A DNA stretch of 64,000 nucleotides from an uncultured Agrobacterium sp. (GTDB lineage Bacteria > Pseudomonadota > Alphaproteobacteria > Rhizobiales > Rhizobiaceae). Position numbers and translations under genes: made by a program. The stretch spans positions 62,001 to 126,000 of the forward strand of contig CAJYTK010000005.1 in the NCBI GenBank assembly GCA_913777615.1. The letters are read 5' to 3'. Every line of letters begins with the position of its first letter. Positions within the stretch are counted from its first letter, which is position 1. Shown here in pieces: positions 1 to 64,000 of this stretch. The notes below the pieces were generated by a model. That model saw only the letters and a list, made by a program, of their open reading frames with translations, was not told the DNA's origin and did no database searches.

Positions 1-138
1 ACGAAAGAGCGTTACAAGCTCGTCTGCAACGATTGGTCAGCCATCAACCAGAAGTCCTATTTCGGTCGTGACGATCTTGTTTTCAGCGAGGTCGAGAATG
101 TGAAACTCAAACAAACGATGCTTGAAGGGCTCGCGTAA
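1..138 (+). CDS. 3' end of an unidentified protein gene (partial)
   Basis: Frame 1 is open from the left edge to a TAA at 136-138 and encodes 45 residues ending in MLEGLA. Codon usage is like the real genes around it: the third position is rich in C and G, and there are no rare-codon runs. The frame begins outside the window, so neither start nor domain can be judged. The visible tail has aromatic and charged residues (KLVCNDWSAIN, KSYFGRDDLVFSEVE) but no motif that I recognise. It converges on the PilZ-like gene that ends at 203, leaving 64 bp between the two stop codons. The reading frame is seen directly; no function can be assigned. Confidence 0.55.
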   Translation, partial: TKERYKLVCNDWSAINQKSYFGRDDLVFSEVENVKLKQTMLEGLA

Positions 139-202
139 GGAAGGCAAGATCTCACGCAGGATCCGAGTTTCGTTTGCCGGAAAGTCTCTGGCAGGCCACA
201 GA

Positions 203-559
203 TCAAAAGGATCGCAGATCCAACGTCCGGTCACGATGGGCGGGATGGGTGCTGAAGACGAAGATGCGATCCATTTCCTTCTGATTGAGAAGGCGAAGGA
301 AGCGAACCTGCACAGTGTTGTTGGCATTTGTCTTCATCAACACGCAGCCGATCTTGTTGATGCGGGCGTCTGGGATGTCCAGATAAAACTCAGCAGGCAA
401 GCTACACTGCGTGATAAATGCGAGAACGGCTTCGGACCGGGAAATCCTGACGACGTCGCAACGGCGGGACGCCATGTTCATGACGGCTTTCTCGGTATAT
501 TCGATGCGCGCCGCGTTCATCGTATCTTCCATCTTGAACCGACCTTCCCGGTCGTACAT
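203..559 (-). CDS. PilZ-like domain protein (degenerate)
   Basis: A 118-residue protein. A paired Arg (ASRRCDVVRISRSEAVLAF) is followed by the order typical of rhizobial PilZ domains: a strand such as LPAEFYLDIPD, a short strand with Cys (KIGCVLMK) and a closing VQVRF. The canonical RxxxR and D/NxSxxG c-di-GMP motifs are not clearly present, so ligand binding is doubtful. I chose the ATG at 559 because AAGGAAG sits about 7 bases upstream; the frame stays open to a TTG at 634, which would add 25 residues. PilZ proteins usually couple c-di-GMP to motility or polysaccharide output, which would suit the locus, but that role is inference. Confidence 0.5.
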   Translation of the reverse strand: MYDREGRFKMEDTMNAARIEYTEKAVMNMASRRCDVVRISRSEAVLAFITQCSLPAEFYLDIPDARINKIGCVLMKTNANNTVQVRFLRLLNQKEMDRIFVFSTHPAHRDRTLDLRSF

Positions 560-925
560 GAAAGATTCTTCCTTGCTCAAGTAGGTCGGCTTACCGAGAT
601 TTGCCCGCACGTTCAACGCGACGTTCCTTTCCAAGTCTTTGCCGAAGAATCCTAAAACAGAAGAGTTTAATTTTCTCTCAAATGACGACGACGGGGTGAC
701 AGCCAGACCTCCCTCGTAAAGGTCACTATTTCAAACCGCCTTGCGACTGGAAAAGCCTCGTTTCCCGACGTAGGCTTCTCCAGAAGAGCAAGCAAAATGG
801 ACGATGCCGAAATAGGTTTCATATTGGAGCGTATCGTTTGCAAGTCAGCCCTCTGCAAACGAGATATACACCTAAAGCGACTTCCGCTTCTTGGCGCAGA
901 AACGTCTTTGAAACCAGTAGGGCAG
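560..925. other. Intergenic stretch with no convincing gene
   Basis: Between the PilZ-like gene start and the end of aglK there is only a possible 63-codon - strand frame (667-858). It has no ribosome-binding site or recognisable composition and I do not call it. No tRNA or repeat was seen. The promoter of the PilZ-like gene should lie in 560-660. Confidence 0.4.
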
Positions 926-949
926 ATATCGGCGAACTATCGCCGATAT
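926..949 (-). terminator. Stem-loop over the aglK stop codon
   Basis: ATATCGGCG (926-934) and CGCCGATAT (941-949) form a perfect 9-bp stem with a 6-nt loop. The loop contains the aglK stop codon (TAG, complement of 937-939). There is no T-run on the - strand side, so this may end the agl transcript weakly or protect its 3' end. Confidence 0.4.
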
Positions 950-2025
950 GTTTTACCGAGTGCATCGAAAAGATGTAGCTTTTCGGACGGCGCAGAGAAG
1001 CGCAATGTTTCGCCTTTCTTCACAGGCGCTATGCCAGGAATTTTGACGATGATCGGCTCCTCACCTGACGGGGCCTCCAGGTAGAGCAGTGTCACTTCAC
1101 CCAGAGCTTCTACGATGGAAACCTTGCCCTCGAAGAGATAGTCGTCGCCGGTCGCAATTGACAGGTCTTCGGGACGCACGCCGAAGGATGCCGCCTTGCC
1201 CTGTTCGCTTTGCGTGGTCGGGATGTGAACGGCAAGCGGCTTGCCGTCGGCAAGTTTGAGCATGGTCGTCTCACCGGCACTTTCTACTGTAGCGGCAATG
1301 ATATTCATGGCCGGCGAGCCGATGAAGCGCGCGACGAAGAGGTTGGCGGGGTTTTCGTAAAGCTCCAGCGGTTCACCCACCTGCTCCACGCGACCGCCGT
1401 TCAACACCACGATCCGATCTGCCAGCGTCATGGCTTCCACCTGATCGTGAGTCACGTAAATCATGGTGGTGTCGGCCATCTTTTCGCTGAGCTTGGCGAT
1501 CTCGATGCGGGTCGCAACGCGAAGTGCGGCATCGAGGTTCGAGAGCGGCTCGTCGAAGAGAAAGACTTTGGGGTTACGGCAGATAGCGCGACCGATGGCA
1601 ACACGTTGACGCTGGCCACCGGAGAGTGCTTTCGGAAGACGCTCCAGATATTGCGTCAACTGCAAGATTTCGGCGGCAGCGCGAACACGGCGATCAATCT
1701 CCTGCTTGCTTTCCTTTGCGATCTTCATGCCGAAGGCCATGTTGTCGTAGACCGTCATGTGCGGATAGAGCGCGTAGGACTGGAACACCATGGCGATGCC
1801 GCGCCGTGACGGCGGGATCTCATTCACCAACTGGCCGTCGATATACATTTCGCCGCCAGTGATTTCCTCCAGACCGGCGATCATGCGCAAAAGCGTGGAC
1901 TTGCCGCAGCCGGACGGACCGACGAAGACAATGAACTCGCCCTGCTTGATATCGAGGTCGATCCCATGCAGGACCTTGACCTCACCATAGGATTTACGGA
2001 TGCCCTTGAGAATAAGTCCAGTCAT
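937..2025 (-). CDS. aglK: Alpha-glucoside ABC transporter ATP-binding protein AglK
   Basis: A 362-aa MalK/UgpC-type ATPase that powers alpha-glucoside (sucrose, maltose, trehalose) import. Visible motifs: Walker A GPSGCGKST near residue 36-44, Q-loop in VFQSYALYPHM, ABC signature LSGGQRQR near 134-141, Walker B VFLFDEPLSNLD near 153-164, and switch His in YVTHDQVEAM. The C-terminal ~120 residues are the TOBE/regulatory extension of the sugar-importer subfamily. It is the last gene of the aglEFGAK operon and starts 22 bp after aglA ends. Substrate is assigned from the operon: binding protein, two permeases and alpha-glucosidase. Confidence 0.93.
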   Translation of the reverse strand: MTGLILKGIRKSYGEVKVLHGIDLDIKQGEFIVFVGPSGCGKSTLLRMIAGLEEITGGEMYIDGQLVNEIPPSRRGIAMVFQSYALYPHMTVYDNMAFGMKIAKESKQEIDRRVRAAAEILQLTQYLERLPKALSGGQRQRVAIGRAICRNPKVFLFDEPLSNLDAALRVATRIEIAKLSEKMADTTMIYVTHDQVEAMTLADRIVVLNGGRVEQVGEPLELYENPANLFVARFIGSPAMNIIAATVESAGETTMLKLADGKPLAVHIPTTQSEQGKAASFGVRPEDLSIATGDDYLFEGKVSIVEALGEVTLLYLEAPSGEEPIIVKIPGIAPVKKGETLRFSAPSEKLHLFDALGKTYRR

Positions 2026-2046
2026 GCGGTGCTCCTCCCTATCCTG

Positions 2047-3732
2047 TTACGCGTGCCGGGCGAAAAACGCGCCCCATGCCGGAAGTTCTACGGTCGTCCC
2101 ATTCCGTTCAGCCGAAAAGCCGTGGCCTTCCAAGACATCCCACTCACCGTCCGGTAGGTTTGCCGTTGCTGCGACTGCGGAGAGGTTGAAGAGGCAAAGC
2201 ACGGTTTCGTTGCCAAGCGTGCGGGTATAGCTCGAGACAGTCGCATCCGCGTCCTGGAATTCGATCTTGCCCTTTGCAAAGGCAGGGTGCTGCTTGCGGA
2301 ACGCCAGGAAGCGGCGATAGTGCTCCAGAACAGAGCCTTCGTTGCCCTGCTGCGCGCTGACTGCGCGCATCTTGTGTTCCGTCGGGATAGGAAGCCATGT
2401 CTTGTCGGAGGTGGAGAAGCCTGCCTGCGCGTGGCCGGCATCCCAGACCATTGGCGTGCGGCAGCCATCGCGGCCCTTGAATTCCGGCCAGAACTGAATG
2501 CCGTAGGGATCCTGCAGATCTTCGAAGGCGATGTCGGCTTCCGTAAGGCCAAGCTCTTCTCCCTCATAGATGCAGACAGAGCCGCGTTGCGTCATCAGCA
2601 GAGCCGACAGCACCTTGGCGAAAGCATCCTTGTCCTCGACCGCATCACCCCAGCGGGTCACATGGCGCACGACATCGTGGTTGGAGAAAGCCCAGCAGGC
2701 CCAGCCTTCAGGAGCCGCCTTGGCAAAGGCTGCCTGGACTTCTGCAACGCGGGCCGGGGTTAGCGCATCCGGTGCCAGGAATTCGAACGCGTAGCACATC
2801 TGCATCTTGTCATCGCCCGACGTGTATTCGCCGACGATTTCAAGACCGCGCTGGCTGTCACCGACTTCGCCGACAGCGGCGATATCCTGGAACTCGTCCA
2901 GAACGGCGCGGAAGCGCTTGAGGAATTCCAGGTTTTCCGGGCGGTTCTTGTCGTAGATATGTTCCTGGAAATTATAAGGGTTCACGGCAGGCGCGGTCGA
3001 AGCATTGCGGCGTTCTGGCGCAAGTGCAGGGTTGTCGCGCAGTTCCTTGTCGTGGAAGTAGAAGTTGATCGTATCGAGGCGGAAGCCATCGACGCCGCGC
3101 TTCAGCCAGAAGCGGGTGATGTTCAACAGCTCTTCCTGAACTTCCGGATTATGCAGATTGAGGTCCGGCTGCGAGGTCAGGAAATTGTGCATGTAATATT
3201 GCATGCGGGTCGGGTCCCACTGCCAACCGGAACCACCGAAGATCGACAGCCAGTTGTTGGGCGGCGTGCCGTCCGGCTTGCCATCGCTCCAAACATACCA
3301 ATCCGCCCGCGGATTGCTGCGGCTGGACCGGCTTTCCACGAACCAGGGATGCTGGTCGGAGGTGTGAGACAGAACCAGATCGATCATCACGCGGATACCA
3401 AGGCGATGTGCCTCAGTAATCAGGCCATCGAAATCCGCCAACGTGCCAAACATCGGATCAACATCGACGTAGTTCGAGACGTCGTAGCCGAAGTCCCGCA
3501 TGGGCGAAGTGAAGAAGGGCGAGATCCAGATGGCATCCGCGCCGAGATTGGCAATGTGTTCCAGTCTGGAGGTGATGCCCTTCAGGTCTCCGATGCCATC
3601 GCCGTTGGAGTCCTGATAGGAGCGCGGATAAATCTGGTAGATCACAGCGCCGCGCCACCAATCCTTGTCGGGAGTGAGAGCGGAAGAAACGGTCGCGGTC
3701 ATGGCATTGTCCTGTTGATTGAAAGCATTCAT
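2047..3732 (-). CDS. aglA: Alpha-glucosidase AglA (GH13)
   Basis: A 561-aa cytoplasmic glycoside hydrolase of family 13, of the oligo-1,6-glucosidase/alpha-glucosidase type. It hydrolyses imported alpha-glucosides to glucose plus aglycone or fructose. All four GH13 regions are visible: DLVLSHTSDQHPWF (region I), GFRLDTINFYF with the nucleophile Asp (II), VGEVGD with the acid/base Glu (III) and FSNHDVVR (IV). The N-terminal WWRGAVIYQIYPRSY is typical. There is no signal peptide, so it acts inside the cell after AglEFGK uptake. Start 3732 is supported by GGGAGG inside the end of aglG; an ATG ten codons in (3702) is possible. Confidence 0.93.
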   Translation of the reverse strand: MNAFNQQDNAMTATVSSALTPDKDWWRGAVIYQIYPRSYQDSNGDGIGDLKGITSRLEHIANLGADAIWISPFFTSPMRDFGYDVSNYVDVDPMFGTLADFDGLITEAHRLGIRVMIDLVLSHTSDQHPWFVESRSSRSNPRADWYVWSDGKPDGTPPNNWLSIFGGSGWQWDPTRMQYYMHNFLTSQPDLNLHNPEVQEELLNITRFWLKRGVDGFRLDTINFYFHDKELRDNPALAPERRNASTAPAVNPYNFQEHIYDKNRPENLEFLKRFRAVLDEFQDIAAVGEVGDSQRGLEIVGEYTSGDDKMQMCYAFEFLAPDALTPARVAEVQAAFAKAAPEGWACWAFSNHDVVRHVTRWGDAVEDKDAFAKVLSALLMTQRGSVCIYEGEELGLTEADIAFEDLQDPYGIQFWPEFKGRDGCRTPMVWDAGHAQAGFSTSDKTWLPIPTEHKMRAVSAQQGNEGSVLEHYRRFLAFRKQHPAFAKGKIEFQDADATVSSYTRTLGNETVLCLFNLSAVAATANLPDGEWDVLEGHGFSAERNGTTVELPAWGAFFARHA

Positions 3733-3740
3733 GGGTTCGA

Positions 3741-4901
3741 TCAGCCTCCCTTGACGGAGCCAGCCAAGAGGCCGCGCACAAGGTAACGTTGGAGCGCAAA
3801 GAAGACGCAGAGCGGCACGATAATGGTGACGAAGGCCGACGCGGTAAGAATTTCCCAGTTGCCGCCACGCGAGCCGAGCAGCGCGTTCAACGCACCAGTC
3901 AGCACCAGTTCATCCTTCTGTGTGCCGAGGAACACCATGGCGACGAGCAGGTCGTTCCAGGTCCAGAGAAACTGGAAGATGGCAAAGGAGGCGAGCGCCG
4001 GGAAGGACAGCGGCAAGACGATCTTGACGAAAATTTCGAAATCGCTGGCGCCATCGACGCGAGCGCTCTCGATGATTTCCTTCGGCAGACCGGAGATATA
4101 ATTGCGCAGCAGATAGATGGCGAGCGGCAGACCAAAGGCTGTGTGTGCCAACCAGATGCCGGCATAGGTCTTGGACGGCACGCCAAAGACGTTGCCGATC
4201 CAGTTATAGAGCTGGAGCAGCGGAATGAGCGACATCTGCAACGGCACGACGATCAAACCAACCACAAGCGCAATCATCAACGAGCGGCCACTGAAGCGCA
4301 TCCAAGAGAGCGCGTAGGCCGCGAACGCCGCAATCAATATCGGAATGATGGTTGCGGGAATGGCGACTGTCAGAGAGTTGACGAAGGACTGACCGATCCC
4401 TTCGGAGAGGAGCACGGTGCGATAATTGTCGAGCGTGAAGATCGGCGGCGTGGAAACGACGACATAGACGCGTTTTGCGCGCGATCCTTCGAAGCTGGCA
4501 TTTTTGCTATATTGATAGCTACCGTCCTCGTTGAGCTGGAGCGTCTCGCCATCACCGAGATCGGCAGACGTACCGGCCTTGAAGGCTGCCGGTTCCTGAA
4601 CACGCACGCCGAAGGCGGAGACATGGCCGCTCTTGCCTTCACCGAAGACGTTTCCGGCAATGACGAAGCGGTCTCCCTGCTGGGTCTGTGTGGATGGATC
4701 AGCAAGACGCAACGCTTGCGTTTGATTGGAACTGGAGAAGGCCGTCCACCAGCCGGAGACGACGATCTGATCCTTGTCGCGCAGCGAGCTGACCAGAATG
4801 CCGAGCGTCGGCAAGAGCCAGAGCAAAACGATGAAGAGGACGCTGGCATGGACGATAAGACGGGGCAGGCCGATGCGGCGCAGACGGGTTGCGATGGTCA
4901 T
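3741..4901 (-). CDS. aglG: Alpha-glucoside ABC transporter permease AglG
   Basis: A 386-aa inner-membrane permease of the MalG type. After a first membrane helix (about residues 15-37) comes a ~110-residue soluble, probably periplasmic insert. The MetI-like domain follows from about residue 160, with five further helices. The coupling loop that contacts AglK is clear: EIIESARVDGASDFEIFVKI, about 90 residues before the C-terminus. The insert is what makes AglG longer than MalG (~296 aa). The gene begins one base after aglF ends, which suggests translational coupling. Confidence 0.92.
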   Translation of the reverse strand: MTIATRLRRIGLPRLIVHASVLFIVLLWLLPTLGILVSSLRDKDQIVVSGWWTAFSSSNQTQALRLADPSTQTQQGDRFVIAGNVFGEGKSGHVSAFGVRVQEPAAFKAGTSADLGDGETLQLNEDGSYQYSKNASFEGSRAKRVYVVVSTPPIFTLDNYRTVLLSEGIGQSFVNSLTVAIPATIIPILIAAFAAYALSWMRFSGRSLMIALVVGLIVVPLQMSLIPLLQLYNWIGNVFGVPSKTYAGIWLAHTAFGLPLAIYLLRNYISGLPKEIIESARVDGASDFEIFVKIVLPLSFPALASFAIFQFLWTWNDLLVAMVFLGTQKDELVLTGALNALLGSRGGNWEILTASAFVTIIVPLCVFFALQRYLVRGLLAGSVKGG

Positions 4902-4902
4902 A

Positions 4903-5919
4903 TCAGCGGCCCTCCATCTCGCGGTTCGCCTGGCGGATGTTCCAGATCATGATCGGCGTGACGGCTGCCATGATGACAAGCGCGATAACGGCACTTCGCC
5001 CGCTATCTCCACCGCCGCGGAACATCCAGTCGAACATGAGATTGGCAAGAACCATGGTGTTCCACTGGCCATTGGTCATCGTCAGAACAATATCGAAAAC
5101 CTTGAGGACGAGGATGGTGATGGTGGTCCAAACAACAGCGATGGTTCCCCATATCTGCGGCACCATGATCTTCCAGAAAATCTGCCAGCCATTGGCACCG
5201 TCGATGACGGCGGCTTCGATGGTTTCTTCAGGGATTCCGCGAAGGGCCGCCGACAGGATGACCATGGCGAAGCCGGTCTGGATCCAGATCAGGATGACCA
5301 TCAGGAAGAAGTTGTTCCAGAAGGGCATGGAAATCCACACCTGCGGATTGCCGCCGAAGAACTCGACGAGCGCGTTCAGCAGGCCGATCTGCGTTTGCCC
5401 CTCGCCGCGATACTCATATATGAATTTCCAGATGACGGAGGCGCCGACGAAGGAAATCGCCATCGGCATGAAGACGATGGACTTTGCAATGTTACCCCAC
5501 CAGATCCGGTCAGTCATCACAGCGATAACGAGACCGAGGAAGGTGCAGGCGGCGGGGACCACGGCAAGCCAGAGAATGTTGTTGAAGATCGACTGGCGGA
5601 AACCGGCGTCGTAGAAGGCCCAGACGTAATTGGCGAGACCGACGTAATTGGCTCCTGTCCGATCGTAGAAAGACAGGATGAAGGTCGCAACGACCGGGTA
5701 GACAAGATAGACGGCAAGCAGCAGCAGGGCCGGCCCGACAAAGAGCCAGGGACGAACGGCCGCGCGCCGGTTGAGATTGCGCGACGCGTGAATGACATCG
5801 CCGTCCCGCACCGGAAAGATAAATTGCAACGCCTTGTCCGACAGCCAGTAATAGGCGGCGCAGGCAAAGACGCCGACGATAACGACACCCAGCGCGGATA
5901 CGATTTGCGTGATCATCAT
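4903..5919 (-). CDS. aglF: Alpha-glucoside ABC transporter permease AglF
   Basis: A 338-aa MalF-type inner-membrane permease that partners AglG. It has an N-terminal helix pair (MMITQIVSALGVVIVGVFAC and WLFVGPALLLLAVYLVYPVV) and then the MetI domain. The coupling-loop motif is ETIEAAVIDGANGWQIFWKI. There are about eight hydrophobic segments. It is separated from aglE by 93 bp holding two hairpins (5945-6002), while everything downstream is tightly packed. This is the usual binding-protein-operon layout, in which the binding protein is made in excess over the membrane components. Confidence 0.92.
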   Translation of the reverse strand: MMITQIVSALGVVIVGVFACAAYYWLSDKALQFIFPVRDGDVIHASRNLNRRAAVRPWLFVGPALLLLAVYLVYPVVATFILSFYDRTGANYVGLANYVWAFYDAGFRQSIFNNILWLAVVPAACTFLGLVIAVMTDRIWWGNIAKSIVFMPMAISFVGASVIWKFIYEYRGEGQTQIGLLNALVEFFGGNPQVWISMPFWNNFFLMVILIWIQTGFAMVILSAALRGIPEETIEAAVIDGANGWQIFWKIMVPQIWGTIAVVWTTITILVLKVFDIVLTMTNGQWNTMVLANLMFDWMFRGGGDSGRSAVIALVIMAAVTPIMIWNIRQANREMEGR

Positions 5920-5944
5920 TCCCTCCCCGATCTTACTTATATTC

Positions 5945-6002
5945 GGCGCGTTTCCCGCGCCGTTCTATCGATGACAGCCCGGCAGCGATGACTGCCGGGC
6001 TG
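5945..6002 (-). terminator. Tandem stem-loops between aglE and aglF
   Basis: The first is an 11-bp perfect stem, CAGCCCGGCAG (5975-5985) with CTGCCGGGCTG (5992-6002), and a 6-nt loop. The second is GGCGCG (5945-5950) with CGCGCC (5956-5961) and a 5-nt loop. The first begins 10 bases after the aglE stop on the - strand. There is no T-run, so 3'-end protection or partial attenuation is more likely than full termination. Confidence 0.7.
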
Positions 6003-6012
6003 GATCTGAGGA

Positions 6013-7374
6013 TTACTTCAAGCCGTCCCAGGCCTTCTGGATATCGTTGGCGACCTGCTCGGCAGACTTGCCGCCGACGAAATCGACCATACCGGTCCAG
6101 AACGCGCCAGCGCCGATCTTGCCAGGCATGAGGTCGGAACCATCGAAGCCAAAGGTAGTGGCCGTCGTCAGAATTTCGCCCTGACGCTTAACCTGATCAT
6201 TGGCATAGGCATCCGTGTTCACACCCTTGAATGGTGTGAGGAAGCCAGACTGCGCCATCCAGACTTCATGGGCGATCGGCGTCTTGAGGAACTCTACGAG
6301 AGCACGCGCAGCCTTGGAGTCCTTGGTGATGGTAAAGAGCGTTCCAGCACCGAGAACCGGCTTGCCGAGATCGGCCTTGGAGGCGAAGGTCGGCATGTAG
6401 AAAAAGTCAACATCCGTTCCGACCTTCGTTCCCTCTGGGAAGAAGGATGGGATGAAGGAAGCCTGACGGTGCAGGTAGCACTTCGGTGGAATGTCGAAGA
6501 GGCCCTTCGGGCTGTCACGGAAGTCGGTAGAGGCAACAGCGGCAACACCGCCCGAAACATACTTGTCGTTCTTGGCGAACTTGCCGAATTCCTCGATGGC
6601 GGCAACGACGCGCGGATCGTTGAACTTCACCTCATTCGTCGTCCACTTCTGGTAGACATCGAGCGGCTGCGTGCGCAGCATGAAGTCTTCCACCCAATCG
6701 GTTGCCGGCCAGCCGGTCGCGCCACCAGAGCCGAGACCGATGCACCATGGCGTGCCGCCATCGGCGACGATCTGGTCGCTGAGCTTGACGAGATCTTCCA
6801 TGGTCTCCGGCACCTTGTAACCGGCTTCCTCGAAGTTCTCAGGAACGTACCAGACCAGCGACTTGACGTCGGCCTTGAACGGGAAGGCGAAATAGGCCTT
6901 GTTGCCGTCCTTGTTCTTGTACATGCCAAGATCGACCCAGGACTGGCCCGCGCCGTAATTTTCCTTCACCCAATTTGCCGTCTCGTCACCGAGCGGAGTG
7001 AGAAGTCCCTTGGCGGCGAGGTCAGCCAGAAGGCCAGGCTGCGGCAGGATCGCGACGTTTGGCGGCGAGCCGGCCTGCGTGTCGATGACGATCTGCTGCT
7101 CGTAATTTTCCGAAGACGAATAACGGACATTGACGCCGGTCGCATCGGCGAAATAGGCCAGCACGGACTGGAACAGGGCTTCGTCTTCGCCGCGCCACGG
7201 TCCGAAGATGGTCAGCGTTTCGCCCTTCAGGCTGGAATTGGCGGCCTTGAAGGCTTCGTAGCTCTTCCAGTTGAACTTGCTGTCTTCACCCGGCTTGAAT
7301 TTGAGATCGGCAGCAAAGGATGCGCCCGACAGAAGCGTGGCTACGGCAACGGTCGTCAAAAATAATTTTTTCAT
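6013..7374 (-). CDS. aglE: Periplasmic alpha-glucoside-binding protein AglE
   Basis: A 453-aa extracellular solute-binding protein of the large sugar-binding family. A Sec signal peptide is plain: MKK, a hydrophobic core LFLTTVAVATLLS, then ASFA before ADLKFKPG. The mature protein captures alpha-glucosides in the periplasm and delivers them to AglFG. The motif LTIFGPWRGEDEALFQSVLAYF near residue 55 and the VPETMEDLVKL segment are typical of the AglE group. It is the first gene of the operon and starts 280 bp from aglR, with the operator palindromes between them. GGGAGGTAG upstream is a good ribosome-binding site. Confidence 0.93.
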   Translation of the reverse strand: MKKLFLTTVAVATLLSGASFAADLKFKPGEDSKFNWKSYEAFKAANSSLKGETLTIFGPWRGEDEALFQSVLAYFADATGVNVRYSSSENYEQQIVIDTQAGSPPNVAILPQPGLLADLAAKGLLTPLGDETANWVKENYGAGQSWVDLGMYKNKDGNKAYFAFPFKADVKSLVWYVPENFEEAGYKVPETMEDLVKLSDQIVADGGTPWCIGLGSGGATGWPATDWVEDFMLRTQPLDVYQKWTTNEVKFNDPRVVAAIEEFGKFAKNDKYVSGGVAAVASTDFRDSPKGLFDIPPKCYLHRQASFIPSFFPEGTKVGTDVDFFYMPTFASKADLGKPVLGAGTLFTITKDSKAARALVEFLKTPIAHEVWMAQSGFLTPFKGVNTDAYANDQVKRQGEILTTATTFGFDGSDLMPGKIGAGAFWTGMVDFVGGKSAEQVANDIQKAWDGLK

Positions 7375-7418
7375 GTGATCTACCTCCCATCACATTAATC
7401 GGCTTCGGCGTATCTTTT

Positions 7419-7430
7419 CAAAGCGCTTTG
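7419..7430. promoter_or_regulatory. Probable AglR operator, proximal to aglE
   Basis: CAAAGCGCTTTG is a perfect 12-bp palindrome, 45 bases upstream of the aglE start codon. It fits the AAAGCGCTTT core of LacI/GalR-family operators, and a LacI-family gene lies next to it. Confidence 0.75.
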
Positions 7431-7578
7431 GCTGCCTATTCATCTCATTGAGAATTGCTCAGAGTCAAGAGGGTTGATGATCATCCCAAATTTGGTCCTC
7501 TTTTGCTGCGCGGAAGACTGTATTTGCGCTGCAGCAGAGTTTTTTGAATTGTCTAGCGCTTCAACACTTGCTAGCCTT

Positions 7579-7590
7579 CAAAGCGGTTTG
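7579..7590. promoter_or_regulatory. Probable second AglR operator, proximal to aglR
   Basis: CAAAGCGGTTTG matches the first site with one change in the centre. It lies 65 bases before the aglR start and 160 bp centre-to-centre from the first site. This suggests autoregulation and possibly looping between two bound dimers. Confidence 0.6.
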
Positions 7591-7654
7591 GAGACGGTGG
7601 AGGAGCTGTCCCTTTCCAGAGTCCGCGGGCTTGAGCAGCAGAGGGAGGCTGGGC

Positions 7655-8677
7655 ATGAATCTGAAACAACTATCGCAGTTGCTTGGCATCTCTCAGACGA
7701 CGATCAGCCGCGCCCTGAACGGTTATCCCGAAGTCAATGCCGAAACGCGCCGGAAGATCATCGAGGCAGCGCGCCAGAACGGTTATCGACCCAACGCGGC
7801 AGCGCAGCGGCTGGCGACCGGCAAGGTCGGCTCCATCGGTCTCGTGATGCCCACGGGTGCAGAACATCAATCCGACGTTCACTTCGGGGAGTTCCTCAAC
7901 GGGCTTGGGGAGGTCTCGGCGAGAAACGGGTTTCACCTCGTTATCATGCCGACCGATCCGCGTGACGAGGACGAAGCGTTGCAGGATCTCGCCGCCAATG
8001 GCACGGTGGACGGCATCTATCTCGCCTATATGAAAAAGAACGATCGTCGCATCGCGATGATGAAGAGCCTGTCGATCCCCTTCATGGTGCACGGCCGCTC
8101 CTGGGGAATCGAGCCGGACTATCCCTTTCTCGACGTCGACAATGAGGGCGCCTTTCATGACGCCGCATCGCTGCTGCTCCAACTCGGCCATGAAAATATC
8201 GCGCTGATCAATGGGCCGGAGGGTTACGACTTTACCTTCCGTCGCTACCGCGGTGTGGAAGCGGCATTGGCCGCTCAGGGCCATTCACTCGATCCTGACA
8301 AGGTCAGCCACAGCGTGATGACCGACGAGGCCGGGTTCCTGATGATGGAGCGGCTGCTCGACCAGCCGCAGCAGCCGACCGCCGTTCTCTGTGCCTCCAC
8401 CGCACTTGCGCTCGGCGCCATCCGCTCGCTGAACCAGCGGGGCCTGCGCCCCGGGCGGGATATTTCCCTCATCGCCCATGACGACGTGCTGCCACTCTTG
8501 AAGCCGGTCAACTTTTCCGTGCCGCTGACCACAACACGGTCCTCTCTTAGAGCAGCAGGCATGCGCGTCGCCGAACGGCTGATCGCCCAGATCAAGACCG
8601 GGCAAAACGAGCCGTTTCACGAGTTGTGGAAAGCGGAACTGGTGGTGCGCGCCTCGACCGGGCCCGCTCCTCGTTAG
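7655..8677 (+). CDS. aglR: LacI-family repressor of the alpha-glucoside operon, AglR
   Basis: A 340-aa transcriptional regulator. The N-terminal helix-turn-helix and hinge are MNLKQLSQLLGISQTTISRA followed by LNGYPEVNAETRRKI, so residue 1 falls exactly at the family's usual start. A periplasmic-binding-like effector domain follows (about 60-335). I chose ATG 7655, which has GGGAGG 7 bases upstream; the frame is open 37 codons further, but those residues match no LacI protein. It is divergent from aglE and flanked by two AAAGCGCTTT-type palindromes. Repression of aglEFGAK relieved by an alpha-glucoside is the expected mode, by analogy with the agl system of Sinorhizobium. Confidence 0.88.
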   Translation: MNLKQLSQLLGISQTTISRALNGYPEVNAETRRKIIEAARQNGYRPNAAAQRLATGKVGSIGLVMPTGAEHQSDVHFGEFLNGLGEVSARNGFHLVIMPTDPRDEDEALQDLAANGTVDGIYLAYMKKNDRRIAMMKSLSIPFMVHGRSWGIEPDYPFLDVDNEGAFHDAASLLLQLGHENIALINGPEGYDFTFRRYRGVEAALAAQGHSLDPDKVSHSVMTDEAGFLMMERLLDQPQQPTAVLCASTALALGAIRSLNQRGLRPGRDISLIAHDDVLPLLKPVNFSVPLTTTRSSLRAAGMRVAERLIAQIKTGQNEPFHELWKAELVVRASTGPAPR

Positions 8678-8777
8678 ATCTACCCCCCGGCTGTCTTAGT
8701 GGCCTCAGTAATTTGATGCAAACTGCAGCTGACCGCCTCAGTTAAAACCCAAGCCCCTATGGCCGGCGAGCCCAACT

Positions 8778-9506
8778 TTACGTCGCAGCCTCGAGTGTCG
8801 GCATCACTGACAAACCCTCCGCGCGCATATATTCCCGCGTTAGCACAACCGATACGTAAGTGACGCTCACGGCCTCCAACGTGCTTAGGCAGATAGCAAT
8901 TACCAAAGAGGGGAAATTAATCACTCCAGCGACGAAGATGCTCCCGGAATCACCGCGAGCGAACATCAATGCGGTGACGATAAAAGAGATTGCGGCCGGA
9001 ATCGCCATCGCGATGAAAATTCTGGCGAAGGTCTTTGCGAAAGTGCGAGATCCACGTCTAAGCGCGTCACCAAAGCGAGTTGCAGATCCGTAAAGCCCAG
9101 CAGGTAGCCACGTGCCGATCAAAGCGTAGAGAACAGAAGACACGATCAACGAAAACAGAATACCGTAAATCAACACCAAACCGGTAAAATTGCCCTGATT
9201 GCTTCCGAAGTAGACCGCCGTCGCGATGGCTGAGACGGTGGCCAATAGAATAATGAGAATATTTTTACCGAAGAAACCAAGATCTTTTGACAGTGAATAA
9301 TATTGTCGACCCTGATCTTTAAATCTTCGATTGTATAGCATGGATACCTGCGTCCATCGTGAAAGCAAAATCCAGATGAAACCCGTGGTCTGACTCGATG
9401 TGTGAGAAAAATGATCATCCAGAATAATTGCAGCAATGATGAGAGAAACTGTAACGAAGTAAAATAGGAAATTCTTGCGGATGATTGCGAAGGTTTCTGA
9501 AATCAT
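8778..9506 (-). CDS. Integral membrane protein of unknown function
   Basis: A 242-aa protein with about six hydrophobic segments: IRKNFLFYFVTVSLIIAAII, ILIILLATVSAIATAV, GLVLIYGILFSLIVSSVLYA, IFIAMAIPAAISFIVTALMF, and a C-terminal VINFPSLVIAICLSTLEA. The middle loop has a basic run (DALRRGSRTFAKTFARIF). I chose the ATG at 9506, with AAGGACG upstream. The longer frame to 9632 would add 42 residues of non-membrane, Cys-rich sequence that looks spurious. Base composition is lower in GC than its neighbours, which may mean recent gain. It sits alone, convergent with aglR. I do not recognise the family. Confidence 0.6.
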   Translation of the reverse strand: MISETFAIIRKNFLFYFVTVSLIIAAIILDDHFSHTSSQTTGFIWILLSRWTQVSMLYNRRFKDQGRQYYSLSKDLGFFGKNILIILLATVSAIATAVYFGSNQGNFTGLVLIYGILFSLIVSSVLYALIGTWLPAGLYGSATRFGDALRRGSRTFAKTFARIFIAMAIPAAISFIVTALMFARGDSGSIFVAGVINFPSLVIAICLSTLEAVSVTYVSVVLTREYMRAEGLSVMPTLEAAT

Positions 9507-9705
9507 TTCGGCGTCCTTATAGAAACGGCATGCGTGGCCGATCTTCAGGTTACGCCGCGTCGGTGACAAACACAAACGACTGATGGAGCATGGCAAGCAA
9601 AATCTGCCGCCATTCTTCGGAGCTAAAACCATTCTTGCAGAACAGCATTCAGCACAAACCTATCCGGTCTTGTGTCCGAATGTTTTTATATTTTCGGTTT
9701 TGAAC

Positions 9706-10605
9706 TCAGAACGTCGGCGCGTCTTTGCCGAGCGCTCTGTGCGCAGCAATCACCGTGTTGGCCATCAGCATGGCAATCGTCATCGGACCAACGCCGCCGG
9801 GGACAGGCGTGATGGCCGCGGCGACCGCACTTGCCTCTTCGAACGCCACATCGCCGACGAGCCTCGACTTGCCCTCGCCCTTTTCGGGTGCGGGAATGCG
9901 GTTGATGCCGACATCGATGACGGTCGCGCCGGGCTTGACCCAATCGGCCTTCACCATTTGCGCGCGACCGACGGCGGCAACAAGAATGTCGGCGGACTTG
10001 CAGACGGAGGCCAGATCCTTAGTGCGCGAATGCGCCATCGTCACCGTTGCGTTGGCGTTGAGCAGCAATTGACCCATCGGCTTGCCGAACAGGTTGGAAC
10101 GACCGATCACCACGGCGTTCAGGCCGGACAGATCATCGCCATGGATGCTGCGAACCAGAAGCATGGCACCGGCCGGGGTGCAGGAGAGCAGGCCTGTCTT
10201 CAGATCGCCGACAGCGAGCTTTCCGGCATTCAAGACGCTCAGACCATCGACATCCTTTTCCGGCAGGATCGACTGGATGATCGGATCGGAATCGAGGTGC
10301 TTTGGAAGCGGTAACTGAACGAGAATGCCGTGTATCGATGCGTCCGCATTCAGCGTTGCGACCAGGGTAGCAAGCTCCTGCTGTGTCGTTTCTTCCGGCA
10401 GCGTGTGCTGAAGAGAGTTGAAGCCGCACTGCTTTGCCATCTTGCTCTTGGAGTTCACGTAGGCGTGGCTTGCAGGGTCGTCACCGACGATAACCACAGC
10501 CAGACCGGGCTTCTTGCCGGTTTCACGCTCCAGCCGCTCCGCCGCGTCTTTCACAGCATCCGTCACCGATGCCGCTTTGGCCTTGCCGTCGATCACAACA
10601 ACCAT
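9706..10605 (-). CDS. folD: Methylenetetrahydrofolate dehydrogenase/cyclohydrolase FolD
   Basis: A 299-aa bifunctional cytoplasmic enzyme that interconverts 5,10-methylene-THF and 10-formyl-THF for purine, Met and formyl-Met synthesis. Visible: the catalytic segment [17 protein letters not shown] with Tyr and Lys, [15 protein letters not shown], the NADP site [18 protein letters not shown], and the C-terminal [19 protein letters not shown] 10605 is preferred because AGGAGG lies 8 bases upstream; the open frame extends eight codons further. Length matches the family (280-300). It is an unlinked housekeeping gene between the agl and flagellar regions. Confidence 0.95.
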
Positions 10606-10716
10606 ATGACTGCCTCCTGAGAACATCACGGCGGGAATCGGCTCGCCCGCGAACCCTGCCTAGAGCGAAACCCTAATGCTGCGCGACGCTATAGATTGCA
10701 AGGAGAAATCAGTGGA

Positions 10717-12486
10717 TCAGGCGCGACGCCGCATGTCGTCTTCGGCAAAGCCGTTCACTCTTTGCCTCAGCGCGGCGATTTCCCGCCGCAGGGCACGCAC
10801 CTCTTCCGTCTCGGCCCCTATATGCTCAGCCTTGCCTTCCAAGGCTGCGGCGAGCAAAGGCGGCAGCCAGGATCCATCGCCCTGCTCCACTTTTTTCTCC
10901 ATCCGAACGCGGTTGGCCATAAGAACCTGGCGTACACGCTCATCGAGCGGAATATCGTTGGCTGGCTTGTCGTGGAGGCCGTCATCGGGCTCTTCGTCCG
11001 GCTCAAGATCATAGGCCCGGTCGTCAGAGTGAAGCTCGATGTCATCTGCGACGATATCATGGAAAATATCGGGTTCGATCTGGAAGTGCTGATCGCGAGC
11101 AGTTTCGGCGTTTGCCGAGGCGTCGTCGATGATAACGGTGTTGGAAACGACCTCCTGCGTGGCGATCTCATGCTGCGCTTCTGCCTCCGAGCGACGGAAG
11201 CTCATCAGGAAAAGTGCCAGCAGCATGCCCGACAGCGCGCCGCCAGCGGCCATGACGCCGTTCATGATGCCGGAGCTCTGATCCCGGAGTACGCCGGGCG
11301 ACGCCGGTTTAGCAATTACGGAGGAGGTGGCGGGGGCAGCAAACGGACCGGCCTTCTGGCTGGCAACCAGATAATCGCGCCTGGCGCTGTCCAAAGCCTT
11401 CTCCAGCTTTGCGAGTTCAGCGGGTGCGGCACCCATGGCGCGCAAATCATCCTCAATAGCGGTTTTCTGGCGCGTCTGAGCGTTGAGGCTGGCAGAAACC
11501 TCCTTCAATTCGCCTTTGACGCTTTCCAGAGCCCGGCGCAATGCGGGCATCGCGGCAGACCGAGCGGCATCGACTGCGCCTTGCGCTGCAATGGTGCGGG
11601 GGTGCTTAGGACCGTGATCGACATTGACGTCGTCAAGCGCAAGTTTCGCCGTCGTGTAGTTGTCCCTTACCGAAGCGAGGGCATCGAAAGGAGCAAGTGG
11701 CGGCAGCGCCTTTGTCAGCACATCGTCCGTCTTCATAGACGAAACTTTCGTGACGGCCTGCGCGAGATCATGCTCCTTCTGCCCAAGAGCCGCGATCGTC
11801 GCATCGGCTTCGTGAAGCGACTGCTGCAGGTTCTGAATACGGGAAACGATGTCGTTGCCGTTGCGCATCTGAAACCCCGTCAACGCGCCTTCGGCGGTAT
11901 CGAGTGCGGCACGCGCCTTTTCAACCGCCTGCAATTCCGGGCTCGCCTGTTCGCCGCCGGTGGTCTTGGCCACCTGGCCTGCGAGGTAATCGACAATACG
12001 CCTTGCAGCCTGGGGCGTTGCAGCCATGGCGTCGATGTCAATACTGCTCTTCGAAGACGCGGTGATTTTCACCGAACTGCGCAACGCCTCTTCAATGGCG
12101 TTCACTGGAATTTGCTGCTGCACATCCCCCAGAAGAAGCTTCGCAAGCATCGCGATCCTCCCCTCTTCGGCAACACCCATCACATCGCCCGGCTTTAGCT
12201 TCAAGTCCGAAATGGCGAGTGTGAGCGAAAGCGGGGATAGAATGCTCTGCTGCACGGAGGCGGCAAGGCGGTCGGTATCGACCGTATCTGCGCCAGGAGC
12301 GGAGATCTTCACCACAGCATGAGAGACATATGCTGCGGGTGAAGCGGGAACAAGTAGCGATGGCAAGACGGCGCCTGTGGCAGCCAGGGTCAGAACGAAG
12401 CACGACGAAAGGGCGGCACGGCGCCACCTGCCTGCCTCTGGCTGCCCGGAGGCCGAACCGACACGTCTTTTCAAGTGCAAAACCAT
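10717..12486 (-). CDS. Wzz/GumC-like polysaccharide co-polymerase, no kinase domain
   Basis: A 589-aa inner-membrane protein. One membrane helix is near residues 25-50 (AALSSCFVLTLAATGAVLPS), and a second near 405-425 (GGALSGMLLALFLMSF). Between them lies a long periplasmic region with helical, coiled-coil-type heptads (LQAVEKARAALDTAEGAL; GELKEVSASLNAQTRQ). This is the architecture of polysaccharide chain-length regulators. The ~160-residue C-terminal tail is acidic and cytoplasmic with no Walker motifs, so it is not a bacterial tyrosine kinase like full-length ExoP. It is divergent from flgB, with 196 bp between. The target polysaccharide is unknown. Confidence 0.7.
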   Translation of the reverse strand: MVLHLKRRVGSASGQPEAGRWRRAALSSCFVLTLAATGAVLPSLLVPASPAAYVSHAVVKISAPGADTVDTDRLAASVQQSILSPLSLTLAISDLKLKPGDVMGVAEEGRIAMLAKLLLGDVQQQIPVNAIEEALRSSVKITASSKSSIDIDAMAATPQAARRIVDYLAGQVAKTTGGEQASPELQAVEKARAALDTAEGALTGFQMRNGNDIVSRIQNLQQSLHEADATIAALGQKEHDLAQAVTKVSSMKTDDVLTKALPPLAPFDALASVRDNYTTAKLALDDVNVDHGPKHPRTIAAQGAVDAARSAAMPALRRALESVKGELKEVSASLNAQTRQKTAIEDDLRAMGAAPAELAKLEKALDSARRDYLVASQKAGPFAAPATSSVIAKPASPGVLRDQSSGIMNGVMAAGGALSGMLLALFLMSFRRSEAEAQHEIATQEVVSNTVIIDDASANAETARDQHFQIEPDIFHDIVADDIELHSDDRAYDLEPDEEPDDGLHDKPANDIPLDERVRQVLMANRVRMEKKVEQGDGSWLPPLLAAALEGKAEHIGAETEEVRALRREIAALRQRVNGFAEDDMRRRA

Positions 12487-12682
12487 CGCAAACCCGCAGG
12501 GCTGTGGGACCGTTCATCTGACGGAACTATCAACGAAACCTAAACGGCCATGGCAAACAAATGGTTAATGATCGGCTAAAACCAGACGATGCCGCTTCCC
12601 GCCGATAGCATCGTCGTCCTCCGTAAGTCCCGCGCAAGATTGTGTCTCTAGACCAATGGCAGGTTAAACACGGAGAATTGTC

Positions 12683-13072
12683 ATGCAGCCGATTCAGCTG
12701 TTTGCGCTGGCTTCCCGGCAAGCCGAGTGGCTTTCAATCCGTCAGGAAGTCGTCGCTACCAACATTGCCAATGCCAACACGCCGCAGTATCGCGCAAAGG
12801 AAGTCGCGCCTTTCGAATCCGAACTGAAGTCGGTCGGAATGCAGATGGCCCGCACCAACCCCGCCCATATGGAGCTGGCTGTTACGGGTGCAGGCAAGAT
12901 CGGCCTGAAGGACGCGCCGCTCGCCAGTGAAATCGGCGTCCAGGAATCGGGAAATACCGTTTCGCTGTCGACGGAAATGGCCAAGACGGGCGAGATCAAG
13001 CGGCAGTTCGAGCTGAACACCCAGCTCGTGCGCTCCTTCCACACCATGATGATGACTGCGGTGGGCAAGTAA
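12683..13072 (+). CDS. flgB: Flagellar basal-body proximal rod protein FlgB
   Basis: A 129-aa rod subunit, first gene of a tightly packed + strand operon for the rod and rings. The N-terminal heptad region carries the rod/hook signature in altered form: [28 protein letters not shown]. The C-terminal helix is [20 protein letters not shown]. FlgB is exported by the flagellar type III machine and, with FliE and FlgC, connects the MS ring to the rod. flgC begins two bases after its stop. The 196 bp upstream (12487-12682) must hold the operon promoter; I could not pick out a confident -35/-10 pair. Confidence 0.95.
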
Positions 13073-13073
13073 G

Positions 13074-13490
13074 ATGGACTCTTTATCCTCGTCGTTGAAA
13101 ATTGCAGGAAGCGGCATGGACGTGCAGGCCACGCGCCTACGCATCGTTTCTGAAAACATTGCCAACTCGCGAACGACGGGCGACACGCCAGGTGCCGACC
13201 CCTATCGCCGCAAGACGATCACGTTCGCCAATGAACTGGATCGCACAACCGGAACCAATCTCGTTCAGGTCAAGAAGCTCGGCTTCGACAAATCCAACTT
13301 CACCGAGGAATACGACCCGGACAGCCCGGCTGCGGACAACAAGGGCATGGTGAAGCTGCCGAACGTCAACATGCTGATCGAAATGGCCGATCTTCGCGAA
13401 GCAAACCGCGGCTATGAAGCCAATCTCCAGGTCATCAAGCAGGCCCGCGATCTGATTACCTCAACCATAGACCTATTGAAGGCTACGTGA
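13074..13490 (+). CDS. flgC: Flagellar proximal rod protein FlgC
   Basis: A 138-aa rod subunit. The N-terminal [19 protein letters not shown] and the C-terminal [20 protein letters not shown], then IDLLKAT, are the classic flagellar rod signatures. It follows flgB by a single base and overlaps fliE by four bases (ATGA), so translation is probably coupled. The length is the usual one for FlgC. Confidence 0.96.
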
Positions 13491-13837
13491 TGATCGACTC
13501 CATCAACAACGTGAAATCGCTGACCAGCAACTCCGCCATGGACAGCCTCAAGGGTGTGGCGAGCGGACTGACCTCCTTTGCTGGCGCAGCCGTGTCCACA
13601 GCCGCTACCGCGACTGTCGGCCCGACTTTCGCCAGCGTGTTGGGCGGTGTCGCACAGGACGCGATGGACTCGTTGAAGACCAGCGAAGCTATGTCTTTTG
13701 CCGGCCTACAGGGCAAGGCCAGCACGCGCGAGGTCGTCGATGCCGTGATGCAGGCTGACCAGACCCTCAAGACGGCCGTAGCACTGCGAGACAGGCTCGT
13801 TTCGGCCTATCTCGATGTCGTTAAAATGCAGATTTGA
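13487..13837 (+). CDS. fliE: Flagellar hook-basal body complex protein FliE
   Basis: A 116-aa MS ring-rod junction protein. The C-terminal half shows the FliE pattern: [20 protein letters not shown], then [20 protein letters not shown] and [12 protein letters not shown]. The N-terminus is Ser/Thr/Ala-rich and of low complexity, as in other alphaproteobacterial FliE. FliE is the first substrate exported and is needed for rod assembly. It overlaps flgC by four bases and is followed by flgG after 18 bp. Confidence 0.94.
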
Positions 13838-13855
13838 CCCGTGAGGACCTAAGAA

Positions 13856-14644
13856 ATGAGAGCTTTAGCAATCGCAGCGACGGGCATGGATGCCCAGCAG
13901 ACGAACCTTGAGGTCATCGCGAACAACATCGCGAACATCAACACCACCGGCTTCAAGCGCGGCCGTGCCGAATTTACCGACCTGCTGTACCAAACGGAAC
14001 GTGCGCAGGGCGTGATGAACCGCGCAAACCAGGCGATGGTGCCGGAAGGCGCCAATATCGGTCTCGGCGTCCAGACATCGGCTGTCCGCAAGCTTCACAT
14101 CCAGGGCCCTGTTTCCCAAACCGGTAACGACCTCGACGTCGCTATCATCGGCAAGGGCTGGTTCCGCGTGCAGGGTCCCGACAATGCCACGCTCTACACC
14201 CGTGCTGGCGCCTTCAACATGGACTCCACCGGACGTCTGGTAACGACGGACGGATATCCGGTATTGCCGGCGATCACCATTCCGACGGACGCGACCGAAA
14301 CCAAGATCAGTGCGGACGGCATCGTTTCGGTTCGTATCGGCACGGCCACACAGATGACCGAAGTCGGCCAGCTGAGCATGAGCAACTTCGCCAACGAAGC
14401 GGGCCTGCGCCCGCTTGGCGACAACCTCTTTGCGCAGACGGACGCCTCAGGCGCAGCTGTCGATGCCACCCCTCAGTCGGTCGGCTTCGGCTACGTGAAG
14501 CAGAACTACCTCGAAGGCTCCAACGTCGATTCCGTCAAGGAAATCACTGACATGATTTCCGCCCAGCGCGCTTACGAAATGAACTCAAAGGTGATCACCA
14601 CCGCCGATCAGATGGCTCAGATCGTCAGCCAGAACCTGAAGTAA
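13856..14644 (+). CDS. flgG: Flagellar distal rod protein FlgG
   Basis: A 262-aa distal rod subunit. N-terminus: [20 protein letters not shown] followed by [21 protein letters not shown]-terminus: [20 protein letters not shown]. Both are diagnostic of FlgG, and the length is exact for the family. It forms the shaft that passes through the FlgI and FlgH rings encoded downstream in the same operon. It starts 18 bp after fliE with a TGAGGACC ribosome-binding site. Confidence 0.97.
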
Positions 14645-14661
14645 CGAGAAGGTAGGGTAAC

Positions 14662-15150
14662 ATGAAGTTCCGCCCGAAAATCATGCCTGTTCAAGGTCGC
14701 ATAGCAGTTTTCGTGATGGCATTGGCTGTGTCGATGTCCGCACCGGGGCTTGCAATGTCGCAGCAGAAATTCGCTGTCGTCCCCACAGCCACGATTTTTT
14801 CTGGCGAAGTCATTACCCACGGCCTGGTGACGGAGGTTCCCGTCACCAATCCCAACATCGCGCCGGGCTACTCGGAATCGGTCAAGGACGTCGTCGGAAA
14901 AGTGTCCAAGAGGACGCTTGTCGCGGGACGCACCATTCCTATCGGCGACCTGCGCGATCCTTATGCAGTGGAACGAGGCGCAACGGTCCGCATCACCTAC
15001 AGCAAGAACGGCATGAACCTGTCAGCATCCGGCGTTGCCATCGAAGATGCAATGGCGGGCGATGTGGTGCGTGTCCGAAACAAGGACACCGGCGTGACGA
15101 TCAACGGCACGGCAATGCGCGACGGAACCGTGGAGGTCCTCCAGCAATGA
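14662..15150 (+). CDS. flgA: P-ring assembly chaperone FlgA
   Basis: A 162-aa periplasmic protein. The signal peptide runs over about residues 10-33 (GRIAVFVMALAVSMSAPGLA). The mature part contains the SAF-like domain VVPTATIFSGEVITHGLVTE and the C-terminal VRVRNKDTGVTINGTAMRDG typical of FlgA. FlgA assists polymerisation of FlgI around the rod in the periplasm; flgI follows directly with a 4-bp overlap (ATGA at 15147). It is slightly shorter than enterobacterial FlgA, as is usual in Rhizobiaceae. Confidence 0.94.
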   Translation: MKFRPKIMPVQGRIAVFVMALAVSMSAPGLAMSQQKFAVVPTATIFSGEVITHGLVTEVPVTNPNIAPGYSESVKDVVGKVSKRTLVAGRTIPIGDLRDPYAVERGATVRITYSKNGMNLSASGVAIEDAMAGDVVRVRNKDTGVTINGTAMRDGTVEVLQQ

Positions 15151-16271
15151 GTTTTCGTCAAGGTTTTCTCGTCGCGGCAATTGCGACCATGACTTTCCTT
15201 GCGGCTGCATCCGAGGGCGTAGCCCAGACGGTGGCGCGGGTGAAGGATATCGCATCCTTGCAGGCCGGGCGTGAAAACCAGTTGATCGGCTATGGTCTTG
15301 TCGTCGGCCTTCAGGGGTCCGGCGACAGCATGCGTTCCTCGCCCTTCACCGAACAGTCCATGCGCGCCATGCTGCAAAATCTCGGCATTTCGATGCAGGG
15401 CAACCAGACCACCTCCAAGAATGTCGCAGCTGTCATGGTCACGGCCAATCTGCCGCCCTTTGCCAGCCCCGGCAGCAGGCTGGATGTCAGCGTCAGTTCT
15501 CTTGGCGATGCTTCGTCCCTGCGTGGCGGCACTCTGATCATGACCTCCATGTCCGGTGCCGACGGCCAGATCTACGCTGTCGCGCAAGGCTCAGTGATCG
15601 TGTCCGGTTTCAACGCCGAAGGGCAGGCAGCGCAGCTCACACAGGGCGTCACGACCGCAGGTCGCGTCCCAAGTGGCGCGATTATCGAACGCGAGCTGCC
15701 GTCGCAATTCAAGGATTCCGTCAATCTCGTACTGCAATTAAGGAACCCGGATTTTTCGACGTCCATCCGCGTTGCCGACACCATCAACTCCTATGCCCGT
15801 ACATCCTTCGGCGAGCCGATCGCAGAAGCGCGCGATTCACAGGTCGTCTATATCCAGAAGCCACGAACGGCGGATCTGACTCGTCTGATGGCAAGCATCG
15901 AAAACCTCGCAGTCGAGACCGATACGCCGGCCAAGGTCGTCATCAACGAGCGCACGGGAACCATCATCATCGGCGCGGACGTTCGCGTTTCGAAGGTGGC
16001 GGTGAGCTACGGTACGCTGACGGTCCAAGTGACTGAATCACCACAGGTTATTCAACCCGCCCCCTTCTCACGCGGTCAGACAGCCGTGCAGCCGCAGACG
16101 GATATCCAGGCCGACAAAAGCGGCGGCCCCGTCGCCATTCTCGAAGGTCCGAGCCTTCGGTCGCTGGTGGCCGGTTTGAACAATATGGGCGTCAAGCCGG
16201 ACGGCATCATCGCCATTCTTCAAGGCATTAAGTCCGCAGGCGCGCTTCAGGCAGAGTTGGTATTGCAATGA
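15147..16271 (+). CDS. flgI: Flagellar P-ring protein FlgI
   Basis: A 374-aa periplasmic ring protein. It has a Sec signal peptide (FLVAAIATMTFLAAASEGVA), then ARVKDIASLQAGRENQLIGY and GLVVGLQGSGDS, the conserved FlgI opening. The C-terminal SLRSLVAGLNNMGVKPDGII and ILQGIKSAGALQAELVL is also diagnostic. It forms the peptidoglycan-level bushing around the FlgG rod. It overlaps flgA and motE by four bases on each side, consistent with coupled translation. Confidence 0.97.
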   Translation: MSFRQGFLVAAIATMTFLAAASEGVAQTVARVKDIASLQAGRENQLIGYGLVVGLQGSGDSMRSSPFTEQSMRAMLQNLGISMQGNQTTSKNVAAVMVTANLPPFASPGSRLDVSVSSLGDASSLRGGTLIMTSMSGADGQIYAVAQGSVIVSGFNAEGQAAQLTQGVTTAGRVPSGAIIERELPSQFKDSVNLVLQLRNPDFSTSIRVADTINSYARTSFGEPIAEARDSQVVYIQKPRTADLTRLMASIENLAVETDTPAKVVINERTGTIIIGADVRVSKVAVSYGTLTVQVTESPQVIQPAPFSRGQTAVQPQTDIQADKSGGPVAILEGPSLRSLVAGLNNMGVKPDGIIAILQGIKSAGALQAELVLQ

Positions 16272-16798
16272 CGGTTACCGCCTCCAAAATATTCACGCCG
16301 AAGCGCGTTCTTCTCGCCCTTTTCGTTGTTGCAGGCGCGCTGCCTTCGGCACGAGCCCAGGAGCAGGTGCGTGTCACCACGGGCGAAACCAGCGGGCAGG
16401 AAATTCAGCAATACTGCACCAACATTATCGATCAGGCGCGCGACCAGCGTTATCTGATGCAAAAGCAGGATCTTGAGAAGCTCCAGCAGGATATCGATGC
16501 GCGCGTTGCCACCCTTGAGGCACGCAAGGCCGAGTATGAAGATTGGCTGAAGCGCCGCAACGATTTCCTCCAGCAGGCAGAGGCCAATCTCGTCAATGTC
16601 TACAAGACGATGAAGCCGGATGCAGCTGCACCTCAGCTGCAAGAACTGAACCCCGGTATTGCCGCTGCCATCATCATGAAACTGCCGGCACGCCAGTCCG
16701 GGCTGATCCTCAGCGAAATGGACGCGAAGAAAGCGGCGACTGTCGCTTCGATCATGGCCAGTGCGACCGATAAAAACACATCAAGAGATCCGTCATGA
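16268..16798 (+). CDS. motE: MotE, periplasmic chaperone for MotC
   Basis: A 176-aa protein with an N-terminal signal (RVLLALFVVAGALPSARA). A long charged helical region follows (RYLMQKQDLEKLQQDIDARV, EARKAEYEDWLKRRNDFLQQ), and then a compact C-terminal MgtE_N/MotE-like segment (LNPGIAAAIIMKLPARQSGL). In Sinorhizobium, MotE is the chaperone that stabilises MotC, and it occupies this same place between flgI and flgH. MotC is encoded in this window at 41377-42672. It overlaps both neighbours by four bases. Confidence 0.9.
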   Translation: MTVTASKIFTPKRVLLALFVVAGALPSARAQEQVRVTTGETSGQEIQQYCTNIIDQARDQRYLMQKQDLEKLQQDIDARVATLEARKAEYEDWLKRRNDFLQQAEANLVNVYKTMKPDAAAPQLQELNPGIAAAIIMKLPARQSGLILSEMDAKKAATVASIMASATDKNTSRDPS

Positions 16799-17520
16799 AA
16801 AAAGCGCTCATCCTCGCCCTTTCAGCCGCGAGCATCCTGACCGGATGCGAGAGCGTCACGAAGAACCAGACACTGAGAGAAATCGGCAATGCGCCGGCCA
16901 TGAGCCCGATTGGTAGCGGCCTGCAGTTCAGTCAGGCCCCGCAATTGTCGGCTTATCCGAAACAGCCGCTGCATGCGGCCAGCGGCTATTCTCTTTGGAG
17001 CGACAGCAAGGCGGCGCTCTTCAAGGACTCGCGAGCGCTCAATATCGGCGACATCCTGACCGTCAACATTCAGATCAACGACAAGGCGTCATTCGATAAC
17101 CAGACTGACCGCAGCCGGAAGAATAATAGAAAAACCGGCTGGAAGGCAGACGCGGAGATCCTCGGCTGGAAGCCACAAGCGGACTCGTCTCTAAGCTTCG
17201 ACAACGACAGCGAAGCCAACGGCAAGGGCTCGATAAACCGCGCAGAAAAGCTGACGCTTCTCGTGGCGGCGGTCGTGACAGGCATTCTGGAAAACGGCAA
17301 CCTGTTAATAAGCGGTTCGCAGGAAGTGCGCGTCAATCACGAGATCCGCATCCTCAACGTCGCAGGCATCGTCAGACCGCAGGACGTCAATTCGGAAAAC
17401 ACCGTGTCCTACGAAAAGATCGCCGAAGCACGCATCTCCTACGGCGGCCGCGGCAGGCTGATGGAAGTTCAGCAGCCGCCGGTCGGACAGCAGGTCGTCG
17501 ACCTCTTCTCGCCGATCTGA
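16795..17520 (+). CDS. flgH: Flagellar L-ring lipoprotein FlgH
   Basis: A 241-aa outer-membrane lipoprotein. The lipobox is plain: ALSAASILTGC, with Cys at about residue 18 as the lipidated N-terminus. The conserved FlgH blocks SLWSDSKAALFKDSRALNIG, DILTVNIQINDKASFDNQT, GNLLISGSQEVRVNHEIRIL and VSYEKIAEARISYGGRGRL are all present. It forms the L ring that works with FlgI. It overlaps motE by four bases; a 79-bp gap follows before fliL. Confidence 0.97.
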   Translation: MKKALILALSAASILTGCESVTKNQTLREIGNAPAMSPIGSGLQFSQAPQLSAYPKQPLHAASGYSLWSDSKAALFKDSRALNIGDILTVNIQINDKASFDNQTDRSRKNNRKTGWKADAEILGWKPQADSSLSFDNDSEANGKGSINRAEKLTLLVAAVVTGILENGNLLISGSQEVRVNHEIRILNVAGIVRPQDVNSENTVSYEKIAEARISYGGRGRLMEVQQPPVGQQVVDLFSPI

Positions 17521-17599
17521 CGATCGCGCGAAATCTCGTACTACAGGGCAGTTAGGGCGCGGCTCGGCCAGCTGCAAATCATAGACAGGCAACAGACCC

Positions 17600-18163
17600 A
17601 TGACCGACCAGTTGGCACTTGAAGGACCGGCACCCAAGAAAAGCTCGCCTATTCCGGTTATTGGCGCGGTCGCGGTTCTGTCTCTTCTCGGGCTGGGCGG
17701 CGGCTGGTTCGTCGGCAAGATGCTTTTCGTGCCGGCTCCACCTGCCTCGACGGCAACTGCGGTCCCGGCACCCGCGCCTGAGGCGCCCGCAGAGACTGCC
17801 GCAGCCGGCGGGCATGAGGCACCGAAGGCAGAGGCGCATGGAGAAGCACCCAAGGGTGAGGGACATGGCGCAGCGGCAGGTCCAAGCCTGGTAAACCTCG
17901 ATCCCATCATTACCAACCTGGGATATCCGGCGGAGAACTGGGTGAGGCTCGAACTTGCCCTGCAATTCAACGGCCCGTCCGATCCCGCACTGGTGCAGGA
18001 ACTGCACCAGGAACTCATGGCCTATGTCAGAACAGTGCCCCTCCAGCAAATTCAGGGCCCACGCGGCTTCCAATATCTTAGGGATGACCTGACAGAGATT
18101 GTTGACCTCAGATCGAAAGGGCGCGTATCCAAGGTTTTATTCAAAACCTTCGTGATAGAATGA
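17600..18163 (+). CDS. fliL: Flagellar basal body-associated protein FliL
   Basis: A 187-aa single-pass inner-membrane protein that associates with the stator. The membrane helix is at about residues 17-40 (IPVIGAVAVLSLLGLGGGWF). A low-complexity Pro/Ala/Glu/His periplasmic linker (about 48-95) follows, and then the FliL domain from LVNLDPIITNLG to VLFKTFVIE. The tail pattern VRTVPLQQIQGPRGFQYLRD followed by LTEIVDLRSKGRVSKVLF is characteristic. It overlaps fliP by four bases. A second FliL-like gene occurs nearby at 19123-19656. Confidence 0.9.
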   Translation: MTDQLALEGPAPKKSSPIPVIGAVAVLSLLGLGGGWFVGKMLFVPAPPASTATAVPAPAPEAPAETAAAGGHEAPKAEAHGEAPKGEGHGAAAGPSLVNLDPIITNLGYPAENWVRLELALQFNGPSDPALVQELHQELMAYVRTVPLQQIQGPRGFQYLRDDLTEIVDLRSKGRVSKVLFKTFVIE

Positions 18164-18897
18164 TTCGCACCCTCATCTGCCTGATTGCTTTCGCCCTGGT
18201 CCCAGGGATTGCTTTTGCGCAGCAGTCACCGGCTGATTTGTTAAATCTGCCTGTCGACGGCTCTGCTGCGGCATGGATCATTCGTACCTTCGGATTGCTG
18301 ACGATCCTTTCGATCGCGCCCGGCATCCTGATCATGGTCACAAGCTTCCCCCGGTTCATCATCGCCTTTTCCATTCTGCGCTCGGGCATGGGGCTTGGAA
18401 CGACGCCATCCAACATGATCCTGACGAGCATGGCGATGTTCATGACCTTCTACGTCATGGCGCCGACCTTCGAGCGCTCGTGGAACGATGGAATCCAGCC
18501 GATGATGCAGAACCAGATCACCGAAGCGCAGGCGATCGAGAGGGCGGCAGAACCTTTCCGCACCTTCATGCTGGCCAACACGCGACCGAAAGATCTGGCT
18601 CTTTTCGTCGATTTGGCAAGCGAGCGCGGCCAGGAAACGATGAATGGCACGCAGCCGCAATACCGCATTCTCGTCCCGGCCTTCATGCTGTCCGAGATCC
18701 GGCGCGGCTTTGAAATCGGCTTTCTGGTGATCTTGCCGTTCCTCGTCATCGACATGGTGGTCGCGACCATCACCATGGCCATGGGCATGATGATGCTGCC
18801 GCCAACATCCATCTCGCTGCCGTTCAAAATCCTGTTCTTCGTGCTGATCGATGGCTGGAATCTGCTCGTCGGCTCACTGGTAAGATCGTTTTACTGA
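18160..18897 (+). CDS. fliP: Flagellar type III export gate protein FliP
   Basis: A 245-aa polytopic membrane protein with a cleavable signal (IRTLICLIAFALVPGIAFA), then four main helices. Signature blocks: SIAPGILIMVTSFPRFIIAF, RSGMGLGTTPSNMILTSMAM, LVPAFMLSEIRRGFEIGFLV and MGMMMLPPTSISLPFKILFF. FliP pentamers with FliQ and FliR form the export channel. The three genes lie in three different transcription units here (fliR at 21051, fliQ at 32789). It is the last gene of the flgB operon. Confidence 0.97.
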   Translation: MIRTLICLIAFALVPGIAFAQQSPADLLNLPVDGSAAAWIIRTFGLLTILSIAPGILIMVTSFPRFIIAFSILRSGMGLGTTPSNMILTSMAMFMTFYVMAPTFERSWNDGIQPMMQNQITEAQAIERAAEPFRTFMLANTRPKDLALFVDLASERGQETMNGTQPQYRILVPAFMLSEIRRGFEIGFLVILPFLVIDMVVATITMAMGMMMLPPTSISLPFKILFFVLIDGWNLLVGSLVRSFY

Positions 18898-19122
18898 AGC
18901 TTTTTCGCCCCAGTGGAACAGGCGCGTAGCGCCGAGCTTGCCGACATTTTGACGGCCTTTCGCGTGATAGACTGCGAAAACGACGCTTCCCGCGACAGAG
19001 CATCCTGGCATGGTCGCTTCTTGAAGTAATTCCGACATCCGGACCGATGTTGCCGCGTGGGAAACTTGCAACTGGAATCGTCGGTCCGGACATTCCCCCC
19101 GTGTCTTTGCGGGGTGATGCGG

Positions 19123-19656
19123 TCAGTGTGATGGGCTGGCCACTGCCGGTTTCGGCGGCTCTGGATCGGTATTGATCACGATCTTCTGCGGCTTGCGCGT
19201 CGGGTCCTTGGAATCGATGATTTCCTTGGAGATGAAGTCCATCTGCTGGATCAGCACGTCCTGAACGAGCGGCTTTTCCATCCGCGCGTTGATGCCATCC
19301 TTGATCTTCGTTTTGAAGGCTGCCACATCGAACTTGCCCGCATCCTTCACGTCGAGGACCTTGTCGCCGATAAGAAGGCCGTAGAACTCGTCCGTCATGT
19401 AAGCCGGCATCGGAACGTTGATCTGTTTCATCATGACGGAATCGACCAGTAGCGTGGAGCGCACCAGAAAATAACCGGACACTTTGCCGCCGTTGACCAC
19501 CGGCAGCGTCAGCAGATCGCCCTGAACATACTGCGGAGGCGGCGGCGCATCGGCCTTATGATCCTCAGCCGGCGGTTGGCCGAACTTGGCAGCAGCAAAG
19601 ACCCCGCCAAGGGTCAGGATAAGAACCCAGACCCCCGTGGCAATCAGCTTAATCAT
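19123..19656 (-). CDS. FliL-like membrane-anchored flagellar protein (second copy type)
   Basis: A 177-aa protein with one N-terminal membrane helix (MIKLIATGVWVLILTLGGVF) and a short Pro-rich spacer. A periplasmic domain follows whose pattern resembles FliL: LLTLPVVNGGKVSGYFLVRS, a central acidic helix, then FKTKIKDGINARMEKPLVQD and VLIQQMDFIS. FliL proteins end in a similar 'helix, iN, V.dVlf..f..Q' pattern. It is the last gene of the flhA-fliR unit and overlaps the preceding gene by four bases. That position indicates a flagellar role. The FliL relationship is my reading of the pattern and needs a profile or structure check. Confidence 0.6.
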   Translation of the reverse strand: MIKLIATGVWVLILTLGGVFAAAKFGQPPAEDHKADAPPPPQYVQGDLLTLPVVNGGKVSGYFLVRSTLLVDSVMMKQINVPMPAYMTDEFYGLLIGDKVLDVKDAGKFDVAAFKTKIKDGINARMEKPLVQDVLIQQMDFISKEIIDSKDPTRKPQKIVINTDPEPPKPAVASPSH

Positions 19657-20018
19657 TGCGCCTCACGAGCGAATTGTTGCAGCGAGTAGGTGCCGTCATC
19701 CTCGGCCTTTTTCTGGGCGTCCTTGAGCAGATCGACGACTGCCTTGACAGCCTTGAGGCTGGCCTCGACCCGACGTGTATTGATGGCAAGCTTGGCCTTG
19801 ATGTCCAGGATTTGCTGTCGATGAGCGTCGGCGATCTTTGGCCCGTCGACATCGCGGATCAGCATGGTCAATTCATACAGGCAGCGGCTCTTATGGGCAT
19901 TAGACAGTTTGAAATCGAAATCAGGCTCTTTACCGATCCGGGCATTCTCGTTGTCGATGACCGTTTCGAGACGGCCAAGAACAGCCTGAATTCTGTAGTC
20001 GTTATTGACAATTTCCAT
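19653..20018 (-). CDS. Probable FlgN-like flagellar chaperone
   Basis: A 121-aa all-helical protein, mostly charged, with no signal or membrane segment. Heptad-like stretches run through RIQAVLGRLETVIDNENARI, KSRCLYELTMLIRDVDGP and VEASLKAVKAVVDLLKDAQK. It has the size and amphipathic helix content of FlgN, the export chaperone for the FlgK and FlgL junction proteins. No other FlgN candidate was found in the window. It lies between flgJ and the FliL-like gene and shares a 4-bp overlap with the latter. The assignment rests on context and composition. Confidence 0.5.
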   Translation of the reverse strand: MEIVNNDYRIQAVLGRLETVIDNENARIGKEPDFDFKLSNAHKSRCLYELTMLIRDVDGPKIADAHRQQILDIKAKLAINTRRVEASLKAVKAVVDLLKDAQKKAEDDGTYSLQQFAREAQ

Positions 20019-20041
20019 CTTGCTTCAGCTCTCCGCCTTGC

Positions 20042-20596
20042 TCAGCTTTGGGTTTTCTTGGTGTCGGTGTCAGAGAAGATGCGGCGCTGAAACTCAGTGA
20101 CCATGCTCATCGCGATCTTCTTGTCGTCCTCATTGCCGGCCGACACGGGGGCTGCGTTGCGCTGGCGCTGGAGCGCCTGCGAGTAGACTTGTTCGGCAAT
20201 GCCGATGCCGCCCTTCTTGGACATGGCGTCTGCCATCTGCTCGGACATCATGCCTTTCCAGAAGTCGCCGGCCACGCCCTTGCCGTAGACTTCCTCGGTT
20301 TCGGACGGCATCATGTTCTGGATGAAGGTGTTGAGTACGCTTGCTTCGAACTTCCGGTAGGTTTCGGGGATTTTCTCATGATCGCTCGACGCATGAACCC
20401 GAGAGAGGCCCGCCTTGCTTTCAGGCGTTTCGAAGCTATTGATGGCGGATGCAAAACCGGCATTGCTTGCCGTCAGCACCAAAGCTTCCTTCGTCGCACT
20501 AACCGCCCGCAGCTTTTCGCGCGCAGCGGAGACCTGCATAGGGTCGGCCGCATTGACCACATCAAGCACAAGATCGCTTGGAGGAGAAATCGCCAC
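20042..20596 (-). CDS. flgJ: Rod-binding protein FlgJ (rod-cap domain only)
   Basis: A 184-aa protein matching the N-terminal rod-scaffold domain of FlgJ: FEASVLNTFIQNMMPSETEE, VYGKGVAGDFWKGMMSEQMA, DAMSKKGGIGIAEQVYSQAL. The C-terminal muramidase domain of enterobacterial FlgJ is absent, as in other alphaproteobacteria. The separate transglycosylase gene at 39422-40003 probably supplies that activity. An acidic/Ala-rich stretch forms the first ~80 residues. It lies 41 bp downstream of the FliJ-like gene. Confidence 0.85.
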   Translation of the reverse strand: MAISPPSDLVLDVVNAADPMQVSAAREKLRAVSATKEALVLTASNAGFASAINSFETPESKAGLSRVHASSDHEKIPETYRKFEASVLNTFIQNMMPSETEEVYGKGVAGDFWKGMMSEQMADAMSKKGGIGIAEQVYSQALQRQRNAAPVSAGNEDDKKIAMSMVTEFQRRIFSDTDTKKTQS

Positions 20597-20637
20597 GTCG
20601 TCATCCTTTCACGTTTTGATCGGATGACGATAAACGC

Positions 20638-21054
20638 CTAACCTTGCTGGAGGCTGGACTTCAGGCTGATCTGCAGATCGACAAGTTCGTAGATGCTGTT
20701 GTCGTCACGCTCCCTCGCCTCATCTTCGCGGGCGCTGTCGCGTTTGTCCTCCAGCTTCTCGCCTTTCTTGGTTTCCTTCAGCAGCTGGTTTTCCTGAACC
20801 TGCTGAATGGCCTCCAGACGGACATCGCGGGCCATCAGACGACTGTGCCGCATCACATAATGTTTGAGCATATCCTGATGAAGCGGATCATAGGTAATCA
20901 GATAGCCGGTGAGCTCCTCGATCCGTTCGGCAAGCTCGGTCCGCTCGCGGGTGGTGATGGCCAATTCGTTCTCGACCATCTTCTTCAGGTGCCCCTGAAC
21001 CTTTACCAATCTGTCGAGCTTCTTCGATTTCGATAGATCCGCCATGTCACTCAC
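20638..21054 (-). CDS. FliJ-like coiled-coil flagellar export protein (probable)
   Basis: A 138-aa, highly charged, continuous helical protein (KLDRLVKVQGHLKKMVENEL, AITTRERTELAERIEELTG, RLMARDVRLEAIQQVQENQL, KETKKGEKLEDKRDSAREDE). This is the two-helix coiled-coil pattern of FliJ, the stalk of the export ATPase FliI. It starts inside the last codon of fliR (ATGA overlap), so it is co-translated with an export-gate gene. FliJ is usually next to fliI, but no candidate lies there in this window. The call depends on size, charge pattern and position. Confidence 0.55.
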   Translation of the reverse strand: MSDMADLSKSKKLDRLVKVQGHLKKMVENELAITTRERTELAERIEELTGYLITYDPLHQDMLKHYVMRHSRLMARDVRLEAIQQVQENQLLKETKKGEKLEDKRDSAREDEARERDDNSIYELVDLQISLKSSLQQG

Positions 21055-21803
21055 ATATTCGCAAAAACGAGGAAGAAACCGTTGACGAACTGGTTCACCA
21101 CCGCGGCGATACCGAAGTAGAGAAGCAGCAAGCCGCCTGCCAGAACATAGGGCGTGGAGATGAAGTAGACCGGTATCTGTGGCGCTAGCTTGTTGATCAG
21201 ACCAATCGCCACGTTGAACAGGAAGCCGTACAGGATGAAGGGGCTCGCAACCCGGATAGCAACGTTCATGGAGGCCGCGAGCGTATCGGTGAGGCTAATC
21301 AACATGCGCTGCGCCGTCACGGGTCCGCCAAGCGGGATAGAGGTATAGGACTCCACCAGCGCCTTGAAGATCACGTGGTGAAAATCGAGAATGAACAGCA
21401 GCAGCAAGACGCCGAAAGTCAGCATGCTGGCAAGCTGGCTTTCCGAGGTATCCTCCAGCACGTCCTGCGCCGGTGGACCGGTAAACGCTATTGCCGTACC
21501 CATGACGGTTGCGGCAAACTGCATGCCAAGGAGATAGAGGTGGGCAATCAGTCCGAACATCGCTCCAACGAGTGTTTCAAAGACCATTGCCTTGAAGAAG
21601 GCGACGATATTGCCCTGCGTCACTGGATAGATCACATCCCACAGCAATGGCAGGAGCGCGAGCGACAGGGTCAAGGCAAGGAACAATCTGATCTGTACAG
21701 GAAGCCGGGCTGAAGAAAATCCAGGCATCGCCATAAGACAGGCGCCGATCCGGCAAAAGGCCAGGAACAGCGCCATGATGGTTCCTTGTGGATCCGAAAT
21801 CAT
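21051..21803 (-). CDS. fliR: Flagellar type III export gate protein FliR
   Basis: A 250-aa polytopic inner-membrane protein with six hydrophobic segments. Conserved segments: [60 protein letters not shown], and [20 protein letters not shown]. It completes the FliPQR export gate. It overlaps flhA by four bases and the FliJ-like gene by four bases, so flhA-fliR-orf is one coupled set. Confidence 0.96.
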
Positions 21804-23890
21804 GAAATAGAGCCGAGTATCTTGATTTCCGTGCCCTTCGCCAGTTCGACATGCGACAACACGGGCAAGGTGCTGAAGAGTCGTTCCGTAATCATTCTCA
21901 CATATGCGCGTGTTTCAGGCAGTGTGACAAGCACGAATGGCAGTCCGACATCCATATATTCACGGATTACTTTCGTCGCCTCGTTGCTGAACTCTTCGAC
22001 CTGGCGCGGATCGATATCGAACTCGACGACATCGCCCTTCGGATCGCGTTTGAGCGCCTGCTGGAAGATCACGTCCCACTTCGTACCAAGACGCAAGACC
22101 CGCAGGACGCCATTGTCGGACAAGTCGCCGCAGATCTGCTGGGCCATGCGGATGCGCACGTGCTCGACGATCTGTTCGGTCTTGCGCAGGTGCGGTGCCA
22201 GTTCGGCGACGGCTTCGAGAATGAGATGCAGGTTGCGGATGGACACCCGCTCGGCCAAAAGAAGTTTCAGAATGGCCTGCAGGCCTGAATAGGACATGTG
22301 AGATGAGCAGATCTCGTCGGCCAGCTTCTTGTATTCCGGATCGAGCCGGTCGATCAGCACCTTGACGTCCTTGTAGGACAGCAGCATCGGAAGGTTGTTG
22401 CGGATGACCTCGCTGACATGCGTCAACAGAGCAGAAATATTGTCGATCGGGTGGAAGCCTTCGCGTCTCAGATCGTCGACGAAATGCTCCAGAACCGAGA
22501 CGGCTGGCATGCCGAAAGCGGGTTCTCTGACATCGTCTCCAGGAACCGAAGGACGCCGGCCCTTGCCGGTAATGACGAGCACTTCACCGACGCGCAGCGT
22601 ATTGGCTGCGACCGTCGTTCCATGGATGCGGATCTGGTAGGATTTGTCGGGAATGGCGATATCGTCGGTGACCTTGATTTCCGGCACGACGAAACCGTAC
22701 TGCGCAGCGAACTTCTTGCGCATCTTGCCCACGCGGAAACCGAGTTCCTGATGCGCGCCAAGAAGTCGCGGTGACACCTGCTTGCCAAGTGCAAGCTCGA
22801 TCTCCGTGGTGCGCAAGACGCTCTTGACCGTTTCGCTTTCAGCCTGGTTGGCGTCGGCCACCTTCTGGTCTTCTTCGGCCTGAGCGACGTCCTTATCGCG
22901 CTGCATCTGGCGAGGAATGAACCACGCGCCAAGCGCGAGGCCTGCACCGAGGGAAACGAAGGGCAGGAAGGGAAGACCCGGCACAAGAGAGAGAATGAAC
23001 ATCAGTCCGGAGGCAACGGACAGTGCCTTCGGATAACCGCTCAGCTGGTTGATGACGGCTGTATCGGTGGAGCCGAGGGTGCCGCCACGGGTGACGATAA
23101 GGCCAGCCGCCAGCGAAACGATCAGAGCAGGCACCTGCGTGACGATACCGTCACCAACGGAAAGCTTGACGAAGACGTCAGCCGCTTCGCCAACCGGCAT
23201 ACCGTGGCGGAAGACGCCGATGATGATGCCGCCACAGACGTTGATCATGGTGATGAGCAGACCGGCGATGGCGTCGCCGCGAACGAATTTCGACGCACCG
23301 TCCATCGCACCGTAGAAGGAGCTTTCCTCTTCCAGCTCACGACGGCGAAGCTGTGCTTCCTTCTCGTTGATGATACCTGCCGACAAATCCGCATCGATCG
23401 ACATCTGCTTGCCGGGAATGGCGTCCAGGGTGAAGCGGGCGCCGACTTCTGCGATACGCGTGGCACCCTTGGTGATGACGATGAAGTTCACCACGATCAG
23501 GATAAGGAAGACAATCAGACCGATGACGAAGTCACCGGACATGACCAGGCTCGAAAAGCCTGCAATCACGCCACCTGCAGCGTCGTGGCCCTGGTGACCA
23601 TGCGACAGGATCACACGCGTCGTCGCGATGTTGAGCGCCAGGCGGATCATGGTGGCGATCAGCAGGATCGTCGGGAATGAGGAGAAATCAAGCGGACGGT
23701 GAATCCACAGTGACACCATCAGGATCAGAACGGAAAAGGCGATGGAGAATGCCAGTCCCATATCGATCATGAAGGGTGGGATCGGCAGGAACAGAATGCA
23801 CAAGATGGCAACGATGCCCGCTGCAAACCCAATGTCGCGTCCGCGCGGGGCGACTTTCGGAAGTGGCATTACGCTGGGCGGGGTAGCCAT
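21800..23890 (-). CDS. flhA: Flagellar type III export apparatus protein FlhA
   Basis: A 696-aa protein. The N-terminal ~320 residues hold eight helices and the FHIPEP region ([59 protein letters not shown]). The C-terminal ~350 residues are the cytosolic ring domain that receives chaperone-substrate complexes ([40 protein letters not shown]). Length is normal. The first gene of its - strand unit, it is divergent from the DUF1217 gene with 313 bp between. Placing flhA next to fliR agrees with other rhizobia, but fliQ is 9 kb away. Confidence 0.97.
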
Positions 23891-24203
23891 TCTAACTCCA
23901 TCTCATCATGAGAACCGGCAGGCGATCCAAAACCTTCCCATCATGAAAAGGCTTGCCAACCTGTTGGACGCAGATCAACGACCGAGCAATAGCGCCTCAA
24001 GCTTGCGCGAGAGTGGAGGCAGGCATCATAAAGGAACAGTGGCCAGAAGAGATCAAAAAGCCCGCATTTTCCGGGTTTTACGGGCGAAAAAAGAATTTTT
24101 AGCTTTGGTCAACCGTCATCTTGTAATATGGTGGCGTGTAGTATTTGCGCCATGACCGCGTATCCGTAGACCATGAACGGTCTTCAACGAACTAAGGCTT
24201 GTC
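23891..24203. promoter_or_regulatory. Divergent promoter region, flhA / DUF1217 gene
   Basis: This 313-bp non-coding stretch separates two oppositely transcribed genes and must hold both promoters. The part at 24060-24140 is more AT-rich (CGGGTTTTACGGGCGAAAAA and following bases), compatible with a promoter. No sigma-54 GG-N10-GC pair or clear repeat was found. Confidence 0.5.
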
Positions 24204-26384
24204 ATGGTTGTGTCGACATATAACAGCTATCTCACCATTAACCGGGACATGAAGGCATCTCTGTCCAAGGTGGAGAGTCAGGCGTCCGTCAAGCGTGACA
24301 CCGAATATTACGAAGCCAATATCGGCAAGGTAAAGACCGTCGACGATCTGCTTGGCGACTACCGGCTCTATTCCTATGCGATGAAGGCATACGGTCTCGA
24401 GGAGATGACCTATGGCAAGGCTTTCATGCGCAAAGTGCTGGAAAGCGATCTCAGCGACAGCAAGAGTTTTGCCAATACGCTGACCGACAAGCGCTATCTT
24501 CAGTTTGCCCAGGCCTTCAACTTCAAGGGCGAAACCAAGGTAGCGCAAAACACGGCGCAGGCGGATAGCACGACCGAAGCTTACAAGGCTTCTTTCACTG
24601 CCGAAGAAACGAACATCAAGACAGAGTCGGCCTATTTCGCCTCGCGCATCGGTACGGTGACGAGCGTTGACGATCTTGTCAACAATACGCGGCTGCGCGC
24701 CTATGTGCTTGACGCCGTCGGGCTTGATTCAACCTACACATCGAAGGCGTATCTGAAACAGGTCTTGACGAGCGATCTTAACGATCCCCAAAGCGTTGCC
24801 AACACGGCGTCGAACCCCGCCTGGAAGAAGCTCACGGGTCTGTTCAACTTCAATGCCGACGGAACCATAAACGGCCAGGCGCAGACAAGCGATCAGACGG
24901 AAGATCTAAAGCTCGACTACGTCGCCAGCATGTCGACCTATCCTTCCAAGACCTTGCTGGAAGCCAACCAACGGTACTGGGACAAGCATATTTCCCAGGT
25001 CCAAAGTGCGCAGGATCTGGTCAAGGACAGCCGTCTCGTCGCTTACGTCAAGACGGCCTTCGACCTTAACCCTGCCATTATGGCGAGCAGCGTTGCAAGC
25101 CTGATGTACAGCCAGAACTTTGCCACCACCTATGGCAACACCAAGTTGCTCTCTGCCTTCGAGTTTCAAAGCGACGGTTCTCTTGCCGCTGGCAGCACTC
25201 CCCAGACAGCGGCGCAGGCGAGCAGCCTGGCGACGCAATATGTGAAGGCGTTCACCAAGGACTCGGACAAGAAGATCGCCGACGCGGTGACCAACTACGA
25301 GAACCGCATCGCGAAAGTCACGAAAGTCGATGATTTCTTCGTTTCCAATGCGAAGGATGACGACAAGAACAACAATGCAGTGACCGAAATCTGGGATGTT
25401 GCACTGAGGGCGTTTGGCATCAATCCGGATGAAGTGTCGAAGTCCGAGCTCAAGAAAATTCTCTCAAGCGACGTCAACGACCGGAAAAGCTACGTCAACC
25501 GGCTGGGTGACGACCGATATGTGGAACTGGTCAAGGCTTTCAACTTCACCTCCACCGGCGAGGCGGAAGCGCCGCTGACGGCCCAGTCCGAGCGAATGGT
25601 CACCCAGGTGACCACCGACTACAAAGCGCTCAAGCTCAGAGGCTTGAGTGATGCTGCCAAAGAGACTGCCTCAAAGGCCGCCGATAAAGAGATTGCCTAT
25701 TACACCTCGACTATTGCCAGCATCAAAACAGCAGACGATTTGCTCAAAGACACGCGCCTGACCAAGTTCGTCTTGGAAGCCAATGGGCTTGATCCGAAGG
25801 AGGTTTCGACCGCAGATCTTCGCAGGATGTTCAAGTCGGATCTCTCCGATCCGAAGAGCTTCGTCAACACGCAGAGCAGCAACAAATTCGCGGAAATCGT
25901 TGCCTCCTTCAACTTCAGCGACAAGGGGAAACTGGACGAAAGCACGATGAAAGGCGTTCAGCAGCGCGGCGCCATTCTGGAAACGACCAACCAGTATCTT
26001 CAACAGACATTGGAAGTTCAGCAGGGCCAACAGAATGACGGCGTTCGCCTCGCGCTCTACTTCAAGCGCAAGGCGCCAGAGGTTTCCAGCCCCTACGGTA
26101 TTATCGGCGACACAGCACTCTTCGCGTTCTTCAAGACGACCTATAACCTGCCCTCCTCCATCGCCAACATGGATGTTGCCAAGCAGGCCGACCTCGTTAA
26201 AAAATATATCGACGTGAATAAGCTGAGCGACCCTGAATATGTCGACAAGCTGGTAAAGCGCTTCACCGCGCTTTATGACACGCAAAACAGCAGCACCCAA
26301 TCCCCGGCCCTGACCCTTATGGGACGATCGGCGACAATCAGTGCGGATACGCTGCTTGCCGTTGCCCAGTTGAGATCGGGTTAA
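24204..26384 (+). CDS. DUF1217 tandem-repeat protein, probable flagellum-associated
   Basis: A 726-aa soluble protein with no signal peptide or membrane helix. It is built from about five repeats of ~90-150 residues. Each contains an acidic opening like VDDLLGDYRLYSYAMKAYGL, a segment like KAFMRKVLESDLSDSKSFAN and a closing AFNF. Clear copies start near residues 33, 133, 375 and 505; copies near 250 and 620 are degenerate. Such DUF1217 proteins are found in Rhizobiales, often beside flagellar genes. The absence of a Sec signal, Ser/Thr/Asp/Asn/Ala-rich composition and few Cys recall flagellar type III substrates. Divergence from flhA supports a flagellar link. Its actual role is not known to me. 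Confidence 0.75.
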   Translation: MVVSTYNSYLTINRDMKASLSKVESQASVKRDTEYYEANIGKVKTVDDLLGDYRLYSYAMKAYGLEEMTYGKAFMRKVLESDLSDSKSFANTLTDKRYLQFAQAFNFKGETKVAQNTAQADSTTEAYKASFTAEETNIKTESAYFASRIGTVTSVDDLVNNTRLRAYVLDAVGLDSTYTSKAYLKQVLTSDLNDPQSVANTASNPAWKKLTGLFNFNADGTINGQAQTSDQTEDLKLDYVASMSTYPSKTLLEANQRYWDKHISQVQSAQDLVKDSRLVAYVKTAFDLNPAIMASSVASLMYSQNFATTYGNTKLLSAFEFQSDGSLAAGSTPQTAAQASSLATQYVKAFTKDSDKKIADAVTNYENRIAKVTKVDDFFVSNAKDDDKNNNAVTEIWDVALRAFGINPDEVSKSELKKILSSDVNDRKSYVNRLGDDRYVELVKAFNFTSTGEAEAPLTAQSERMVTQVTTDYKALKLRGLSDAAKETASKAADKEIAYYTSTIASIKTADDLLKDTRLTKFVLEANGLDPKEVSTADLRRMFKSDLSDPKSFVNTQSSNKFAEIVASFNFSDKGKLDESTMKGVQQRGAILETTNQYLQQTLEVQQGQQNDGVRLALYFKRKAPEVSSPYGIIGDTALFAFFKTTYNLPSSIANMDVAKQADLVKKYIDVNKLSDPEYVDKLVKRFTALYDTQNSSTQSPALTLMGRSATISADTLLAVAQLRSG

Positions 26385-26430
26385 AGCTGCGTAATTTCAG
26401 GGGAGTTCTGTTTCCGAGCAGAAGCCCGGA

Positions 26431-26643
26431 TCAATACTCGCTATCGGAATCGCTACGGCGGCGATTTTCAGCATGCTCTTCATCATCGGCAACAGGAATG
26501 GCGTAGGCGCCATTCAGCCAGCGCGCGAGATCGAGAGAGCGGCAGCGATCCGAGCAGAAGGGATAATCTTCCCGCGATGAGGGCTTTCCGCATTCAGGGC
26601 AAGGCTGCGCCTTTCTCAGCGGCGTGACTTTGGATTGGGACAT
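26431..26643 (-). CDS. yacG: DNA gyrase inhibitor YacG (zinc-binding)
   Basis: A 70-aa protein with the four-Cys zinc motif CPECGKP...PFCSDRC and then [16 protein letters not shown], the YacG signature. In E. coli YacG binds the GyrB subunit and blocks DNA binding. The C-terminus is an acidic/Arg tail ([16 protein letters not shown]). It follows maf by 5 bp, so both belong to the housekeeping operon that starts upstream with infA or beyond. Length is typical for alphaproteobacteria. Confidence 0.93.
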
Positions 26644-26648
26644 GGCTT

Positions 26649-27272
26649 TCAGCCTTCCTGCCAGCCAGACGTCACCTCGAAGCCTTCACCGGCCAGAAGT
26701 GAGGCCGTTTCGTAGAGCGGCAGGCCAACCACATTGGTGTAGGAGCCGGTGAGTTTCTGAACGAAACAGCCAGCAATACCCTGTATCCCATAGGCTCCGG
26801 CCTTGCCGCGCCACTGGCCCGACGCGATATAGTTTTCAATTTCGGACTGCGACAAACGCTTGAAACGGACCTTGGTTTCGGCCACCTTCTGGCGAACCCT
26901 GCCACTGGGCGTGATCAGGCAGATTCCGGTATAGACCCAATGGCTTCTGCCGGAGAGAAGGTGCAAGGCTGCCGAGGCGTCTTCGATATATTCCGCCTTG
27001 CCGACAATCCTGCGTCCAACGGCGACGACCGTGTCCGATCCCAGAATATAGGCATCCCGCCAGGCCAGCTCGCCTTTGACCGCCTTGTAAGCGGCCTGCG
27101 CCTTCTGCAGCGACAAGCGCCTGCAGAGCGTGCGGGGATGTTCGAGACGCGCTGGGGTTTCGTCGATGTCCATCGGCATCAGCCGCGAAGGCTCAATACC
27201 AACCTGATGAAGAAGCTCAAGACGGCGTGGCGATCCGGAAGCCAGAATCAGCTTATGTTTTGGGTCTGTCAT
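26649..27272 (-). CDS. maf: Maf-family nucleoside triphosphate pyrophosphatase
   Basis: A 207-aa cytoplasmic house-cleaning pyrophosphatase. Signature segments: [19 protein letters not shown] at the N-terminus, the catalytic [19 protein letters not shown], and [20 protein letters not shown] followed by NVVGLPLYE. Maf enzymes hydrolyse non-canonical or modified NTPs (dTTP/UTP or m7GTP type); the sub-type cannot be fixed here. It follows infA by 30 bp and precedes yacG by 5 bp, a conserved infA-maf-yacG order in Rhizobiales. Confidence 0.93.
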
Positions 27273-27302
27273 GCTCTGCCAGCCGTCCGATCTGTCGGGC
27301 GA

Positions 27303-27521
27303 TTACTTGAAACGGTAGGTGATGCGGCCTTTTGTCAGGTCGTAAGGTGTCATTTCGACCAGAACCTTGTCGCCAGCGAGAACGCGAATACGGTTCTTGC
27401 GCATGCGTCCTGCCGTGTGAGCGATGATCTCATGCTCGTTTTCCAGCTTCACACGGAACGTCGCATTGGGCAGGAGTTCGGTCACGACGCCCGGGAATTC
27501 AAGGACTTCTTCTTTTGTCAT
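27303..27521 (-). CDS. infA: Translation initiation factor IF-1
   Basis: A 72-aa S1/OB-fold protein. The sequence [40 protein letters not shown] and [20 protein letters not shown] is near-invariant IF-1. It binds the 30S A site during initiation. It is the first gene of infA-maf-yacG, with a 107-bp leader region containing a GC-rich hairpin. Confidence 0.98.
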
Positions 27522-27549
27522 ATAGGTTTGTTTCTTCCTGTTGATGATG

Positions 27550-27568
27550 CCGGGCGAAAACTGCCCGG
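27550..27568 (-). terminator. GC stem-loop between phosphatase gene and infA
   Basis: CCGGGC (27550-27555) pairs with GCCCGG (27563-27568) around a 7-nt loop. It lies downstream of the LMW phosphatase gene and 29 bp upstream of infA on the - strand. It may be a terminator for the hisD unit or an infA leader structure; no T-run follows. Confidence 0.35.
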
Positions 27569-27628
27569 GAAAATTGCGCGGAAACTACACAATCGCCGCA
27601 CATTTGTGAACCTAAATTGTCGTCTGCT

Positions 27629-28123
27629 TCAAAGCGTTTCCGAAAATGGCTGCGCGCGTTGCGGCAGACGCTCCGAAATGAGCTTTTTCAGGTGATCGCG
27701 AACCTCGCGATAGGCTTCCAGCCTCTGTTCTCTAGAGCCCGTCTCTACCGTCGGATCCATCGTCGGCCAATAGACGACATCGAGCGCATTGTAGCGCGTC
27801 AATTCGAGTGCGGCGTGATGGGCCTCGGGTGTCAGGGTTATGATCAAATCGAAGAAGTCATCTTCGATCTCATCCATCGTGCGTGGCTTGTGCTTGCCGA
27901 GCGTCAGTCCGGATTCATCGAGAACCGCATCGACGAAGGGGTCACGTTCGCCAGCCCTCACTCCAGCGGACTGGATATAAATTCCGGGCGCAACGAGCTG
28001 TTTGGCAAGGACTTCCGCCATGGGAGAGCGGATGGAATTCATCCCACACATAAACAATATGGCGCGTGGGGCCTTTTCTTTCAAGTCTGGAGCGCCCGAA
28101 CCATCCATGCCTAACCCCGCCAA
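27629..28123 (-). CDS. Low-molecular-weight protein tyrosine phosphatase/ArsC-like protein
   Basis: A 164-aa member of the LMW phosphatase superfamily. The P-loop C(X5)R-S is present as [20 protein letters not shown] near residues 22-41. The acidic catalytic loop is in the C-terminal third ([12 protein letters not shown]). It could be a tyrosine phosphatase or an arsenate-reductase-type enzyme; genome context favours a housekeeping role, since it lies in hisD-UPF0262-ptp. Its start overlaps the UPF0262 gene by 13 bp; the ATG at 28108 would remove the overlap. Confidence 0.85.
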
Positions 28124-28584
28124 TAAAGAACACAGACGAGGGTAAAGAGACGACGGGCAGTATCGAAATCCACCTTTATCTTTCCCGCCAAACGGTCCAT
28201 CAGGGTCTGCGATCCATCATTGTGAATGCCGCGCCGTCCCATGTCGATCGCCTCGATCTGGCTTGGCGTGGATGAGCGGATCGCCTCGTAATAGCTTTCG
28301 CAGATCAGAAAGTAGTCTTTGATGATCCGACGGAAGGGTGTCAGCGACAGAATGTGTGTGGCCACATCTTGCTGTTCCTGCGTCGTGATGGAGAAGACGA
28401 GCTTTGCTTCCACCAGCGAAATATTGAGCCGATAAGGTCCGCCCTCATGACCGAGGGGCTCGAAGGAGTTTTCCTCAATTAGATCGAAGATGGCAACGGC
28501 GCGTTCGTGTTCCACGTCAGGCGTCGACCGGCCGATGCTTTCGTCCAGCACGACGTCGCAGAGTCTGAAGTCGCCTGCCGCCAT
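28111..28584 (-). CDS. UPF0262 family protein
   Basis: A 157-aa conserved cytoplasmic protein of Rhizobiales. The opening [20 protein letters not shown] and the middle [16 protein letters not shown], then [25 protein letters not shown], are characteristic of the UPF0262 family. No catalytic motif can be named. It starts 3 bp after hisD and overlaps the phosphatase gene, so the three are one operon. Function is unknown. Confidence 0.88.
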
Positions 28585-28587
28585 CTC

Positions 28588-29886
28588 CTACCCTTCCGGA
28601 TTTAGACGAATGGAGACCGACCGCGCATGCGCGTCCAACCCTTCCGAATTGGCAAGCGTGATGGCAGCAGGTGCGAGCTGGCGCAACTGATCGGGTCCAA
28701 GCCGCAGGATGGAGGTGCGCTTGACGAAATCCAGAACAGAAAGTCCGGAGGAGAAACGGGCCGACCGCGCCGTCGGCAGAACGTGGTTCGATCCGCCGAC
28801 ATAATCGCCGATGACCTCGGGCGTATGACGACCAACGAAGATCGCACCCGCGTTGCGAACGCCCGCCATCAGTGTCTCCGGGTCATCCACCGCCAGCTCG
28901 AGATGCTCGGCCGCGATACGGTTGGCCAGCGGAACAGATTTGGAGAGATCATCGACCAGAATGATCGCACCGAAGTCGCGCCAGCTTGCGGTCGCAGTTT
29001 CAGAACGCGAGAGCTGTTTCAGCTGTCTCTCTACAGCTTTTTCGACAGCGCGGCCTAGGTCTGCATCATCGGTGATGAGAATGGATTGCGCACCCGGATC
29101 ATGTTCGGCCTGCGCCAGAAGATCGGCCGCCAGCCAGTCCGGGTCATTATGCCTGTCGGCAATCACCAGCACTTCAGACGGGCCTGCAATCATGTCGATG
29201 CCCACCGTGCCGAACACTTGGCGTTTGGCGGCCGCGACATAAGCATTGCCCGGTCCAACGATTTTGGCAACGGGGGCGATGGTCTCAGTGCCGTAGGCCA
29301 GGGCTGCGATAGCCTGCGCACCGCCTATGCGGTAGATCTCCTCGACACCGGCGATACGCGCCGCTGCGAGCACAGCCAGATTGATCTTTCCGGCGTTTGC
29401 CGGAACGACCATGACGATACGCTCGACGCCCGCGACCTTCGCCGGCACCGCATTCATCAGCACAGAGCTTGGATAGCTTGCAGTGCCCCCTGGAACGTAC
29501 AGACCAACGGCTTCGATGGCGGTCCATCTGGAGCCGAGGCCGACGCCGATATCGTCTTCATAGATATCGTCTTTCGGCATCTGCCGTGCGTGATGTTTCT
29601 CGATCCGCTGCGCCGCAAGCTTGAGCGCATCCAGAACCTCAGAATCGACCGCGCTCACCGCCGCATCGATTTCCGCTTCCGTGACACGCATGGCGGCTTT
29701 TGAAAAATCCAGCCCATCGAACTTCAAAGAGTAATGCGCCAGAGCCTCGTCGCCGCGCTTGCGAATATCGTCGATAATGTCTCGCACGACAGCGTTCACA
29801 TCCTCCGAAACCTCACGTTTCGTCGTCAGGAACGCAGCGAAATCCCGTTCGAAATCAGAAGACGATTGCTCCAGCCAGATTGCCAC
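28588..29886 (-). CDS. hisD: Histidinol dehydrogenase HisD
   Basis: A 432-aa zinc enzyme that oxidises L-histidinol to L-histidine in two NAD-dependent steps, the end of the histidine pathway. Diagnostic segments: GLYVPGGTASYPSSVLMNAV, IYRIGGAQAIAALAYGTETI, IVGPGNAYVAAAKRQVFGTV, IDMIAGPSEVLVIADRHNDP, AEHDPGAQSILIT, and EHLELAVDDPE. Length is normal. It is the first gene of the hisD-UPF0262-ptp unit. Confidence 0.97.
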   Translation of the reverse strand: MAIWLEQSSSDFERDFAAFLTTKREVSEDVNAVVRDIIDDIRKRGDEALAHYSLKFDGLDFSKAAMRVTEAEIDAAVSAVDSEVLDALKLAAQRIEKHHARQMPKDDIYEDDIGVGLGSRWTAIEAVGLYVPGGTASYPSSVLMNAVPAKVAGVERIVMVVPANAGKINLAVLAAARIAGVEEIYRIGGAQAIAALAYGTETIAPVAKIVGPGNAYVAAAKRQVFGTVGIDMIAGPSEVLVIADRHNDPDWLAADLLAQAEHDPGAQSILITDDADLGRAVEKAVERQLKQLSRSETATASWRDFGAIILVDDLSKSVPLANRIAAEHLELAVDDPETLMAGVRNAGAIFVGRHTPEVIGDYVGGSNHVLPTARSARFSSGLSVLDFVKRTSILRLGPDQLRQLAPAAITLANSEGLDAHARSVSIRLNPEG

Positions 29887-30026
29887 TTCACTTCACCCTT
29901 TTTGAAGCCTCCCGGAGCCGGCGAGGCGCAACTATCAGCCGCCTCGAAAGCAGACGGCACATGGGTATGTGGCATAAATCGAAACATGCGGGCAAGGCAA
30001 TTCCCCGCCCGCCTCACCGCTTCTAA

Positions 30027-30464
30027 TTAGTCCGCCGGATGGACGGGTCTAGACTCGGTTTCCCAGGCACCGCTCAGATCGGTCAACTGCGCCTCGATAC
30101 ATTCCACATCGAGCGCGATAGCCCCGCCTCCGGAGAGCGTGAGCTCAATTGTGCCGTCGGGTCCATCGCCCTTCTGGATGAAACGGATGGCAAGAAGCGA
30201 ATGGACCTGTTCCTTGTCGTTGCGGTTGATGCCGCTGGAGCGGACTGACGCAACACGCTTCAGAACCAGCGCAGACCGGCACCGCTCCGGCGGATGGTTC
30301 TTTTTGCCGCCATGCTCCCAAACGAAACGGTTGGCTGACAGAACGAGCTGGCCGGGACGGGGATCGAAAGACACGTCCTTCAACTTGAAGACACTGTCCT
30401 GCATGTGAGTGGAAATAATGGCGAGATCCTCGCCATCCAGCGCCATGAGTTTAAGGCCGCTCAT
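30027..30464 (-). CDS. DUF2948 family protein
   Basis: A 145-aa conserved alphaproteobacterial protein of unknown function (LKLMALDGEDLAIISTHMQD, FVWEHGGKKNHPPERCRSAL, LTLSGGGAIALDVECIEAQL). I chose the ATG at 30464: the protein begins MSGLKLMALDG as in relatives, whereas the longer frame to 30611 adds 49 residues of unrelated composition. It sits 177 bp downstream of murA and 140 bp upstream of hisD on the same strand, the usual murA-DUF2948-hisD order in rhizobia. Confidence 0.85.
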   Translation of the reverse strand: MSGLKLMALDGEDLAIISTHMQDSVFKLKDVSFDPRPGQLVLSANRFVWEHGGKKNHPPERCRSALVLKRVASVRSSGINRNDKEQVHSLLAIRFIQKGDGPDGTIELTLSGGGAIALDVECIEAQLTDLSGAWETESRPVHPAD

Positions 30465-30641
30465 CGTTTCTTGGTCCTCATCTCGCGGACAGGTCCGCGC
30501 TCTCGCGTTCAACATATGCGAAGTACGACGCGCACCACACGGGTCGTTTGCGTCATCGTTCAAGTGGTTGATCTTGAGATAGGCAGTCGGGGCCGGTTCT
30601 TCAACGCACACGGCCCCTCGTTAAGGATCGGCGATGAAGGA

Positions 30642-31934
30642 TCAGTCGCTAACGCGCTCGACTTTCGCGCCGCAGCGGTTCAGTTTTTCTTCGAGACGCT
30701 CGAAACCGCGGTCCAGGTGATAGACGCGCGACACCATGGTTTCGCCTTCGGCAACAAGTCCGGCAATGACCAGCGAAACGGATGCGCGCAGGTCGGTCGC
30801 CATCACCGGTGCGCCGCGCAGACGCGACACGCCTTCAATGCGCGCCATCTGCCCCGAGAGCGAAATCTTGGCGCCGAGGCGGGCCAGTTCCTGCACGTGC
30901 ATGAAGCGATTTTCGAAAATCGTTTCGGTGATGTGTGATACGCCGTCGGCCCTGGTCATCAGGGCCATGAACTGCGCCTGCAAATCCGTCGGGAAGCCGG
31001 GGAATGGTTCGGTCACGACATCGACCGGACGAATGCCGTTGCCGTTGCGCACCACGCGAAGGCCGGTCTGCGTTTCCGTGATCGTGGCACCGGCAAGCCG
31101 AAGCGTCTCGATGGCGTTGTCGAGCAGCGAAGCGCGCGTGCCTTCAAGCACGACGTCGCCACCTGTCATGGCGACTGCCATGGCGTAGGTGCCGGTTTCG
31201 ATGCGGTCGGGAAGAACGCGGTGGCGCGCACCGGAGAGTGAGGTCACGCCTTCGATGGTGATGGTCGACGTGCCTGCACCTTCTATTTTTGCACCCATGG
31301 CCGAGAGGCACTGGGCAAGGTCGACGACCTCGGGTTCGCGGGCTGCGTTATGAATGACCGTCGTGCCACGTGCGAGCGTCGCAGCCATGAGCATAACATG
31401 GGTCGCACCGACAGAAACCTTGGGGAAGGTGTAGGTGGCACCGATCAAACCGCCAGCGGGTGCGGTCGCATTGATGTAACCGCCGTCGATTTCCATTATG
31501 GCGCCGAGCGCTTCCAAGCCTTCGATGAAGAGATCCACAGGGCGCGTGCCGATAGCGCAACCGCCTGGCAGCGAGACTCGTGCCCTGCCTTCGCGGGCGA
31601 GAAGTGGGCCGATCACCCAGAAGCTGGCGCGCATCTTGGAGACAAGTTCGTAAGGAGCGGTCGTATCGACGATCGTGCGGCAGGTAAAATGCACCGTGCG
31701 GGAATAGCTCTCGCCCTGGCTTTCGCGGCGGCCATTGACGGAAATATCGACGCCGTGGTTGCCGAGAATGCGGATCAGCTGCTCGACGTCAGCCAGATGC
31801 GGCACATTTTCCAATGTCAGCGTATCGCTGGTCAGCAGCGATGCGATCATCAATGGCAATGCAGCATTCTTTGCTCCGGAAATCGGGATGATGCCGTTCA
31901 GCTCGTTCCCGCCTGTGATTCTGATACGATCCAT
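30642..31934 (-). CDS. murA: UDP-N-acetylglucosamine 1-carboxyvinyltransferase MurA
   Basis: A 430-aa enzyme for the first committed step of peptidoglycan synthesis: enolpyruvyl transfer from PEP to UDP-GlcNAc. The start at 31934 gives [20 protein letters not shown] followed by AKNAALPLM, the exact family N-terminus; the frame is open 32 codons upstream. The catalytic loop carries the fosfomycin-target Cys in [14 protein letters not shown] near residue 123. The Asp in [13 protein letters not shown] and the C-terminal [14 protein letters not shown] are also present. Confidence 0.97.
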
Positions 31935-32084
31935 TCGTCCCTTACGAGCGATGCGCTCGCCTTTCCTAAATGCCGGTAAGGCATGTGTTGGCGCCGGCCT
32001 GCCATTTCGGCAGCTCAGCTGAAAATACATGGTGCCGCCGACCTCACGAGCGAGTTCAAGCGGAAGATGAAATCCCTGTCCGGT

Positions 32085-32342
32085 TCAATTGTCCCCGGCT
32101 TGTTCTTGTCCGGACGATTCGTTCGTTTTTACGGCAGGAAGACCGATCGTGTCGTCTTCATTGCCGGCGCGACGCGCACGCAGCTGCTGTTTGCGCCGCG
32201 CAAGATTTTCACGCAGCTTTTTTGCCGCGCGTGCCTTGCGCTCCGCTTCTCGCTGTTTCGCCTTCTCGCCCGGTCCGCTCTGCCCGGATAGAAGCGGCTG
32301 TTGCGGGGTTTCGTCCTGATCTTCATCCATAGGCGGTGTCAT
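32085..32342 (-). CDS. Small basic coiled-coil protein, conserved hypothetical
   Basis: An 85-aa protein with an acidic/Pro/Gln N-terminus (MTPPMDEDQDETPQQP), a strongly basic helical middle (KQREAERKARAAKKLRENLA, then RRKQQLRARRAG) and an acidic tail. The middle could bind nucleic acid or ribosome, but nothing specific is seen. It is upstream of murA on the same strand with 150 bp between. The start may be the fifth codon instead. The biased composition makes it only moderately certain to be real. Confidence 0.55.
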   Translation of the reverse strand: MTPPMDEDQDETPQQPLLSGQSGPGEKAKQREAERKARAAKKLRENLARRKQQLRARRAGNEDDTIGLPAVKTNESSGQEQAGDN

Positions 32343-32483
32343 AAACGAATTTCCCGCCTTTCAACAGTGGCCCTGTCTTTTTTCAGAAAGGTATGGTGAA
32401 GTCGCACTTTGACGCTTGCGCTCGTCAAAAACCTATGGCAATAGGCGCCCACTTGATGTCGAGGCGGCGCTTCGGCGACAGAT

Positions 32484-32558
<75 letters not shown>

Positions 32559-32788
32559 TTCATTCTCATGTAAATTTGCATTGTTTTCATCAGCTTTGGT
32601 CGCAGTTGAACCTCGCGTCCATCGATGATGGTCGCACCGATCCCGTGATCGTCATTGGAAAACAACGGTATCATGGTGGGTAACATATTTGACGCGTGCC
32701 CTATCCGGCACGTGCGGTTTGGACACGACATCCGATAGAACAGACAGGTGGCCATGGGCGGACCCGAAGGATCGCAACACGCCCCAGA

Positions 32789-33055
32789 TCAGAAGCCGGA
32801 CTGAACGCGGGAAAAGACGAGATTGGTGAAGAGTGCGATTTGCGCGCCGACGAAGGGCGCTGTGAAGCCGATGGCGACCATGACCGCGATGATCTTAGGA
32901 ACGAACGTCAACGTCATTTCCTGAATCTGCGTCAGCGCCTGGATAAAAGCGATGATGATACCGACCGCCATGGCAGCAAGGACCGCAGGCCCCGATGCGA
33001 TCAGCACCGTCCAGATCGCATTTTGCATAATATCGAGAGCGTCTGCCTCGTTCAT
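32789..33055 (-). CDS. fliQ: Flagellar type III export gate protein FliQ
   Basis: An 88-aa, two-helix membrane protein: AIWTVLIASGPAVLAAMAVG and IIAVMVAIGFTAPFVGAQIA, with the conserved IIIAFIQALTQIQEMTLTFV between. The start at 33055 (MNEADALDIMQ) gives the normal length; the frame is open to 33160 but those 35 residues are not family sequence. FliQ is a lateral subunit of the FliPQR gate. It is 207 bp downstream of flgD, with a hairpin between, so it may be transcribed at a different level from the flgE-flgD operon. The 230 bp between fliQ and the tRNA hold nothing I can name beyond a short CGTGCC/GGCACG inverted repeat (32695-32712). Confidence 0.95.
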   Translation of the reverse strand: MNEADALDIMQNAIWTVLIASGPAVLAAMAVGIIIAFIQALTQIQEMTLTFVPKIIAVMVAIGFTAPFVGAQIALFTNLVFSRVQSGF

Positions 33056-33206
33056 CTCGGTCCGCTCATTCCGCTCCGCCAAATCATGCCGAGCTTGAAT
33101 TATATGGGTGTGAGCCTCGGGCCAAGATCGGGTTTGACTCCGCGCAGCACGATGCATCAATTCAAAAATTAAAGCGTGCTTTACGGGTCCTAACGGACAC
33201 GTTTCG

Positions 33207-33237
33207 CTCTAATGGCTGCCGAAAGCTGCCATTAGAG
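33207..33237 (-). terminator. 10-bp stem-loop downstream of flgD
   Basis: CTCTAATGGC (33207-33216) and GCCATTAGAG (33228-33237) form a perfect 10-bp stem with an 11-nt loop. It begins 26 bases after the flgD stop on the - strand. No T-run follows, so it is a possible attenuator or RNA-stability element between flgD and fliQ. Confidence 0.45.
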
Positions 33238-33262
33238 ATACTATGTGATTCGACGGAAGGCG

Positions 33263-33682
33263 TTAAGCTGCCGTCTGGGAGATTTTGATGCCTTGTCCGA
33301 TCGCAATCGTCGCGCCCGTCGTCGTGTTGGCCGTTAGCCCTTCGGACGTGACTTCTACAGACTTAACGATGCCGCTCGTTTTGCCATCGGCGCTGGTGAT
33401 CGTCTTGCCGATGTAGGATGAGGCGTTTGAGAGAGACGAGGCTGAAATCAGGCTCTCCAGATTGGTATTCATCTTGATGGACTGCTCTACCTGCGAGAAG
33501 GTCGCAAGCTGCGCAACCTGCTGGCTCGGATCCATAGGATCGGTAGGGTCCTGGTTCTTCATCTGGGTGATGAGAAGCTTCAGGAAGTTGTCGTAATCGA
33601 GCGTCGCCTTCTTGGCATCCGTCTTCGATGCGGATGTTGCAGTGGTCGCTGTCGATGCAGAACTGGTGACTGGGTCTACCAT
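33263..33682 (-). CDS. flgD: Hook-capping protein FlgD (short form)
   Basis: A 139-aa scaffold for hook assembly. The N-terminal segment [20 protein letters not shown], then [20 protein letters not shown] is the FlgD signature. The C-terminal part is short ([20 protein letters not shown]) and lacks the Tudor/FnIII domains of the ~230-aa enterobacterial protein, as is usual in Rhizobiaceae. It overlaps flbT by seven bases. Confidence 0.93.
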
Positions 33683-34122
33683 GGCGCGATTTCCCTTCGC
33701 AGTTCGCTCACCGCCGCAGGCGTGATCTCATGGCTGTTGAGAATGCTTTCTTCCTTGGCGTAGAGACCGCGAATGGTCTTCAGCGCGTCAAAAGGACGGC
33801 CGGACGAAACCGTGGCATCGATCCGTTTCAATTCGGAACGAATTTCTTCGTTCTTGAAGGTGGCGAGCAGCATGGTGATCGACTTGCGGAAGAGTGTCAG
33901 CGACTGCTCCTTGCCTTCCGGATTGATCAGCATCATCTGCACGATGAAGTACAGCTGCCGCAGAGGTGTGGTCGTATCCTCAAGTTGAAGGACATGGTTT
34001 TCAAGAAGAAACGTCACATCGTTGAGGAATTCCAGGGACACTTTTCTATCGACCCGAAGTACGGCGCCGTTAATGAAGATTTTTTCCCCAGACTTCAAGG
34101 AAATCCGCAGTGTACTTTTCAT
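33676..34122 (-). CDS. flbT: Flagellin synthesis regulator FlbT
   Basis: A 148-aa protein matching Flb[58 protein letters not shown] and the C-terminal [16 protein letters not shown]. In Caulobacter, FlbT binds the 5' untranslated region of flagellin mRNA and limits its translation until the hook is finished; in Brucella it acts positively. It overlaps flaF by four bases and flgD by seven. A possible RNA target is the leader conserved in flaA, flaB and flaC here. Confidence 0.94.
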
Positions 34123-34466
34123 TTTAGTCCATCCTTGATGATGGTGGTGACGTCGATAATGCCCTGGTAGTTCGTAGAGTTACGCTTGCGTATCTGCTCG
34201 CATTCCTTGAGAATCCACATGGCGATGGAAATAAGGTTGGCTTTCAGTTCGACCGGCAGTTCATTCTCGGGTTGCCGGAGATCGTCAATGAAACGTGTCC
34301 AAACCCGCCTTGTGTAGAAAATGGCCTCAATGCCGTCCTTGCCATATCTGTCCTGCTGCTTGGCAATCTCCAAGAGTTCGATAGATCGCTCAAGGACCTG
34401 TCTTTCCCGGTCGCGGGCAATATGGGGGTCATCCTCCATGATCTCCGCATATGAAAACTGGAACAT
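34119..34466 (-). CDS. flaF: Flagellar biosynthesis regulator FlaF
   Basis: A 115-aa helical protein of the FlaF family ([60 protein letters not shown]). In Caulobacter FlaF is a secretion chaperone for flagellins that works opposite to FlbT; in Brucella the pair also acts in opposition. It sits between flgL and flbT, as in other alphaproteobacteria, with a 4-bp overlap to flbT and 54 bp from flgL. The genome type normally lacks FliS, and none was seen here. Confidence 0.94.
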
Positions 34467-34520
34467 TTATTTTTCCTTCATGGCCCAATGCGCCGCCCGT
34501 CATCGGCGGAATAGTTCCTG

Positions 34521-35534
34521 TTAAATGAAGTTCACGAGGCTAAGCCCCTGAATTTTCGAAGTGATTTTGTAAGACGTCTCGACCTGGTTCAAAAGCGTGG
34601 TGAGCCGCGTCGATGCTTCATAGGTGTCGATGCCCACAAGATCGGAAAGCTGAGTGTCGATGATGGTCTTTTGCGCACTCATATAGGTGTTCGCCTTTTC
34701 CACTCGCTCCTGAGACAAGCCGATCTTGGCACGCTGAGTATCGATGTTGGCAATGGCGGCGCCTGCAAGCTTGGTCGTGGTTTCATTCACCACTGACAGC
34801 GCGCTCGCGCCCAAACCATGATTGACCAGCTGAGAGGATATCACACTGGCGAGCACCAGGTTCTTGAAACCGTCAGCGTTGGCGCTGGTGGATGTCGATA
34901 CGGTTTCCGAAGTGCTAATGCGGCTGCTCATCGTGGTATCGGACGCATTGGTCCAGGACGACCAGTCGAAATTGTCCTGATAGTCCTGCAAGAAGCTCGC
35001 GACATCGGTTGGCGAGGCCGCAGACGGATCCGGAAAGCGAGTGTCGAACGCCGTTTTCAGATCGCTGCCGATATCGGCGATGAAGCTATCGTTCAACGTC
35101 TGCGCGTCGGTATTGATGCCCGAGAACAGGTACTCCCCGTTGACGGCGGTGTTCGCATAGCTGGTGAAATTCTCCAGCACCGAGTTCGCAGTCGTCGCCG
35201 CCACTCCAAGGCTGCTGGAGTCCGTGTTGCCGCTGAGCGCGATAACCGAATTGAGCAGGGTCTGTGCCGAATCCGACATGTTCTTCATCGCAAGTTGCGA
35301 TGCATCCATGCGCTGCTGTGCGACCGAGTTCGAATCGACGATCGACTGAAGCCGCTTGCTTTCGCGGGTGTAATCGAGACTCGTCGAGGTGCGCGTCCCA
35401 AGTACCACGCCGGCATCAGAATAGGTGCCGGTAACGGCTTCCTTCTGCAGCTTGCTGATTTCGGCCTGAGCGTTGGTCACCGTCAATTGCATGGCCGTGC
35501 TGACGGTTTGTGAGGAGATCGCCGTTGTTTTCAT
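34521..35534 (-). CDS. flgL: Hook-filament junction protein FlgL
   Basis: A 337-aa exported junction protein. The N-terminal helix is SSQTVSTAMQLTVTNAQAEI followed by SKLQKEAVTGTYSDAG. The C-terminal flagellin-like helix is VEKANTYMSAQKTIIDTQLS, then TRLTTLLNQVETSYKITSKI. It is flagellin-related in both D0 arms but lacks the length of FlgK. It follows flgK by one base, a conserved flgK-flgL pair, and is a probable client of the FlgN-like chaperone at 19653. Confidence 0.93.
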   Translation of the reverse strand: MKTTAISSQTVSTAMQLTVTNAQAEISKLQKEAVTGTYSDAGVVLGTRTSTSLDYTRESKRLQSIVDSNSVAQQRMDASQLAMKNMSDSAQTLLNSVIALSGNTDSSSLGVAATTANSVLENFTSYANTAVNGEYLFSGINTDAQTLNDSFIADIGSDLKTAFDTRFPDPSAASPTDVASFLQDYQDNFDWSSWTNASDTTMSSRISTSETVSTSTSANADGFKNLVLASVISSQLVNHGLGASALSVVNETTTKLAGAAIANIDTQRAKIGLSQERVEKANTYMSAQKTIIDTQLSDLVGIDTYEASTRLTTLLNQVETSYKITSKIQGLSLVNFI

Positions 35535-35535
35535 A

Positions 35536-36978
35536 TTAGTTCGCTGCCTCCAACAGTGTCTTCAGAAGATCGTCTACCGTCGACATGAGCTTTGCGGCTG
35601 CCTTGTAGGACTGCTCGATATCGAGAAGCTGAATAAGCTCCTCATCGAGATTGACGCCGGTTGCGTTGGAATAGGCTTCCTTCGATTTGGTCAGCATGAC
35701 GGAGGTGTTATCGGCTGCCGACGTGGCGTTGCTGCGATATTCCTCGATGAAGCCGACAGAGTCCGTCGCAAAGCTGAGAAGCGTCGTATTGGTGGAGAGG
35801 CCGACAGCTGGATCGAAATCCATCTGCGTGTTGAGACCCGCGGTGTATTTGTAGAGAAGATCCGAATAACCGCTCGATCCTGCCGTGTTCGGGCTCGTTC
35901 CGGCAATGCTGCCGTCGCGCAGTTTTGTCGGCGCTGCGACCGCATTGGGAGCCACGGAGATCAATCCGGCGAGGCCCGGGATAACCTGGGGCGTCTCGAA
36001 ATCCACTGTCGATGCGTCGCGGGTAGTGAAGAGACCGGCGACAGGATTGCCCGCGCCGTCATCTTCGGCAAAGGTCTTCATCAGTCCACGGGCGATTTCA
36101 TCCAGTTGCGACTGATAGCTCGGATAAACCTCGTCACGCAATTGAAGCAGGGCCGGAAGTCTGCCCTTCGCCGTGGTATTGCTTCCCGAACCAGGCTTGA
36201 CCGCCACGCCGTCGATGAAGATCGAGGAGCCGGTGGTGGATGCGTCATAGGCGGCGCGAGGCTCGAAGGATATTTTTCGAGGTGTGGTCTCAAACAGCGT
36301 CGTGCCATCGGACGTGTAGATCGCAATGTCGTTGCCCGAACGGACAGCCGTCGAAATACCGATGATACCGGAGATTTCCTTCAGCAGGCCTTCGCGCTTG
36401 TCGAGCGCGTTGTTCGGATCGCGTCCAACCGACGTTGCGTATTTGACCGAATCGTTTGCCTGTTCGAAATCGGACAGCAGTTGATTGAGCTTGGCGACGG
36501 TGTTTTGAATGTCGCTATCGGCATCGGCGCGCAACTGCTGGACCGAGTTGGTCGACGTATTGAGGGCATTGGCAACGTCCGTCGACGCGCTGACGACAGC
36601 GGACGCCAGCGTCACGTCGCTTGGCGAGGCTGCATAGGTCTGCAAGGCGTTCTGTAGCGCTGCCAGATAGGTAGAGGGTGCTGCCGTATATTCTTCTCCG
36701 CCTAGAACGACGCTCAGCGACTTCATTCCATCCAGGAACTTTTGCTTACCGGCATCGTCGGAAGAGGCAGAAAGGTTCTGCTTGAGAAGAGCGGTGTCTT
36801 CAACTCGCTCGATCTTGACGGTGATGGCACCGGTTGACAAGCTTGTGCTGGTGACTGCCGCCCGGCGATTGTAATCCGAAGAGCTTGCATTCGAAATATT
36901 ATTCGAAACGACGGCGCTCTGGAGCGACGTATTGCTCAGAGTGGCCTTAGCCGTATTCAGTGCCGAACCAAGCGACAT
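35536..36978 (-). CDS. flgK: Hook-filament junction protein FlgK
   Basis: A 480-aa exported junction protein. The N-terminus MSLGSALNTAKATLSNTSLQ, then SAVVSNNISNASSSDYNRRA is the typical FlgK opening. The C-terminus VNLDEELIQLLDIEQSYKAA and AKLMSTVDDLLKTLLEAAN carries the conserved hook-associated helix. Length is within the alphaproteobacterial range. It lies 18 bp after flgE and one base before flgL, in the flgE-flgK-flgL-flaF-flbT-flgD order. Confidence 0.95.
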   Translation of the reverse strand: MSLGSALNTAKATLSNTSLQSAVVSNNISNASSSDYNRRAAVTSTSLSTGAITVKIERVEDTALLKQNLSASSDDAGKQKFLDGMKSLSVVLGGEEYTAAPSTYLAALQNALQTYAASPSDVTLASAVVSASTDVANALNTSTNSVQQLRADADSDIQNTVAKLNQLLSDFEQANDSVKYATSVGRDPNNALDKREGLLKEISGIIGISTAVRSGNDIAIYTSDGTTLFETTPRKISFEPRAAYDASTTGSSIFIDGVAVKPGSGSNTTAKGRLPALLQLRDEVYPSYQSQLDEIARGLMKTFAEDDGAGNPVAGLFTTRDASTVDFETPQVIPGLAGLISVAPNAVAAPTKLRDGSIAGTSPNTAGSSGYSDLLYKYTAGLNTQMDFDPAVGLSTNTTLLSFATDSVGFIEEYRSNATSAADNTSVMLTKSKEAYSNATGVNLDEELIQLLDIEQSYKAAAKLMSTVDDLLKTLLEAAN

Positions 36979-36996
36979 TCACTCGTCCTCTAAACG

Positions 36997-38268
36997 TTAT
37001 CTTACCAGATTGATGAGTACGTCCATCAGATCGGAACCCGTCTGGAAGACCTTGGAATTTGCCGTGTAGCTGCGCTGAGCCTGGATCATTTCAGTCAGTT
37101 CGTTGGCGATATCGACGTTCGACTGCTCCAACTGCTTGGAGGCGATCGTTCCAAACCCGGTCTGACCGGCAAATCCAAGCGTTACGACGCCAGAGTCGGC
37201 AGTAGTCTGGAAGACGTTGCCGGAGAGTACCTTCAGATTGTTCGGGCTTGCCACATCGGCCAGCGGGATCTGAAACAGCGGGCGGGGCGAGGATTTGGCA
37301 TAGGTCGCGTAGACCGTTCCGTCTGCATTGATGGAAACGGACTGAACTTCCTCGGCCGGGTTACCGTTGACCGAGCCCTTGGAGATCGTCGACTTTTCCG
37401 CGCCGAGTTGCGACATGCCGGAAAGATCGACGGTGATCGAAGTGCTGTTATTCGTGTCGTCGATCAGGATCGTTGCGGGATCGTTCGTCAGCTTGCCGAG
37501 ATCGTCGTAGCTCATGGTTTCAGTGGTCAACGCTGGCTGCGAGTAAGGGAAGCCGCCAGTGGCCGATGCAAACGCCGAGTCGTAGACAGATACTTCCCAT
37601 TCGCCATCTCCGGTTTTGGAGAAGTAGAAATCGTACTTCACTGCATTGCCAAGAGGATCGTAACCCGTCACCGAGGTCTTCAAGGTGCTGACCTGATCGA
37701 CATTGACAGTGGATGAGTTCGTGCTCGGCAGGTTGGCTGCTGCCACGATCGGCGCGGAATCTGTCAGGTTGCCGGTCAGAGCACCGGATGTAGAGGCCGT
37801 AGCCGTCATGCCATCGGCTGAAATATTGACCGGGACCAGCCCGTCGTAACTATTGATCACGGTGGTCGGCGTCGTACCGGTGTATTTGTAGCCGAGCAGC
37901 TTGAAGCCACCATCATTGACCAGAAAGCCTTCATCGTCTGGCTTGAAGGAACCGGCCCGCGTCAGGAACGTGTTTCCTGCCGTATCCTGTACGACGAAGA
38001 AGCCGTCGCCCTGAATGGCGATGTCGGTCGCTGATTGGGTCGACTGCAGTGGTCCATTCTGCGAGATGGAGTAATTGACGTTGGTCATGACGCCACCTGA
38101 ATTGTAATTACCGCCACCGGAGCCCAGCACCAGCGTCGAAAAGGATGTCGACGCACTCTTGTAGCCAGTGGTGCTGGCGTTCGCGATGTTGTCACCGACC
38201 GTCCCGAGCTTGTTGGCCTGAGCGCCCATGCCGGATACAGCAGTTTTCATCGTTCCAAAAAGGCTCAT
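36997..38268 (-). CDS. flgE: Flagellar hook protein FlgE
   Basis: A 423-aa hook subunit. The start at 38268 gives MSLFGTMKTAVSGMGAQANK and LGTVGDNIANASTTGYKSAS; the open frame extends 128 codons further through the terminators downstream of rem and cannot be coding there. The C-terminus QSNVDIANELTEMIQAQRSY followed by TANSKVFQTGSDLMDVLINL is canonical. It is the first gene of the hook-junction operon. Its promoter must lie in 38269-38387, downstream of the rem terminators. Length is controlled by FliK (39933). Confidence 0.95.
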   Translation of the reverse strand: MSLFGTMKTAVSGMGAQANKLGTVGDNIANASTTGYKSASTSFSTLVLGSGGGNYNSGGVMTNVNYSISQNGPLQSTQSATDIAIQGDGFFVVQDTAGNTFLTRAGSFKPDDEGFLVNDGGFKLLGYKYTGTTPTTVINSYDGLVPVNISADGMTATASTSGALTGNLTDSAPIVAAANLPSTNSSTVNVDQVSTLKTSVTGYDPLGNAVKYDFYFSKTGDGEWEVSVYDSAFASATGGFPYSQPALTTETMSYDDLGKLTNDPATILIDDTNNSTSITVDLSGMSQLGAEKSTISKGSVNGNPAEEVQSVSINADGTVYATYAKSSPRPLFQIPLADVASPNNLKVLSGNVFQTTADSGVVTLGFAGQTGFGTIASKQLEQSNVDIANELTEMIQAQRSYTANSKVFQTGSDLMDVLINLVR

Positions 38269-38387
38269 GTCGAATCCTCTATTCCTGTTCTTGCTGACGT
38301 TAGGATGCGGGCCTTGCGTGAGGCTGTCTGTTTTTGTCAGCCTGGAAAATTTCGTTGCGCCGGACATGCGGCAGCCTGAAAACGAAA

Positions 38388-38409
38388 AAGACCGGCAAGG
38401 ACCGGTCTT
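38388..38409 (-). terminator. Rho-independent terminator downstream of rem (second)
   Basis: AAGACCGG (38388-38395) and CCGGTCTT (38402-38409) form an 8-bp stem with a 6-nt loop. On the - strand it is followed by TTTTTCGTTTTC. It lies between rem and the flgE start. Confidence 0.8.
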
Positions 38410-38441
38410 CGCAAAAGATGTTATTGAAATGTAAAAACAAA

Positions 38442-38465
38442 ATCGCGGGCTCTTATACCCGCGAT
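38442..38465 (-). terminator. Rho-independent terminator downstream of rem (first)
   Basis: ATCGCGGG (38442-38449) and CCCGCGAT (38458-38465) form an 8-bp stem with an 8-nt loop. The - strand continues TTTTGTTTTTACATTTC. It starts 6 bp after the rem stop. Together with the next hairpin it isolates rem from flgE. Confidence 0.85.
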
Positions 38466-38470
38466 GACAT

Positions 38471-39142
38471 TCATGACCAATCGATGCAGTATCCGAGGAA
38501 CCGCTTGGAGTCGATCGGATCGAAGCCGAGCTTCTTGCGCAGCTTCTTGCGCAGCTTGCTGATGTGGCTTTCAACAACGTTCTCTTCGACCTCTTCGTCG
38601 AAGATGCCGTAAATGGCGTTGAAGATCTGCGCCTTGGAAACGCGGCGACCACGATTGGCGATTAGATATTCCAGAATGCGACGCTCGCGGCGCGGAAGCG
38701 GGAACACTTCGCCACTCACTTCCGGGTCACGGCCGTCGGAAAAAACCCGGATTGGACCGACATCGGTAAACTGGGTGATGACATTGAGCCTGCGGCGAAT
38801 AGCTGCCGCACGTGCGAGGATTTCGCGCGGATGAACCGGCTTTCTGACTACGTCGTCAACGCCACAATCGAACAGCGCGAGCGTCGCGTCCAGCGAATGC
38901 TGGTCGCTGACAGCAATCACAGGTGCCTGGGAACGATCACGGATCGTTCTTGGCAACTCGTGAGAGGTCTCGGCCTGCCCAATCAGAAACGCTTCGATCG
39001 CAGCAATGTCCGAGTCCGCTGCGGTGTTTACCCACTCTCCAAATTCTGCTGGATCAAATCCAGTCGAGGGAATTCCCTCTCGGCCAAACAGGGCCGTATA
39101 TCCTTCTTTAACGAGCTTGCGCTCATCAACTACCACGATCAT
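38471..39142 (-). CDS. rem: Rem, OmpR-type activator of class II/III flagellar genes
   Basis: A 223-aa protein with an N-terminal receiver-like domain (~1-115) and a C-terminal winged helix ([20 protein letters not shown], then [20 protein letters not shown]). In Sinorhizobium meliloti, Rem is activated by VisNR and turns on late flagellar genes during exponential growth. The receiver is degenerate: at the expected phospho-acceptor site I see [14 protein letters not shown], not the usual D-I/V-L pattern. The Lys of the [11 protein letters not shown] motif is kept. It therefore probably works without phosphorylation. It is monocistronic with its own terminators; GGAGG precedes the ATG at 39142. 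Confidence 0.93.
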
Positions 39143-39421
39143 TCGTCCGCCTCCGAATCAGTGTAGCCAACCTACGTCTAGGGTGTACGAATCGGGCGAA
39201 TCTCTCACAATTATAGGAAAATACAGGTAATAATTAATAGTTGATTAACCATACTGTGCCGATTTGAACTATATATAGTATGTCTTTTCAAAAAATGGGA
39301 TATTTTTTCGTGGGAAAAGCTTGTGGAAAAAATTGCAGGGATTGACTCATAAAATTTGACCAATTCTCGCCGCATTTCAAAACGTGCAGAATTCAGCATA
39401 GCTAATACAATCAGTGATTGC
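39143..39421 (-). promoter_or_regulatory. AT-rich upstream region of rem
   Basis: These 279 bp separate rem from the transglycosylase gene and are much more AT-rich than the rest of the window. They include a 12-bp palindrome ACTATATATAGT (39268-39279) about 130 bp before rem. VisNR is the known activator of rem in Sinorhizobium; whether this palindrome is its site is not shown. Confidence 0.5.
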
Positions 39422-40003
39422 TTATCCCTGGCAAAATTTGCGGGCATTCGCGGTCCATTGACCATAACCCGTTGCGACCAGATTACTGATCACGCGGCAG
39501 ACATAACGCTGCTGCGCGGGGTCGTTGTTCGGCCCGGCGTGGTACCTTGCTACCGCCATCGTCCAGGTCTCATGCCTGTCGTGCAGCTGCTTGAGAAAGC
39601 GTGCAGCATAAGCGACGTTCTTTGAAGGCTCGAACATATCGCCAATAGACCGGAACTCCGCTCCGTGAAAATAGACGTTGATCTGCATGCAGCCGACATC
39701 AATCAGCTTGGCTCCTCGCTGTCGGGCCTCCTCAACCATGCGGTAAGCCTCCCCGCGGTTCTCTGGGAAAAAGGCCTTGCCTTCGATATTGATTGCGTAG
39801 GGGCTGAGCGACCCCTTGCGTCCGGTTTCCGTCAAGCCGACGGAATAGAGAATTCCTTCGGGAATACCGTACTGGCTTGCGGCGTCATGAATTTGCCGCT
39901 CGCACTCCACTGCGGCTACGGGCTGTGATGCCTCACAGGTAGACGTGGCCAGGACGAGCGCCAGCAGCGCGAGGAGGTGTTTCAGGCTGTACCGTGATAT
40001 CAT
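39422..40003 (-). CDS. Periplasmic lytic transglycosylase (SLT domain), flagellar
   Basis: A 193-aa protein with a signal peptide (SLKHLLALLALVLATSTCEA) and an SLT fold. The catalytic Glu lies in GILYSVGLTETGRKG, and GAKLIDVGCMQINVYFHG and AVARYHAGPNNDP follow. It cleaves peptidoglycan. FlgJ in this window has no muramidase domain, so this enzyme most likely opens the wall for the rod, as SltF does in Rhodobacter and PleA in Caulobacter. The start codon at 40003 lies 71 bp inside the end of fliK, in another frame, so the signal peptide is encoded within fliK. Confidence 0.85.
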   Translation of the reverse strand: MISRYSLKHLLALLALVLATSTCEASQPVAAVECERQIHDAASQYGIPEGILYSVGLTETGRKGSLSPYAINIEGKAFFPENRGEAYRMVEEARQRGAKLIDVGCMQINVYFHGAEFRSIGDMFEPSKNVAYAARFLKQLHDRHETWTMAVARYHAGPNNDPAQQRYVCRVISNLVATGYGQWTANARKFCQG

Positions 40004-41375
40004 TGCCGTTGGCCTCCTCGGGACCATTGGAGCGCCCCTGGCGATAGAATTGAGGCTGCGCCTGCGATCTCTCATCATTGCCGCGATGGCTGCCCTGCTG
40101 CGCGCCGTGCTGGCCAGGATCGCCGGACTGGCGGTTATTGGTGGAATTGTCCTGGCGGTCCGTACCGGTTGCCAGCGAAACGGTCACGTTTTCGACACTG
40201 AAACCCTGGGACTTCAATGCATCGACAATTGCGGAGCCGTCTTTTTGAAGCTCGGCGTACCCCTTCAACGTATGCGCGGTCAGATGGACACTGAGCTCAT
40301 CGCCAACGAGCTTCAAGGCCGCTGTCACGTGACCGAGATCGACCGGGCTCATCTGGATCTTCAGCGTATGAACCACCTGGCCGGTGCTGGTCACCAGTGG
40401 CGCGCCCGCTGTCTGCCCGGCCATGGCCGTTGCCCAGTCGGGATCAGATGTCATGGCCGCCGTGATATTGGTTGTGTTGGCTGTGGGCGCGAGCGCAAGA
40501 AAGCGCCTGCTGTCGAGCACCTGAACGACGTCGAGATTTGCGGTCGATGCGAGCGTCGCATCGATCTTGGTCGAGCCATCCTCATGAGACGCTATGTGAA
40601 GGTCGATTGCTGACACGTCTGCCTTGGAAACACGCACGACCGTTGCCGGTACGGCATCCTCACCTTCTATGGACGGCTCAACCGGCAGCAGAGCCCCGCC
40701 CTCGGAAGACTTGGACTGAGGACCTGTCTGGACGGGGTTCACCGGCTCGCTTGTCGGCGCTGCCGCCACGGCAAGAAGCGACATCAAATCCGGACCATTG
40801 CCCGCGGGCGCTGTCGCTACATCGGCCTCGTCACCATCTGCCGGTTTCTCACTGTCGGTATCCGTCGTCTCGTCTTCGACAGGCGCTTCCGCTTTGCCTA
40901 CGGCCTTGGTCATTGCTTCGATGAAAGTCACCAGATCCGCGAGTGACCCGGCCGTCTCGTCGGCGCTAGCCTGTTCTGCGGGCGCGCCGGGCATAGTTTG
41001 AGTGGTCTTAGGCAGGTCGACAAGATTAAGCAGGATAGCGGGCTTGCCCGTCGGCGCTTGTTCGTCGTTGGTAGGGGCTTGCCCTTGCCCGTCATTTGAA
41101 GCGGCCACGGGTGCCTTGTCATCGGATTGACGCGCCTGGCTCTGAGCGCCCGTGTCGCCGGAGGCCGATGACGGAGCGGGCTCTCTCGATGTCGCACCAG
41201 ACGCGCGCGGTTCTGCCTGATCCGTGGATGCAGGTCGTTGTGCTCGCTCGTCAACGGCGCCAAGCACATCGGAGAAGCCGGATCCATTCTGTTTGGATGC
41301 TCCCCCGCGATCACGTTTGTCAGCAAGCTTGACGGTGTCGGCATTGGCCGGCACGAGATTGGTCAGGACATTCAT
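39933..41375 (-). CDS. fliK: Flagellar hook-length control protein FliK (MotD)
   Basis: A 480-aa export substrate. The first ~270 residues are disordered, rich in Ser, Pro, Gln, Asp and Ala (PASTDQAEPRASGATSREPA). The compact C-terminal domain is LKIQMSPVDLGHVTAALKLV, GDELSVHLTAHTLKGYAELQ, IVDALKSQGFSVENVTVSLA, the FliK substrate-switch core. The last ~70 residues are again low-complexity Gln/Asn. First described in Sinorhizobium as MotD and later recognised as FliK. It starts 1 bp after motC ends. Confidence 0.9.
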   Translation of the reverse strand: MNVLTNLVPANADTVKLADKRDRGGASKQNGSGFSDVLGAVDERAQRPASTDQAEPRASGATSREPAPSSASGDTGAQSQARQSDDKAPVAASNDGQGQAPTNDEQAPTGKPAILLNLVDLPKTTQTMPGAPAEQASADETAGSLADLVTFIEAMTKAVGKAEAPVEDETTDTDSEKPADGDEADVATAPAGNGPDLMSLLAVAAAPTSEPVNPVQTGPQSKSSEGGALLPVEPSIEGEDAVPATVVRVSKADVSAIDLHIASHEDGSTKIDATLASTANLDVVQVLDSRRFLALAPTANTTNITAAMTSDPDWATAMAGQTAGAPLVTSTGQVVHTLKIQMSPVDLGHVTAALKLVGDELSVHLTAHTLKGYAELQKDGSAIVDALKSQGFSVENVTVSLATGTDRQDNSTNNRQSGDPGQHGAQQGSHRGNDERSQAQPQFYRQGRSNGPEEANGNDITVQPETPPRAAGARPGHVYL

Positions 41376-41376
41376 G

Positions 41377-42672
41377 TCATCCTCCTTCTTGCTTCAGCAT
41401 GGAGTCGATTTCGTTCAACCGCGCCCGGTTCTTGTCGAAAAAAGTCTTTAGTGGAGCGCTATCATCCGTATGCACGGCAGCCTCTTGTGGTGCCTTTGCA
41501 GCGGGCTCGGCTTCAGTCTTGTCACCGACGCTGGTGCCAGAGGCCACACCGGCGGCGGCGGCGCTGCTGCCTTGCGCGGCATTGGCTGCCACCGGGCTAC
41601 CGCCGCCCTCAGCTTGAATACTCGGTGAAGCCGGCGGCCGCATAATCTGCTCCGCGACAGCTTTTGCAGCATCGCGCAAGGCAAGGTCGCGTGGGGAGAG
41701 TTCATCTGCCGGAATGGTGGCAAGAGAATCGCTAGCATTGACGACGTCTCGACCCGATACGCTGGTCAAACCAGAATAGAGCTTTGAGAGGGGTTCACGC
41801 GCCGTGTCTCCGGTCTCATCGGTCAGCGCGTTGGCTCTGTCCGCAGCAAATTTGGCAAGTTCCATCCGACCTTGCAGGGAGGCCTGCCGGGCGATGCGCA
41901 GATAAATCTCCTGCGCCCTTTCCGCATCCATCAGTTCCGCGATGTCGCCGATATCCTCGGTGCTCACCGGACCGTAATTATCGATTGCGAAGCTGACGAA
42001 GAGATCGGCAAACTGCGAGGCGTAGGGCGAATGGAGAAACCGAAGCGCATATTTCCGGACATAGAGCAGCCCCTTCTCGGGCTGCTTCAACTGTAGCGTC
42101 GCCATGATCGAGCGGCGCAAAGCCGCTTCCTCGATGATCGTGCCGGGAGCGCTCAGTCTAGCATCGTCGAAGAAGGGCAGTGAGCCCGCCGGGTCCTTTG
42201 AAAAGGCAATATTTCCAGCGATCAGCATGAGATAGGGACCCATGCGGTTGTTCCGATATTCCGGGATCAGGTCGGCGACGATCTTGTCCACCATCCCACC
42301 ACGGCCGCTCAAATACTTTTGCAGGACGTTGACCACGCGGGAATCGAAATATCCCTGCACATCCTTGGCAACGAGATAGTTCAGCGTCGCCGGATTGCCG
42401 CCGCTCATGATGTAGATCAGAGCCGCGTCGGCGTTCTTTACGTCCGAGAACACCGACATGTTCGATGTGCGCAACGTCGTATCGAAGGTCGCGAGCAGAA
42501 ACTTCTGCATGTCGCGCGCGGAATGATCTCCCATCACGACCGAGTCCTGCACGAATTGCAGCGAACGGAGAATTTTTGCAGGCGGAAGGTCGCTCTGCGC
42601 CTGCCCATGGCACGGCGCAAGAAGCCAGGAGACGCCCATCAACAATCCAGCAATATGAGTGGCTCTCATCAT
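41377..42672 (-). CDS. motC: Periplasmic motility protein MotC
   Basis: A 431-aa secreted protein. The signal peptide (IAGLLMGVSWLLAPCHGQA) is followed by a helical repeat-like body (LPPAKILRSLQFVQDSVVMG, DGSGGNPATLNYLVAK type segments, TTWD-less). It ends with a low-complexity Ala/Gly linker and a helix NRARLNEIDSMLKQEG. In Sinorhizobium MotC binds periplasmic MotB and is needed for torque; MotE (16268 here) is its chaperone. It lies 9 bp after motB, in the motB-motC-fliK order of rhizobia. Confidence 0.92.
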   Translation of the reverse strand: MMRATHIAGLLMGVSWLLAPCHGQAQSDLPPAKILRSLQFVQDSVVMGDHSARDMQKFLLATFDTTLRTSNMSVFSDVKNADAALIYIMSGGNPATLNYLVAKDVQGYFDSRVVNVLQKYLSGRGGMVDKIVADLIPEYRNNRMGPYLMLIAGNIAFSKDPAGSLPFFDDARLSAPGTIIEEAALRRSIMATLQLKQPEKGLLYVRKYALRFLHSPYASQFADLFVSFAIDNYGPVSTEDIGDIAELMDAERAQEIYLRIARQASLQGRMELAKFAADRANALTDETGDTAREPLSKLYSGLTSVSGRDVVNASDSLATIPADELSPRDLALRDAAKAVAEQIMRPPASPSIQAEGGGSPVAANAAQGSSAAAAGVASGTSVGDKTEAEPAAKAPQEAAVHTDDSAPLKTFFDKNRARLNEIDSMLKQEGG

Positions 42673-42681
42673 CCGCTGGCC

Positions 42682-44052
42682 TCAACCGTCCTCAAGCAAT
42701 ATCTCGATACGGCGATTGGCGCCGTTGAGCGGGTCATCTGCGCTTTGCAAACGACGGTCAGCAAAGCCCGACAATTGTTTGATGCGGCCTTCATCCAGCC
42801 CGCCGCGCACCAGCATGTAATAGGCTGCATGGGCGCGATCCATCGACAATGTCCAGTTGTCTTTACCGCCGCTATTGTAAGCCCGACCGTCGGTATGTCC
42901 GCGAATGACGACTGCGCCTTTCTGCTTGCTTAAAACCTCGCCGATCTTGCCCATGGCCACCACAAGGTCGCGCTGAGGCACGGCAGACCCTACGCCGAAC
43001 ATCGCCGAACTTGTCTTCTCCGAAATGGTAATCAGCGTTCCGCCTTCAGCAGGGGTCACGACAATGCCCTCCGCAAGCTTGCCCGCGACGCCGGAAACCT
43101 GTTGCGCGATTTCCTTGCGCAGTTCATCGGCAGCCTTTTCATCGGCCTGGGAGACCTTCACCGGCGTGGCAGGCGTGGACTGCGCATCTTGCGTGCCAGC
43201 AGCCGGATCGGCTTTCTGACCTTGGTCAGGTTTAGGGGTGGGGCGAGGGATCGCCATCGCCACGTCCTGCGGCTTTTCCGCCTCCGGGTCCAGTTCATCT
43301 TCTGAAGCCTGGACGGCTTTTACCGCTTTCGCATCGACGGGAGAGCCCAGCGTGTCCGGATCGCCAATGATGCCTGCGACATCCTGCTTCGGCGGCTCGG
43401 ATTTCTCACTATCAGGCTTCTGTGCCTTTTCCGGCAGCTTGGTATCCTGGATCGTCACGGACGGGTTCTGCTGCGCAGTGTCCATCTGCTTGCTCCAGAA
43501 ATCCGGGTCGAAGGGGTCGCGATAAGCCTCGCCGCCCGACGCACCGGTGGAGGGGCCGGATTCGCTTGCGCCGCCCTCACCCTTGGCACTGACATTGGCT
43601 TGCTGCCCGACTTCTTGAGCGATTTCGGCCAGGACGGCGTAAGGATTTTCGAAGAAAGCCGCCTCGGAGAAATTGACATTCTGCCCAGCGGTGGTGGTCG
43701 AATCCTCCCCGCTTGCCGCAGCGCTTCCCTCGGTCGTTTTGTCCGATTTCGTATCGGACTTCGCGCTCGTTTCCTCGCCTTGTTCCTTCTTGGCAGGCTG
43801 TTTCAATCCGCGCGCAGCAGGCTGCTCATCGGTCAGCTTGATCGGGTTGAAATAGCTTGCGACCGAAGCCGTCGTCTTTTCGTTCGACGCATTGACGAGC
43901 CACATGACGAGAAAGAAAGCCATCATCGCCGTCATGAAGTCGGCAAAGGCGATTTTCCAGGCACCACCATGCGCGCCGTCATGACCACCCTTGTGCCGCT
44001 TGACGATAATGATTTCGTTCTTGCCGTGATGGTGATTTTCGCTTTCACTCAT
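42682..44052 (-). CDS. motB: Flagellar stator protein MotB
   Basis: A 456-aa inner-membrane protein. The single helix is [20 protein letters not shown] near residues 32-51, with the essential proton-binding Asp (FADF). A very long Ser/Pro/Asp/Glu/Lys-rich linker (~80-320) leads to the C-terminal OmpA-type peptidoglycan-binding domain ([17 protein letters not shown], then [20 protein letters not shown]). The linker is longer than in E. coli MotB (308 aa) and is the likely MotC contact. The partner motA lies 11 kb away at 55042. It overlaps the FliH-like gene by eight bases. Confidence 0.95.
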
Positions 44053-44689
44053 CCGACAGGCCTCTCAAGCTCTGAAAAAACTCCGACAATCTCGTCATCA
44101 AAACTGAATTATCCATCTGAACCTGAATATCGATGTCGTCGGACGTATCGAAGTCGATATGGTTGTCGACATCGTCCAAGTCCTTGCGCAGCCTTGAGAG
44201 CAGATGCTCCGGCCCGCTGATCCTTATCGTTCCCGCATACCCGTCTTTTATGTCCTGCATGATCTGGGCGGAAATCTCCGCCGCGGTCTTGCGAGCCAGT
44301 TCCTCCTCCACGAAGTGGCTCAAGACCTTGAGGCAGGCATCTTCGACGTGCTGGTTCACGGCCTGCTTCATCGTGACGACCGAGGTCGCGAGGTGACCGG
44401 CAATTTCTTCTTCGAAGCGGATGCGCTGGGCTTCCAGTTCTTCGTCATGGCGCGCCTTCAGAGCCTCAAGCTCTGCCTGATGCTCGTCCTCGAGACGTTG
44501 TCTTGCAGCCTGCTCTCCCTCTTCGAAAGCCTTGCGCTTCTCCTCTTCCAGATCGACGGTCGGCTCGACCGAAGGAGCCCACTCGCTTTCAAAGGCTAGC
44601 GCCGGCATATCGAGCTCAAGCGTAACCGGCTCCTCTGCCGGCACAAACTGGCTGAAGTCCTTCAAGTATTTAGTCAGCGCTGCACTCAT
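44045..44689 (-). CDS. Probable FliH, regulator of export ATPase FliI
   Basis: A 214-aa soluble protein. An acidic N-terminus leads to a long charged helix ([40 protein letters not shown]). The C-terminal ~90 residues follow the FliH/SctL plan: helices around [20 protein letters not shown], then [20 protein letters not shown] and [20 protein letters not shown] ending in FQSLRGL. FliH binds FliI and recruits it to the export gate. No other fliH was seen in this window. The start at 44689 (MSAALTKYL) is preferred over the TTG/ATG at 44716. It overlaps motB by eight bases, an unusual place for fliH. Confidence 0.6.
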
Positions 44690-44738
44690 CCACGCACCTG
44701 GCACCAGACATGACATCCGGCTTTATCAATCCGAAAGG

Positions 44739-44759
44739 CCTTGCGCCGTAAGCGCAAGG
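44739..44759 (-). terminator. Stem-loop between flaD and the FliH-like gene
   Basis: CCTTGCGC (44739-44746) and GCGCAAGG (44752-44759) form a perfect 8-bp stem with a 5-nt loop. It lies 50 bp before the FliH-like start in a 358-bp non-coding gap (44690-45047). It could terminate flaD or shape the leader; nothing else is evident in the gap. Confidence 0.4.
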
Positions 44760-45047
44760 TGTTGGCAGCTGCGATGCAAAGACCAAGGGCCTGAACAGGG
44801 ACAGCTTTTCATCTTGCAGGGTAGAGAGCCAAACTTGTGCGAGGATGAACCTCTCCGGCCTTCGTGTCGCAGCGCGACAATATTGTTGGCGGGGCCAGCT
44901 TGCAGATGACAAAACATCGAGGCCGCGCCCAGTCATAGACCGGCAAGTCGGATGGGCTGGCTGAACCTGACCGCCCTGCCCTTCCTCAATTGTCCGGCTT
45001 AAGCCTATCGCGCTGGTATTTCCGGCCAGACGCGCAAAGCGGCAGCG

Positions 45048-46013
45048 TCAACCAAACAGACTGGCAAGGCTCTTTCGGAAGCTATTGGCCATCGAAACGA
45101 CTTCTACCGCCAAATCGCGTTGCGATTTATAGGCTGCCAGCCGGGTCGATTCTTCTTCCATATCCGCATCGACCAGACGGCTGACGCTCTTGTCCAATGA
45201 ATCGCCAAGTGCGCCCACGAAGGACTGCTGCTGGTCGATACGGTTGGACATGGTGCCGAAGGAGCTACCGAGACCCTTCAATTTAGCGGAAATTTCTCCA
45301 ACGACGGCAACCATGTCGTCGAGCTCTTCCTTCGTCGTGTCCGCCGAAATCGCGATTTCCTGGCCACCCGGCGGCGTCGTTCCATCGGGGCTCATCAGGT
45401 AGTAGTCACGGGACGCAGCCGTACCGTCGGGGTTGAGCGGGGATGCATCGATCACCCTGCTGAACAGACCGCGCGCCGGGTCGTTCGTGTCGATGAGCAC
45501 CGTTTCAGATGTCTTGATGCTGAGATATTGCAGACTGATCGACCCGTCAGGACCCTTTTTGTAAGAGAAGGGAACAGACTTGGTGTCGGTCAATTGGGGG
45601 GCGGTGTTGTACAGCCAGTTGTCGCCCGAAAACGATGCGGCCTGAGCCACGGACGCCAGGTTCTTCTTGAGTGCCGATATCGACCCATTGATCATCTCGC
45701 GATTGGTGCTCGGGTCATAGGCGGTGATCAACTGCGTCATGATCTTGTCGAGAACTTCAATCGACGAAGAGACGGCCTCATAGGCAGTATCCACCTTGGA
45801 CGCGCCAAGACTTAAAGCATCGCCGACGCTGCTTAAAACGCTACCCTCGGACTTCAGGTTCTTGGCGGTGGACCAGTACCCGGCATTGTCCGCAGCCTCG
45901 CCGATTTTCAACCCGCTGCTGGTGACCTTCTGAACCTTGTCCAGATTTTCATTGCTGAAAAGCAGTGTTTGAAGAGCGCTCTGCACATAGCCAGAGGTCA
46001 TGATTTTCGTCAT
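45048..46013 (-). CDS. flaD: Flagellin, divergent (FlaD-type)
   Basis: A 321-aa flagellin more distant from the other three. It keeps both D0/D1 arms: TSGYVQSALQTLLFSNENLD, KVQKVTSSGLKIGEAADNAG and YWSTAKNLKSEG at the N-terminus, and DSLDKSVSRLVDADMEEEST, LAAYKSQRDLAVEVVSMANS at the C-terminus. It starts with MTKIM rather than MTSILTN and ends in FG rather than FR. The start at 46013 is preferred over ATG 46043, which adds ten non-flagellin residues. Its leader lacks the CCGG/GTCCCT element of flaA-C. By analogy it is a minor filament component. Confidence 0.85.
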   Translation of the reverse strand: MTKIMTSGYVQSALQTLLFSNENLDKVQKVTSSGLKIGEAADNAGYWSTAKNLKSEGSVLSSVGDALSLGASKVDTAYEAVSSSIEVLDKIMTQLITAYDPSTNREMINGSISALKKNLASVAQAASFSGDNWLYNTAPQLTDTKSVPFSYKKGPDGSISLQYLSIKTSETVLIDTNDPARGLFSRVIDASPLNPDGTAASRDYYLMSPDGTTPPGGQEIAISADTTKEELDDMVAVVGEISAKLKGLGSSFGTMSNRIDQQQSFVGALGDSLDKSVSRLVDADMEEESTRLAAYKSQRDLAVEVVSMANSFRKSLASLFG

Positions 46014-46250
46014 GTCAGCAGTCTCGAGGCGAGTAAAACACATGCCATTTCTGGCGGATCGACCCCGTCGTCATGACAAGGCAAATAGCGGACCGGCTGC
46101 GGCATTCCAGGCAGAGCCTCTGACGGCTTGCGTGTAAAGACGGTTAAAAAAGCCAAGGCGAATCAAAAGATTGCCCAGTAGACCATCAAGCCATGATGAA
46201 ACTTGTGCGAAGCTGGAGACGTGGCCTTCGACCGATCTTGCCGCTTCAAT

Positions 46251-46288
46251 AACAAAGGCCGCGCTTTCCAGAAAACGCGGCCTTTGTT
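46251..46288 (-). terminator. Terminator downstream of flaC
   Basis: AACAAAGGCCGCG (46251-46263) and CGCGGCCTTTGTT (46276-46288) form a perfect 13-bp stem with a 12-nt loop. It starts 19 bp after the flaC stop on the - strand; the 3' side is T-rich. Confidence 0.75.
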
Positions 46289-46306
46289 CTGTTCTGGCGA
46301 AAGACT

Positions 46307-47182
46307 TTACTGGCGGAACAGGGTCATCAGGTTCTGCGAGCTGGAATTGGCGATCGACAGAGACTGGATTGCCAACTGTTGCTGTGTCTGGATGGCGGAG
46401 AGTTTTGCGGACTCTTCTTCCATATCAGCATCGACGAGGCGGCTAACGCCCGCCTCGATCGCATCCGACAGCTTGGCGGAATACTTGTCCTGGAGATCGA
46501 CGCGGATCTGCAGAGCGCCGAGTGCGGCGGCAGAGTCGGTCATTCTGCTGATCGCGGTTTCGACCGTGTCCATGAAGGTGTCGATCTGACCCTGCGTGGT
46601 GATGCTGGTCAACTGAATGGTCATGACGGCGCTGAGAATGCCGCCGCTGCCGACATTGTTGGCGATCGTTGCGAACAGGGCATAGGTTTCGACGTTGAAT
46701 GTCGCCGTCGTCACCTTGACCGTTCCGTCAGCTTCGCGAATGAAGCCGTCGACGACGCTGGCCTCCGTATTGGTCGATACCATCCAGTTTTCGCCGGAGA
46801 AGGAGGCACCTTGTGCGATGGCCGAAAGCTGCTCCTGAAGCTTGCCGATTTCGAGCTGGATCTGACCTTTGTCCGTCGACTTTTCACTGGCTGTTACCAG
46901 CTTTGCCTTGATTTCGTTGACCGCGCTAATGGCGCTTTCCATGGCCGCATAAGCCGTATCAACCTTCGCTGCGCCCACGCCAAGTGCGTCGGAGGCGGCG
47001 TTCAGGGCCTTATTGTCGGAATTCATCGTGGTTGAGATCGACCAATAGGCCACATTGTCCTTGGCCTGCGCGACCTTGTAACCTGAAGAAACACGGTCCT
47101 GCGTGTTGGACAGGGTGGTATTGATGTTGCGCAACGTCTCCAATGCGGACATAGCGGAGGTGTTGGTCAGAATGCTGGTCAT
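46307..47182 (-). CDS. flaC: Flagellin (FlaC-type)
   Basis: A 291-aa short flagellin: only D0/D1 plus a small insert, with no variable D2/D3. N-terminus MTSILTNTSAMSALETLRNI, NTTLSNTQDRVSSGYKVAQA; C-terminus EAGVSRLVDADMEEESAKLS, then QQLAIQSLSIANSSSQNLMT and LFRQ. The start at 47182 is chosen by homology to flaB; an upstream ATG at 47203 falls in the leader element. AAAGGGGC precedes the ATG by 8 bases. It has its own leader and terminator, so it is probably monocistronic. Confidence 0.93.
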   Translation of the reverse strand: MTSILTNTSAMSALETLRNINTTLSNTQDRVSSGYKVAQAKDNVAYWSISTTMNSDNKALNAASDALGVGAAKVDTAYAAMESAISAVNEIKAKLVTASEKSTDKGQIQLEIGKLQEQLSAIAQGASFSGENWMVSTNTEASVVDGFIREADGTVKVTTATFNVETYALFATIANNVGSGGILSAVMTIQLTSITTQGQIDTFMDTVETAISRMTDSAAALGALQIRVDLQDKYSAKLSDAIEAGVSRLVDADMEEESAKLSAIQTQQQLAIQSLSIANSSSQNLMTLFRQ

Positions 47183-47236
47183 CTTAAGTGGCCCCTTTGG
47201 CAATCTCTGGAAGAAGGGACATTCCGGTCAAGCCGG
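47183..47236 (-). promoter_or_regulatory. Conserved flagellin mRNA leader, flaC copy
   Basis: On the - strand: CCGG-N5-CCGG (47236-47224), then GTCCCT (complement of 47215-47220), 18 nt, then the Shine-Dalgarno AGGGGC (complement of 47191-47196). GUCCCU can pair with AGGGGC. The same order and spacing occur before flaB and flaA. Confidence 0.6.
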
Positions 47237-47440
47237 GAAACGCGTCGGATAGCTTCATGCCTACCGAACTGTGGGTTCGGTGCGCTGTTTCGATGAGCAC
47301 AGAAAACAGCTTTATGGTTAACAAACGTTTAAATGTAGGGAAGTTTTTACTTCAATGAACGCTACGTTAATGTGGGAGATCGACGTTAACTATCCCTAAT
47401 TATCTGATAATAATGGATATTTTTGTTTTTGACCAAAACG

Positions 47441-47468
47441 AAAAAAGCCGCGCTGACGCGCGGCTTTT
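47441..47468 (-). terminator. Terminator downstream of flaB
   Basis: AAAAGCCGCGC (47443-47453) and GCGCGGCTTTT (47458-47468) form an 11-bp perfect stem with a TGAC loop. On the - strand it ends in a T-run. It lies 18 bp after the flaB stop. Confidence 0.88.
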
Positions 47469-47485
47469 CATTAAAACGGAAGCGA

Positions 47486-48358
47486 TTAGCCTCTGAACAG
47501 CGACATGATGTTCTGCGAGCTGGAGTTCGCAATCGAGAGCGACTGGATCGCCAACTGCTGCTGGGTCTGCAATGCCGACAGGCGCGCGGACTCTTCTTCC
47601 ATGTTCGCATCCACCAGGCGGCTGACGCCAGATTCGATGGCATCCGACAGCTTGCTGGAGAACTTGTCCTGCATGTCGATACGTGTCTTCAGCGCGCCGA
47701 GGGCTGCCGCACCATTGGTCATCTTGCCAAGCGCCGTCTCGACGGTGTCGAGGAAGGTGTCGATCTTGCCTTGCGTGGTTACGCTGGTGAGTTCGATGGT
47801 CATGACAGCGCCAAGGATACCGCCACTGCCAACGCCGCCGTCGATGGTGGAGAACATGGCGTAGCTGCCAGCCTTGAAGCTTGCCGTATTGATCTTAACG
47901 GTACCGTCGCTTTCACGGATGAAGCCGTCGACAACTGTCGTGTTGGTGGTGTTCACCATCCAGTTTTCGCCGTTGAAGGATGCTGCCTGGCCGATTGCCG
48001 AGAGCTGTTCCTGAAGCTTTTTGACTTCAAGTTGGATCTGTTCCTTGTCGACCGAGGTTTCACTCGATGTGACGAGCTTCGCCTTGATTTCGTTGACGAC
48101 GTCAATAGCGCTGTCCATGGCGGCATATGCCGTATCGACTTTTGCAGCACCAACGCCCAGTGCGTCAGTCGCAGCGCCGAGGGCCTTGTTGTCGGACTTC
48201 ATGCTGGTGGAGATCGACCAGTAGGCAACGTTGTCCGACGCCTGCTCTACGCGCATGCCGGAGGAAACGCGATTCTGAGTGTCGGTCAGGTTGGAGTTGA
48301 TCGAGCGCAACGTCTGCAGTGCGGACATCGCGGATGAATTGGTCAGAATGCTCGTCAT
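47486..48358 (-). CDS. flaB: Flagellin (FlaB-type)
   Basis: A 290-aa flagellin. N-terminus MTSILTNSSAMSALQTLRSI, NSNLTDTQNRVSSGMRVEQA; C-terminus ESGVSRLVDANMEEESARLS, then QQLAIQSLSIANSSSQNIMS and LFRG. The stretch around SISTSMKSDNKALGAATDAL, GVGAAKVDTAYAAMDSAIDV is identical in the flaA product and nearly so in DNA, suggesting recent duplication or gene conversion. The start at 48358 is supported by GAGGGGC 7 bases upstream. It is an exported filament subunit with its own leader and terminator. Confidence 0.93.
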   Translation of the reverse strand: MTSILTNSSAMSALQTLRSINSNLTDTQNRVSSGMRVEQASDNVAYWSISTSMKSDNKALGAATDALGVGAAKVDTAYAAMDSAIDVVNEIKAKLVTSSETSVDKEQIQLEVKKLQEQLSAIGQAASFNGENWMVNTTNTTVVDGFIRESDGTVKINTASFKAGSYAMFSTIDGGVGSGGILGAVMTIELTSVTTQGKIDTFLDTVETALGKMTNGAAALGALKTRIDMQDKFSSKLSDAIESGVSRLVDANMEEESARLSALQTQQQLAIQSLSIANSSSQNIMSLFRG

Positions 48359-48411
48359 TAAAACTGCCCCTCTGGCAAGTATAAAAGAAAGGGACATTCC
48401 GGTTTTACCGG
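48359..48411 (-). promoter_or_regulatory. Conserved flagellin mRNA leader, flaB copy
   Basis: On the - strand: CCGG-N5-CCGG (48411-48399), GTCCCT (complement of 48390-48395), 18 nt, then AGGGGC (complement of 48366-48371), 7 nt, ATG. This matches the flaC copy exactly in order and spacing. Confidence 0.6.
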
Positions 48412-48576
48412 TAAACGACGTACAGCGTCATGCTCGCTGAGTGAACCTATTAACACTTCAGCCGTCGTTCTGATGAATTCATCTAACAACGTTAGGGTTA
48501 ACAACGGAATAATATATAATTAAAATAGGGTAAAAATAGAAATTAATCAGTTAATACGTTTTTAACTTGGGTTAAT

Positions 48577-48609
48577 AAAAAGAAAAGGCCAAGTCTTGCG
48601 ACCTGGCCT
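48577..48609 (-). terminator. Rho-independent terminator downstream of flaA
   Basis: On the - strand: AGGCCAGGTC-GCAA-GACTTGGCCT, a 10-bp stem with one G-T pair and a GCAA tetraloop, then TTTTCTTTTT. It starts 26 bp after the flaA stop. Confidence 0.9.
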
Positions 48610-48635
48610 CTTTAATATTCTCTTTACGGCTGAGC

Positions 48636-49505
48636 TTAACGGAAGAGCGAGAGAATGCTCTGCGAGCTGGAATTGGCAATCGACAGCGACTGGACCGCGA
48701 GCTGCTGCTGGGTCTGCAGTGCAGACAGACGAGCAGACTCTTCTTCCATGTTTGCGTCTACCAGGCGGCTGATGCCAGCGTCCATGGCATCGCTGATCTT
48801 GCCCGCGAACTTTTGCTGCAGGTCGATGCGGGTGGACAATGCACCGAGAGCAGCAGCGCCCTTGGTCAGGCTCTTCAGAGCGGTTTCGACAGTCGTCAGG
48901 AAGCCGTCGATTTTGCCCTGCGTTGCAGCGCTGGTGAGTGCAATGGTCATCACGGCGCTCAAGATGCCGCCGCTGCCAACACCGCCGGCGATCGTCGAGA
49001 ACATGGCATAGCTTGCAGCCTCGAAGTTCGCCGTGTTGATCTTGACGGTGCCATCGTCCTTGCGGATGAAGCCGTCGACAACCGTCGTCTTGGTGGCCGT
49101 GACCATCCAGTTTTCGCCGTTGAAGGATGCTGCCTGGCCGATAGCCGAGAGCTGTTCCTGCAGCTTCTTGACTTCAAGGTTAACCTGATCCTTGTCGACA
49201 GAGCTTTCGCTCGCCGTAACCAGCTTCGCCTTGATTTCGTTGACGACGTCGATGGCGCTGTCCATCGCAGCGTAAGCCGTATCGACCTTTGCAGCACCGA
49301 CGCCCAGCGCGTCAGTCGCGGCGCCGAGCGCCTTGTTGTCCGACTTCATGCTGGTGGAGATCGACCAGTAGGCAACGTTGTCCTTGGCAGATCCGACCTT
49401 GAGGCCAGAGGAAACGGCGTTCTGGGTAGTGTTCAGTTTGCTGCTGACGTCACGCAGGGTCTGAAGTGCAGCTGTAGCGTTTGCATTGAAGTTGATGCTA
49501 GACAT
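48636..49505 (-). CDS. flaA: Flagellin (FlaA-type, probable principal subunit)
   Basis: A 289-aa flagellin. N-terminus MSSINFNANATAALQTLRDV, SSKLNTTQNAVSSGLKVGSA; C-terminus DAGISRLVDANMEEESARLS, then QQLAVQSLSIANSSSQSILS and LFR. In rhizobia with several flagellins, the FlaA type is the essential one and the others are secondary; that is carried over by analogy. It has its own leader and a strong terminator. The Asn/Ser/Thr-rich surface could be a substrate for the GT41 enzyme encoded just upstream. Confidence 0.93.
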   Translation of the reverse strand: MSSINFNANATAALQTLRDVSSKLNTTQNAVSSGLKVGSAKDNVAYWSISTSMKSDNKALGAATDALGVGAAKVDTAYAAMDSAIDVVNEIKAKLVTASESSVDKDQVNLEVKKLQEQLSAIGQAASFNGENWMVTATKTTVVDGFIRKDDGTVKINTANFEAASYAMFSTIAGGVGSGGILSAVMTIALTSAATQGKIDGFLTTVETALKSLTKGAAALGALSTRIDLQQKFAGKISDAMDAGISRLVDANMEEESARLSALQTQQQLAVQSLSIANSSSQSILSLFR

Positions 49506-49558
49506 GATTGCCCCTTTTTTACGAAATACATGAGAGGGACATGCCGGATTTCACCGGC
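49506..49558 (-). promoter_or_regulatory. Conserved flagellin mRNA leader, flaA copy
   Basis: On the - strand: GCCGG-N6-CCGGC (49558-49543), GTCCCT (complement of 49535-49540), 19 nt, then AGGGGC (complement of 49510-49515), 4 nt, ATG. The remaining non-coding 49559-49864 should hold the divergent promoters; nothing further is recognised there. Confidence 0.6.
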
Positions 49559-49864
49559 GTAAACGGTTCGGCATCATGCCACTCGGGTCCATTTTCTGAA
49601 GGACACCAAACCCGTCACGTGACGATGAAAATGGCCCCCAAGCATTTCGAACTTCTTAATTTGACCCGTTGAATGCCCAGTTCCGGGGGCTACAGTTAAC
49701 GTTGTGTGAACGGCTTGAAACGGATCTCGGGGCAGCACTCACGCTTTCCCGTTTCGAGCAAGGTTCATCCTGTAGGGTCGGTTGAATTTTCTATTCGCCG
49801 CAGATCGGTCAGCACCCCGGGTGGTGCCTTCCGAGATGTCGAGCAAGAGGACGCAACGGACCCA

Positions 49865-51787
49865 ATGTTAAACGAAATCAGCTATTCGGCCGCTTCCAAG
49901 CATTTCAAGACGGGACGCTACACAGAAGCGCTGACGACGTTGAACCGGCTGATGGACACGAACCGGGATGCCCGCACCTATGCATTGCTGGCGAAAACGC
50001 TGCTTCAGCTTGGACTGAAGGAACAGGCCGCCACGTCCTACGAACTTGCCTACCAGCAAAACGGTCTCGATGCCGAAACCTACCTGGTCGAGAGCATCAA
50101 GCTGTTTTACGAATGCGGCGAGAAAGACAAGGCTCTGGCCCTTTCCAACCGGCTCATTCACCGGTTCCACAAACATCTGGACGTGGCCTACATCGTAGGA
50201 TCGCTGCTGCTGGAGCGTGGCGAAAACCGCATTGCCCGGACGTTGAAGACGATCCTGATGAAGAGCGAGAATATCGAGCATATCAAGCTCGGCGCCCGCA
50301 TCGCGATCACCACTTGGGATCTTTTCGATCCAAGCGATATCGACACCGCCCGCGTTCTCCTGTCGAGATTGCCGCACAACAATCCCGTGCGCCTGATGTA
50401 TCTGGTGTTTAGCCGCGAACACAGCAGGTTCGACAATATCGAGAAACATCAGCCGATCATCGATGCGGCCGTGGCAGCAGGCGATACGTCTTTCGTTTCG
50501 CTCGACGGCACCTTCTTCAATCTACACTGGAGCGGAGACGAGTATATCAACCAGCTGGCGCGCTCCAACACGCCAGACTTCAGCCCCGATATGACCGCAA
50601 GGCGTCGGGCAATGCCACATGAGTGGGGCAAGAAGATCCGCGTCGGTTACCTATCGTCGGACTTCTTCGACAAGCACGCCACGATGAAGTTGATCCGCCG
50701 CGTTCTGGAACTGCATGACCGCGATCGTTTCGAAATCACGCTCTTTTGCCACTCCGACGAGGCATTGCTGAAGACAAACGAGGCCGACCGAAGCCTGTGG
50801 GGCGACGTCGTGACCATTCGCGATATGACGAACGAGGAAGCGCACGCAGAAATGCGCGCACGCAACATCGATATCATGGTCGACCTGAAGGGACATACGG
50901 CCGGCAACCGGACCTCTATCCTCAATATGGGCGCTGCACCCATTCAGGTGGCGTGGATCGGTTTTCCCGGGTCGGTCGTCAATATCGATCTGGATTACGC
51001 CATCGGCGACCATTATGTGCTGCCGGAAAGCTCCAAGCCCTTCTATCATGAAAAGTTCGTTCGCCTCCCGGAAACCTATCAACCGAATGATCCGCTCAAC
51101 CGTCCGTTGGCAAAGCAGGTCAGCCGTGCGGATGTCGGCCTACCGGAAGATGCCTTCGTCTTCGCCTCTTTCAACGCCAACCGCAAGATCACGCCACGCG
51201 TCATCGAACTGTGGTGCGATATCCTGAAGAAGACGCCGAACAGCGTGATCTGGGTGTTGCATAATAGCCAGGTGAGTGCGGTCAACATCATGAAGAAGTT
51301 CACCGAAAGCGGCATTTCTGCCAAGCGCGTGTTCCTCATGGGCAAGCTGGATTTCGAACTCCATCTCAACCGTATTACGGCAGCGGATCTCGGTCTCGAC
51401 ACCTTCCCGGTCAATGGCCACACGACGACGTCCGAACAGCTTTGGTCCGGCTTGCCTGTCCTGACAGTCAAGGGCACGAATTTCGCCTCGCGGGTCAGCG
51501 AAAGCCTGCTGAATGCCATCGGCACGCCCGAACTCATTGCCAGCGACGAAGAAGAGTATGTGAGACAGGCCGTATTCTACGCGCAGAACCCGGACAAGCT
51601 GAAGGAGGTGCGCGACCGTATCGCGGACAACCGTTTCGTCACGCCGCTCTTCGACGCTGAACGCTTCTGCCGTCATCTGGAGACCGCCTATGAAATGATG
51701 GTGGAACGGGCCAAGCAGGGCGACGAGCCGGATCATTTCGATGTGCCGGCACTGCCAAAACGCGAAACTCCCTTCCTCGATCGGTAA
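49865..51787 (+). CDS. GT41 (O-GlcNAc transferase-like) glycosyltransferase with TPR-like N-terminus
   Basis: A 640-aa protein. An N-terminal helical-repeat region (~1-250; SYSAASKHFKTGRYTEALTT, LAKTLLQLGLKEQAATSYEL) resembles TPRs. The catalytic domain follows the OGT order: RVGYLSSDFFDKHATMKLI near 259 with the His at the catalytic-base position, VDLKGHTAGNRTSILNMGAA and PIQVAWIGFPGS, FNANRKITP near 436, and FPVNGHTTTSEQLWSGLPVL near 515, then ASRVSESLL. Such enzymes attach sugars to Ser/Thr. It is divergent from the flagellin genes, like the flagellin glycosyltransferase FlmG of Caulobacter in concept. ATG 49865 is chosen over 49706, whose extra 53 residues are low quality. Confidence 0.82.
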   Translation: MLNEISYSAASKHFKTGRYTEALTTLNRLMDTNRDARTYALLAKTLLQLGLKEQAATSYELAYQQNGLDAETYLVESIKLFYECGEKDKALALSNRLIHRFHKHLDVAYIVGSLLLERGENRIARTLKTILMKSENIEHIKLGARIAITTWDLFDPSDIDTARVLLSRLPHNNPVRLMYLVFSREHSRFDNIEKHQPIIDAAVAAGDTSFVSLDGTFFNLHWSGDEYINQLARSNTPDFSPDMTARRRAMPHEWGKKIRVGYLSSDFFDKHATMKLIRRVLELHDRDRFEITLFCHSDEALLKTNEADRSLWGDVVTIRDMTNEEAHAEMRARNIDIMVDLKGHTAGNRTSILNMGAAPIQVAWIGFPGSVVNIDLDYAIGDHYVLPESSKPFYHEKFVRLPETYQPNDPLNRPLAKQVSRADVGLPEDAFVFASFNANRKITPRVIELWCDILKKTPNSVIWVLHNSQVSAVNIMKKFTESGISAKRVFLMGKLDFELHLNRITAADLGLDTFPVNGHTTTSEQLWSGLPVLTVKGTNFASRVSESLLNAIGTPELIASDEEEYVRQAVFYAQNPDKLKEVRDRIADNRFVTPLFDAERFCRHLETAYEMMVERAKQGDEPDHFDVPALPKRETPFLDR

Positions 51788-51826
51788 GAAGCATCCAGGA
51801 AGGCTCCCCCATGAGGAGCAAAGTTC

Positions 51827-51868
51827 AAAGCAGAAAGGCCGCTTCGGAAGAGGCGGCCTTTCTGCTTT
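51827..51868. terminator. Bidirectional terminator after the glycosyltransferase gene
   Basis: AAAGCAGAAAGGCCGC (51827-51842) and GCGGCCTTTCTGCTTT (51853-51868) form a perfect 16-bp stem with a 10-nt loop. It lies between the convergent glycosyltransferase gene (+) and the gene at 51932 (-). Confidence 0.88.
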
Positions 51869-51931
51869 ACGATCAATATCTTCATCGCCAGGCCACGCGG
51901 TCCACGCGTAGGGAGACGGTATTATAGCTCT

Positions 51932-52471
51932 CTATTCGGAGTAGAGTTCTCCGGCCGACGTCACGATCTTCCATCGTCCGCCATCTCTCGTCATCGAAAT
52001 CAGCCGGCTCTCATCAGGCAGGACAGACCCAATCTGGACGAGGAACATGCCGGACTTATCTTCGATCAGCGCGCGCCCGTTGGAGACATGCAACAGCTTG
52101 AACTGCACTCCGCCCGGGAAGGGTTGCGGATTCATGGGGTTGTCGGCATTCAGGTCGCTGGTCCCGTTAGCCGGAACCGTCGCCGTAATGACCGAGTCCA
52201 GTGCCGTGTCTGCGGCGTCCTTGCTTTCACTGCCTGCAAGGGTATCGTCGGCATGCGGCATGACTGCATCGCCACCGCCACCGCCGCGCTGCGGGACATT
52301 CATCAACGCTTCCCAGCCACGACCGCTCATGCCGAATTTTTCCGGATTGAGGAAGACGTACCACGGCAAGGCGGCAGCGGCCGCTGCGACGGCGATCAAT
52401 CCACCGGTGAGCATTCTGTCGAATTGGGTGGTTGACTGCGCCTCGGTGGTCTTGCGCTTTCTAAGTTTCAT
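51932..52471 (-). CDS. Membrane-anchored flagellar-locus protein with PilP/GspC-like domain
   Basis: A 179-aa protein with a basic start, one membrane helix (LTGGLIAVAAAAAALPWYVF, about 22-41) and a flexible Gly/Asp/Ala linker. The C-terminal ~55-residue beta domain is FKLLHVSNGRALIEDKSGMF, LVQIGSVLPDESRLISMTRD and GGRWKIVTSAGELYSE. That pattern recalls the small periplasmic HR/PilP domains of type II secretion and type IV pili. It starts 2 bp after fliI, so it is co-transcribed with flgF-fliI. Function is unknown; a basal-body or stator accessory role is a guess from position. Confidence 0.65.
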   Translation of the reverse strand: MKLRKRKTTEAQSTTQFDRMLTGGLIAVAAAAAALPWYVFLNPEKFGMSGRGWEALMNVPQRGGGGGDAVMPHADDTLAGSESKDAADTALDSVITATVPANGTSDLNADNPMNPQPFPGGVQFKLLHVSNGRALIEDKSGMFLVQIGSVLPDESRLISMTRDGGRWKIVTSAGELYSE

Positions 52472-52473
52472 GA

Positions 52474-53871
52474 TCAGGGTCCCCGACGCTGTGCGGCTGC
52501 CATCTGGCTGTTCACCGGCGCGTTTCTCAGCGCATTTGCCAATTCTGCATAGGCGTCGATCACCGTTGGATCGCCCGGCGATTGTTTGAGAACTTCATAG
52601 ACGAAGGGAACCTGCTTGACGGCCATATCAAGCTCCGCATCGACGCCCGGACGATACCCGCCGATCAGACGCAGGTCTTTGGTTTCCTCGTAATTGTGAA
52701 TGAGCGACTTCAGTCGCGAGACCAGCTTGTGCTGGTCGGGTGTCCAGGCCTTGTGGGACAGACGCGAAATGGAGGCCAACGGATTGATCGGGGGATAACG
52801 CCCCTCATCTGCCAGGGACCGATCGAGCACGATGTGACCGTCGAGAATGCCGCGGGTCGAATCCGCGATCGGATCGTTATGATTGTCGCCATCGACAAGG
52901 ATCGATATGATGGCCGTGACCGTACCGGTCCCCTCCTCGCCGGGCCCTGCCCGTTCCAGAAGCTTGGGAAGTTCGGTAAAGACGGATGCGGGGTAGCCGC
53001 GCGCAATCGGCGGCTCACCGGCGGCAATCGCAACTTCGCGAATGGCATGGGCAAAACGCGTGATGCTGTCGGCGATGAAGAGGACGTTTTCCCCCTTATG
53101 GCGGAAATGCTCGGCAATGGTCATGGCAACCAGAGGCGCCATCTTTCGCAGCATCGGGCTCTCGTCGCTGGTGGCGACGACGGCAATCGACTTCTTCATA
53201 TTGTCGCCGAGCGTGTCCTCGATGAATTCGCGGACTTCGCGACCACGTTCGCCGACGAGCGCAATGACCACCCTGTCGAAGGCATCTGCTCTGGCGAGCA
53301 TCGACAGAAGCGTCGATTTGCCAACACCCGAGCCCGCGAACACCCCGAGACGCTGACCCAGGCAAAGCGGCGTGAAGATATCGATCGCTTTCACGCCGGT
53401 ACGGAAACCGGAGACGACGCGGCTGCGGCTCATGGATGGCGGCGGCAATGTCATCACCGAGCGCTTTTTCGTGCCTTTCAAGAGCGGCCCGTTGCCGTCT
53501 ATCGGTTTGCACAGCGAATTGATGGTACGCCCGCACCAGCTATCATCGGGCTGGACACGAAACTCTCCATCACGCAGCACAACGTCGTTCACGCCGATCG
53601 GATCGCCGGGTTCAATGGGGCAGACATAGATGAGGTCCGGCTCAACACGCACCACCTCGCCGAGATGCAGACCGGTTGCGCTTTTATGGACGACGAACTC
53701 ACCGAGCCGCACACGTTCCGAAAGGCCACTGACCGTATAGTGGCCAGCCGCTATGGTGCGCACGCGCCCCCCGCGTGAGACGGGCACGCCCGACGCCAGT
53801 TGCGAGGCCGCGATATGCGCAAGCGCATCGAGTTTATGAAACGGCGAAGGCTGCGGCTGAATATCCATCAT
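52474..53871 (-). CDS. fliI: Flagellum-specific ATPase FliI
   Basis: A 465-aa export ATPase related to F1-beta. Walker A AGSGVGKST near residue 178-186, the GERGREVREFIED motif, Walker B ENVLFIADSITRFAHAIREV and the ARGYPASVFTELPKLLERAG block are all present. It unfolds and feeds substrates to FlhA/FlhB with FliH and FliJ. A second ATG at 53868 is possible. It starts 12 bp after flgF ends. fliH and fliJ are not its neighbours; candidates lie at 44045 and 20638. Confidence 0.97.
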   Translation of the reverse strand: MMDIQPQPSPFHKLDALAHIAASQLASGVPVSRGGRVRTIAAGHYTVSGLSERVRLGEFVVHKSATGLHLGEVVRVEPDLIYVCPIEPGDPIGVNDVVLRDGEFRVQPDDSWCGRTINSLCKPIDGNGPLLKGTKKRSVMTLPPPSMSRSRVVSGFRTGVKAIDIFTPLCLGQRLGVFAGSGVGKSTLLSMLARADAFDRVVIALVGERGREVREFIEDTLGDNMKKSIAVVATSDESPMLRKMAPLVAMTIAEHFRHKGENVLFIADSITRFAHAIREVAIAAGEPPIARGYPASVFTELPKLLERAGPGEEGTGTVTAIISILVDGDNHNDPIADSTRGILDGHIVLDRSLADEGRYPPINPLASISRLSHKAWTPDQHKLVSRLKSLIHNYEETKDLRLIGGYRPGVDAELDMAVKQVPFVYEVLKQSPGDPTVIDAYAELANALRNAPVNSQMAAAQRRGP

Positions 53872-53883
53872 GGTCTATGCCGG

Positions 53884-54618
53884 TTACTGACCGCCTCCAA
53901 GCGTGCGGATCGCCTGGGAGAAATTGTCCTCTGTCGACTTCATCATCGACGAAATGCCCTCGAATGCGCGGTTGACCTGGATCAGCTGCGTCATTTGTGA
54001 AATGCCGTTGATGTTGGATTGCTCGACATAGCCCTGGACAATGCCGACATCACCTTGATCCACCACCGGCTGCGGCGCCTGGGAAAAGATCACGCCACTA
54101 TTCTCATAGCGCATGAAACCCTTGCTCGGATCGGCGGTGAACAGCCCGATCTGTCCCATGGTCCGACCATCCTGAATGATACGTCCATCCGCACCGACGC
54201 TCGGTTCTCCCGCAGCGGGATTGAGCTGGATCGGCGCACCGCCGGAATCGAGAACCGGAAAGCCCTTGGTCGAAATCAATTGCCCGGTGGTCGACATCGA
54301 GAAGCGGCCATCTCGGGTGAGAACCTGTCCCGACGGCGTGTTGATGGCAAACCAGGCATCGCCCTTGACCGCAAAGTCGAAGGAGTTGCCTGTGCGCTCC
54401 AGCTCGCCGTTCTGCGTCGAAAGGTAGTCGTTGCCCTGTGTTACGAAGGCAATATTGGCACGCAGATCGTTCTTCGTCTGCGCCATGACCTGATTGAATT
54501 TCACCTCAGTGCCACGAAAGCCAACGGTATTCATATTGGCGATGTTGTCCGCGATGGTCGTCAGGCGGCGTTCCAAGGCGATCTGGGACGAGATACCCAC
54601 GTATAAACCAGATTGCAT
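53884..54618 (-). CDS. flgF: Flagellar proximal rod protein FlgF
   Basis: A 244-aa rod subunit. The start at 54618 gives MQSGLYVGISSQIALERRLT and TIADNIANMNTVGFRGTEVK, the normal FlgF opening, with AGGAG upstream; the open frame runs 86 codons further but is not family sequence. The C-terminus NGISQMTQLIQVNRAFEGIS is canonical. It is first in flgF-fliI-orf and divergent from motA. It lies 36 kb from the other rod genes flgB, flgC and flgG. Confidence 0.95.
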   Translation of the reverse strand: MQSGLYVGISSQIALERRLTTIADNIANMNTVGFRGTEVKFNQVMAQTKNDLRANIAFVTQGNDYLSTQNGELERTGNSFDFAVKGDAWFAINTPSGQVLTRDGRFSMSTTGQLISTKGFPVLDSGGAPIQLNPAAGEPSVGADGRIIQDGRTMGQIGLFTADPSKGFMRYENSGVIFSQAPQPVVDQGDVGIVQGYVEQSNINGISQMTQLIQVNRAFEGISSMMKSTEDNFSQAIRTLGGGQ

Positions 54619-55041
54619 GCTCTTCTCCTGTTTGGACTTCAGACCAAGGACGTGCGGCAGAATGCGCCACATCATGGCCTCAAGGCCTAGAGGCGTTTGC
54701 TTGCGCGAAACTTTTGGTCCGCGGCACCCGGGGGTCAGAACCCAGCCAAAATAGGCGATCGCAAATCGACAAGCCGTACATGAGAAAAGAAACGACGAGA
54801 CGTCGTGAAGTGCCTGACGGAAGATCCGGCCCAGTGCGATCTGGCGATGCCTTCTCTCCTCTTCCATCTCAAGCAACTGACCGATCTCTGCCGGCAGCGC
54901 CTACGATCTTCTTTCCGAGAGACAGAAAAATCATTCCCCTGACCAGCGCCGTCGAATGTCCAAACGGACACCAAGCCAGCCTCGCGCAAGGCATGATGCC
55001 TAACCATTCGGGAGAAAAATTGGCTGAGGTGTGAGCGTCAG
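54619..55041. promoter_or_regulatory. Divergent promoter region, flgF / motA
   Basis: These 423 bp lie between two oppositely transcribed flagellar genes and should contain the promoters of both the flgF and motA units. The open frames here (54714-55034 on +, 54735-55007 on -) overlap each other, lack ribosome-binding sites and have no recognisable sequence. No repeat was seen. Confidence 0.5.
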
Positions 55042-55914
55042 ATGAATATCGTTATTGGACTGGTTATTACTTTCGGCTGTATTCTCGGCGGCTTCATGGC
55101 CATGGGCGGCCATCTGGACGTTCTGGTTCAGCCGTTCGAACTTGTCATCATCGGTGGTGCCGGTCTCGGTGGCTTCATCATGTCCAACCCGATGAAGGTG
55201 GTGAAGGATTCCGGCAAAGCGCTGGGCGAAGCCTTCAAGTTCGCCGTGCCGAAGGAACGTCACTATCTCGACGTGCTGGGTGTCCTCTACTCGCTGATGC
55301 GCGACCTGCGAACAAAGTCCCGAAACGAGATCGAAGCCCATATCGACAATCCCGAAGAATCCTCGATCTTCCAGACCGCGCCGTCGGTCTTGAAGAACAA
55401 GGAGCTGACGTCCTTCATCTGCGACTATGTCCGCCTGATCATCATCGGCAACGCCCGCAGCCATGAAATCGAAGCGCTGATGGACGAGGAAATCGAAACG
55501 ATCCTCTACGACAAGCTGAAGCCTTATAACGCGATCACCGCGATGGGCGATTCCTTCCCGGCTATCGGTATCGTCGCGGCCGTTCTCGGCGTTATCAAGG
55601 CCATGGGTAAGATCAACGAGCCCCCTGCCGTTCTCGGCGGCCTTATCGGCGCGGCCCTCGTCGGAACCATGCTTGGTATTCTTCTTTCCTATTCGATCTG
55701 CAACCCGCTGGCATCCCAGGTCAAGATCGTGCGCTCGAAGCAGCACAGGCTTTACGTCATCGTGAAGCAGACGCTGATCGCCTATATGAACGGCTCCGTG
55801 CCGCAGGTCGCACTGGAATATGGACGCAAGACCATCTCCGGCTACGAGCGCCCATCAATCGACGCCGTCGAGCAGGAAATGATGAACCCCGGTGGCGACC
55901 AGAAGGCGGCTTGA
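55042..55914 (+). CDS. motA: Flagellar stator protein MotA
   Basis: A 290-aa inner-membrane proton-channel subunit. Helices: [58 protein letters not shown] and [20 protein letters not shown]. The cytoplasmic loop carries the charged residues that meet FliG ([20 protein letters not shown]). Length fits the family. It is the first gene of motA-fliM-fliN-fliG, and the fliM ATG follows one base after its stop codon. Confidence 0.97.
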
Positions 55915-55915
55915 T

Positions 55916-56872
55916 ATGGCGGACGTTGCTGAACAGACCCCGATTGCTCCAATGGACCCCGCTCTGCTGGCCAAGCTGACCGGTGGTCTTGGCGACAACA
56001 AGAAAATCGGAAAGATCGGTGCCGACATCGGTCAGATCTATACCGCGTTTCTTCCCGATGTTTTTCATAGCCAGACGAGCCTCTCCATCGAAGTCGATTA
56101 TGAGGGTTGCGAATCCGGACTGATGACCGATCTCGTGGCCAAGCTCGGCAAGGATTACGCCGTTTCGGACTGCTCGCTTCGCAACTGGTGCAACAATTTC
56201 ATGATCGGTATCGGCAACGGTTTCGTCATGGCGTTGATGGAGCGCATGCTGGGCGCGGCACCCGATACGATCATGGAGCCGGAAGTGCGCCCTCTGTCAC
56301 AGATCGAACTCGATCTTGCCGCGCTGGTGCTCGACCGAATCGCTGGTGTGCTGCGTTCTTCCGTCAATGCGCCCGGCGGCTTCGAGGCCATCATAGAACC
56401 GCCCTTCAACGCAACCGGAAAGAGTGCCTACGAAGAGGCCATGTTCGGCCAGTTCGGCATGCTGATCCGGCTGAAGATCCTAATCGGCAAGGTTGCTTCC
56501 GACTTTGCGCTGATCGTGCCTCAGCGCACGCTTCTCAAGACGACGATCGTTGCGCCGAAGCCTTCGGCCGGCGCATTGAAGAAGCAGGAAGAGTGGATGG
56601 AAATGATTTCCGAGCAGGTCAAGCGTTCACAAGTGACGCTTGAGGCGAAAATCAGGCTCCAGACACTGACACTGAAGACTATCTCACGCCTCGTGGAAGG
56701 AGACGTCATTCCTTTCCGGGACGCGAAGCAGGATGATATCTGCGTCGAAGTAAGCGCAAACGGTGCAAAAATGTATAATTGCGAGTTTGGGCGAGCCGGG
56801 GACCGCTACATGGTTCGGGTCAAGAACAACGTCTCGACGGATGACGAAATCCTAAGACATCTGATGGGTTGA
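55916..56872 (+). CDS. fliM: C-ring switch protein FliM (divergent N-terminus)
   Basis: A 318-aa switch protein. The middle domain ([20 protein letters not shown] to SFALIVPQ region) and a C-terminal SpoA domain ([40 protein letters not shown]) are recognisable. The usual N-terminal CheY-binding motif (LSQxEIDxLL) is not visible; instead the start reads [20 protein letters not shown]. The LSQIELD string occurs internally, not at the N-terminus. The start at 55916 is chosen because it begins two bases after the motA stop (55914); the longer frame overlaps motA. Confidence 0.9.
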
Positions 56873-56937
56873 TCGCTCGCGATACAATCAGAGGTTTTAG
56901 GCAGGCTGACGCAAGTTTCAAAAGGAATAATTATCGC

Positions 56938-57450
56938 ATGGCTACGAAAAAGACCCCTTTAACCGACGACGACCTGATGCCTTCGCTTGATGACGCGGGC
57001 GATCTGGACAACGCTATCGGTGGGCTGCGCGACGTGTTGAAAAGCGACGCTGAGGGTTCGCTCTCCAGCTTTGGAGACTTCGGCGATTTCGACGCCGCCG
57101 ATGAAAGCCCGATGGCGATGGGGGCCGATCTCGGTGCCTTCGGTGGCGCAGCCGAGATGTCTTTTTCCGCAGCGCCGCCGCTTGGTAGCGGCCTGTCGGA
57201 TAACATGGATCTGATCATGGACATCCCGATCGATGTCCAGATCGTTTTGGGAACCAGCCGCATGCTGGTATCGGGTCTGATGGGCCTGGAAGAGGGAGCA
57301 ACAATTGCGCTCGATCGACGAATCGGCGAACCTGTTGAGATCATGGTGAACGGTCGTTGCATCGCACGCGGTGAAATTACCGTTCTCGAGAACGACGAAA
57401 CGCGTTTTGGCGTCAAGCTTATTGAAGTACTGAGTACCAAGAAGACCTGA
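56938..57450 (+). CDS. fliN: C-ring switch protein FliN
   Basis: A 170-aa switch protein. The first ~85 residues are acidic and low in complexity ([20 protein letters not shown]). The C-terminal SpoA domain is plain: [60 protein letters not shown]. It forms the lower C-ring with FliM. The start at 56938 gives a proper ribosome-binding site (AAAGGAATAATT); the frame is open to 56869. It starts 65 bp after fliM and 27 bp before fliG. Confidence 0.93.
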
Positions 57451-57477
57451 TCCCTGTGGGGACGGAGAGGAAAGACC

Positions 57478-58524
57478 ATGATGGACTTTGAGGATTTCGG
57501 TAACCCGGTGTTAGGGAAACCGTTGTCTCAGGCTGAAAAAGCCGCCGCCGTTCTTCTGGCGATGGGCAAGGGCGTGGCTGGAAAACTGTTGAAGTTTTTC
57601 ACCCAGGCCGAGCTGCAGACCATCATCAATTCCGCTCAGACTCTCCGTGTCATCCCCCCGGACGAACTGGCCCAGATCGTCGCTGAATTCGAAGACCTCT
57701 TCACCGAGGGCACCGGACTGATGGACAACGCCAAGGCCATCGAAGCGATTCTCGAAGAAGGCCTCACTCCGGAAGAAGTGGACGGCCTTCTCGGTCGCCG
57801 TGCAACCTTCCAGGCCTATGAAACCTCAATCTGGGATCAGCTTCAGGATTCCGACCCGCAATTCATCGGCAAGTATCTGATGCGAGAACATCCGCAGACG
57901 ATCGCCTATATTCTTTCCATGCTTCCTTCGTCCTTCGGCGCCAAGGTACTTCTGACCATCCCCGACGAACAGCGCGCGGATATCATGAACCGCACGGTGA
58001 ACATGAAGGAAGTCAGCCCCACCGCCGCGCAGATCATCGAAAAGCGCGTTTTGGCACTGATTGCCGAGGTCGAGGCGGAGCGCAACGCAGTGGGTTCCAT
58101 CAAGGTCGCGGACCTGATGAACGAACTGGAGAAGCCGCAGGTCGACACCCTGCTCAGCTCGCTGGAGACGCTGAGCCGCGAATCGGCCAACAAGGTCAAG
58201 CCGAAGATCTTCCTTTTCGAAGACCTGCTCTATATGCCGCAGCGCAGCCGAGTGGCACTGCTCAACGACATTGCCGGCGATGTTCTCACCATGGCGCTAC
58301 GTGGCGCCACGGCGGAGATCAAGGAATGTGTGCTGTCGAGCATCAGTCCGCGCCAGCGCCGCATGATCGAGTCCGATCTGGCCGTGCCATCAGCCTCAAT
58401 CAATACGCGCGAAGTCGCAGTGGCCCGCCGCGCTGTCGCACAGGAAGCCATCCGTCTGGCCAACTCCGGCCAGATCGTCCTCAAGGAAGTGGCAACAGAA
58501 GGCGGCGAGCCCGCAGCCGCATAG
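57478..58524 (+). CDS. fliG: C-ring motor switch protein FliG
   Basis: A 348-aa rotor protein. N-terminal domain AAVLLAMGKGVAGKLLKFFT, middle EHPQTIAYILSMLPSSFGAK (the EHPQ motif that binds FliM), and C-terminal torque helix MALRGATAEIKECVLSSISP, RQRRMIESDL with the charged residues that contact MotA. Either ATG 57478 or 57481 may be used; GGAGAGGAAAG lies upstream. A strong terminator follows at 58608, so fliG probably ends the motA unit. Confidence 0.96.
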   Translation: MMDFEDFGNPVLGKPLSQAEKAAAVLLAMGKGVAGKLLKFFTQAELQTIINSAQTLRVIPPDELAQIVAEFEDLFTEGTGLMDNAKAIEAILEEGLTPEEVDGLLGRRATFQAYETSIWDQLQDSDPQFIGKYLMREHPQTIAYILSMLPSSFGAKVLLTIPDEQRADIMNRTVNMKEVSPTAAQIIEKRVLALIAEVEAERNAVGSIKVADLMNELEKPQVDTLLSSLETLSRESANKVKPKIFLFEDLLYMPQRSRVALLNDIAGDVLTMALRGATAEIKECVLSSISPRQRRMIESDLAVPSASINTREVAVARRAVAQEAIRLANSGQIVLKEVATEGGEPAAA

Positions 58525-58607
58525 AACCTTCCCGGTTGATAACACCTGCCGCATGACCACGCCGTCTTGCGGGCTGCGCATCAAGACTGTAGCCTCTGTC
58601 CGTGTTG

Positions 58608-58633
58608 ACCTGCCTGAGAAGGCGGGTTTTTTC
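58608..58633 (+). terminator. Rho-independent terminator downstream of fliG
   Basis: ACCTGCCT-GAGA-AGGCGGGT forms an 8-bp stem with one G-T pair and a GAGA tetraloop, followed by TTTTTC. It lies 84 bp after the fliG stop and 222 bp before flhB. Confidence 0.88.
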
Positions 58634-58743
58634 ACTTGAAGCGCATGGCGATGTTTTCAACTCTGCCGTTGATGCCTCAGGTGTTTTTCTACGTATCTCG
58701 CTTTCGCAAAATCACTGAACGGTCTTGCGCGACGTGCCCACAG

Positions 58744-58785
58744 CATCGGCCTGAAAATCTGAACTGATTTTCGCAAAGCACGATG
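58744..58785. repeat. Intergenic palindromic repeat, copy 1 (fliG-flhB)
   Basis: CATCG (58744-58748) and CGATG (58781-58785) flank GAAAATC-TGAACT-GATTTTC (58753-58772). A half-copy (GCTTTCGCAAAATCACTGA) lies at about 58700-58719. It shares GAAAATC...GAT...TTTC and AAAGCACG(A/G)TG with the element at 60464-60510. This resembles the short intergenic mosaic repeats of rhizobial chromosomes. Confidence 0.55.
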
Positions 58786-58855
58786 TGGAGATTCAAGAAG
58801 AAGAGCGTCCTTCGCGCGTCTTGAAAGACGTGCGGCGCTCTAGGGGGATCTTGCC

Positions 58856-59935
58856 TTGGCAGACGAGGACAAGGACAGTAAAACAGAAGATCCATCAGAG
58901 AAAAAACTTCGCGACGCCGTCGAGAAGGGTAATATCCCTGCGTCTACCGAAGCCTCGCTCTTTGCATCCTCGCTCGCCTTTTATGTCTATCTCGTTTTCT
59001 TCGCACCGGACGGCGCAAAACGCCTTGGCGAATCCCTAAAGGATGTGATCGAACGGCCGGAACAATGGCGGCTCAACACTGCGGGAGATCTCGTTTCTCT
59101 GGGCCTTCATCTGGCCAAGGAAGCGGGTGCGCTGCTTTTGCCCGCAGCGATCATGTTCATCATCTTCGGGCTGGGTCAGTCCTTTGCACAGAACATGCCG
59201 CAATTCGTTCTCGATCGTATAACCCCCAAGGCCGAACGTATCTCGCCGGTCAAAGGTTTTCAGCGCATCTACAGCGTGAACGGTCTCGTCAACTTCGGCA
59301 AATCCCTCTTCAAGGTGGTCGTCGTCGCCATCATCATGGGGATTGTGCTGAAGAACGATTATTTCAAGCTGCTGACAGCTCTGATCTCCGATCCGCAGCT
59401 GATCGTTCCGACCGGCTATGAAATCTTGAAGAAAATGATGATCGTCATTCTCTTCTCTACCGGTATTCTTGCGGTGGCCGACTACTTCTGGAGCCATCAT
59501 CGCTGGTACAGCGAACTGAAGATGACCAAGCAGGAAGTCAAGGACGAACACAAGCAGTCCCAGGGCGACCCCGTGGTCAAAGCCCGCCAGCGCTCGATTG
59601 CGCGCGATCGCGCCCGCCGCCGCATGATGGATGCCGTTCCAAGAGCGACGTTGATCATCACCAACCCGACTCACTACGCGGTGGCGCTGCGTTACGTGCG
59701 TGAGGAAAGCGATGCTCCGATCGTGGTTGCCAAGGGACAGGATCTGATTGCGCTGCGCATCAGGGAAATCGCCACCCAAAACAACATTCCTATTTTTGAG
59801 GATCCGCCACTCGCCCGCTCCATGTTTGCGCAAGTCTCAGTCGATAGCGTCATCCCGTCAGTATTTTATAAGGCTGTGGCGGAACTCATTCACAAGGTTT
59901 ACGCCGCACGTCAGAACAAAAGACGGGTAAACTGA
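58856..59935 (+). CDS. flhB: Flagellar type III export protein FlhB
   Basis: A 359-aa protein with four N-terminal helices and a cytoplasmic C-terminal domain carrying the autocleavage motif NPTH in [16 protein letters not shown] near residue 269. The opening [20 protein letters not shown] is typical. The start codon is TTG (58856), preceded by AGGGGG; no ATG gives a better fit. FlhB switches export specificity with FliK. The terminator and repeat upstream suggest its own promoter, unlike the single operon expected from gene order. Confidence 0.95.
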
Positions 59936-59940
59936 TCGAC

Positions 59941-60390
59941 ATGAAAAAATGCCCATATTCGGCTCAACGAGAAGAAATAGTTGCACGCGCAATCGGTCCC
60001 GTAGCGGCCGAGCTTCGCCTTATCGACGCAGCTGATCTAATATCTCTTTTAAAGTTTGAATATTACAACAGCTTGTCGGATCTCGTAGATTCGGCGGCAG
60101 AACTTTACTTCCATCCAGGTACCGTTCATTTCGGGATCGGTGGGGACTATACGCTGGACTGGGACACCTATCCTTCGATCACGCTCGATCTTGAGATCAA
60201 GCCGAAAGGTGTCACGATCTACGCGCAATTGATGCTTGGCAAAGACCATGCCGGCGTCAACATCAACTACATCAACTTCCAGAACCCTTCCAACGACCCG
60301 AACGAGAACACCGCATTCCTGGCCGATAGCCTGCGCTACGCCACTTTCTACAAGAATGTGGACTCCGCTGCGATGAACGCAGCGCACTAG
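59941..60390 (+). CDS. Conserved hypothetical protein downstream of flhB
   Basis: A 149-aa soluble protein that starts 5 bp after the flhB stop, so it is likely co-transcribed. N-terminal helices (CPYSAQREEIVARAIGPVAA) are followed by a beta-rich part with many aromatic and Asn residues (YTLDWDTYPSITLDLEIKPK, VTIYAQLMLGKDHAGVNINY). No membrane segment, signal or catalytic motif is visible. I do not recognise the family. Position suggests a flagellar link, but the chemistry gives no support either way. Confidence 0.65.
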   Translation: MKKCPYSAQREEIVARAIGPVAAELRLIDAADLISLLKFEYYNSLSDLVDSAAELYFHPGTVHFGIGGDYTLDWDTYPSITLDLEIKPKGVTIYAQLMLGKDHAGVNINYINFQNPSNDPNENTAFLADSLRYATFYKNVDSAAMNAAH

Positions 60391-60463
60391 ATCCTGATCG
60401 TTTCTCCCGTATAGTTTGGCTCTGAGCGCGCCCTTTGCGTCCTCGAAGCCTTTGAAACTACAG

Positions 60464-60510
60464 CATCGTGCTTTCCGAAAATCATTGCTGATCTTTCGGA
60501 AAGCACGGTG
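60464..60510. repeat. Intergenic palindromic repeat, copy 2
   Basis: CATCGTGCTTTCCGAAA (60464-60480) pairs with TTTCGGAAAGCACGGTG (60494-60510), 17 positions with one G-T pair and a 13-nt loop. Related to the element at 58744-58785. It lies in the convergent gap 60391-60587. Confidence 0.7.
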
Positions 60511-60520
60511 TTGTTCAACG

Positions 60521-60559
60521 ACGTGGAGCGTTTCCGTCTTGAGCGGAAACGCTCCACGT
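60521..60559. repeat. Long perfect palindrome between convergent genes
   Basis: ACGTGGAGCGTTTCCG (60521-60536) and CGGAAACGCTCCACGT (60544-60559) form a perfect 16-bp stem with a 7-nt loop. It begins 11 bp after copy 2 of the repeat. It may end transcription from both sides; neither arm is followed by a T-run. Confidence 0.7.
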
Positions 60560-60587
60560 TGTCGTTACGCAGAAAAATGAAAACCCG

Positions 60588-61760
60588 TCAGGCGGATTTC
60601 CGCAGGATGTAATCCGACAGTCTGTCTGCCGCATCTGCTATCTGTGCCGGGTCGCGCAGGAAACAGGCGCGCAAAAACAATTCTCCGCCCGCGCCGAACG
60701 CTGTTCCCGGCGCCAGTCCAACGCCGACCTTGTCAACGATATCGAAGGCTGCTGCGCGGGTATCCGTGATGCCATCTATTTTCAGGAATGCATAAAGAGC
60801 GCCATCCGGCTTCAAGGTCTCGACGCGATTGGTCGCAATCAGCGCTTCGCAGAGAATATCGCGAGACTGCGCTGCTCGGGCAAAATTCTGCGCCAGGAAA
60901 TCATCGCCTTCGTCCAATGCGGCAACCGCTCCGCGCTGCATGAACTGCGCCACGCCAGAGGTCGAATACTGGATCAGATTCTCGATCACCTGGCCTATTT
61001 CCGGAGGGGCAACCAGCCAGCCGACACGCCATCCCGTCATAGACCAGTTCTTGGAGAAGGAATTGGCAAAGACGATTCGGTCGCCCTCCTCCATCACGTC
61101 GAGGAAGGACGGCGCGCGTGCTGCGCCGTAATAATAAAGCGCGTAGATCTCGTCGGCGACGATCCAAAGCCCGTGCTTGCGCGCTAGTGCAAGAATGTTG
61201 CGAAGATCGTCTTTCGTGGCCGTCCAGCCGGTTGGATTGGACGGCGTATTGATGAAGAGGGCCTTGGTCTTCGGCGTAATAGCGCTTTCAAGCTTGCCGA
61301 TATCGATCTCCCACTTGCCCTGGATAAAATCGATCCCAACGGGGACCGCGTTCGCGCCGGCAACGCCAATGGCGGCGACGATATTCGGCCATGTCGGCGT
61401 GAGGTAAATCATTTCATCGCCAGGTGACGTCAATGCCTGGACCGCGAGAGCGATGGCCTGCATGCCGGAGCCCGTCACGTAGAAGTGGTCCGTTGAAAGA
61501 GTTGCGCTGAAATGTCTTTGATAATAGCGCACAAGCGCTTCGCGAAGACCTGGAATGCCGCGCTGCCATGTATAGAAAGTCTCACCCGCATTCAGCGCAT
61601 CTGCCGCCGCTTTGGAGATGAAGGCTGGCGTCGGTAGATCGCCTTCGCCAACCCATAAAGGAAGAAGATTTTCCCGATCGTGGGCGTATTTTTTGACCTC
61701 GACGATACCACTTTCCGGCGCTGCCAGAGAGCGTGCGCTGAGACTGTTCAAAACCGACAT
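60588..61760 (-). CDS. Pyridoxal-phosphate aminotransferase, class I/II
   Basis: A 390-aa fold-type I aminotransferase. The PLP-binding Lys lies in VFANSFSKNWSMTGWRVGWL near residue 236. NTPSNPTGW, IVADEIYALYYYG and the C-terminal LRACFLRDP with substrate-carboxylate Arg are present. The substrate cannot be read from sequence alone; the group includes aspartate/aromatic and other aminotransferases. The start at 61760 (MSVLNSLSARS) is preferred; six more codons are open upstream. It is an unlinked metabolic gene convergent with the flhB unit. Confidence 0.9.
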   Translation of the reverse strand: MSVLNSLSARSLAAPESGIVEVKKYAHDRENLLPLWVGEGDLPTPAFISKAAADALNAGETFYTWQRGIPGLREALVRYYQRHFSATLSTDHFYVTGSGMQAIALAVQALTSPGDEMIYLTPTWPNIVAAIGVAGANAVPVGIDFIQGKWEIDIGKLESAITPKTKALFINTPSNPTGWTATKDDLRNILALARKHGLWIVADEIYALYYYGAARAPSFLDVMEEGDRIVFANSFSKNWSMTGWRVGWLVAPPEIGQVIENLIQYSTSGVAQFMQRGAVAALDEGDDFLAQNFARAAQSRDILCEALIATNRVETLKPDGALYAFLKIDGITDTRAAAFDIVDKVGVGLAPGTAFGAGGELFLRACFLRDPAQIADAADRLSDYILRKSA

Positions 61761-61883
61761 AGAAGGCACTCCGTTCAAGTGCCTTCTTAGCGCATTGCGT
61801 ACCAGCCTGGCATGATATTCCGTGAAGAAATCACGGATTTTGCTGATGAGTCAGAGATCGATCTGACGAGAAACCCTTCCGCT

Positions 61884-62312
61884 TCAGCGGGTTTTCAACA
61901 GGTCGCGGATTTCGGTCAGCAGTTTGACGTCTTCTGGCGGCGGGGCTGGAGCCTTCTTTTCTTCCACCTTTTCGCGTTCCACCGAAGCACGGATTTTGTT
62001 CACGCCCTTGACCATCAGGAAGATGATCCATGCAAGGATGAGGAAGTTGATAACGATGGTGATGAAATTGCCGTAGGCGATGACCGCACCCTGCTCGCGG
62101 GCAGCAGCAAGGGAGGGCGCAGTGACGGTTGAACTCAGCGGGATGAAGTAGTTCGAGAAGTCAAACCCGCCGAAGATTGCGCCGACGATTGGCATGATGA
62201 GATCGTTGACGACCGAATCGACGATCTTGCTGAACGCCGCTCCGATGATGACGCCCACGGCCAGATCCATGACGTTGCCGCGCGCGATGAATGTCTTGAA
62301 TTCATTAAGCAT
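61884..62312 (-). CDS. mscL: Large-conductance mechanosensitive channel MscL
   Basis: A 142-aa inner-membrane channel that opens on osmotic downshock. The N-terminal [20 protein letters not shown], then [20 protein letters not shown] is the gate helix; [20 protein letters not shown] is TM2; a charged tail [20 protein letters not shown] and [10 protein letters not shown] ends it. The start at 62312 gives the normal length; the longer frame to 62393 is not family sequence. It is divergent from the sensor-kinase gene. Confidence 0.95.
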
Positions 62313-62531
62313 AAAGATGTCCCTCTTTGAAGCCCTCTTACCTGTCGGGACTGGACGCCACCGACCGCCGCACAATAGCACTCCGGTTGCCAATGCGCAG
62401 TATTATGACGCGGCATTAGTCTATTCGGTTCCACCGTCTGAAGCTCAGGTCGCAGACGCAACCGCTCTCACGTTGAACTTTATGCCAATACGGGGCCAAT
62501 TCTCATTTCCCCAGAAGTGTCATAAGCTTGC

Positions 62532-64000
62532 ATGCAACGCGTGGAGGGGACCCTATTGCTGCCCGGGTGGATCATATTCGTCTCGGCTTTCGCCTATATC
62601 CTGCTGCTGTTTGCAGTGGCGAGTTACGGCGACCGCAAGAGCCGGCAGAAGACCGCTCCCAACACCGGGCGACCGGTGGTCTATGCTCTCAGCCTTGCGA
62701 TCTACTGTACCTCATGGACATACTTTGGCGGGGTCGGCCTTGCCTCGGAAAAAGGGCTCGAATTTCTCGGCATCTACATCGGTCCGATCCTGGCCTTCAC
62801 TCTCGGAATGCCGGTGATCCGCCGGATCGTGGAATTGGCCAAGGCGGAAAAGTTGACCTCGGTCGCGGATTTCATCGCCGCACGTTACGGCAAGAACCCG
62901 ACGGTGGCCATGATCGTCTCCGTCATCGCTCTGGTTGGCGCCATCCCCTATATTGCTCTGCAGTTGAAAGCCGTGTCGAGTTCAGTGGCCACCATGGTGG
63001 ACCCGCGCGACTACGGTATCGGCAGCGGAAATCTCTACTTCCTCGATCTACCGCTGATCGTAACGGTGGTGATGTCTGGATTTGCGATCATGTTCGGCAC
63101 GCGCCACACCGACGCGACAGAACATCAGGACGGGCTGATCCTCGCCATCTCGATGGAATCGGTCGTCAAGCTTCTGGCAATCTGCACGGCCGGTATTTAT
63201 GTCGTTTTCTTTCTGTTCGACGGGCCAGCACAGCTCTGGCGGCTTGCCTCTGAAAACGCGCAGGTGATGGAGGCGGTCTCGTACCAGACGCCAATCAGCC
63301 GCTGGATCATTCTCACCCTCCTGTCGGGCTTCGCCATCATCCTTCTGCCACGTCAGTTCCATGTCACGGTGGTCGAGAACCGAACGGCAAAGGAACTGCG
63401 AACGGCGGGATTTCTTTTGCCGCTCTATCTGGTGGCAATCAACATTTTCGTACTGCCCATTGCAATCGCCGGTCTACTGACATTGGGGAGCAATGGCGAC
63501 GCGGATCTTTATGTTCTTCAACTGCCGCTGTTCCATGGTGTGCCGATCGTTTCGCTGATCACATTCATCGGTGGTTTTTCCGCAGCTACCGCCATGGTGA
63601 TCGTCGCCTCCGTGGCGCTGTCGATCATGGTGTCCAACGACATCCTGATGCCGATTTTTCTGCGGCAAAAACTCCTGACCCGCTCGCCTCACAGCGATGA
63701 TTTTGCCAAGACACTATTGAATATCCGCCGAACCGCGATCTTCATCGTGCTGCTGCTCGGCTATTGCTATTACCGGGCAGCCGACAGCACATCAGGTTTG
63801 TCATCCATCGGGCTGCTTGCCTTTGCCGCAATCGCGCAAATGGCGCCTTCCCTGTTTGGCGGTCTGCTCTGGCGGCGGGCAAACGCACGTGGAGCTATTG
63901 CCGGACTTAGTTCAGGCTTCATCGTTTGGGCCTATCTCCTCTTCCTGCCAAGCCTGGGAGGACCCGACTACGCCTATGTTGCATCCGGGGTCTTGAGTTT
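62532..64000 (+). CDS. PutP-type transporter/sensor histidine kinase, N-terminal part (partial)
   Basis: An open frame runs from 62532 to the right edge (489 codons) without a stop and is cut by the window. It encodes a sodium:solute symporter-like domain with at least 11 hydrophobic segments: LPGWIIFVSAFAYILLLFAV, RPVVYALSLAIYCTSWTYFG, GVGLASEKGLEFLGIYIGP, AEKLTSVADFIAARYGKNPT. In rhizobia such domains are the N-terminal half of large hybrid histidine kinases; the kinase part would lie outside. The start may be the TTG at 62555, which has GGAGGGG 6 bases before it. Confidence 0.8.
   Translation, partial: MQRVEGTLLLPGWIIFVSAFAYILLLFAVASYGDRKSRQKTAPNTGRPVVYALSLAIYCTSWTYFGGVGLASEKGLEFLGIYIGPILAFTLGMPVIRRIVELAKAEKLTSVADFIAARYGKNPTVAMIVSVIALVGAIPYIALQLKAVSSSVATMVDPRDYGIGSGNLYFLDLPLIVTVVMSGFAIMFGTRHTDATEHQDGLILAISMESVVKLLAICTAGIYVVFFLFDGPAQLWRLASENAQVMEAVSYQTPISRWIILTLLSGFAIILLPRQFHVTVVENRTAKELRTAGFLLPLYLVAINIFVLPIAIAGLLTLGSNGDADLYVLQLPLFHGVPIVSLITFIGGFSAATAMVIVASVALSIMVSNDILMPIFLRQKLLTRSPHSDDFAKTLLNIRRTAIFIVLLLGYCYYRAADSTSGLSSIGLLAFAAIAQMAPSLFGGLLWRRANARGAIAGLSSGFIVWAYLLFLPSLGGPDYAYVASGVLS

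Follow-up and report, generated by a model that had tools for sequence, protein, structure and literature searches.

In Caulobacter, Anderson and Gober are said to have described in 2000 a FlbT-dependent 5′-untranslated region (UTR) of flagellin mRNA. The RNA-level basis on which alphaproteobacteria hold back late flagellar genes until hook completion has remained obscure. FlbT of Caulobacter was described as a translational repressor together with the flagellin FljJ (PMC7591256), and a role of this protein in speeding the decay of flagellin mRNA was also reported (PMC4347634). In this study, we analyzed leaders of rhizobia and relatives, in which the same folded RNA is predicted at the start of many flagellin messages and of a chemoreceptor message; in most flagellin messages this RNA can, judged from its sequence, cover the ribosome binding site (RBS).

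In the 64-kb stretch of DNA analyzed here (the window), a preliminary description had assigned to flaA, flaB and flaC a CCGG hairpin, GUCCCU, the Shine-Dalgarno (SD) sequence AGGGGC and the ATG, in this order. All motifs were recovered on the minus strand (Table 1), with spacers between GUCCCU and the SD of 19 nt for flaA, 18 nt for flaB and 18 nt for flaC and start codons at 49505, 48358 and 47182, respectively. The full motif occurs three times in the window versus none in 100 shuffles, GTCCCT-N15-30-AGGGGC also three times (shuffled mean 0.09), and a whole-genome pattern search found CCGG-N4-7-CCGG-N-ATGTCCCT three times, every copy in this stretch. The pattern CCGG-N4-7-CCGG alone is abundant both in the window (36) and in shuffles (14) and is therefore weak evidence on its own. 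The three leaders had been described exactly, but the element is larger: what had been described corresponds to its 3′ half, and its 5′ half (P0, P1 and P1b) had been overlooked.

The full leader of about 115 nt comprises a long helix P0 around the hairpins P1 and P1b (GC-AUGAN-GC, with a loop that is nearly always CAUGAN-G), followed by P2 (CCGG) and by GUCCC, which lies just 3′ of P2 and can pair with the SD to form P3. Unaided single-sequence folding of flaB formed P0, P1, P1b, P2 and P3, while the P3 probabilities obtained in this way for flaA and flaC (Table 1) count against an RBS lock. An alternative RBS hairpin, GCC..GGGGC, is possible in 44 of 148 leaders. For agrobacteria, a median 5′-UTR of 61 nt is given (PMC10469942), and since this is shorter than the leader, it is a point against the explanation proposed below.

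Table 1. Coordinates of leader elements and candidate trans-factor genes in the window, with the basis of each assignment.
Feature	Position	Strand	Basis and remarks
flaA leader element, P0 to just past start codon	49498..49619	-	Model R2 match, 71.3 bits, E 8.2e-17; flaA leader in model seed
flaA P0 5′ strand GTGACGG	49612..49618 (49618-49612)	-	Pairs with P0 3′ strand, one bulge, by eye
flaA P0 3′ strand CCGTTTAC	49559..49566	-	Partner of GTGACGG (49618-49612), with one bulge by eye
flaA P1 hairpin region	49582..49611	-	R2 match
flaA P1b GGC-AUGAU-GCC	49570..49580	-	R2 match; pairs vary in other genomes
flaA P2 hairpin GCCGG-TGAAAT-CCGGC (GCCGG-N6-CCGGC)	49543..49558	-	Motif and R2 match
flaA anti-SD GUCCCU, P3 5′ strand	49535..49540	-	Motif, A4 pair counts
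flaA SD AGGGGC, P3 3′ strand	49510..49515	-	Motif, A4 pair counts; P3 pair probability 0.43-0.45 in single-sequence folding
flaB leader element	48356..48469	-	R2 match, 72.7 bits, E 3.7e-17; flaB leader in model seed
flaB P0 5′ strand AACGACG	48463..48469	-	Pairs with CGTCGTT 48420-48414; folding and R2
flaB P0 3′ strand CGTCGTT	48414..48420	-	Folding and R2
flaB P1 hairpin	48436..48462	-	Single-sequence folding
flaB P1b AGC-AUGAC-GCU	48424..48434	-	Single-sequence folding
flaB P2 hairpin CCGG-N5-CCGG	48399..48411	-	Motif and folding
flaB anti-SD GUCCCU	48390..48395	-	Motif and folding, pair probability 0.98-0.99
flaB SD AGGGGC	48366..48371	-	Motif and folding
flaC leader element	47180..47289	-	R2 match, 51.5 bits, E 8.8e-12; flaC leader in model seed
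flaC P1 ACCGAAC-CCACA-GTTCGGT	47263..47281	-	Complementary arms ACCGAAC and GTTCGGT
flaC P1b GGC-AUGAA-GCU	47251..47261	-	R2 match
flaC P2 hairpin	47224..47236	-	Motif and R2 match
flaC anti-SD GUCCCU	47215..47220	-	Motif
flaC SD AGGGGC	47191..47196	-	Motif; P3 pair probability 0.09 in single-sequence folding
flaD possible remnant, without anti-SD/SD	46044..46078	-	By eye; no significant R2 match
flaD P1b-like GUC-AUGAC-GAC	46078-46067	-	By eye; 1.0-bit R2 fragment, not significant
flaD P2-like GCCA-GAAA-UGGC, then AUGU	46055-46044	-	By eye
flbT, candidate trans-factor	33676..34122	-	Pfam PF07378, E 1.1e-41
flaF	34119..34466	-	Pfam PF07309, E 3.3e-31

For the detection of further copies, two covariance models (R1 and R2) were used, the E-values of which are rough owing to short calibration; one set of relatives was limited to the best 80 of 434. 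In the own genome, R2 at E ≤ 1 (150 of 1,418 candidates scored) gave four matches, namely flaA, flaB, flaC and a globin-type chemoreceptor gene, which itself lies ahead of che genes. Two weak R1 matches in this genome lay within coding sequence and were absent from the R2 results. Loci were situated at a flagellin start in 26 of 29 cases with R1, the remaining three being set aside, and in 29 of 29 cases among the best R2 family loci. Among 101 family genomes, 80 held the element, flagellin and FlbT, three held flagellin and FlbT without the element, one the element alone, one FlbT alone and 16 none of the three. In this large family, which includes plant symbionts, the element is thus matched in 80 of the 83 flagellated genomes in the sample, and FlbT in 83 of 83. 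A smaller covariance model gave matches before flagellins in nine further families of the order. A loose pattern search matched 176 of 199 family genomes, but the reversed control gave similar numbers by eye, so that it was uninformative, and an order-only alignment was set aside due to a misplaced SD. In chemoreceptor leaders, P0 to P2 are kept and a clear P3 is absent; ten extra loci of this type (10/10) were picked for their distance from the fla genes and are thus a non-random sample. No match for the leader element was found in Rfam 15, where it would be a new family, and it represents a new family of predicted structured leaders with a likely RBS lock.

P3 was surveyed in 178 distinct leaders out of 271 parsed and 285 offered, with 20 of 267 named leaders having no GCATGA anchor and one failure being a parsing error. 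At least six contiguous base pairs are possible in 98 of 108 flaA/B/C-type leaders and in 35 of 37 leaders of a separate set, versus 16% and 11%, respectively, of shuffled sequences, which, as for P0, preserve single-base composition only. In six leaders, loss of GUCCC coincides with loss of the GGGAC/GGGGC SD. By these counts, the predicted anti-SD is complementary to the SD beyond chance. Only 3 of 33 flaD-type leaders allow six or more pairs. The flaD leader of the window had been thought to lack the element, which is correct for GUCCCU and AGGGGC, but P1b-like and P2-like hairpins remain by eye. If the 5′ hairpins protected the transcript or targeted it for an RNase, P3 would be a by-product; the chemoreceptor leaders and the FlbT-promoted decay in Caulobacter would agree with such a stability leader, but it leaves both the GUCCC/SD complementarity of the 98 leaders and the coordinated loss unexplained, and we regard it as unlikely.

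Covariation of the whole leader is strong. In a structure-blind MAFFT alignment (A6) of 30 out of 35 leaders, hand-trimmed at the P0 start, which favours P0, and leaving out five with unclear P0/P1, two-sided changes are seen in 15 of the 25 pairs, and none of 500 shuffles attained any of five covariation measures. For alignment A8, built by fitting the best 150 out of 203 matches to the model (a single chemoreceptor leader among them), the covariation score was 0.376 versus at most 0.090 for slid structures, and the eight top-ranked column pairs were all structure pairs; in a ranking of 5,605 column pairs, P0 and P1 pairs took ranks 1, 3 and 4. The P1 pairing holds in just 67.3% (A6) and 78.8% (A8) of cells. 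P0 and P1 vary in sequence with their complementarity kept, via G-U intermediates and with variable loop length. Compensatory changes, which the preliminary description had proposed as a check, were partly found for GUCCCU/AGGGGC. The CCGG core of P2 is nearly invariant; it changes in a small number of divergent genomes and at the pair that closes it. Alignment A4 was limited to the best 150 out of 233 matches and has 125 distinct rows. In these rows, the sixth P3 pair is U-A in 98, C-G in 26 and other in 1; the change from U-A to C-G may reflect few events, all covariation counts being taken from alignment rows. The second P3 pair is U-G in 97, U-A in 26, C-G in 2 and C-A in none of these rows, and order-wide (A8) it is U-A in 74, U-G in 72 and C-G in 3 of 149 leaders. 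Order-wide, the sixth pair is broken in 48 of 149 leaders, and the common core is therefore GUCCC/GGGAC. Apart from the sixth pair and a few isolated cases, changes in P3 are mostly one-sided and involve G-U. Given its covarying helices and its fixed place before one functional gene class, sequence comparison identifies the element as a predicted structured cis-regulatory RNA.

A protein-free switch, with the 5′ domain as riboswitch aptamer or P3 as thermosensor, would fit an architecture in which a domain of several helices precedes a helix that can sequester the RBS, as well as the near-constant P1b loop. We consider it improbable, however, since the gene context hints at flagella and chemotaxis only and at no ligand, the sequence of P0 and P1 is unconstrained and the chemoreceptor copies have no clear P3. 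Less probable still is pairing of GUCCC or the SD with a trans-encoded sRNA: an A. tumefaciens hfq mutant has lower levels of flagellar and chemotaxis proteins (PMC4201532), but pairing inside the leader accounts for the conservation without a partner, and sRNA sites do not need P0/P1 covariation. That the palindromes are transcription factor sites in DNA, as inverted repeats downstream of a TTAACC box and CtrA motifs predicted at S. meliloti flaA, flaC and flaD (Schluter 2013, PMC3616915) might suggest, is hardly credible in view of the complementarity kept by P0 and P1 despite sequence change and of P3 joining to the SD.

We therefore favour, with moderate confidence, a structured cis-regulatory leader at the start of flagellin mRNAs that would combine a 5′ receptor domain, P3 as RBS lock, and FlbT with a flagellin partner. 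The 5′ domain (P0 around P1 and the AUGAN hairpin P1b, then P2) would serve as receptor, and GUCCC past P2 would pair with the SD, thereby keeping translation off. Conserved structure, placement, P3 complementarity and the absence of P3 in most flaD-type leaders are observed; from these we infer that P3 may repress translation and that a factor binding or remodelling the 5′ domain may change its state by setting whether P3 forms. By the Caulobacter model, this trans-factor would be FlbT with a flagellin partner.

FlbT in this role would agree with known biology, and the position previously given for flbT was confirmed by Pfam (Table 1). Both flbT and flaF are among the genes hit in a motility screen of A. 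fabrum (PMC9812332); as this screen was for genes needed for motility, the flbT hit speaks for an activator, the role claimed in Brucella, more than for a simple repressor. In 42 chosen genomes (43 before one was dropped), which were not randomly drawn and for which descent was uncontrolled, the element score correlated with FlbT (rho 0.61), FlaF (0.69) and FlgD (0.57); here, FlbT added nothing given FlaF (partial r 0.13, p 0.40), versus r 0.41 (p 0.007) for FlaF given FlbT. Among the 83 flagellated genomes, FlbT scores are lowest in exactly those three that lack the element (partial r 0.40 given the flagellin score), but since FlaF and FlgD show parallel divergence, this possible link was not retained. 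Neither FlbT nor FlaF is thus singled out beyond shared divergence. A control search also found FlbT in Caulobacter, yet R2 with stricter filters gave no convincing match in 187 genomes of other orders, which may or may not include Caulobacter, and this is a point against the FlbT reading. The sole match at class level (E 3.7e-5) precedes a dehydrogenase-like gene and is apparently due to chance.

The occurrence of P0 to P2 without a clear P3 before the chemoreceptor gene looks like a tag common to late motility genes, and chemotaxis genes may share control with flagellins through this element. A wider, rather doubtful proposal is that P0 to P2 tag an order-wide late-motility RNA regulon, in which a single trans-factor, a FlbT-flagellin complex, would recognize this domain in the messages of both flagellin and chemotaxis genes, P3 being present only where a lock is needed. 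The flaD leader has no lock and retains a degraded tag at best; in this proposal, FlaD would be made first, and its export would be the checkpoint releasing the other flagellins, like FljJ in Caulobacter. The covarying element with its likely RBS lock offers concrete bases to mutate and to probe for the trans-factor.

The flg-Rhizobiales RNA (Rfam RF01736), listed by Weinberg 2010 (PMC2864571), likewise belongs to this order and forms the structured leader of a flagellar gene. It has two GGGA-loop hairpins, unlike this element. It sits before genes which, by eye, we take to be flgF. Searches with its model gave no match to this stretch (E ≤ 10), to 14 loci or, at E ≤ 0.001, to 61 genomes of the family; within the order, 18 of 150 genomes match, three above the cut-off, and the present element gave no match at the gathering score. 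The serC leader of alphaproteobacteria (RF00517), with a proposed RBS-sequestering hairpin in A. tumefaciens, shares the proposed RBS sequestration, and none of the five elements named in the abstract of that report is flagellar (PMC1273637). Gene and structure of the serC leader differ from those described here. To our knowledge, the protein and RNA motif of the CsrA-FliW system of Campylobacter are unrelated to this element. With flaA mRNA as its target, CsrA-FliW likewise controls flagellin post-transcriptionally at the leader (PMC4894983). With the FlbT-dependent 5′-UTR of Caulobacter, the element shares post-transcriptional control at a flagellin leader, which is predicted here, the presence of flbT in the same genome and the link to late motility genes, while, unlike the Caulobacter flagellin leader, it also precedes a chemoreceptor gene.

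The three leader motifs of flaA, flaB and flaC were located exactly where the preliminary description had placed them. The complete motif occurred in three copies in the window and in none of 100 shuffled windows, and its core had three copies across the whole genome. The described order of hairpin, GUCCCU and Shine-Dalgarno sequence (SD) was present, but the actual element is larger. From the window and 73 flagellin loci of named records, drawn from the best 80 of 434 relatives, 267 leaders were extracted. In most leaders of the flaA/B/C type, an inverted repeat (P1), RGCATGANGCY (P1b), the CCGG hairpin (P2), ATGTCC and the SD (AGGGGC, AGGGAC or GGGGAC) follow each other in 5′ to 3′ direction. 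P1 is constant in position and variable in sequence (GTTAACC/GGTTAAC, GCCGA/TCGGC, ACCGAAC/GTTCGGT, and others). Stems ending at RGCATGA had a mean length of 6.55 bp versus 4.87 bp after shuffling and 5.02 bp in a segment farther upstream, a contrast that gives no probability because the 247 leaders used are related to one another. Also, a stretch upstream of P1 pairs with a stretch preceding P2 (helix P0; AACGACG/CGTCGTT in flaB, CGAGAGG/CCTCTCG, TGGCGG/CCGCCA and ATAGTAGA/TCTACTAT in distant genomes), and thus the two hairpins P1 and P1b are enclosed by P0. The mean P0 score of 278 leaders was 18.1 versus 14.4 after shuffling of the upstream part.

Table. Flagellin genes of the window and the additional site of the larger covariance model (R2) in the same genome
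Feature	Position	Strand	E value	Remark
flaA	ATG 49505	minus		
flaB	ATG 48358	minus		
flaC	ATG 47182	minus		
flaD	ATG 46013	minus		
Fourth R2 site	C5:153144-153245		2.6e-6	outside R2 seed

Covariation was analyzed in two alignments. In A6, a structure-blind MAFFT alignment of 30 leaders trimmed by hand at the P0 start, 85.8% of the cells were paired and 15 of 25 pairs showed two-sided changes; on every measure, the observed value was reached by none of 500 shuffles. Structures slid along A6 yielded at most 54.2% pairing and a covariation score of 0.150 versus 0.285 observed. Two-sided change was found at all five P0 pairs, while only 67.3% of the P1 cells paired, partly because the P1 register differs among groups in this alignment. 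When its 5,605 column pairs were ranked by the APC-corrected G statistic, ranks 1, 3 and 4 were P0, P0 and P1, and ranks 2 and 5 were not pairs of the structure. In A8, a model-fitted alignment of 149 distinct rows, two-sided changes occurred in 19 of 25 pairs, the covariation score was 0.376 versus a maximum of 0.090 for slid structures, and pairs of the structure filled the top 8 of 6,290 column pairs. The outer pairs of P1b were G-C, G-U and A-U. The compensatory changes looked for in CCGG were hardly found in the core, which is almost invariant in A8, so that P2 is supported by changes at its closing pair and by divergent genomes (e.g. L201 and L202) whose stems by eye have other letters.

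The pairing of GUCCCU with AGGGGC (helix P3), by which the ribosome-binding site (RBS) would be hidden, has a five-pair core shared across the order. In leader alignment A4, with 125 distinct rows, pairing was seen in 99.9% of the P3 cells; U-G, U-A and C-G, but never C-A, occurred at the second pair, while the sixth was U-A or C-G in 124 rows. Order-wide (A8), 93.4% of the P3 cells were paired and the sixth pair was broken in 48 of 149 rows, leaving GUCCC/GGGAC as the common core. In a search independent of the model, the 11 nt following P2 were compared with the RBS region (17 nt) for 6 or more contiguous pairs. Of the distinct flaA/B/C-type leaders, 98 of 108 could form such a helix (shuffles 16%), as could 35 of 37 leaders of a second set including other genera of the family (11%); for the flaD type, the count was 3 of 33 (11%). 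Leaders without GUCCC also lacked a GGGAC/GGGGC SD, as in L151 and L154 (GUCAAAA with AAGGTA) and in the second-locus Rhizobium flagellins L079, L087, L090 and L105. By eye, anti-SD and GGGGC SD were both lost in six such second-locus leaders (these four, L070 and L083), of which four also failed the P3 search; all six retained the P1b motif and P2.

Single-sequence folding at 28 °C with an assumed 5′ end formed P0, P1, P1b, P2 and P3 unaided in flaB, with a P3 probability of 0.98–0.99; for flaA and flaC it was 0.43–0.45 and 0.09, respectively. A competing hairpin that can form at the flaB RBS (TTGCC-AGAGG-GGCAG, 48378-48364) would exclude P3; GCC..GGGGC was found in 44 of 148 leaders.

R2 detected four sites in the window's own genome at E ≤ 1, namely flaB, flaA, flaC and one on contig C5. 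The latter lies upstream of a gene for a chemoreceptor (MCP) that has a protoglobin domain; the genes behind it encode a response regulator, a CheA-type kinase and CheR. An MCP homologue was also downstream at 10 of 10 further sites, selected for distance from fla genes in 10 other genera. In the own genome, the chemoreceptor reading frame (L161:9928-11829, C5, minus strand) is open right through the element, and therefore gene callers will tend to annotate its start at a position too far upstream; the match to Protoglobin does not start before residue 116. Chemoreceptor leaders retained P2, which by eye was followed by GUCC in 0 of 11, and the P3 columns were gapped in 5 to 7 of 11. The strongest evidence for GUCCC being retained for the SD is this contrast to the flagellin leaders.

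Among 101 family genomes, the element was found in 81, flagellin in 83 and FlbT in 84; all three occurred together in 80 and were absent in 16. Flagellin and FlbT without the element were found in three (G034, G082, G095), of which G082 by eye retains GGCATGATGCC and P2. FlbT alone occurred in G036 and the element alone in G098 (E 3.9e-5, neither flagellin nor FlbT detected), where chance, an incomplete assembly or a relic may account for the match. Of the 29 best-scoring fetched family loci, 27 had flagellin downstream (tblastn), as did the other two, which are cut by contig ends (L178; L176 by an adjoining Pfam match). The smaller model R1 matched 29 of 150 order genomes taken regardless of flagellin presence, five of them from the own family; 26 of 29 inspected loci lay at the start of a flagellin gene, and 21 of the 26 belonged to nine other families. 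In the class, 190 genomes were searched, comprising the own genome, 2 further members of its order and 187 others; apart from the own genome, there was a single match, apparently due to chance.

An agrobacterial dRNA-seq paper (PMC10469942) names no flagellin transcription start in passages of its main text and gives a median 5′ UTR of 61 nt. For S. meliloti, PMC3616915 reports the de novo promoter motif TTTGTTAACCAT at most 40 nt upstream of start sites. It occurs once on the window's minus strand (47325-47314), upstream of flaC. By analogy, flaC transcription would begin between about 47313 and 47285, which is either upstream of the P0 5′ strand or inside it. TTAACC boxes are present upstream of many flaB-type genes, too, which together with the flaC motif suggests a common late-motility promoter.

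According to excerpts of PMC7591256, PMC3930126 and PMC4347634, Caulobacter FlbT binds the 5′ UTR of flagellin mRNA and represses translation until export, jointly with the flagellin FljJ. Brucella FlbT has been described as enabling flagellin production, and excerpts of PMC9812332 list flbT and flaF among genes from an A. fabrum motility screen. By analogy, the element is the obvious candidate for a putative FlbT site in Rhizobiales. In 42 chosen genomes, with common descent uncontrolled, the element score did not single out FlbT (rho 0.61), since FlaF (0.69) and FlgD (0.57) correlated too. The partial correlations (FlbT given FlaF 0.13, p 0.40; FlaF given FlbT 0.41, p 0.007) share this lack of control, and neither is therefore evidence for a ligand.

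Rfam 15 gave no match in the window at gathering score, and for 45900-49900 at E ≤ 10 only weak matches far under the cut-offs, with no flagellar family. The leader was described in no title or opening abstract found; supplements and most subscription papers lay outside this scope, so absence from the literature is unproven. In the portions available of two papers on Bartonella/Rhizobiales sRNAs, flagellar terms appeared in one reference title (PMC7717549) or nowhere (PMC3927594). The leader is a real, order-wide, structured element outside Rfam, and its built-in P3 helix can sequester the RBS, with a putative switch role and trans-factor. The family with the nearest name, RF01736 (flg-Rhizobiales), represents another leader; when membership was tested, the flagellin element fell outside it. 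The gene behind the RF01736 leader is presumably flgF, judging from its first residues. Matches under the gathering score reach families beyond the one scoring above it. At RF01736 loci (L107, L110, L111, L115-L118), two hairpin loops carry UUGGGAGA, resembling their own SD AAGGGGAG; possibly, these loops mimic the SD, the reverse of the flagellin lock.
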